Part shown: positions 1 to 22,427 of the stretch, in pieces | Layout: each line of letters starts with the position of its first letter | Numbering within the stretch: the stretch's first letter is position 1 | IMG/VR virus record: IMGVR_UViG_3300029953_000167 | Span: 1-22,427 of that record | Length of the DNA: 22,427 nucleotides | Direction: 5' to 3' (one strand) | Source of the DNA: a virus | Notes under the pieces: model-generated | What the model saw: only the letters and a program-made list of their open reading frames with translations | Database searches by the model: none | Told to the model about the DNA's origin: nothing | Program-made: the position numbers and the translations under genes

Positions 1-199
1 CGTTGAGCCACGCGGCCAGGGATTGAAACACTTCCGTGCGGACGCCCAGCGGCACTTCAAACCAGTGCGCCGGGCACATCAAATGCGTGCGCGGAATCTC
101 CAGCGAGCAGCCGGGCGCCTGGCAAACGTGAACGGCCATGCTGCGCTGTGGGGCGGGGCATGACGAGGAAGCGACGGATCGAGCCGAGCGAACGTACAT
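1..199 (-). CDS. Small zinc-finger phage protein (partial, 3' end beyond window)
   Basis: An open frame runs leftward off the window edge. If translation starts at the ATG at 139, the protein begins MAVHVC and shows C6, C11, C22 and H25, followed by W26 and a short helix-like stretch. This CxxxxC...CxxH arrangement with a following W is typical of short zinc-binding proteins of unknown function in phage early regions. Two starts are possible. The ATG at 199 forms a TGATG overlap with the preceding gene, as its neighbours do, and has AAAGG about 9 nt upstream. It would add a Ser/Arg-rich 20-residue leader that looks unlike protein, so the ATG at 139 may be the true one. It is the last visible gene of the early operon. 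Function unknown; nucleic-acid binding is only a guess. Confidence 0.55.
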   Translation of the reverse strand, partial: MYVRSARSVASSSCPAPQRSMAVHVCQAPGCSLEIPRTHLMCPAHWFEVPLGVRTEVFQSLAAWLN

Positions 200-414
200 C
201 AGCGGGCGCCTTTCTTGGCGCGCGCGCGTTCCACGCCGTCGCAGATGTGAGGCACGGATTCGGTGAGCAGCTTGCGCAGATCGGGAACCGACAAGCGATC
301 GTCAATTGCGTAGAAGAAGTTGTCTGCCGTGATGCCGAGAACCACCATGGCGTCGGCGCGCGTGCGCAGGGCTTGCACCTGGGCTAACATCGCCTGTTGC
401 TGTTTAACGTCCAT
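199..414 (-). CDS. Hypothetical small protein (71 aa)
   Basis: This 71-residue protein starts MDVKQQQAML and has a Gln/Ala/Arg-rich, probably helical first third, then a mixed middle containing NFFYAIDD and a basic C-terminus ending in KKGAR. It has no membrane segment, Cys cluster or recognised motif. Its ATG shares one base with the stop of the gene upstream (TGATG), so it is probably translated by re-initiation as part of the early operon. I do not recognise the family. Confidence 0.6.
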   Translation of the reverse strand: MDVKQQQAMLAQVQALRTRADAMVVLGITADNFFYAIDDRLSVPDLRKLLTESVPHICDGVERARAKKGAR

Positions 415-731
415 CAGCTCACCGCCGTTTCAGTGACAATGTGGGCTGCGCAGTTGCGAAGTTCCGCGCGGAAGTCGCAGGTCAGTGGCGTCGGCGCGGG
501 AGCGGCCGGCACCAGTTCGTAATTCTTTTCGAGACCGGAGCACGACACGAGGATCCGCGCGGCGGGACACGCGCGCATGATCCAAAAATCGCCACGGTGG
601 GGAAAGCCCATCATCCACGTATCGCCCGTGCGCTTGTGGCGCAGCAAGAGGCCGGGCAGATAGGCGCGCGAGACGCGCTCGAAGCGCTGGCGCCGTTTGA
701 GGAGGATCAACTTGTCTTTCGATAGTTCCAT
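414..731 (-). CDS. Hypothetical early protein (105 aa)
   Basis: The N-terminal half is basic (MELSKDKLILLKRRQRFERV) and is followed by an aromatic stretch containing TWMMGFPHRGDFW, which looks like a small beta-rich fold. The C-terminal 20 residues or so are encoded by a 46-bp segment that recurs, inverted, inside the gene at 2185-2445. The tail of this protein may therefore be an acquired, antisense-derived piece. The ATG overlaps the previous stop by one base (TGATG). No known family is recognised, and the function is unknown. Confidence 0.6.
   Translation of the reverse strand: MELSKDKLILLKRRQRFERVSRAYLPGLLLRHKRTGDTWMMGFPHRGDFWIMRACPAARILVSCSGLEKNYELVPAAPAPTPLTCDFRAELRNCAAHIVTETAVS
435..480. 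repeat. 46-bp inverted duplication, copy A
   Basis: These 46 bases match the reverse complement of 2220-2265 at 45 positions. The single difference is cagttgcg here against ccgttgcg there. The match stops sharply on both sides. The segment contains the palindrome TTCCGCGCGGAA. Both copies lie inside coding sequence but are read from opposite strands of the repeat. Confidence 0.85.
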
Positions 732-961
732 CAGCTCACCGTCCCTTCCACGCGGATGCCTTTGCGCACGCTCTGGAGTTCAGTGAGCGCGTCGACCACT
801 TCCTGCGCGACCGCGAGCGTGTACACGGTGCATTTGCGGCTGAGGCGCTGCTTTGTCTTTTGCCTGAAGATGCGGAGCAGCTCGTCGATCTGGCCGTCGT
901 TCAGCTTGCCATCGGGCGCGTTCTGTGAACTATCACCTGTAACCTGTAATCTGTCTTCCAT
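731..961 (-). CDS. Hypothetical early protein whose N-terminus is encoded by a heptamer array (76 aa)
   Basis: I chose the ATG at 961, one base into the upstream stop (TGATG), with GGAGG 7 nt before it; a GTG three bases earlier is the alternative. Residues 3-14 are encoded by a period-7 repeat array (920-954), so the N-terminus looks like repeat DNA captured into the reading frame. The rest contains a charged helix (DELLRIFRQKTKQRLSRK) and a short Val/Ala-rich segment. No family is recognised. The protein is probably soluble and made with the early operon. Confidence 0.6.
   Translation of the reverse strand: MEDRLQVTGDSSQNAPDGKLNDGQIDELLRIFRQKTKQRLSRKCTVYTLAVAQEVVDALTELQSVRKGIRVEGTVS
920..954 (-). 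repeat. Heptamer array 1 (five units)
   Basis: Read on the minus strand, five consecutive 7-base units start ACAG, ACAG, ACAG, ATAG, ACAG and vary in their last three bases (ATT, GTT, GTG, TTC, AAC). It shares period and core with the arrays at 1461-1495 and 2458-2489. Unlike those, it lies inside the start of a gene. Confidence 0.75.
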
Positions 962-1440
962 CACCGCACCTCCATAGAGAGTTGGCCAAGCAGCTCAAGC
1001 GTGGCTTCGCGGCCGTCGATTGCGTTGAGGATTGCCAGCTCCGCGCGGACTTGATCCATCACCTGGTTATGCAGGATTGCGTGGTCCTCTTTGGTCACCA
1101 TCACGAAGTAGCCCCCCTCGCTGCCGCGCTTGCTGCTGCCGATGGGCAGATGGAACTCGATGCGCAGCGTGCGCACGCATTGCTTGATCTGGCGGTCGCT
1201 GAGCGCTTCCCCTGCGCTGCCATCGCGCATCCGCGCCTGAATCTCTTTAATCGTGATCGCGTTTGCGGACCCGCGGCGAAAACGGACGACTGAGAGCACG
1301 CGCTTTTCCTCGTCGCCCAGGTGGAGGCCCAGCGGGCCACCAGACTTGCCGCAGAGGAGTGAGAGAATATCGGCGTCGATGCGCTGTGTGCGCGATTCGA
1401 TGGTTGGCTCAAGATCGGGGAATAATGATTGTGGAGTCAT
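961..1440 (-). CDS. Winged-helix DNA-binding protein (putative)
   Basis: This is a 159-residue protein with GGAG 7 nt before its ATG. Residues 64-119 read like a winged helix: KEIQAR (helix 1-2), LSDRQIKQCVRTLR (recognition helix), then a short hairpin with LPIGSSKRGSEGGYFV as the wing. The C-terminal 40 residues form a helix (NQVMDQVRAELAIL) suited to dimerisation. Phage proteins of this layout are usually small regulators or replication accessory proteins. It is the first gene after the heptamer-array gap at 1441-1512, so it may start a separately controlled segment. Whether it is the Mor/C-like activator of late genes cannot be decided from sequence; the wing pattern is not that of Mor. 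Confidence 0.6.
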   Translation of the reverse strand: MTPQSLFPDLEPTIESRTQRIDADILSLLCGKSGGPLGLHLGDEEKRVLSVVRFRRGSANAITIKEIQARMRDGSAGEALSDRQIKQCVRTLRIEFHLPIGSSKRGSEGGYFVMVTKEDHAILHNQVMDQVRAELAILNAIDGREATLELLGQLSMEVR

Positions 1441-1460
1441 AGGTTTTCTCCGAAAAACAA

Positions 1461-1495
1461 GTTCACAGTTCGCAGTTCACAGTTCACAGTGATCA
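1461..1495. repeat. Heptamer array 2 (five units)
   Basis: On the plus strand the heptamers GTTCACA, GTTCGCA, GTTCACA, GTTCACA and GTGATCA follow one another without interruption. The array fills most of the 72-bp gap between the genes ending at 1513 and starting at 1440, one of only two true gaps in the early operon. Confidence 0.85.
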
Positions 1496-1512
1496 ACATC
1501 GACCGCCGCACC

Positions 1513-1758
1513 CTAGGCATCCTTCGGTGGGTCGATGGTTTTGCGGAGAGTATTGAGTTTCTCCACCAGGTTGTAGGCCTGCTCGGAGATCAGGTACCAA
1601 CGCTCGCTGGCGATCCTGAAGCCACGGCCCAAAGGCGAAGGCAAATGCTCGCCGATTTCATGCTTGAGCACGCCAAGGTCCGCAGTGATCTGCTTCGATT
1701 GCCGCATCAAGGCATCGATCTGCGCCCCGGCTGATTTGGCTTGGGGCTTCGGGGCCAT
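1513..1758 (-). CDS. Hypothetical helical protein (81 aa)
   Basis: The protein starts MAPKPQAKSAG, then is largely helical with heptad-like spacing (IDALMRQSKQITADLGVLKHEIGEHL and AYNLVEKLNTLRKTI), consistent with a short coiled coil. The ATG shares one base with the preceding stop. It ends 5' of heptamer array 2. It has no Cys cluster or membrane segment. Family not recognised. Confidence 0.6.
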   Translation of the reverse strand: MAPKPQAKSAGAQIDALMRQSKQITADLGVLKHEIGEHLPSPLGRGFRIASERWYLISEQAYNLVEKLNTLRKTIDPPKDA

Positions 1759-1778
1759 CACTTGCCGCCTTTCAGAGC
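1756..1778. repeat. 23-bp direct repeat, copy 1 (copy 2 at 1947-1969)
   Basis: An identical 23-base segment (catcacttgccgccttt plus cagagc) occurs at 1756-1778 and 1947-1969, 191 bp apart. Each copy spans the 3' end of a zinc-ribbon gene (encoding ALKGGK and the stop) and the start codon of the next gene. It is direct evidence that the two zinc-ribbon genes arose by tandem duplication. Confidence 0.85.
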
Positions 1779-1949
1779 GTTCAAACACGAAGGGCAGAAA
1801 TCGTCACCGTCGATCCTGCGCCAGCCCTCGGCCTTGGCAGCCTTGCGAATCTCGGCGTGGGTATAGCACTCGCCGTGGAACATCGATTCGCTGCCGTCAA
1901 AGAATTCCTTGCAGCGGTTGCAGACGAGGCTGAAAACTCTCTCGATCAT
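1758..1949 (-). CDS. Zinc-ribbon small protein, paralogue 2 (63 aa)
   Basis: C10-x2-C13 near the N-terminus and C52-x2-C55 near the C-terminus give a four-cysteine zinc ribbon around a helix (AEIRKAAKAEGWRR). It matches the upstream neighbour in layout: VCNRC against TCDQC, AKAEGWRR against AKDSGWKR, FCPSC against LCPKC, and an identical ALKGGK ending. Its ATG shares one base with the upstream stop. Such small ribbons usually bind nucleic acid or a protein partner. The specific role is unknown. Confidence 0.65.
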   Translation of the reverse strand: MIERVFSLVCNRCKEFFDGSESMFHGECYTHAEIRKAAKAEGWRRIDGDDFCPSCLNALKGGK

Positions 1950-1969
1950 CACTTGCCGCCTTTCAGAGC
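1947..1969. repeat. 23-bp direct repeat, copy 2
   Basis: This is identical to 1756-1778 and lies at the equivalent place, the 3' end of the upstream zinc-ribbon gene and the next ATG. Confidence 0.85.
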
Positions 1970-2188
1970 AGCCAAGCGCGCAGCGTGCTTCTTCCCGCAC
2001 TTGGGACAGAGGTCGCGCAGGACGCCCATGCCCGTCGATTCCGCCCGCTTCCATCCAGAATCTTTCGCCTCGCGGCGAAGCATGGCCGGTGTGTAGATCG
2101 CGCCGTCAACTGGCGAGGGGCAAATGCCGCAGGACGGGAAGGGGTTGTGGCACTGATCACATGTGAGGTATAGGCTTGTGCGGATCAT
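1949..2188 (-). CDS. Zinc-ribbon small protein, paralogue 1 (79 aa)
   Basis: C10-x2-C13 and C61-x2-C64 form a predicted zinc ribbon, with a further pair C20/C23 in the loop (PSCGICPSP). The region containing SGWKR is predicted helical. It is a tandem paralogue of the 63-residue protein encoded next to it and has a longer loop before the second CxxC. The ATG overlaps the upstream stop by four bases (ATGA). Function unknown; the operon position suggests an early, host-interaction or nucleic-acid-binding role. Confidence 0.65.
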   Translation of the reverse strand: MIRTSLYLTCDQCHNPFPSCGICPSPVDGAIYTPAMLRREAKDSGWKRAESTGMGVLRDLCPKCGKKHAARLAALKGGK

Positions 2189-2445
2189 CCCCGGCCTCGC
2201 TTCTGCGCTTCGGCAAGCGCTGCGACTTCCGCGCGGAACTTCGCAACGGCGCAGCCCACATTGTCGATGTGCTCCTGAATGAGTTCGGCCGCGCGCTCGG
2301 CGTGCGTTGGGTAGATGGTGGCAAGCTTGCGCATCCTACCGATCTCCGCCGTGCAGAAGAGCAGCGAGTTCAGCTCGCGCTGGATCTGGGCGAGCGCGTC
2401 GAAGACGGGAGCGGGGCTGGGGTCGGATTCAAGACGGATTACCAT
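2185..2445 (-). CDS. Hypothetical helical early protein (86 aa)
   Basis: The protein starts MVIRLESDPSP and is mainly helical, with motifs such as FDALAQIQRELNSLL and HAERAAELIQEHI. AGGAG lies 6 nt before the ATG, a strong site suitable for independent initiation after the 46-bp gap that carries heptamer array 3. Its segment DNVGCAVAKFRAEVAA is encoded by one arm of the 46-bp inverted duplication. No family is recognised. Confidence 0.6.
   Translation of the reverse strand: MVIRLESDPSPAPVFDALAQIQRELNSLLFCTAEIGRMRKLATIYPTHAERAAELIQEHIDNVGCAVAKFRAEVAALAEAQKRGRG
2220..2265. repeat. 46-bp inverted duplication, copy B
   Basis: This is the reverse complement of 435-480 with one mismatch. It lies within the coding region of the 86-residue protein. 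Confidence 0.85.
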
Positions 2446-2457
2446 GGGTTGCTCCTG

Positions 2458-2489
2458 ACAGTGAACAGTGGACAGTGGATAGTGGACAG
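2458..2489. repeat. Heptamer array 3 (four and a half units)
   Basis: On the plus strand the units ACAGTGA, ACAGTGG, ACAGTGG and ATAGTGG are followed by ACAG. The array occupies nearly all of the 46-bp gap between the genes ending at 2492 and starting at 2445. The fourth unit carries the same ACAG-to-ATAG change as the fourth unit of array 1. Confidence 0.85.
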
Positions 2490-2491
2490 CT

Positions 2492-3052
2492 CTACTGCGC
2501 CTTCTTCGCCCGCTTCGCGGGCTTGGGCTCGGCGATCAGCGCTACCTTGAGGCTGGGCTTCTTGGGCTTGACGGTGATGCAGCGGCCCCACAGGTTCAGC
2601 ACCTTCTCGCTGAGGCGCTTGGGCAGGCTCTCGGACTTGAGCGCGGTCTCGGCTCCCTCCACCACTTCGTACTTCGAGCGCAGGGTGAAGAGCTTGCCGA
2701 AGTACTCCCCGTAGCCGTTGGCTTCGAGCGCTTCCTTCAGGGTCTCCACGCGCGCATCCACGATGGTGAGCGTGTCGGCCCTGGTCACGGTGAGTTCGCT
2801 CAAGGTTCCCGCCAGGCGGCGCGACTTCTCGGCATGAGGCGGCACGCTGCCCCACTGCTCCACCAGCGCGATTGCGGCGGCCTCATATTCGGCGAGCTGC
2901 TCTTTGGCCAGCGTTACGGCGTCCTGGGCAACTTTGTAGTCCCGCGCGGCCTGGTCGATATGCTCGGCGGTGGGGCGCATGTTGGCGATGCGCTCATTCA
3001 CGATTGCCTCGCACTTGGCGGCGAGATTGGAGATAGGGGCGGGGGTGCTCAT
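2492..3052 (-). CDS. Coiled-coil protein, possible Gam-like DNA end-protection protein
   Basis: This is a 186-residue protein. Residues 10-65 are a long, charged, heptad-rich helix, residues 80-100 a beta-like segment (GTLSELTVTRADTLTIVD), residues 101-140 helical, and the C-terminal 25 residues very basic (VKPKKP...KPAKRAKKAQ). Mu Gam is about 174 residues with a long N-terminal helical hairpin, a short strand region and a final helix, and it binds DNA ends against exonucleases. Length, layout and position downstream of MuA/MuB fit Gam, but I see no diagnostic residues. The basic tail supports DNA binding. The ATG overlaps the upstream stop (ATGA). Confidence 0.5.
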   Translation of the reverse strand: MSTPAPISNLAAKCEAIVNERIANMRPTAEHIDQAARDYKVAQDAVTLAKEQLAEYEAAAIALVEQWGSVPPHAEKSRRLAGTLSELTVTRADTLTIVDARVETLKEALEANGYGEYFGKLFTLRSKYEVVEGAETALKSESLPKRLSEKVLNLWGRCITVKPKKPSLKVALIAEPKPAKRAKKAQ

Positions 3053-3303
3053 GCGGCCACGCTTTCTACTGGTGCGGTTAAGTAGCTGTTGAGTGTATCG
3101 AGCCAGCGGCTCAGGCGCTTGTGGCTGCACTCCTGGCCGCAGATGTCTTCGTACTTGAAGTCCGGGTTGCGCGGGTCGCTGCAAGCTTCCGCCGGCTGGA
3201 AGAGAATGCCTTCGAAGCCGTCGCGAACAATGGCCACGAGCCAATGGTTGGTTTCCTGCTTCTGACGCCCGCACACATTGCAGGCAACGGTGGAGACATC
3301 CAT
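3049..3303 (-). CDS. Small Cys-rich (zinc-binding) early protein (84 aa)
   Basis: I chose the ATG at 3303, which shares a base with the preceding stop; a TTG three bases earlier is the alternative. Cysteines C8 and C11 (VACNVCGRQ) near the start and C55 and C59 followed by H61 (DICGQECSHKRLSRWLD) near the end are suited to one zinc site. Between them is a beta-like stretch (HWLVAIVRDGFEGILFQPA). The design resembles single-zinc phage proteins of unknown role. Its stop overlaps the start of the coiled-coil gene. Confidence 0.6.
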   Translation of the reverse strand: MDVSTVACNVCGRQKQETNHWLVAIVRDGFEGILFQPAEACSDPRNPDFKYEDICGQECSHKRLSRWLDTLNSYLTAPVESVAA

Positions 3304-3581
3304 CAATGCACCAGCCCTTCCGCCGCGTCTTCGCGTGCTGCTATGGCCATGTGGATGGCTGCGCGCGCCGGCTCAAGGTTGCGGAGGATCGCGTGGGCCA
3401 CCGGCAGCGGCACGCCGCCGAAAACAGGAATGCAATCGACGGCAAGCTGAAGATCGTTGACCGGCGCGAAGAGCGGCTCTTCCAGCTCTTCGGGAATCAG
3501 CGCCAGGGCGGACGCCGAGATGCAGCGCGGGGTCATGTTGCCGCGCAGGTAAACCATGCGGTCTGGGGATTTGTCAGCCAC
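3303..3581 (-). CDS. Hypothetical early protein (92 aa)
   Basis: The preferred start is the GTG at 3581, with GAGG 6 nt upstream and an 8-nt overlap with the preceding gene. An ATG eight codons later is the alternative. The protein contains an acidic patch (LIPEELEEPLF) and helices (VAHAILRNLEPARAAIHMAIAA). No motif, membrane segment or family is recognised. Confidence 0.55.
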   Translation of the reverse strand: MADKSPDRMVYLRGNMTPRCISASALALIPEELEEPLFAPVNDLQLAVDCIPVFGGVPLPVAHAILRNLEPARAAIHMAIAAREDAAEGLVH

Positions 3582-3804
3582 GAAGCACCTCGCTGTTCTC
3601 GGCCTCCAGCCGCGCAAAGCCGTCTTGCAGTGTGCAGCCGATCTGGGACATCAGCCGCAGAATCGCCTTGGCTTCGTGGACGTGGATGCTGCCGTCTTTA
3701 ACTGCGCGGGCGGAGGCCGTTTGCAGATCGCGGCGCAGGATGTCCACGTTCACTTGAAAAGCGGCGCTCTCGGTTGCATCGACGGCGATCTTGAAGCTTT
3801 TCAT
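3574..3804 (-). CDS. Hypothetical helical early protein (76 aa)
   Basis: The protein starts MKSFKIAVDATE and is almost wholly helical, with two amphipathic helices (about residues 14-36 and 40-72: VHEAKAILRLMSQIGCTL, then DGFARLEAENSEVL). This looks like a small helical bundle or dimer. The start shares one base with the upstream stop. No known family. Confidence 0.6.
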   Translation of the reverse strand: MKSFKIAVDATESAAFQVNVDILRRDLQTASARAVKDGSIHVHEAKAILRLMSQIGCTLQDGFARLEAENSEVLRG

Positions 3805-4019
3805 CAGCGCGGCCTCCCGTGAAACCGATTCGCATCCGGGCACGTTGAGCAGTGGTTTACAGCCGGCGAATCTTCCGCGGGCATGGGATCCATGGGCATC
3901 TTCTTGTTTGCCGGCGTGATCCACCACTCGATATCCGCAAGGCATCCCGCGCATGTGCCGCATCCCGTGAAGGTGTAGCCCGCGGCTGCCATTTGCGTTT
4001 TAACGGTTGGGAAGCTCAT
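3804..4019 (-). CDS. Zinc-finger phage protein of the TP-x-x-KKMPMDP type (71 aa)
   Basis: Three cysteines near the start (C20, C23, C26) and H56-C57-x2-C60 near the end bracket the signature WWITPANKKMPMDP. This combination, ending in HCSTCPDANRF, recurs in many short phage and prophage proteins of unknown function, where it is read as a zinc-binding module. The ATG overlaps the upstream stop (ATGA). Here it lies among other early zinc-binding genes, so a role in redirecting host nucleic-acid enzymes is possible but unproved. Confidence 0.65.
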   Translation of the reverse strand: MSFPTVKTQMAAAGYTFTGCGTCAGCLADIEWWITPANKKMPMDPMPAEDSPAVNHCSTCPDANRFHGRPR

Positions 4020-4180
4020 TCGTGGTCCGCCTTTCTGCGCTCTTCGCGGGTGCGGCGGTCGATGCCGAAGAAGTAATAACGAAGGATGGTGGCAATGCTG
4101 CACAGGCTCCACGGCAGCGTGGCCAGCACAGCGCCGCAGAGCAGGAAGAGGAGATCACGCTGGGTCATGGCATCGTTCAT
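4016..4180 (-). CDS. Small single-pass membrane protein (54 aa)
   Basis: A hydrophobic segment (about residues 10-33, LLFLLCGAVLATLPWSLCSIATIL) is followed by an aromatic interface (RYYFFGI) and a highly charged tail (DRRTREERRKADHE), so the C-terminus is probably cytoplasmic. GGAGG lies 6 nt before the ATG, one of the best ribosome sites in the operon, and the start also overlaps the upstream stop (ATGA). Function unknown. Confidence 0.65.
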   Translation of the reverse strand: MNDAMTQRDLLFLLCGAVLATLPWSLCSIATILRYYFFGIDRRTREERRKADHE

Positions 4181-4374
4181 CGCGCGCCTCCAATGAGATT
4201 TACGCCGAATGTGGAGCACACCAAACGCGCCGACGCACGGTAGGAGTGAGCTGCAAGCAAAATCGAGTAACGGTTCAGCCAAACGGGTAGCTGCTGCGCC
4301 GCATCGGCGTCCATATCACGGAGCTGATCGTCGCTCAGCGGGATTTTCAGGTTGCTATGTACAATCCAGATCAT
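4177..4374 (-). CDS. Hypothetical early protein (65 aa)
   Basis: The protein starts MIWIVHSNLKIPLSDDQLRDMDADAA. The acidic middle is followed by a helix (WLNRYSILLAAHSYRASARLV). The ATG shares one base with the stop of the upstream membrane-protein gene. It contains no cysteine cluster and no clear membrane span. No family is recognised. Confidence 0.55.
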   Translation of the reverse strand: MIWIVHSNLKIPLSDDQLRDMDADAAQQLPVWLNRYSILLAAHSYRASARLVCSTFGVNLIGGAR

Positions 4375-4739
4375 CAGCGGCCACCGATCACGCGGGCCGC
4401 CGCGCCGCCGGGCAAGAAGGCCGCGACGATCTGGATGAACGTAAAAGCCGCAGTGAAGAAGACTGCGAAGATGAGAATGTTCCACGCGGAACGCTGGGCG
4501 CGGAGCAGCCACTCGGCAATGCGGCGCAGCTCGTCGGCAGAGGGCGTGTAGTTCATCCACGCTGCCCACCAGCGGCCCAGGCTCACGGTTACATGCACAT
4601 GCGAGCCGTGGACGCTGGCGGTCAGGCGGCCTTCACAATGTGCGCGGCGATAGACGATCTCCGGGTTGGCACTCGGCTCTGAGTCGAGAACCTTGCGCAG
4701 CGTGGCCGGGAATGCGGTTTGTTCGAATTCGCTGTTCAT
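4374..4739 (-). CDS. Tail-anchored-type membrane protein (121 aa)
   Basis: The first 80 residues are soluble and contain a beta-like stretch (GRLTASVHGSHVHVTVSLGRWWAAW) and a helix. Residues 86-109 form a single hydrophobic span (WNILIFAVFFTAAFTFIQIVAA), and a short Gly/Ala/Arg tail follows. The ATG overlaps the stop of the MuB-like gene by four bases, so it is translationally coupled to transposition genes. The function is not recognisable. Confidence 0.6.
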   Translation of the reverse strand: MNSEFEQTAFPATLRKVLDSEPSANPEIVYRRAHCEGRLTASVHGSHVHVTVSLGRWWAAWMNYTPSADELRRIAEWLLRAQRSAWNILIFAVFFTAAFTFIQIVAAFLPGGAAARVIGGR

Positions 4740-5707
4740 CGAGCAGCCTCCTGAAGTTCGGTGCTTTCGGGCTGTTGTGCCGCGAGCCCTTCGCGTATCT
4801 CGCTTATCGCGGCCATCAACCTGCCGATGGATATGTAGCTCTGGTTCGTTTTGCCCACGCGGGCGCTGATGGTTGCGGCCTTGATCTGTGTGCGGATGTC
4901 CGTGTCCTCAAGCACGCCGGGCAGCTCGCTGCGCAGGATGCCGGACGCTTCGTCGGCGGTGACGGCGGGCAGGTAAACGCGGTCGATGATGCGGCGGTCG
5001 ATGCGCTCAATGTTGCCCTTGCTCCAGAACTTGTTGAAGGTGGTCTCCAGCTCGTCTGAGCCAGCGAAGCAAAGCGAGAAGTGGTCCTCGTCTAACAGTT
5101 CGCGCACGGTCTCAAAGCAATCCAAGTCGAGGTGCTGCGACTCATCCAGATAGAGGACCACGCGCTTGCCCTTGAAGTCGAAGCGCAGGTTGTGGATGGC
5201 CCGCTCAATGCCCGAGTCGGCCGCAGTGCCGCAGCTTACCGCGATGCGCCGGAACAGGTCGCGGGGGCGGATATTCTTGCGGCAGTAGACGCGGAAGATG
5301 TACTCCGTGCTGTCGGGGCCGCGGTGCGCGTTGTGCTCGGCAATCAGGTAGCGCGCGATGTCAGTCTTGCCGCAGCCGGGCGGCGCATAGCTGAGGAAGG
5401 CCATGGGACGCTTGAGCAGCCGCGCGAAGCTTTCGCGCATGGTCTTAACCGCCGCCGTCTCATACATGGCGTGAGCCACAGGCGCGCCGCCATCGATGGG
5501 ATGCTGCTCGATAAAGTCCAGCACGGCTGTGCAGATATGGGCCAGGGTGTTGGGCTGGGCGGCGTAACTGCCGTTCAGCAGCTTCTGGATGGAGTTGTAG
5601 GCGTAGCCAACGCGCCGAGCGAAATCGACGGGCGACATGCCGCTTCTGTTCAAGTAGCCGCGCGCGATCTTCGTAACTTCCGCCGCTGCTGTGCTGGGAT
5701 TCTTCAT
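4736..5707 (-). CDS. Transposition target-selection ATPase, MuB-like (AAA+)
   Basis: This is a 323-residue AAA+ ATPase. The N-terminal 60 residues include a helix-turn-helix of the kind found in Mu B (MSPVDFARRVGYAYNSIQKLLNG). Walker A is at 109-115 (PPGCGKT), Walker B at 183-189 (VVLYLDE), and a sensor-like segment (FAGSDEL) is at 214-220. In Mu, B binds target DNA with ATP, stimulates A and gives target immunity. The length matches the family (Mu B is 312 residues). I chose the ATG at 5707, which overlaps the transposase stop (ATGA) and has GGAGAGG upstream; the frame extends further upstream but that part shadows the transposase. Coupled translation fits a fixed A:B ratio. Confidence 0.93.
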   Translation of the reverse strand: MKNPSTAAAEVTKIARGYLNRSGMSPVDFARRVGYAYNSIQKLLNGSYAAQPNTLAHICTAVLDFIEQHPIDGGAPVAHAMYETAAVKTMRESFARLLKRPMAFLSYAPPGCGKTDIARYLIAEHNAHRGPDSTEYIFRVYCRKNIRPRDLFRRIAVSCGTAADSGIERAIHNLRFDFKGKRVVLYLDESQHLDLDCFETVRELLDEDHFSLCFAGSDELETTFNKFWSKGNIERIDRRIIDRVYLPAVTADEASGILRSELPGVLEDTDIRTQIKAATISARVGKTNQSYISIGRLMAAISEIREGLAAQQPESTELQEAAR

Positions 5708-7551
5708 GCCTTGCGCCTCTCCAAAAATGTTCGTGCCGCTTGCGCCGGTGTCTCCGGTGCTGTGGATGTGTGAGTGTCGGGGGATCCAAACTTGTGCGGG
5801 CGTTGCGTAACTACATCGGTGAGATCGGTGGAGGCGGGAAGCTGCAGGCGCTTGGCCATTGCCTGCAGCGGGGTCTGCGCGCCGTTGGCCCGCGCCACAA
5901 TGCCGATGGCCTGGATGGTTTCGCGGGTCTTCTTTTCCAAGTGCCGCCGCGTGGCCATGCTCTCCGCAATCTGGGCCTGTGTGTGGGCATCCCACGGAGC
6001 GAAGCGGACCTTCTCTTCCACCTGCAGCCAGGCCAGAAAGTGGCCGTCCTCGTCAAGCGCGGCCACATTCTCCCAGTCGGCGGTGTCGTAGGCCACGACG
6101 ACTTCAAGCTTGACGAGGTTGTGCATCGTGGTCCAGCCGGCCTGGTCAACAGGAACATAGCGGCGCTTGCCGAGGCGGATCGCACAGGCATCGACCGTGC
6201 GCGTTGTATGCTCGGCCATCAGCAGCGCAAGCGTGGCAGGCTCGGGAGTGGGCTTCTGGTGAGGATTAAGGTTGCTCTCGAACACCTGACGCGGTGAGCC
6301 GCCGTCCATGTTTTCGCCTGAGTGTGGTGTGTCGTTGAACTCCTCGATCCACGCCAGTGCCGCCGCAATAAACTCGCTTGCTTTGGGGTGTTTCGATTCC
6401 TCCACGCGTCCGGCCTTGAGCAGGCGGCGGTGCTTCATCATGGCCACCTCGGTCGATTCGGGGCGCGTGAAAGGTGTACCGCTGGTCCAGGTGGGCCACT
6501 GCCGGTCGAAGCGTTCATGCATCGTCCCGAAGAAACGCTCAATGTTCTTGCTTTGCGGATGATGAGGCAGGCAGTGCGTGACAGCAATGCCGAGCCGCGC
6601 GAGGAAGCCAGTGGCCTCAATGGATGCGAGTTCCTCTTTCCACCAGTCGGGCGGCGCAAGCGGTGAATTCTTCTGATAGCCGGGCCGCGCGCCTTTGGCC
6701 ACCTTGCGGTAATCGCGCCCGTTATCTACGTAGAGATGCTCCGGGGGGCCGTACTTCGCGATGCCTCGGCGCATAGCTGCCGCGATGGCCCGCGACGAGC
6801 CTTCCCAGCACCATGTCGCGCCGACCACCATGCGCGACCGGTGGTCAATGAATGCGCTGATACGTATGCGAATTGGTGCCCCAAATTCGGCATCGGAAAA
6901 ACAATCGTTCTGGCATTCCGTGTCATGGAGTGCATGATCCCCGATCCAAACGGTGTTCGTAAGTTCGTCGTAGGCTCCGGTTAAGTGTGGGGAGACGGCT
7001 TCTCTATACGCCTTCGCACCCTTCATCGCGTAGATTTCAAGGCACGGCGGAATGCAATTCATCCATGAATTCACAGTGCCGTAGCTGGGCAAGTCGTCTT
7101 CTGGGACCTCGACGATCTCCCTCATGCGCACGATCGTCTCGTAGATCACGGTTGCGGATTGTTTGCAGGTGAGCCGGAGGAAAGCCGCCAGCATTTCTGC
7201 CTGCGGATATTTCCGGAAGAAGCGGCTCTCGTTCTTGTCTTTCCGGGTTTTGTTGGCCAGCGCGGGCAGGCCGCCGTCCTGGAATCGCCCGATCCACAGA
7301 TGGATCGTCTTCTCGCTCTGGCCGCTGGTCTCGGCGACGTATCGGATCATGCGGGTATAACTGGTTACCGGGGTTCCGTCGGTGAGACGTATTGAGCCGT
7401 AGCGATGTGGGTCGTTCCGGTACATGAGCGCCGGGGCGATGACGGCCAGCCGCTCTTCCGCCCTGGCTTGATCCTCTGGATTGGGGAGAAGGACTCGCTG
7501 CGGCGACGCGACAGGCGACGGCATTGCCAACGCAAGGGAGAGCTGAGCCAT
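5704..7551 (-). CDS. Transposase, MuA-like DDE integrase
   Basis: This 615-residue protein catalyses strand transfer for replicative transposition. The N-terminal part contains helix-turn-helix segments (about 66-100, ETSGQSEKTIHLWIGRF). The RNase-H-fold core has D205 (WIGDHALHD), D276 (LYVDNGRD) and E338 (SKNIERFFGTMHERFD) as the DDE triad. The Mu-type C-terminal domain (about 430-520) follows, then a basic helical tail that would contact the B partner. Mu A is 663 residues, so this is slightly short, mainly at the N-terminus, where Mu A has its enhancer-binding domain. The ATG directly abuts the upstream TAG. Confidence 0.95.
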   Translation of the reverse strand: MAQLSLALAMPSPVASPQRVLLPNPEDQARAEERLAVIAPALMYRNDPHRYGSIRLTDGTPVTSYTRMIRYVAETSGQSEKTIHLWIGRFQDGGLPALANKTRKDKNESRFFRKYPQAEMLAAFLRLTCKQSATVIYETIVRMREIVEVPEDDLPSYGTVNSWMNCIPPCLEIYAMKGAKAYREAVSPHLTGAYDELTNTVWIGDHALHDTECQNDCFSDAEFGAPIRIRISAFIDHRSRMVVGATWCWEGSSRAIAAAMRRGIAKYGPPEHLYVDNGRDYRKVAKGARPGYQKNSPLAPPDWWKEELASIEATGFLARLGIAVTHCLPHHPQSKNIERFFGTMHERFDRQWPTWTSGTPFTRPESTEVAMMKHRRLLKAGRVEESKHPKASEFIAAALAWIEEFNDTPHSGENMDGGSPRQVFESNLNPHQKPTPEPATLALLMAEHTTRTVDACAIRLGKRRYVPVDQAGWTTMHNLVKLEVVVAYDTADWENVAALDEDGHFLAWLQVEEKVRFAPWDAHTQAQIAESMATRRHLEKKTRETIQAIGIVARANGAQTPLQAMAKRLQLPASTDLTDVVTQRPHKFGSPDTHTSTAPETPAQAARTFLERRKA

Positions 7552-8079
7552 CTACGCGCCCGCTTTCTTGGCAGCGAGTTCGGCATCGATGCGGGCTAGT
7601 TCGGCGCGCAGTGCCTTCAAGACGCGTTCGGATTTTTCGCCATGCGCGACGCGCCACACATTCGAGGTTTCCATTCCGAGGTTTGAAGCGACGCGGCTGA
7701 TTGCGCCCCGATAGCGGCCTTTTGCGAACAGAGAAAGTTCAGATTCAGTCAGGGGTGCCGTATGCGGCGCGGGGGGCGCTTGATCCACGCGGTGAATCTC
7801 CTTCAGGAGTGCATCGAGCACGCGGCGCGCGCCCTTACCGCGCGCGGTGTAAGTCACAAGCGGCCTCGATACGCCAAGCTCATTAGCGACGCGTCGGTAG
7901 ACGCCGAAGTATTTCCCGCCGCGTTGGAACTCTTTTAGGTCAATCCCGGCGAGTTCGGGGTGCGTCGAGTAGACCGGCTCGGGTTCCAGCATCATTCCGC
8001 TTGACCCGCCGACGATCACAGCAATCATGGCCGTCATGAGGTTCCCGAGTTGCTCCATTCGAGAAGGTCGCTTGCTCAT
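7552..8079 (-). CDS. Early regulator with two tandem helix-turn-helix units
   Basis: This is a 175-residue protein starting MSKRPSRMEQ at the ATG at 8079, which overlaps the stop of the small upstream ORF (ATGA) and has AAAGG 8 nt upstream. A GTG at 8187 in the same frame is less likely. A hydrophobic segment (14-30) precedes two copies of one unit. Unit 1 (56-98) contains YRRVANELGVSRPLV and ARRVLDALLKEIHRVD; unit 2 (120-165) contains ISRVASNLGMETSNV and SERVLKALRAELARID. Each reads as a helix-turn-helix followed by a long helix. The protein encoded at 8177-8419 carries one more copy. Position just before the transposase matches Ner of Mu, so it may be an early repressor or transposition cofactor. 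Confidence 0.7.
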   Translation of the reverse strand: MSKRPSRMEQLGNLMTAMIAVIVGGSSGMMLEPEPVYSTHPELAGIDLKEFQRGGKYFGVYRRVANELGVSRPLVTYTARGKGARRVLDALLKEIHRVDQAPPAPHTAPLTESELSLFAKGRYRGAISRVASNLGMETSNVWRVAHGEKSERVLKALRAELARIDAELAAKKAGA

Positions 8080-8180
8080 GCCGCGCGCCTTTCTCCGATC
8101 AACACCCCAGGTGCCAAAAGAGGAAATGCGCGCCAGATTGCGATAAAGATGGCATTGCAGTTTGCGAAAGGCGACCTCAT
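8076..8180 (-). CDS. Translationally coupled 34-aa ORF
   Basis: A 34-codon frame starts with an ATG overlapping the stop of the gene upstream (ATGA) and ends with a TGA overlapping the next ATG (again ATGA). GGAG lies 8 nt before the start. The product begins MRSPFANCNAIFIAIWRAF and is mildly hydrophobic in the middle (AIFIAIW, FPLLAPGVLIG), so it may be a small membrane-associated peptide or just a translation bridge. The double coupling is the main evidence. An in-frame GTG extension of the downstream gene covers the same DNA and is the alternative. Confidence 0.4.
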   Translation of the reverse strand: MRSPFANCNAIFIAIWRAFPLLAPGVLIGERRAA

Positions 8181-8419
8181 GCCGCACGCTCCATCTTTCT
8201 TAGCCGCGTGGCGATCCTGGATGCTTCAGCGATCAAGGCAGTGGATACGCGACTTGAAACGTGCAGCCCCAGCGCAACTTTGCGGGCGTGGCTGGGGGAC
8301 ACGGACAGTTTCCGAGCAATGCGGCTGAAGATACCGTAAGGAGGGTTTTCAAAAATCGGGTGGATGGGCCGGATTTTCGGCTGACCTTTTCTGCTGGGTC
8401 TGGTAGTTTGGAGCTTCAA
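8177..8419 (-). CDS. First early gene, single helix-turn-helix regulator (Ner position)
   Basis: The proposed start is the TTG at 8419, with GAGG 8 nt upstream and about 20 nt after the predicted transcription start. The product is 80 residues. A basic N-terminus (TRPSRKGQPKIRP) leads into YGIFSRIARKLSVSPSHARKVALG and a helix ending in ATRLRKMERAA. The unit aligns with both repeats of the 175-residue protein downstream (R-[VI]-A-x2-L, then RV-x2-AL-x2-E). Length and position equal those of Ner (75 residues) in Mu. The frame stays open upstream into the repressor gene, but starts there would sit upstream of the promoter. Confidence 0.65.
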   Translation of the reverse strand: MKLQTTRPSRKGQPKIRPIHPIFENPPYGIFSRIARKLSVSPSHARKVALGLHVSSRVSTALIAEASRIATRLRKMERAA

Positions 8420-8422
8420 GAG

Positions 8423-8451
8423 TTGGCCCTCTGATTGGTGAACTGAAGAAT
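8423..8451 (+). promoter_or_regulatory. Possible repressor promoter
   Basis: TTGGCC (8423-8428), a 17-bp spacer and AAGAAT (8446-8451) each match consensus at four of six positions. The expected start is near 8458, leaving an almost leaderless TTG at 8469 with no clear ribosome site. Other combinations are possible. Confidence 0.3.
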
Positions 8452-8475
8452 ATCCGCGAGCAGATATTTTGTCAA
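8447..8475 (-). promoter_or_regulatory. Early operon promoter (strong sigma-70 type)
   Basis: On the minus strand, TTGACA (8475-8470) is followed after exactly 17 bp by TATTCT (8452-8447). It points into the early operon, and the start would be about 20 nt before the TTG at 8419. The -35 box overlaps the divergent repressor's start codon (8469-8471). Confidence 0.75.
8449..8468. promoter_or_regulatory. Dyad operator candidate
   Basis: AATATC (8449-8454) and GATATT (8463-8468) form a perfect 6-bp inverted repeat with an 8-bp spacer. It lies between and partly over the two boxes of the early promoter and just before the repressor start. This is the geometry expected for a dimeric repressor that blocks the early promoter and controls itself. 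Confidence 0.5.
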
Positions 8476-9161
8476 CAGAAAAAATACGTAAAGGCATAAC
8501 TGGGGACGGAGGGACGCCGCTCGGGGATCGCATCCGAGGGCTAAGAAAGTCGTGTGGCTTCACGCAAACCCAACTGGCTGCGCTACTTGGAGTGAGGCAG
8601 TCAGCGGTTGCGCGTTGGGAAAAAGGGGATGACAGGCCGGTCGCGCGGACGCTTGTCAGGCTTTCCGAACTAGCGAATTCCACAGATAGGCAATGGTGGC
8701 GCGACCAGGCAGCGGAGCATATTGGTTTTGAACCTAATAACGGACTCGGCACATTCGCGGTGCAGAGCGCCCTTCGTCCGATACCATTGCTTAAAGATGT
8801 GAAGCAGGTGGCGGCATTGGGCGCGATCTCTCCGAACGACGTTGAACGATTCCTTCAGTTTCCTGCCGAGTGGTTCCCTGAGGGTGGCGAAATACGCGCC
8901 GTGCGCGTCAAGGGCCAATCAGTGTCCGATCTGTTAGCGATGGTGGATGTGAGCAAGCGGGATGCCGACCGGCTTGCAGGTCACATGGTTGCGGTGCAGA
9001 CGCCCACTGGAATTGAGGTACGATGGCTGGTGGCTGAGGGGAACGGGTTCATCCTTCTTCCATTCACGCCGGGGCAGCCAGTGCGCTTGCTGAAGTTTCG
9101 CGGGGAAAACAGCGTGATCGGTTTAGTCAGATGGGTCGGCGATGCGCCGCCCGGAAAGTGA
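8469..9161 (+). CDS. Lysogeny repressor, XRE helix-turn-helix with S24-like C-terminal domain
   Basis: This is a 230-residue protein. Residues 18-70 are an XRE-type helix-turn-helix (LRKSCGFTQTQLAALLGVRQSAVARWEKG). Residues about 140-225 look like the LexA/CI dimerisation domain: VRVKGQSVSD places a serine (S151) at the catalytic position, followed by AGHMVAVQT and EVRWLVAEGNGFILLP. The position of the catalytic lysine appears to be Arg185, and the usual Ala-Gly cleavage dipeptide appears as Leu-Gly (near 117-118). Self-cleavage may thus be lost. It is read from a TTG that overlaps the -35 box of the early promoter. By position it silences the transposition operon. Confidence 0.85.
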   Translation: MSTEKIRKGITGDGGTPLGDRIRGLRKSCGFTQTQLAALLGVRQSAVARWEKGDDRPVARTLVRLSELANSTDRQWWRDQAAEHIGFEPNNGLGTFAVQSALRPIPLLKDVKQVAALGAISPNDVERFLQFPAEWFPEGGEIRAVRVKGQSVSDLLAMVDVSKRDADRLAGHMVAVQTPTGIEVRWLVAEGNGFILLPFTPGQPVRLLKFRGENSVIGLVRWVGDAPPGK

Positions 9162-9169
9162 GGCACGAA

Positions 9170-9562
9170 ATGAATCGAAGAGCGATCCTCGCGGTGGTGT
9201 TGTTGCTCTTCGCGGTCGCTGCTGCTGCCGTGTTCATCCACATCCACCATCAGAGCGCGATCGGTGCTGAGCTTCGGCTGGCATATGCGGCGGTCGGCAA
9301 CGCTGAAGACTACAACGAGAATGCCGCATTCGGAGAGGCGGACTTGGCGGCCCGAGAACGCCTTGACGCGCTCGACGTGGAGACCGTGGATCAAGGCCAG
9401 GCCAAGGCAAGAGATGCATTGCGCTCGTGGCTGGAATCTCTAGAAAGCCTTGTGAGTTCGCATACCTCAGAAACTGCCGTTCTACGGGCCGGGATCGCCG
9501 ACAAGGCAAGAGGGGAAGCCGTTCACGCCATGGCCCCTTTCCTTGGGCCGGCGGGAAAGTGA
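9170..9562 (+). CDS. Membrane-anchored protein downstream of the repressor (130 aa)
   Basis: The start is the ATG at 9170, with GAGG 6 nt upstream. Residues 5-25 are one hydrophobic span after MNRR, so the remaining 100 residues, which are charged and helical (AARERLDALDV, ARDALRSWLESLESL), probably lie outside the cytoplasm. No family is recognised. The gene follows the repressor by 8 bp on the same strand, so it may be expressed in the lysogen. Surface-exposed proteins in that position often alter phage adsorption or entry, but nothing here proves that. Confidence 0.65.
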   Translation: MNRRAILAVVLLLFAVAAAAVFIHIHHQSAIGAELRLAYAAVGNAEDYNENAAFGEADLAARERLDALDVETVDQGQAKARDALRSWLESLESLVSSHTSETAVLRAGIADKARGEAVHAMAPFLGPAGK

Positions 9563-9568
9563 GGCAAG

Positions 9569-9808
9569 ATGCCGAACTGTAGAATTTGCGGAAGACACGC
9601 GGGGCTGTTTTGGGATGTCCATGACGAGTGCCAAAAGGCTGTAGATTTGGGGAAAACGGCTGAAGAAGTTCAGCGCACGGGCGCCCTCCCGGCCGTGTCG
9701 CGCCCGCTGACCGCCTTCGGTGTGTTCTGGGCCGTGTTCCTTGCGCTATGCTTGTACGGCATCGTCGCGGGCATCGTGGGGGAGTTCCTTCATGAAGTCA
9801 GCCGATAA
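9569..9808 (+). CDS. Zinc-ribbon plus membrane-span protein (79 aa)
   Basis: C4-x2-C7 and H18-x2-C21 (PNCRICGRHAG...VHDEC) make a very short zinc-binding knuckle at the N-terminus. After a linker, residues 48-71 form one transmembrane helix (FGVFWAVFLALCLYGIVAGIV). GAGG lies 4 nt before the ATG. The 13-bp junction sequence before it is identical to the one between the repressor and the previous gene, so the two membrane genes look like successive additions behind the repressor. Function unknown; superinfection exclusion is a plausible but untested role. Confidence 0.65.
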   Translation: MPNCRICGRHAGLFWDVHDECQKAVDLGKTAEEVQRTGALPAVSRPLTAFGVFWAVFLALCLYGIVAGIVGEFLHEVSR

Positions 9809-9820
9809 ATTGGCCGATCG

Positions 9821-9946
9821 ATGCGCGTCGTAAAAAAACGTTATAATGTGGCAACGCCTCCCCCGAAAACCACATCACGCGCCGGGTATTGTTCTATTTG
9901 TCGCGATTGTTCGATCTATCGCGGCGCGGTCTGTTTTGCTCCCTAA
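9821..9946 (+). CDS. Possible 41-aa Cys-rich protein
   Basis: A 41-codon frame from an ATG encodes a basic start (MRVVKKRYNV), a Pro/Thr linker, and C24, C27, C30 and C38 (YCSICRDCSIYRGAVCFAP). Clustered cysteines with C-x2-C-x2-C spacing are unlikely by chance in a random frame. There is no convincing ribosome site, however, and the same DNA contains a perfect -10 box (9842-9847). Small zinc proteins such as Com act as translational activators in Mu, but their cysteine spacing differs. Confidence 0.35.
   Translation: MRVVKKRYNVATPPPKTTSRAGYCSICRDCSIYRGAVCFAP
9842..9847 (+). promoter_or_regulatory. -10 box (TATAAT) without a -35 box
   Basis: A perfect TATAAT lies upstream of the lysis genes. 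No acceptable -35 hexamer is found 16-18 bp upstream (the bases at 9819-9824 are CGATGC). A good -10 with a missing -35 is what the activator-dependent middle and late promoters of Mu show. The rest of the gap, 9809-10105, holds no other clear site apart from the weak dyad at 9902-9923. Confidence 0.4.
9902..9923. repeat. Short inverted repeat CGCGAT/ATCGCG
   Basis: Two 6-bp arms (9902-9907 and 9918-9923) are separated by 10 bp, downstream of the TATAAT box. It could be a regulator site or a weak RNA hairpin. Chance is a real possibility at this length. Confidence 0.25.
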
Positions 9947-10105
9947 ACTCAATCTCAGACCAGTATGGTTGCGACCCGCCAAATATCCGAAAGGAGCATG
10001 GCGGAGAGCCAGAGCAGAGTGTCCGTGCGGTTGCCCGTGCCTGCGCGCCAAGTAACGCGTTGGGCTTTGCAGCCGCCGGCCTCGATTGGATTGAGGCATG
10101 CGCGG

Positions 10106-10597
10106 ATGAATGACGACAAGACATTGAGCGCGGCCGGGCTGGCCCTGCTGAAGCGGAGCGAAGGCTTTCGCGCCAAGGTCTACCTGGACGTGGTGGGGAT
10201 TCCGACGATTGGCTACGGCCATCGCCTGCTGCATGGGCAGAGTTTTCCCACTGGAATCGACGAAGAGTTTGGCGCGACGATCCTGGCTGACGACGTGCAC
10301 GAGGCGGAGCAATCTGTAAAACGCCTGGTGCGTGTTTCGCTGACTCAGGGCCAGTTCGACGCGCTGGTGGATTTCGTTTTCAACCTGGGCGCGGTGCGGC
10401 TGGGCGCGTCCACGCTGCTGATCGAATTGAATGCCGGCCACTACGACGCGGCAGCGGAGCAGTTGCTGCGCTGGGATCACACCGGCCTGAAAGAAGTGCT
10501 GGCGCTGAAGGCGCGGCGGCAGGCGGAGTTTGCGCTGTGGCACGCGGAAGCGGACGGCGGCCCGGCGGCACAGGCCGAGGAAGAGAAGGCGGCCTGA
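10106..10597 (+). CDS. Endolysin, GH24 (T4-type) lysozyme
   Basis: The 163-residue enzyme cleaves the MurNAc-GlcNAc bond of peptidoglycan at lysis. The catalytic triad E19, D28, T34 sits in KRSEGFRAKVYLDVVGIPTIGYGH and has the same spacing as E11, D20, T26 of T4 lysozyme. The conserved QFDALVDFVFNLG motif follows at 83-95. There is no signal peptide or membrane anchor, so export should depend on a holin. I chose the ATG at 10106 (GAGG 9 nt upstream). The frame is open back to 9965, but an ATG at 10001 has its ribosome site only one base away. An acidic Ala/Glu tail ends the protein. Confidence 0.92.
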   Translation: MNDDKTLSAAGLALLKRSEGFRAKVYLDVVGIPTIGYGHRLLHGQSFPTGIDEEFGATILADDVHEAEQSVKRLVRVSLTQGQFDALVDFVFNLGAVRLGASTLLIELNAGHYDAAAEQLLRWDHTGLKEVLALKARRQAEFALWHAEADGGPAAQAEEEKAA

Positions 10598-10821
10598 TGG
10601 CGGGCGTAAACAGTGACAACATCGCCGACGTGTTCAGCTACCACGCACCGGGCGGCAACGATCTGGAACACTACCAGGCGCTTCGCGATGGCGCGCGGAC
10701 CTTCGCTGAAGTGATCCTGGCGAACTGCCCGCCATGCGCCGATCAGCAAGCCGCGCTGCGGAAGGTGCGCGAGGCGGTGATGACAGCCAACGCGGGCGTT
10801 GCATTGAAGGGGCGGGTATGA
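10597..10821 (+). CDS. Acb2/Tad1-like small protein (candidate anti-CBASS/anti-Thoeris sponge)
   Basis: This is a 74-residue, mostly helical protein. FSYHAPGG, then HYQALRDGARTFAEVILANCPP and ALRKVREAVMTANAGVAL, follow the pattern of a widespread short phage family (Y-H-x-P ... Y-x-x-[IL]-R ... A ... I ... CP-P ... AL-x-K-x-x-[EQ]AVM-x-ANA). I recall this family being annotated as carrying the Acb2/Tad1 hairpin domain. Founding members form oligomers that sequester cyclic nucleotides or gcADPR made by host CBASS or Thoeris defences. The start overlaps the lysozyme stop (TGATG). Family assignment is from memory of the motif; binding is not shown by the sequence. Confidence 0.6.
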   Translation: MAGVNSDNIADVFSYHAPGGNDLEHYQALRDGARTFAEVILANCPPCADQQAALRKVREAVMTANAGVALKGRV

Positions 10822-11444
10822 CGCTATCGAGAGGATTGATTGCCGGGATTGTGGCTGTGCTGCTGGCTTTGACTGGCCTGGGCGGCTACGGATGGCTGCA
10901 AGAGCACGACGCACGCACCAAGGCTGAGACCGCATCCGCCGTGCAGCAGAAGACTGCCGACGCCGCGAAAAGCGATGCCACCGCAACTGCGGACCAGCTG
11001 AAGCAGACGCTGGCCGCATTGCAGGCGCAGGCCGCTAAGCCCGCGACGCCGCAGTCGATTGTGTTCGACACTTCGAAGCTGATCCCGAACATGCCGCAGC
11101 CTATTGTGATTCAGGCCGCGCCTGTGCCGGCCGCGGGAAACGGACCCGCGTTGCCGGCCAGCCCGGCCGGCGACGCCAAGCCGCAGCAGCAGCTCGTGAT
11201 TCCGGCGGCGGATTTCCAGGCGATCCAGACGGCGGAGATCGGCTGCCAGGAGAATGTGGCCAGCCTCGCGGCCTGCACCAAGGAAGCCGTGGATACACAA
11301 ACGCAACTGACGGCCGCAACCGCCGAAGCCAAGGAATGGAAGACGGCGGCGAATGGCGGAAGCTGGATCAAGCGCACGGTGACGGCGCTGAAGTTTATAG
11401 GTATCGGCGCGGGCGTCGGTTACGTGGTGGCCCACAAATGGTGA
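10818..11444 (+). CDS. Membrane-anchored coiled-coil protein of the lysis cassette (possible spanin-like)
   Basis: The protein has 208 residues. Residues 5-25 are an N-terminal membrane span (RGLIAGIVAVLLALTGLGGY), 28-74 an Ala/Gln-rich coiled coil, 75-135 a Pro/Ala linker, 136-178 a second helical region with C143 and C153, and 191-204 a weakly hydrophobic C-terminus. Inner-membrane spanins (Rz) have an N-terminal anchor and periplasmic coiled coils, and the position between lysozyme and holin-like genes fits. I see no separate outer-membrane lipoprotein (Rz1). The start overlaps the upstream stop (ATGA). Confidence 0.5.
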   Translation: MTLSRGLIAGIVAVLLALTGLGGYGWLQEHDARTKAETASAVQQKTADAAKSDATATADQLKQTLAALQAQAAKPATPQSIVFDTSKLIPNMPQPIVIQAAPVPAAGNGPALPASPAGDAKPQQQLVIPAADFQAIQTAEIGCQENVASLAACTKEAVDTQTQLTAATAEAKEWKTAANGGSWIKRTVTALKFIGIGAGVGYVVAHKW

Positions 11445-11722
11445 AGGCAATCGGCGATTTCTTCCGCTCGCAGTTCAGTGAGAGCGATGGCACGGTGAGC
11501 AACACGCGCGTGTGCATCTGGCTTGTGGTGGTATTCGCGCTGGGTTGGGTAACGGCTTTGGTGTCGAAGATCCACGGTACGGTGACTGTGAGCGATCTGG
11601 GGCAGGTGCTTGGGCCGCTGGGCATGTTCGTGACAGGTATCTCCGGCAGCCTGTATGCCATTAACAAGACGGCGGATGTGTTCAACAACCGGACGGCGGC
11701 GAACAAGCCGCCTGGGCAATAA
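11438..11722 (+). CDS. Putative holin (two membrane spans)
   Basis: The 94-residue protein has two hydrophobic spans, about 25-43 (VCIWLVVVFALGWVTALVS) and 57-74 (LGPLGMFVTGISGSLYAI), a basic-amphipathic N-terminus and a polar C-terminus. Size, topology and place after the lysozyme are those of class II-like phage holins, which release the endolysin through the inner membrane. The ATG lies within the previous gene's end (7-nt overlap); a GTG one codon later is also possible. Confidence 0.6.
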   Translation: MVKAIGDFFRSQFSESDGTVSNTRVCIWLVVVFALGWVTALVSKIHGTVTVSDLGQVLGPLGMFVTGISGSLYAINKTADVFNNRTAANKPPGQ

Positions 11723-11733
11723 GGGAGACTGGG

Positions 11734-12549
11734 ATGATCACTTTTGCAATTGTGTGCATAGCGCTGGCGGCGCTGATTGTGGCGTTTCTGCTGGGCGGCA
11801 AGTACGGCAACGGCTGGCTGCAGGCGGAGCTGGCGAAGGAACGCGAGTTGACGAAGCTGATCGTAGCGGATCGGAACAAGGCTCAGGATCTGGTGGCGAA
11901 AGCCAAGGCCGCGGCAGTGCAGGCCGGGATCGACGTGAAGAGGGTGTTTCCGTTCCTCGCGCTGCTCTTCGCGATCGGCGGGTTCATGGCGAGCTGCGAT
12001 GGCGGCACGCTGTGCCATGCGCAGGCGGTTGCGGCGCTGACGCCGAGCGGGACTTCCTACTCGCCCGAGACCGACCTTGAGAAGCTGGATGTGCAGGCGC
12101 TCTCGACGGCTAAGGCGACGGTCGATTTTGCGGCCTTCTCGCTGACCGACCAGGCGATTGCCGACGAGTTGAAGGCTCTGGCCGCGCGGCAGGTTACCGT
12201 CCGCATCTATCTCGACCGGGGCGAGTTACAGTCCGAGTGCCGGGCGGATGTAACATGCGCCAGAATTCCACTGAAGGAACTTATCGGGTTTCCGGGAATT
12301 TCCATCCGGGTGAAGTACTCCAAGGTGCTGATGCACTTAAAGAGTTATGAGCTGGACGGTCTGCTGCTCAGAGACGGCTCGGCCAATTTCAGCATCCAGG
12401 GAGAGAGCCGCCAGGACAATTCGGCGGTGTTTACCCAGGACGCGGCGGCGGTCGCCGGCTTCGAGCGAAAGTTCCAGGCGATGTGGGACCGGCCGGACAA
12501 CCTGACGGTGGCCCAGGCGGTGCAATCTTCGCCCCCAGTGGGGAAGTAA
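11734..12549 (+). CDS. Membrane-anchored phospholipase D-fold nuclease (single HKD)
   Basis: This is a 271-residue protein. Residues 2-21 are a membrane span, 29-63 a charged helix, 71-86 a second hydrophobic segment ending in C88, and 105-252 a PLD-family domain. The HKD motif is H201-x-K203-x4-D208, followed by G215-S216-x-N218 and Q227-D-N229, as in bacterial Nuc-type endonucleases that dimerise to form one active site. The second hydrophobic segment begins at a GTG (11935) and resembles a signal peptide (VKRVFPFLALLFAIGGFMASC), so the gene may be a fusion of a small membrane protein with an exported nuclease. It could degrade DNA in the envelope or act on lipids. Confidence 0.75.
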   Translation: MITFAIVCIALAALIVAFLLGGKYGNGWLQAELAKERELTKLIVADRNKAQDLVAKAKAAAVQAGIDVKRVFPFLALLFAIGGFMASCDGGTLCHAQAVAALTPSGTSYSPETDLEKLDVQALSTAKATVDFAAFSLTDQAIADELKALAARQVTVRIYLDRGELQSECRADVTCARIPLKELIGFPGISIRVKYSKVLMHLKSYELDGLLLRDGSANFSIQGESRQDNSAVFTQDAAAVAGFERKFQAMWDRPDNLTVAQAVQSSPPVGK

Positions 12550-12601
12550 AAGCGAAAACGCGCTGGCGGGCGCGCTGAGGCGCCGGGGCGGAATCCTGCG
12601 T

Positions 12602-12638
12602 GGGTAGGTCGAAAAACCGGAGAAACCGGCTCCTACCC
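12602..12638. other. Stem-loop in the gap before the head genes
   Basis: GGGTAGG (12602-12608) pairs perfectly with CCTACCC (12632-12638). The loop contains a second small pair of CCGG words separated by AGAAA. It lies in the 186-bp non-coding stretch 12550-12735 and may be an RNA structure at the lysis/head boundary. No uridine tract follows. Confidence 0.45.
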
Positions 12639-12663
12639 GGCAAAGTGGGGCGGGAAACCGGCA

Positions 12664-12680
12664 ACAGATCGAGGATCTGT
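12664..12680. other. Seven-bp hairpin ACAGATC/GATCTGT
   Basis: A perfect 7-bp stem with a 3-nt loop (GAG) is followed by ACTTTTGG. The T stretch is short, so it would be at most a weak terminator. It is the second structured element of the 12550-12735 gap. Confidence 0.4.
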
Positions 12681-12735
12681 ACTTTTGGAACCCGATTTTT
12701 GTGGATTTGGGATTTTGGGCGTGGAGGCGGGTGGA

Positions 12736-13314
12736 ATGGGCGATGGCGGCATGGGTCAGGGCGGCTCGGGTCTGGGAGAGCTTCGGGTCGGTTTCCGGAA
12801 GGGCTGGCTCCGGTACATCGGGGTAGTGACGGCCGGGGGGACCGGCATGGCAATTTGCCTGGGCGCCTACGACGTGCTGAAGAACCAGCCGGCCCAATCT
12901 TTTACTTTGCTGCACGATTGGGGCCCCGCGTTCCTGATTTGTATGTTGCTGGTTATCTTCGGCAGTAAGTCGCTCGACGGACTTGTGTTGGCAGTTAGGG
13001 AGAGTTTTACTTCAATTGCCGCCGCGGTGCAGAACCAGGCTGAAACAAACGGGCGCATGGCGGACGCCTCGACCAAGACGGCCGACGCTTTGACCAGGCT
13101 GGCGGAGCAAGGCGGTAAGCAATTCGAGGAAGTGCGCCGGCTCTCGATCTATGCCGCGCAGGAAATCAGCGGCGTGTACGAGCGGTTCGACCGGACGGAC
13201 GCGGCGCTGCTCGCCCTGGCCAGCAGCGTGAAGGGGTTGCACACGAAGCTGGGCAACGAGAAGACGGCACTCGATTTGAAGGAAGCGGGGGCGACCAGTG
13301 AGCACGGAGCGTGA
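12736..13314 (+). CDS. Two-span membrane protein with coiled coil (Mu gp25/DUF2730 position)
   Basis: I chose the ATG at 12736, with GGAGG 8 nt upstream, giving 192 residues; the frame is open further upstream. A Gly-rich N-terminus precedes two hydrophobic spans (about 30-50, YIGVVTAGGTGMAICLG, and 65-80, FLICMLLVIFGSKSL). The remaining 100 residues are a long helical, heptad-like tail (MADASTKTADALTRLAEQGGKQFEEVRRL). In Mu-like genomes the gene before gp26 and the small terminase encodes a membrane/coiled-coil protein of unknown function (DUF2730). Order and layout match, although this one is longer. Confidence 0.55.
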   Translation: MGDGGMGQGGSGLGELRVGFRKGWLRYIGVVTAGGTGMAICLGAYDVLKNQPAQSFTLLHDWGPAFLICMLLVIFGSKSLDGLVLAVRESFTSIAAAVQNQAETNGRMADASTKTADALTRLAEQGGKQFEEVRRLSIYAAQEISGVYERFDRTDAALLALASSVKGLHTKLGNEKTALDLKEAGATSEHGA

Positions 13315-13618
13315 ATTGATCCAGACGAAGCGGCGGCGCGGCAACATGCTGAAGCTGATCCGCCAGGGCCACGAGGCCCAGTTTGAGCGCATGGACGATT
13401 TTGAGATGCACGCCATGATGCAGGATCTGGGCGCGAACATGAGCGTGCGCCAGACGCTGACCATGCTGCAGGATCTCCAGTCGTTCGGCTATGTGACGTT
13501 TGTGCAGAGCTTCAGCGAGGCCAAGGAGCGCACTGTGGCTGAGCAGATCATGCTCACGGCCCAGGGCGTGGCCCTGGTTACGCGCCGCAAAGACACCGAC
13601 GAAGTGCTCTTCGACTGA
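13298..13618 (+). CDS. Winged-helix protein, Mu gp26 position (106 aa)
   Basis: The GTG start lies 17 nt inside the end of the preceding gene. Residues 10-60 contain RRRGNMLKLIRQGHE, MDDFEMHAMMQDLGANMSVRQTLTMLQDLQSFGYVTF, which is a winged-helix pattern (helix, recognition helix, strand), and the C-terminus holds ILTAQGVALVTRRKD-like strands (actual IMLTAQGVALVT). It fits the short winged-helix phage family found between gp25 and the small terminase of Mu-like phages. A role in packaging or late regulation is inferred from position only. Confidence 0.6.
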   Translation: MSTERELIQTKRRRGNMLKLIRQGHEAQFERMDDFEMHAMMQDLGANMSVRQTLTMLQDLQSFGYVTFVQSFSEAKERTVAEQIMLTAQGVALVTRRKDTDEVLFD

Positions 13619-13628
13619 GGGGGCGGCC

Positions 13629-14330
13629 ATGGCAAACGGAAAGCGGCCGCGCACCGGCGAAAAGCGCAAAACGAATCTGCCGCTCAAGATCGACCGCCTG
13701 CCGAAAGCCGCGCAGGACGCGATCCAGACGCTGTATCAGCATGGCCGGACGTGGGTTGAGATCGAGGAGCAATCGGCTCGGCCTTACAGCGCTGACTGGG
13801 AAAAGGACGGCGGCGGCTTCATCGACTGGGTGGAAGTGGATACCGACGCGCTGAATCTCTTCCCCGCGCTGCGCCTGCCCAAATCGACGTTGCAACGCTG
13901 GTTCGACTTGCGCGTGGCCCAGGTGCGCAGCCAGGTGATGGCTGAGTCCGCGAAGACGCGGGTGTGGGTTGAGGCGCTTGCCGGCAAAGATGTGGCTGGA
14001 ACGAACGCCGCGGTGATGAACGCCGCGCGCGACCAGGCATTCGCGCTGATGCGTCAGGTTGGGCCCGAAGATCAGGTGAAGTTTCTCGACGGCATGAGCC
14101 AGCTATCGCTCACCCTAAGCCGCTTGCAGCGCGTAGACCTGCAGGCCAAGCGCGTGGATGTGGACATGCGGCGGCTGAAGCTGCTGGAAGATCGCGAGAA
14201 AAGCGCACGCGAGAATCTCGACCAGGCCACCCGGAAAGCCGGATCAGGTCAATTCACGTTGGACGATATCAACCTGCTGCGCGAGCGCACATTTGGTTTG
14301 CCGCCATTAGCGGTACCTGCTCATGATTGA
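13629..14330 (+). CDS. Terminase small subunit, Mu gp27-like (DUF3486)
   Basis: The 233-residue protein starts MANGKRPRTGEKRK at the ATG at 13629 after a GGGGGCGG stretch. The N-terminal region contains the DUF3486 pattern of a basic start, IDRLP, a helix and a helix-turn-helix (AAQDAIQTLYQHGRTWVEIEE, then LRLPKSTLQRWFDLRV). A long C-terminal helical domain (about 150-205) would oligomerise it. It recognises phage DNA for packaging by the gp28 motor. The gene order gp27-gp28-gp29 is that of Mu. Mu gp27 is about 190 residues; the extra length comes from an insert around DWEKDGGGFIDWVEVDTDAL. Confidence 0.8.
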   Translation: MANGKRPRTGEKRKTNLPLKIDRLPKAAQDAIQTLYQHGRTWVEIEEQSARPYSADWEKDGGGFIDWVEVDTDALNLFPALRLPKSTLQRWFDLRVAQVRSQVMAESAKTRVWVEALAGKDVAGTNAAVMNAARDQAFALMRQVGPEDQVKFLDGMSQLSLTLSRLQRVDLQAKRVDVDMRRLKLLEDREKSARENLDQATRKAGSGQFTLDDINLLRERTFGLPPLAVPAHD

Positions 14331-15747
14331 GGTTCTCGATCGCGAAGTCGCAATGCCGGCCGTATTGCAGATGCGGCCCTACCAGCAGCGCTGGATAGAC
14401 GACGACACGCGCTTCAAGTGCGCGGTGAAGTCGGCCCGCATCGGCTACAGCTTCGCCACAGCCTACCGGCGCGTGGAGATCTCAATGCGGCATCTGGGGC
14501 GAACCACTACCGTTCTTTCCGCGTCGAAGGCGCAGTCTGTCGAGTTTGTGGAGACCTGCGCCAAGCTTTGCCAGCTTATGGGCGGCACGGCGCAGTCGAT
14601 CGCCAATGAAGACTTTGTGGACGCGCTGGGCCGGATCGAGGCGATCCAGAGCAAGATCACGTTTCCCAATGGCAGCCGCATCATCGCGCTGCCCGCCAAT
14701 CCGCGCACGGCTCGCGGCTATCCCGGCGACGCGGTGCTGGATGAATTTGCGCATCATGAAGACAGCTACGCCATTTTCGCGGCCGTCTTCCGTCAGGTGG
14801 CGCTGGGCAACTCGCTTGAAGTGCTGAGTACTTCCAACGGCGAGCAGGGAAAATTCTACGACATTGCCCGCGATCTGGGCCTTGATATGGGCGTTGCGCC
14901 GGCCGAGCTGCCGGTGAAGAGGAACGGATGGAGCGGGCACTGGGTGGATGTACATCGCGCCGTGGCCGAGGGCTGCCCCATCGACATTGAAGGGATGCGG
15001 CGCGGGCTGAACGATGTGGACACCTGGAATCAGGAATTCTGCTGCGTGTTCCTCAAGGCAAGCGGTTCGTGGCTGACTCTGGACTTGATTGCGGCGTGCG
15101 AAGACGCCGGCGCGACAATCGATCTGCCTCCAGACTTCAGGCCGCGCGGGCCGCTGTTTGGCGGCATCGACGTTGGCCGCGATCATGACGCAACCTGCCT
15201 GTGGCTAGACGAGCGGATCGGCGACGTGGCCTGGACGCGCGCAATCGTAAAGCTGCACGCTATCAGCTTCCCGGAGCAATGCAAGAAGCTGAATCCAATT
15301 GTCCGCATGACATCGCGCAGCGCCATCGACAAAACCGGCATGGGTGTGGGCCTCTTCGACCTGCTGAACCTTGAGAACCAGGGCAGGCTGCTGGGCGTTA
15401 GCTTCGCCGGCACCAATGACAACGGCGTGAAAATGAAGACCGACCTGGCCATCCGCATCCGCAAGCGCCTGGAGCAGCAGCGCAGCCGTATCCCATACGA
15501 TCCGCAGATCCGCGCGGAGCTGATGGCTATCAAGCGCCAGGCCACGTCCACGGGCGTCACGTTCGACGCGCCGCGCATTGAGGTGGACACGGCCGTGGCC
15601 GGCGGCGTGAAGAAGAAGCTGTATGCACACGCGGACGCATTTTGGGCCAAAGCGCTGGCGGACCTGGCCGGCGACGAAGTCTACGCATTGGATTACGGCG
15701 TGCCCGACACGGCGACCGCGTCCGCGCTGCTGAAAGGATACTTGTGA
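14323..15747 (+). CDS. Terminase large subunit, Mu gp28-like
   Basis: The 474-residue packaging motor has an N-terminal ATPase and a C-terminal RNase-H-fold nuclease. A degenerate Walker A is near 35-41 (VKSARIG), Walker B is at 138-141 (VLDE) and a coupling motif is at STSNGE (169-174). The nuclease carries D283 (GGIDVGRDHD), D336 (AIDKTG) and D438 (HADAFWAKAL). It cuts and translocates phage DNA into the prohead. The start overlaps the small-terminase gene by 8 nt; an ATG ten codons later (MPAVLQMRPYQQRW) is a possible alternative start. Confidence 0.9.
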   Translation: MIEVLDREVAMPAVLQMRPYQQRWIDDDTRFKCAVKSARIGYSFATAYRRVEISMRHLGRTTTVLSASKAQSVEFVETCAKLCQLMGGTAQSIANEDFVDALGRIEAIQSKITFPNGSRIIALPANPRTARGYPGDAVLDEFAHHEDSYAIFAAVFRQVALGNSLEVLSTSNGEQGKFYDIARDLGLDMGVAPAELPVKRNGWSGHWVDVHRAVAEGCPIDIEGMRRGLNDVDTWNQEFCCVFLKASGSWLTLDLIAACEDAGATIDLPPDFRPRGPLFGGIDVGRDHDATCLWLDERIGDVAWTRAIVKLHAISFPEQCKKLNPIVRMTSRSAIDKTGMGVGLFDLLNLENQGRLLGVSFAGTNDNGVKMKTDLAIRIRKRLEQQRSRIPYDPQIRAELMAIKRQATSTGVTFDAPRIEVDTAVAGGVKKKLYAHADAFWAKALADLAGDEVYALDYGVPDTATASALLKGYL

Positions 15748-17207
15748 TGGCCGACCCCAGATTGCTTGCCGTTCCGCCGATGCCCCCCAAGGGCGAGATG
15801 ATCTCGTCCGACAGCCTCTACATGCAGCAGCTCTCGCTTTATCGCAATACGCTGGCATTCGGCGGCACGCGCAACCCCACCGACATTTGGTCAAGCATGA
15901 CCTACAACCTGCCGCAGACCATGGCCTACTATCGCGAGATCGAGGACAAAGACGAGGACGTGTCCAACGCTTTGGACACGCTGCGCCTGAGCGTGCTGGA
16001 ACGCGACAGGAGCGTGTTGCCGGCCAAGGGCGACGAATCCGCGTTGGCGGACGAGGTGAAGACATTCGTCGAGGGTGAGTTGGACAAGCTCGACTTCCAT
16101 GCGGTGCTCGACTGTATTCTGGACGCGCCCGGCTACGGCTTCAGCGTTCAGGAGATGATCTTCGATACTTCCATGGGCCAGGCTTCGCTGGTAGACATCA
16201 GCGATTGCCCGCAGGAATTGTTTCTCTTCGGCAACCGCTTCTATCCGCAGGTTGGCCAGTTGCGGCTGCTCGATTCTCCCTGGGCGAGTGACGGCGCGCT
16301 GATGCCCGAACAGAAGTTCCTTATCTACAGCTATCGCAAGCGGAGCCGCAACCGCATGGGGCGGTCCCTGATCAAGAGCGTCTTCTGGCCGAGCTGGTTC
16401 AAGCGGAACATCCAGGCGATCTGGATGCGGTTCGCCGAGAAGGGGCCCGGCACGGCCGTGGTGGAATACAACGACGCCGACAACGAGAGCGAGAAGAAAA
16501 AGGCCGTCGAAATTGCGCAGGCGCTGGTTGAGCGCGTGGCTATCGCGGTGCCAAAGGGGATGGTGGTCCACGAGGAGCTGCTGAAGATCGCGAGAGCGCA
16601 GGATCCGAAGGTCTACGAGAATTTTTTCCAAACGATGCAGTACTCGATCATCCGCAAAGTGTTGGGCGAAACGCTCACCAGCTTCGGCAACGAGGGTGGC
16701 ACGGGATCCAAAGCCCAGGGCGATACGCACGCGGACACTCTCGACCAGCGCAGCGTGGAGCTGTGCCGCAGTTTGCAGAGTGTTATCAACGACCAGCTCG
16801 TGCGACCGCTGGTGATGTGGAACTTTGGGCCGAATGCGCCCATGCCACGCTGGCAGTTCGATTTGGAAGAGGCTGAGGATCTGGAGCTGGCGCTCACCAT
16901 CGATAGCGGCTTGCAGCGCATGGGCAAGCAATTCACCGCTGGATATGTCTCCGACCGCTACGACCGGCCGCTGGCTGGGAAAGAGACCGAAGATCAGGTG
17001 CTGGTGCCGAATGTGACCGCGCCGGCCGTGGCGCTGCGCGATACCACCACATCGACGTTTGCCGAGCGCGAGGCTGAGGCGGCCATGCGTTCTGAGATGG
17101 AGCAGTACGACAAGTTATTCGGCGCGATGCAGAAAGATGCGCGGGGCATATTCAGACAACGGGTGCGGCAGATTGCGGCTACGGCTGTGCCGCCGCGAGA
17201 GCAGTGA
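15747..17207 (+). CDS. Portal protein, Mu gp29-like (DUF935)
   Basis: The 486-residue protein begins at the ATG sharing a base with the terminase stop (TGATG). Features typical of DUF935 portals are the acidic EIEDKDEDVSNALDTLRLSVL, the GFSVQEM and FGNRFYPQ segments, RKRSRNRMGRSLIKSVFWPSWFKR, the E-GP-T motif (FAEKGPGTAVVEY) and the helical ALTIDSGLQRMGKQF near the C-terminus. Twelve copies form the ring through which DNA enters the head. Length is usual for the family. Confidence 0.9.
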   Translation: MADPRLLAVPPMPPKGEMISSDSLYMQQLSLYRNTLAFGGTRNPTDIWSSMTYNLPQTMAYYREIEDKDEDVSNALDTLRLSVLERDRSVLPAKGDESALADEVKTFVEGELDKLDFHAVLDCILDAPGYGFSVQEMIFDTSMGQASLVDISDCPQELFLFGNRFYPQVGQLRLLDSPWASDGALMPEQKFLIYSYRKRSRNRMGRSLIKSVFWPSWFKRNIQAIWMRFAEKGPGTAVVEYNDADNESEKKKAVEIAQALVERVAIAVPKGMVVHEELLKIARAQDPKVYENFFQTMQYSIIRKVLGETLTSFGNEGGTGSKAQGDTHADTLDQRSVELCRSLQSVINDQLVRPLVMWNFGPNAPMPRWQFDLEEAEDLELALTIDSGLQRMGKQFTAGYVSDRYDRPLAGKETEDQVLVPNVTAPAVALRDTTTSTFAEREAEAAMRSEMEQYDKLFGAMQKDARGIFRQRVRQIAATAVPPREQ

Positions 17208-17227
17208 AGAAGTGAACGGGAGCGCGT

Positions 17228-18061
17228 TTGCCGTCTGAACCCACACACGAAGATGCCCAGGTGCAGCTCGGGGATCTGCTGGCGCGCAACCTGGCCGGCG
17301 CAAACCTGCTGGGGCGGCTCCATGTGGCGAAATATGCCGTAGGCCGCGTGAAGCGGCCCATGCGGCTCTCAACGCAGATGGGCCACGGGCATAGCACCTT
17401 CGCCGAAGACGATGCCGCGCCGGCCATCGCGGGCGATACGCTTGGCGTGGGCTTCAGCTTCAACTTGCCGCCAACTGGCGCGATCGACTATCTGCGCACA
17501 CTGACGCCGGTGACGCGCGATCTATTCGACGGGCTCACCAATCAATACCGGCGCGATGCATTCACCGTGGCCGGCATCGGCGATGAAAGGTTGATCGCGA
17601 AGATACGCGACGCGCTGGGCGAGATCCTGGCGAAGGGCGGCACGCGCGACGATTTCCATAATGCGGTTGACGAGCTAACCACGGAAGCCGGCGTGGATAA
17701 GCTGGCGGCGTTCGAGCTGGATACGGTGTTTCAGACCAATGCGGGCAAAGCTTACAGCGCCGGCAGGCTTGAGCAGATGCGCGAGCCTGGCATGCTGGAC
17801 GCGCTGCCCTATTGGCAGTACTGGACAGCGGGCGATTTGCGCGTGAGGCCTGCCCATGCGGCTTTGGACGGGTTTTGCGCGCGGGCCATCGATCCGGTGT
17901 GGATGCGGATCTACCCGCCCAACGGCTTCAACTGCCGATGCTCCGTGATCCCGGTGCTGCCGGAAGACGCGCCCAAAGGCAGCGATGAAGGCGGCCTGGA
18001 ACGGCTGCCAGTGCTCGCCGAATTCGCGCGTCCGCCAGGCTGGAACGGCTTGAGATTTTGA
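17228..18061 (+). CDS. Head morphogenesis protein, Mu gpF-like (gp30)
   Basis: The 277-residue protein appears to start at a TTG (17228) with GGGAG about 5 nt upstream. The C-terminal half carries the Mu F-like signature: FQTNAGKAYSAGRLEQM (169-184), LRVRPAHAALDG (204-214), then PPNGFNCRCSVIP (230-242) with the NCRC cysteines. This family is a minor head protein needed for capsid assembly or DNA entry and normally follows the portal gene, as here. No frameshift is seen. Confidence 0.85.
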   Translation: MPSEPTHEDAQVQLGDLLARNLAGANLLGRLHVAKYAVGRVKRPMRLSTQMGHGHSTFAEDDAAPAIAGDTLGVGFSFNLPPTGAIDYLRTLTPVTRDLFDGLTNQYRRDAFTVAGIGDERLIAKIRDALGEILAKGGTRDDFHNAVDELTTEAGVDKLAAFELDTVFQTNAGKAYSAGRLEQMREPGMLDALPYWQYWTAGDLRVRPAHAALDGFCARAIDPVWMRIYPPNGFNCRCSVIPVLPEDAPKGSDEGGLERLPVLAEFARPPGWNGLRF

Positions 18062-18099
18062 GAACTGTTTCATTTATCGCAAGTGTTTCATGTAACTCA

Positions 18100-18119
18100 C
18101 GGGCCGGGGATGCGGCCCG
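18100..18119 (+). other. Hairpin upstream of the protease gene
   Basis: CGGGCCG and CGGCCCG form a perfect 7-bp stem with a 6-nt loop. The preferred protease start (18134) and its AGGG site lie just downstream. Two copies of TGTTTCAT (18066-18073 and 18084-18091) precede it. No U tract follows, so it is more likely an mRNA structure than a terminator. Confidence 0.45.
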
Positions 18120-18133
18120 ATAGGGTGGCAGCA

Positions 18134-19243
18134 GTGACAACCCCGACCCAGACCGCTAGCAGCCAGACGCACGCCGAAGCGCCGCGCCCGTGGATCGAGA
18201 TATTCCGCGCTGGCGATTACACGGCGGCCGGCAAGGGCAATATCACGCCGGCGGATCTGCATCGCGTGGCGCGCGGCTACGACCCGACTTACCATGAAGC
18301 GCCGGAAACCATTGGCCACCCGGCGGACGACAAGCCCGCGTATGGCTGGATCGATGGCCTGATGGTGGATGGCGATAAGCTGCTGGCGCGCGAAAAACAG
18401 GTGGATCCCAAGTTTCACGAAGCTCGCCAGGCGGGCAAGTTCAAGAAGCGCTCGGCCGCGTTCTATTGCGATGCCGTGGGCAACATCACGGGACTGCGCC
18501 ACGTTGCATGGCTTGGCGCGCAGCCGCCTGAGGTGAAGGGTTTGCAGGACGTCGCTTTCGACGATCACGGAATGAAGTTCATCGCGGTGGACTTCGAGGA
18601 GGATGGAACAGTGGCAAACGAAAAAACCGTTGCCGAGCAGGTGAAGGAAGCCGTCTCGGCATTCTTCGCCGAGATGTTCGGCAAGTCCACAGCGACCAAG
18701 ACGTTCAGCGAAGACGACGTGAAGCGCGTCGCCGCCGAAGCAGCCACCGCGGCAACTATCCCGCTGAAGGCTCAGGTGACCGCGCTCGAAACGCAGCTCG
18801 CCACACAGACCACGAAATTTGCCGAACGCGAGCTGGCTCTCGCCGGCGGCGAAGTAAAGCAGCGCGCGATCGAAGCCGAGGCAAGGCTCAGGACGGCTGG
18901 AAAGTGGATCCCGGCGTTCGAGAAGCAGGGCCTGCGCCTGGTGTTCGACGAGCTGGCCAAGGTGGCCACCACGGTTGAGTTCGGCGAGGGCGAAGCGAAG
19001 AAGAAGGTAACGCCGCTGGAAACGCTTGTTCTCTTCCTGGAAGGGTTGCCGAAGATTGTTCCAGGCGGACGCATGGTTGAGGGCGCTGCGGGGCGCGGCA
19101 ATACAGGCACGGGCGATCCGCTGACCGACGCGGCCAAGGCACGGCAGAAAGACAAAGGCATTTCGTTCGCGGAGGCGCTTACGCAGATTGCGTCAGAGCA
19201 GCCCGAGCTGACTGTGGCCAGGGCGACCGGCGGCCAGGTCTAG
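18134..19243 (+). CDS. Prohead protease with fused scaffold domain, Mu gpI-like
   Basis: I chose the GTG at 18134, with AGGG 8 nt upstream and directly after a hairpin; the GTG at 18083 or ATG at 18110 would run through that hairpin. The product is 369 residues. The N-terminal half matches the Mu I protease type: IEIFRAGDY, IGHP with H62, WIDGL, and KKRSAAFY with S107, then LRHVAWLGAQPPEVKGL. The C-terminal half (from about 160) is helical and charged, as scaffolds are. The protease processes the prohead after assembly; H62 and S107 are my candidate catalytic residues. Confidence 0.8.
   Translation: MTTPTQTASSQTHAEAPRPWIEIFRAGDYTAAGKGNITPADLHRVARGYDPTYHEAPETIGHPADDKPAYGWIDGLMVDGDKLLAREKQVDPKFHEARQAGKFKKRSAAFYCDAVGNITGLRHVAWLGAQPPEVKGLQDVAFDDHGMKFIAVDFEEDGTVANEKTVAEQVKEAVSAFFAEMFGKSTATKTFSEDDVKRVAAEAATAATIPLKAQVTALETQLATQTTKFAERELALAGGEVKQRAIEAEARLRTAGKWIPAFEKQGLRLVFDELAKVATTVEFGEGEAKKKVTPLETLVLFLEGLPKIVPGGRMVEGAAGRGNTGTGDPLTDAAKARQKDKGISFAEALTQIASEQPELTVARATGGQV
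18611..19243 (+). CDS. Internal in-frame scaffold protein (Mu gpZ-like), translated from within the protease gene
   Basis: An in-frame GTG at 18611 (residue 160 of the protease) is preceded, 8 nt upstream, by AGGAGG, a perfect ribosome site that the surrounding protein code does not need. It would give a 210-residue, mostly helical protein beginning VANEKTVAEQVKEAVSAFF (initiator Met in place of Val) with a coiled-coil stretch (LKAQVTALETQLATQTTKF). In Mu the scaffold gpZ is made exactly this way from the 3' part of gene I, and lambda Nu3 from gene C. Confidence 0.6.
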   Translation: MANEKTVAEQVKEAVSAFFAEMFGKSTATKTFSEDDVKRVAAEAATAATIPLKAQVTALETQLATQTTKFAERELALAGGEVKQRAIEAEARLRTAGKWIPAFEKQGLRLVFDELAKVATTVEFGEGEAKKKVTPLETLVLFLEGLPKIVPGGRMVEGAAGRGNTGTGDPLTDAAKARQKDKGISFAEALTQIASEQPELTVARATGGQV

Positions 19244-19255
19244 CAAGAACCCGAG

Positions 19256-19275
19256 TGCCGCCTAACCGGGCGGCA
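19256..19275 (+). other. Hairpin 1 between scaffold and decoration genes
   Basis: TGCCGCC (19256-19262) pairs with GGCGGCA (19269-19275) around a 6-nt loop. It begins 13 nt after the scaffold stop. Confidence 0.5.
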
Positions 19276-19300
19276 GCGGCGGCGGGGCGCTGCGGAATCA

Positions 19301-19325
19301 GCCGGGAAGCTCCGATTCTCCCGGC
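19301..19325 (+). other. Hairpin 2 between scaffold and decoration genes
   Basis: GCCGGGA (19301-19307) pairs with TCCCGGC (19319-19325) around an 11-nt loop. No T tract follows. Together with hairpin 1 it may set mRNA stability at the boundary before highly expressed capsid genes. Confidence 0.5.
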
Positions 19326-19355
19326 ACACTTTGAATACGAAGCCCAGGAGGGCAC

Positions 19356-20084
19356 ATGGCTAGCATCTACGTTGAAGCAAAAGGTCCGCAGGGCGTTCAG
19401 GCGTCCGAATCGCTGCTGCCCGCAGCCGTGACCGGTTACCTGCGCGGCCTGGCCGTGACCTACGGGACCGACCAATACCACGCCGCCCTCGTCGCGGCCG
19501 CCGCTGCTCCCGCTGTCGGTATCCTCGATGAAGACGCGGTCAACACTTACAACCCGTGCAAGGTTGTCGAGTTCGGCCAGTGCGTAGCGCAGATCGGCGC
19601 GACCGTCACCTCGCTGCAATTGCTCACAACCAATGCAGCCGGGCAGCTTGTGCCGGCGCAGCCGGGCCAGCCAGTGGTCGCCGTGGCGCTGGAGCCGCAG
19701 ACTTATGTTTCGCCGGGCAGCTTCGCCAACGTGTTTGTGTTGGGCCTTTTCGGCTCCGCGCTCACACTGGAGGGCGACCCGGTCACTTACTACACCGCCG
19801 CGGGCGCGATTCCCGTGGCTTCCGGCACGGCTGCCATCAATGGCGCCGCTGCCCTTGCGATGACCCTGGCCGCGCCCAGCACCCCTGCGCAGGACGGGAC
19901 GAAGCTCTTTATCACCGCGGCTACGGCTCATGCGCATACGGTGACCACGCCGGCCTCTGGCATCAATGGAGTACATCACATTGTGACCTACGCCGCGATC
20001 GGCGACGGCATTCTGCTTGAGGCGGTGAACGGCACCTGGAATCAGGTTTCGCTCACCGGCCCCACGCCCGCTGCCATCTCGTAA
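19356..20084 (+). CDS. Head decoration (cement) protein with extra C-terminal domain
   Basis: The 242-residue protein has AGGAGG 4-5 nt before its ATG. Residues 1-150 resemble capsid cement proteins of the DUF2190 type: Ala/Val/Gly-rich short strands such as AAVTGYLRGLAVTYG and ALEPQTYVSPGSFANVFVLG. A Thr/Ala-rich linker leads to a C-terminal domain (about 153-242) with AHAHTVTTPASGING and AVNGTWNQVSL, resembling small beta domains on phage surfaces. Decoration proteins stabilise the expanded capsid and sit between scaffold and major capsid genes, as here. The extra domain would be displayed on the capsid exterior. Confidence 0.65.
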   Translation: MASIYVEAKGPQGVQASESLLPAAVTGYLRGLAVTYGTDQYHAALVAAAAAPAVGILDEDAVNTYNPCKVVEFGQCVAQIGATVTSLQLLTTNAAGQLVPAQPGQPVVAVALEPQTYVSPGSFANVFVLGLFGSALTLEGDPVTYYTAAGAIPVASGTAAINGAAALAMTLAAPSTPAQDGTKLFITAATAHAHTVTTPASGINGVHHIVTYAAIGDGILLEAVNGTWNQVSLTGPTPAAIS

Positions 20085-20121
20085 GCGGCGGCTTGACGGT
20101 TTTCGATTTGCACGAATTCAC

Positions 20122-20136
20122 TCCGCCTGAGGCGGA
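20122..20136 (+). other. Hairpin directly upstream of the capsid-gene ribosome site
   Basis: TCCGCC (20122-20127) pairs with GGCGGA (20131-20136) around TGA. The AGGAGG ribosome site starts two bases later. It may protect the capsid mRNA 5' end or affect initiation. Confidence 0.4.
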
Positions 20137-20151
20137 CAGGAGGAAGAAGCG

Positions 20152-21234
20152 ATGGGCGGTTATGTAGGCCTTATGCCGGCGGGTGCGTTGAATGTGGCGC
20201 TTGCCAACTATGCGAAGGAATTCGCCGATGATAGCGTGCCGCTGGTGGGCGACCTCATCTTTCCGAAGGTTCCGGTGGATCGCCAGAGCTATCAGTACCT
20301 GATCTGGAACCGCGACAACCTGCGCGTCCCCGGATCCACGCTTCGCGCTCCGGGCGGCCACGCAACCGAGATTCGCCGGTCCTACTCGACCAGCACTTAC
20401 TTCTGCCGGTCGCACGCGCTCAAGGGCAAGGTGCCGTTCGAGTCCGAGGCTTACGGCCTGGGCCTTGGCTTCAGCACAAAGCAGCACTTGACCGGCGATC
20501 TGATCGGCCGCATACGGAGAGCGCGGGAGTCGGAGATCGCCACCATGGCGCTCTCCACATCGAACTTCCCCAATGGCGTTACGCTCAGCGGCGGCGCGCA
20601 GTGGGACAGCTATCTGACCACGCCGGCTGATGACACCGAAGCCACTGTCACCTCGCATCCCATCGTGGCAGTGGGTACCTACAAGGCCATCCTTCGCCAG
20701 GCGGCGGTGCAGGATACCGAGATGGTGCTGATTTTGAGCGATCCGGTTTACCAGGCGCTCATCAACCATCCCGACATCGTCGAGCGGTTCAAGTACACCA
20801 ACGCCGCCGGCAATATCAGCCTGGCGCAGTTGACCTCCGCTTTCGGCGTCAAGTGCGTACTGGCCAGCGCCCTCACCATGAATCAAGACAACGTGGCCTC
20901 GTGGATTTGGGGCTACAGCGCGTTTCTGGGCTACAGCAAGCCGACCTCGGATCGCGAGGATGTGAGCTGCGGCAAGACGTTTGTGTGGGCCGGCGGCAAG
21001 GGGCCTGGCGCGGGCGATGCGGGATCTGGGATGCCTGGACCTCCGGGAACCATCGACGGCTACGGAGTGCTGGAATTCCTTGATCCGGATCTCGACACCA
21101 AGACGTATGTGCAGTCGGTGGATTGGTACTACGGGCTCGAAGTCACCGCGCAGGAAACCGGCATCCCGATCCTTGCCGCCGTCTCCAGCGCGAACTTCAC
21201 CATGGGTACCATCCCTGGCGACATCGAGGGCTAA
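20152..21234 (+). CDS. Major capsid protein
   Basis: The 360-residue protein has AGGAGG 8 nt before its ATG. Position after scaffold and decoration genes, length, the N-terminal region (ADDSVPLVGDLIFPKVPVDRQSYQYL), and the C-terminal ATAQ-like strand and helix set (DLDTKTYVQSVDWYYGLEVTA) fit an HK97-fold capsid of Mu-like phages. Residues 281-305 are a Gly/Pro-rich insert (GGKGPGAGDAGSGMPGPPG), probably an exposed loop. No further segment is recognised with certainty. Confidence 0.8.
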   Translation: MGGYVGLMPAGALNVALANYAKEFADDSVPLVGDLIFPKVPVDRQSYQYLIWNRDNLRVPGSTLRAPGGHATEIRRSYSTSTYFCRSHALKGKVPFESEAYGLGLGFSTKQHLTGDLIGRIRRARESEIATMALSTSNFPNGVTLSGGAQWDSYLTTPADDTEATVTSHPIVAVGTYKAILRQAAVQDTEMVLILSDPVYQALINHPDIVERFKYTNAAGNISLAQLTSAFGVKCVLASALTMNQDNVASWIWGYSAFLGYSKPTSDREDVSCGKTFVWAGGKGPGAGDAGSGMPGPPGTIDGYGVLEFLDPDLDTKTYVQSVDWYYGLEVTAQETGIPILAAVSSANFTMGTIPGDIEG

Positions 21235-21260
21235 ACCATAGCAACACGATGAACCAACCG

Positions 21261-21287
21261 GGGGCGCGTTCTTAACCGGCGCGCCCC
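21261..21287 (+). terminator. Putative intrinsic terminator after the capsid gene
   Basis: GGGGCGCG (21261-21268) and CGCGCCCC (21280-21287) form a perfect 8-bp GC stem with an 11-nt loop, followed by TTCTTTAG. The T tract is broken by C, so it may be partial, letting some transcription reach the downstream genes. Confidence 0.55.
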
Positions 21288-21319
21288 TTCTTTAGAAATC
21301 CACACCAGGGAGAGAAACG

Positions 21320-21508
21320 ATGGCAACCGGAACCGCAACCGCAACCAAGCCAACGAAGGGCAAATATATGGTGCTCTCCAACCTGCACCACAGCGACGCC
21401 GACACACCCAAGGCGGGCAAGCTCTTCCGCCGCGGCGAAACCGTACTGCTCAGCGACGAGCACGCCGCGCCGCTGCTCAAGTCCAAGGTTGTCCTGCCCG
21501 TCAAGTAG
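21320..21508 (+). CDS. Small structural protein at the Mu gp35 position (62 aa)
   Basis: The protein starts MATGTATATKPTKG. It is beta-rich with YMVLSNLHHSD, RRGETVLLSDEHAAPLLKSKVVLPV. GAGAG precedes the ATG. It lies between the major capsid and gp36/DUF1320, where Mu-like phages encode gp35, a short protein with a similar sequence of strand, HH, RGE, then AAPLL. I treat it as a minor head or head-tail protein. The assignment is by position and weak motif. Confidence 0.5.
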   Translation: MATGTATATKPTKGKYMVLSNLHHSDADTPKAGKLFRRGETVLLSDEHAAPLLKSKVVLPVK

Positions 21509-21518
21509 GGCTTCGCCG

Positions 21519-21555
21519 TTCACCTTTTCACTTATTCACTTCTTCACTGTTTCAC
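21519..21555. repeat. Octamer array, five TTCAC words at exact 8-bp spacing
   Basis: TTCAC begins at 21519, 21527, 21535, 21543 and 21551. The intervening triplets vary (CTT, TTA, TTC, TGT). It fills the gap before the DUF1320 gene. The period (8) differs from the period-7 arrays in the early region, but the TTCAC word is shared with array 2. Confidence 0.8.
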
Positions 21556-21564
21556 CGGGTGTCC

Positions 21565-22005
21565 ATGGCCTACGCGACCCAAGCACAGTTGACGCCTCTC
21601 CGCCTGACCAATCAGGATCTGATCGATCTGACGGACGACGCCGACACTGGCGATATCAACACGGCCACCGTTGCGGCCGCGCTTGAAGAAGCATCGGGCC
21701 GCGTGGACAGCTACTGCCGCAACCGCTATGCCACGCCGTTGCAAACCAGCGACGACGTGGTAGGCCTCACGCTCGACATCGCCGTGTATCTACTCTTCAG
21801 CCGGCGCCGCGAAACCAATGTGGGCGAGACAGTGCTGGCGCGGTTTAATCAGGCCATTTCGTTCTTGAAAGATGTGGGCGCTGCCAGGGCATCGCTCGAC
21901 CAGCCATCGGGCGATACGCCGCAGACATCGCTGGGCGGCCCCACCATCAGCCGGAAGGATCGGCATCTGGCCTTCAGCGACCGCAATCTGGAAGGGTTTG
22001 TTTAA
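21565..22005 (+). CDS. Head-tail joining protein, Mu gp36-like (DUF1320)
   Basis: The 146-residue protein starts MAYATQAQLTPL at the ATG at 21565 (a GTG two codons earlier is possible). It shows the DUF1320 layout: L-I-D-L-T-D acidic patch, ALEEASGRVDSYCRNRYATPL, then LTLDIAVYLLFSRR, FNQAISFLKDVGAARASL and a C-terminal loop with AFSDRNLEGFV. In Mu, gp36 lies just before gpG-like protein, and both connect head and tail. The gene order is conserved here. Confidence 0.8.
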   Translation: MAYATQAQLTPLRLTNQDLIDLTDDADTGDINTATVAAALEEASGRVDSYCRNRYATPLQTSDDVVGLTLDIAVYLLFSRRRETNVGETVLARFNQAISFLKDVGAARASLDQPSGDTPQTSLGGPTISRKDRHLAFSDRNLEGFV

Positions 22006-22008
22006 GCC

Positions 22009-22427
22009 ATGGCCGTGGATGTCATCAAGATCGACGACAGCAACCTCCGCGTGGGGTTGGGCAAGCTGCGCTTGTCGCTCGGCGGTGACGAGCCACTGAT
22101 GCGCTCCATCGGCCTTTATATGATGGGTTCGGTCGCGCGCACGTTTCGCGGCAAAGGCTCTCCGGCCGGATCATGGAGGCCACTCGCGCCATCGACAATC
22201 CGCAGCGACCCGAAATTCTACGGCGCTAGGCACAAGCTGCTGATTGGGCGCACAGGCCGGCTCTTCAACTCCATCCACTCCGAAGCGGGACCTGGCCAGG
22301 TCACCATTGGCACAAACCTTGTGTACGCCGCCGTGCATCAGTTCGGCTCGCGCGATCGCGGGGCGATGGGCGAAGGCCCGCGCACTATCTGGCAGGACGC
22401 GGCCACGAGGAGCGTAAAGCAGCACAA
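22009..22427 (+). CDS. Virion morphogenesis protein, Mu gpG-like (partial, continues beyond window)
   Basis: The frame starts at the ATG at 22009 and stays open to the window end. About 139 residues are visible. The N-terminal helix is followed by GSVARTFRGKGSPAGSWRPLAPSTIR, then HKLLIGRTGRLFNSI and QVTIGTNLVYAAVHQFGS, which is the signature of the phage virion morphogenesis family (gpG of Mu, tail completion). It should complete the tail-to-head connection. The C-terminus is missing. Confidence 0.85.
   Translation, partial: MAVDVIKIDDSNLRVGLGKLRLSLGGDEPLMRSIGLYMMGSVARTFRGKGSPAGSWRPLAPSTIRSDPKFYGARHKLLIGRTGRLFNSIHSEAGPGQVTIGTNLVYAAVHQFGSRDRGAMGEGPRTIWQDAATRSVKQH

Follow-up and report, generated by a model that had tools for sequence, protein, structure and literature searches.

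A gene lying among the lysis genes of a phage that is probably a Mu-like phage of soil Acidobacteria encodes a variant on a known theme, namely, a phage-borne, predicted exported nuclease of the Nuc type that is optionally fused to a membrane module of the cassette and that sits in an exchangeable slot. The gene was found in a 22,427-nucleotide stretch of viral DNA (the window), and its 271-aa product consists of an N-terminal membrane module (residues 1 to ~80) followed by a single-HKD PLD domain (residues ~105–271; Table 1). The ORF is a real feature beyond chance, as judged from 34 distinct homologues, 51 invariant columns in an alignment of 28 of their sequences, and pairwise dN/dS values of 0.08–0.31 in the PLD core. 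The fusion itself is real but optional. Export of a nuclease from the cell seems to be the job of this gene, and we favor digestion of host DNA at the time of lysis over destruction of incoming phage DNA.

Nuclease domain and export signals

The ORF opens with an ATG preceded by a good Shine-Dalgarno sequence (anti-Shine-Dalgarno duplex, −8.4 kcal/mol), and PLDc_2 (PF13091) is the sole Pfam domain above cut-off in its product (E 1.2e-15; 58 bits against a cut-off of 27). The signature HxK(x)4D(x)6GSxN is present as H201-K203-D208-(6)-G215-S216-N218. Among solved structures, the protein matches Nuc of plasmid pKM101 (1byr) at 1e-6, and its predicted fold retrieves the single-HKD enzymes NucT (6ehi, 8e-10) and Nuc (1byr, 1.4e-7) in Foldseek with a probability of 1.0, at sequence identities of about 18–24%. 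With 24 bits against the cut-off of 225 for the NucT equivalog of NCBIfam, it is by sequence a relative of NucT and not NucT itself. In both sequence and fold, the domain thus reads as a nuclease of the Nuc type, with presumed activity on DNA, much as the first-pass annotation had it when it described an HKD nuclease behind two hydrophobic segments. These segments span about residues 2–21 and 72–87, and an AlphaFold2 model of the whole protein (mean pLDDT 87.9) places a long helix at residues 2–63 and a hydrophobic helix at residues 68–85 ahead of a confident PLD fold. Membership in the PLD families of anti-phage defense (DrmC, DpdK) was rejected, the superfamily matches being weak and below the NCBIfam cut-offs; for DrmC of DISARM, the score was 19.5 bits against 133, and the neighbors are phage genes.

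Across the 28 divergent homologues aligned, H201, K203, D208, G215, S216, N218, C169, C175, and Q97 are all invariant, and C88 is kept in at least 90%. By pattern search, 31 of the 34 homologues were flagged for a lipobox-like cysteine, doubtfully so in L051, and every one of the 34 for an AQ or PQ site. The protein therefore has a conserved hydrophobic segment with a lipobox-like cysteine or an A-x-A cleavage site, as expected of an exported protein or lipoprotein, and it is predicted to be exported and membrane-targeted; the membrane-tethered, exported nuclease suggested at first reading is borne out by the conserved cysteine and A-Q site. A disulfide between C169 and C175 is possible and would fit an extracytoplasmic enzyme. 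Given the invariant active site, the conserved export signals, and the low dN/dS, the gene is constrained both in the export of its product and in the integrity of the active site.

Table 1. Features of the nuclease gene and its surroundings (window positions unless a locus is named)
Feature	Position	Strand	Evidence or remark
Phage lysozyme	9965..10597	+	PF00959, E 5e-35
Small Acb2/Tad1 hairpin ORF, between lysozyme and spanin	10597-10821		PF24729, E 5.8e-9, above cut-off
Rz-like spanin candidate	10818..11444	+	phrog_5151/739/89, E 0.008-0.012
Holin-like ORF, ending 11 bp upstream of PLD gene	11438..11722	+	No named family; phrog_27250, E 0.004, function unknown
Whole fused gene	11734..12549	+	271 aa; membrane module and predicted exported PLD (Nuc/NucT-type) nuclease
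First transmembrane segment of module (about residues 2-20)	11734..11793	+	Sequence, AlphaFold2 helix 2-63, module alignment
Module linker, charged, net-basic, helical	11797..11934	+	K+R 10, D+E 6; predicted cytoplasmic
In-frame GTG (V68), proposed internal start	11935..11937	+	Weak Shine-Dalgarno, not conserved
KR-VFPFL motif and second hydrophobic segment	11938..11994	+	Hybrid of module TM2 and nuclease signal-peptide core; FP[WF]L also in stand-alone modules (L013, L021, L126)
C88 of lipobox-like MASC-D	11995..11997	+	Pattern search, alignment
A96-Q97, signal-peptidase-I-like site, conserved	12019..12024	+	28-sequence alignment
PLDc_2 nuclease domain, residues 121-251	12094..12486	+	Pfam PF13091, Foldseek
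C169 and C175, invariant, possible disulfide (predicted)	12238..12258	+	28-sequence alignment
HKD motif H201-K203-D208, invariant	12334..12357	+	28-sequence alignment
GSxN motif G215-S216-A217-N218, invariant	12376..12387	+	28-sequence alignment
Syntenic membrane protein, TM with helical tail, uncharacterized	12739..13314	+	3′ of PLD gene in 34/34 loci
Uncharacterized protein of ~108 aa	13298-13618		Ahead of Mu gp27 homologue, kept in 34/34 loci
Exported Endonuclease_NS in slot	L142 3470-4300		PF01223, 1.2e-43, 149.8 bits against cut-off 23
Exported HNH-like-motif proteins in slot	L075 3252-3965; L087 1917-2510; L113 about 3429-4478; L089; L111		Motif alone

Lysis cassette and exchangeable slot

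The gene order of the window is lysozyme, Acb2/Tad1-hairpin protein, Rz-like spanin, holin-like protein, PLD nuclease, TM protein, 106-aa ORF, and Mu gp27-like protein (the terminase small subunit), after which comes an ORF where the large terminase would be expected, an assignment made by position and sequence only. These neighbors confirm the location in a lysis cassette that had been read from the window itself. Scans with the window protein and with an alignment of the PLD core retrieved about 50 viral loci and three contigs of Acidobacteriaceae metagenome-assembled genomes (MAGs), which reduce to 34 distinct genes, all in Mu-like phage neighborhoods. The MAG contigs came from the alignment-based scan, the scan of genome contigs with the single protein having given no match, and because of them the host is probably an acidobacterium. 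Among 50,697 annotated phage records, no convincing PLD homologue was found (one match, E=0.5). The closest homologues outside phages, at about 41% identity, are Methylocystis plasmid proteins, with VirB/T4SS genes a few kilobases away in both of the two examined.

The same trio, namely, the TM protein, the ~108-aa ORF, and the Mu gp27 homologue, follows the PLD gene in all 34 loci, and in 19 of the relatives the nuclease gene shares a 4-bp ATGA-type overlap with the ORF upstream. Given this overlap and the position among lysis genes, co-expression with the lysis genes is likely, and expression would then be late. Directly upstream of the nuclease in 29 of the 34 loci lies a companion ORF of ~85 aa with a RARIRAQ motif (L016 2683-3111 and equivalents), which matches no family, often overlaps the nuclease start by 4 bp, and was not found in the window; an immunity function was rejected for it, as it also occurs in L072, L071, and L090, which lack the PLD gene. 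The Acb2/Tad1-hairpin ORF, of a family that we take to be cyclic-nucleotide sponges countering CBASS and Thoeris, was present in two of the 13 records tested (the window and L013).

With the ~108-aa downstream protein as query, 80 loci (51 distinct) were collected, 46 of which had enough upstream sequence to reveal the content of the slot. Twenty-nine of these 46 distinct phages carry the PLD nuclease, five an exported protein with an HNH-like motif, one an exported Endonuclease_NS, and 11 no recognized nuclease. The HNH-like proteins share an invariant ExDHL..GG..N.W.P..KD..E motif; they match neither PF01844 nor any other Pfam or NCBIfam family, and AlphaFold2 models them at a pLDDT of 42. 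Since their assignment is by motif, the solid replacement by another nuclease is one case, L142. Plasmid-borne relatives of the HNH-like proteins, in Streptomyces, Burkholderia, Rhodococcus, and Acidiphilium, bear the annotation of hypothetical proteins. In L075, the HNH-like domain is preceded by a signal peptide that shares 69% identity with the one in the PLD homologue L023, and the 4-bp overlap with the ORF upstream recurs, as in PLD loci. A signal-peptide relic is all that is kept of a deleted PLD gene in L072 (3777-3872). The nuclease is thus not essential for lysis, considering this relic and the 11 phages with no recognized nuclease. That one slot is held by a PLD enzyme, by Endonuclease_NS, or by other exported nuclease-like proteins, or has been emptied by deletion, suggests selection for an extracytoplasmic nuclease.

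Host DNA at lysis and incoming DNA

In Mu-type phages, replication takes place inside the host chromosome, which is not degraded beforehand, and keeping a nuclease outside the cytoplasm until lysis would therefore be a reasonable means of removing host DNA. We propose, with confidence that is evenly poised, that the late-made nuclease is held outside the cytoplasm and digests host DNA at lysis. It would be made along with the lysis genes, and the hydrophobic segment that joins the two-segment membrane module to its own signal sequence would carry it outward, either into the periplasm or onto the outward-facing side of the inner membrane; phage DNA would be beyond its reach because the enzyme is kept out of the cytoplasm. 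Once endolysin and spanin had opened the envelope, the nuclease would meet and cut the released host DNA, presumably to the benefit of virions thereby freed from the viscous chromosome. A similar freeing of virions by the DNase Spd1 was argued by Broudy et al. (2002), as that work is cited in PMC2658872. The Helicobacter pylori NucT is periplasmic and membrane-associated, is inactivated by the H124N mutation, and prefers single strands (PMC5714352). This preference, if common to the window enzyme, would make it ill suited to digesting a host chromosome. The 11 of 46 related phages with no recognized nuclease in the slot also speak against a role in lysis, as does, by analogy, the behavior of tested prophage-encoded exported DNases, which act in lysogens and block transformation.

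That analogy leads to the foremost alternative, which we consider possible though on balance somewhat improbable: an exported nuclease made in lysogens or during infection would cut superinfecting phage, conjugative, or transforming DNA, thus protecting the prophage from competitors or from curing by recombination. The Dns of the Campylobacter Mu-like prophage CJIE1, with dns2 and dns3, makes strains non-transformable (PMC10893306, PMC4774983), NucT is implicated in transformation (PMC5714352), and the membrane-bound nuclease SNIPE cuts phage DNA at injection (PMC13190303), although SNIPE acts on the cytoplasmic side and the window nuclease is predicted to lie outside. The T4SS genes near the Methylocystis homologues agree with such a barrier, as does a gene that is variable and exchangeable like much defense cargo. 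However, its position and translational overlap tie the nuclease to the lysis and late genes, and the 11 bp that separate it from the upstream gene in the window leave little space for a promoter of its own.

A lipid substrate is a far weaker prospect, and we think it very unlikely that the HKD enzyme hydrolyzes membrane phospholipid and joins endolysin and spanin as the third lytic enzyme. Lipases do occur in the PLD superfamily, and both the membrane targeting and the lysis-cassette location would suit one, yet the protein falls by sequence and fold in the single-HKD Nuc/NucT subfamily, and the gene is absent from many related phages. The unrelated Endonuclease_NS that fills the slot in a related phage, and for which we know of no lipase activity, argues for nuclease rather than phospholipase function.

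The enzyme differs in several ways from its closest known counterparts. Nuc and NucT share its single HKD, GSxN, and fold, whereas the window enzyme is phage-borne, lies in a lysis cassette, and has a lipobox-like signal, two invariant cysteines, and a fused two-segment module. CJIE1 Dns is likewise a variably present exported DNase of a Mu-like prophage; its demonstrated action is the blocking of transformation, and it presumably belongs to a protein family other than the PLD fold. Spd1 and the streptodornases of Streptococcus pyogenes prophages are phage-encoded secreted DNases that have been suggested to reduce viscosity after lysis, in a Gram-positive host; we take them to lie outside the PLD family and know of no membrane module in them. 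SNIPE (PD-lambda-1) also joins an N-terminal membrane segment to a nuclease, but its nuclease is a cytoplasmic-side GIY-YIG domain with DUF4041, whereas the phage-encoded PLD nuclease would act on the outer side and lacks DUF4041; with PLDc_2 alone above cut-off, the window protein does not belong to SNIPE. To our knowledge, there is no consensus on why exported Nuc-type nucleases occur on plasmids and in phages, and the slot variants offer matched pairs for comparing DNA clearance at lysis with exclusion of incoming DNA.

The membrane module and its fusion

Among the 34 homologues, the module is fused to the nuclease in 11 (the window, L016, L018, L019, L044, L048, L049, L051, L054, L059, and L061), encoded by a separate upstream gene in two (L013 and L021), absent from 20, and replaced by another fused membrane protein in one (L058). 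L061 is nearly identical to L019, leaving 10 distinct fused genes, and the more distant locus L126 has a separate module gene directly upstream of the PLD gene. The 20 proteins without the module open with a signal peptide of their own, such as MTMRIRGWVGIGLVFVLTLWMASCLREAYAQ in L023. The first-pass annotation had proposed that a small membrane protein was joined to an exported nuclease, and in L013, L021, and L126 the two parts are indeed encoded by separate genes, most relatives being a signal-peptide nuclease alone; the N-terminal 67 residues are accordingly not a constant domain of the family. In L058 (5533-6507), an independent in-frame fusion places a two-segment membrane protein of the WWQGKKT family, whose usual place is downstream of the PLD gene, ahead of the nuclease. 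Fused and unfused forms are mixed in the PLD-core tree, with fused L048 nested in an otherwise unfused clade; a single origin of the fusion was rejected, since well-supported branches force at least three label changes, and the order of gain and loss lies beyond the resolution of this tree. The module was seen only in phages with the PLD gene and in none of the related phages without it. Because the fusion is optional, a single enzyme occurs in nature both with the membrane module and without it.

The joint itself can be traced. In fused proteins, the module ends in [KR][KR]-x-FP[WF][LF]; as separate ORFs, it ends in ...HKKIFPWL in L013, ...DVKKVFPFLALLLAIYLARGLI in L021, and ...FPFLALILMIVLRRIHT in L126, all with the FP[WF]L motif and the latter two with the whole second hydrophobic segment. 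The first half of the second segment in the window ([KR][KR]-x-FP[WF]L...) derives from the module, since the separate-gene modules have it too. The stretch that runs to MASC-D...CHA-Q lines up with the signal peptide of the nuclease itself, and the second segment is therefore a hybrid. The initial view of this segment as a complete nuclease signal peptide thus holds for its second half (ASC...A-Q) and fails for its first.

The module can be called holin-like only tentatively: it matches no holin family, giving weak spanin-like coil matches alone (E 0.01–0.1), and a separate holin-like ORF already lies upstream. A search with a narrower alignment of the module returned already-known loci only. 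We regard it as quite improbable that the module is a releasin-like regulator, as Mu gp25 is, governing release of the nuclease from the membrane. Both are small TM proteins of a Mu-type lysis region with a similar predicted topology (a short N-out end, a TM segment, and a cytoplasmic helical domain), and the basic dyad ahead of TM2 recalls K6-K7 of Mu gp22 (PMC9239132). However, DUF2730 (PF10805) has no match in the window record and none above cut-off in the other records, the module linker is net basic against the anionic gp25 domain, the module is fused to an enzyme, and 20 of the 34 homologues do without it; the cleavage site would, moreover, make a release factor unnecessary.

Signal peptidase, II at C88 or I at A96-Q97, would release the nuclease from the module, and if two products exist, such cleavage is a likelier source than internal initiation. 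Cleavage in the window would yield products similar to the separately encoded module and nuclease of L021 or L126. That one gene instead yields a full-length protein and a short nuclease begun at GTG 11935, as had been proposed, is hardly credible: the in-frame GTG is exactly where it was placed and precedes a hydrophobic segment in the window, L016, and L059, but the other seven of the 10 distinct fused genes have no start codon there (GTC, CCG, GCG, GCA, or ATC), the surrounding residues are membrane-module sequence, and the Shine-Dalgarno is weak (−4.6 kcal/mol in the window and −2.5 and −2.6 in the two other GTG genes, against a random mean of −3.0 and −8.4 at the main start). Internal initiation as a conserved feature was rejected on these grounds.

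Taken further, and only tentatively since we hold it to be rather doubtful as a whole, acidobacterial Mu-like phages may maintain a dedicated slot for exported nucleases, in which nucleases of unrelated fold replace one another after a common signal peptide. In some of these phages, the nuclease may be made as a polyprotein with a small membrane protein of the lysis cassette, which cleavage by host signal peptidase would turn into two functional products. Short repeats, read as SVVSGQW or IRDQGSG, were also observed at gene junctions, some within signal peptides (L013 5395-5520 and the N-termini of L015, L026, L028, L042, and L058), and these could have aided in-frame fusions and swaps.
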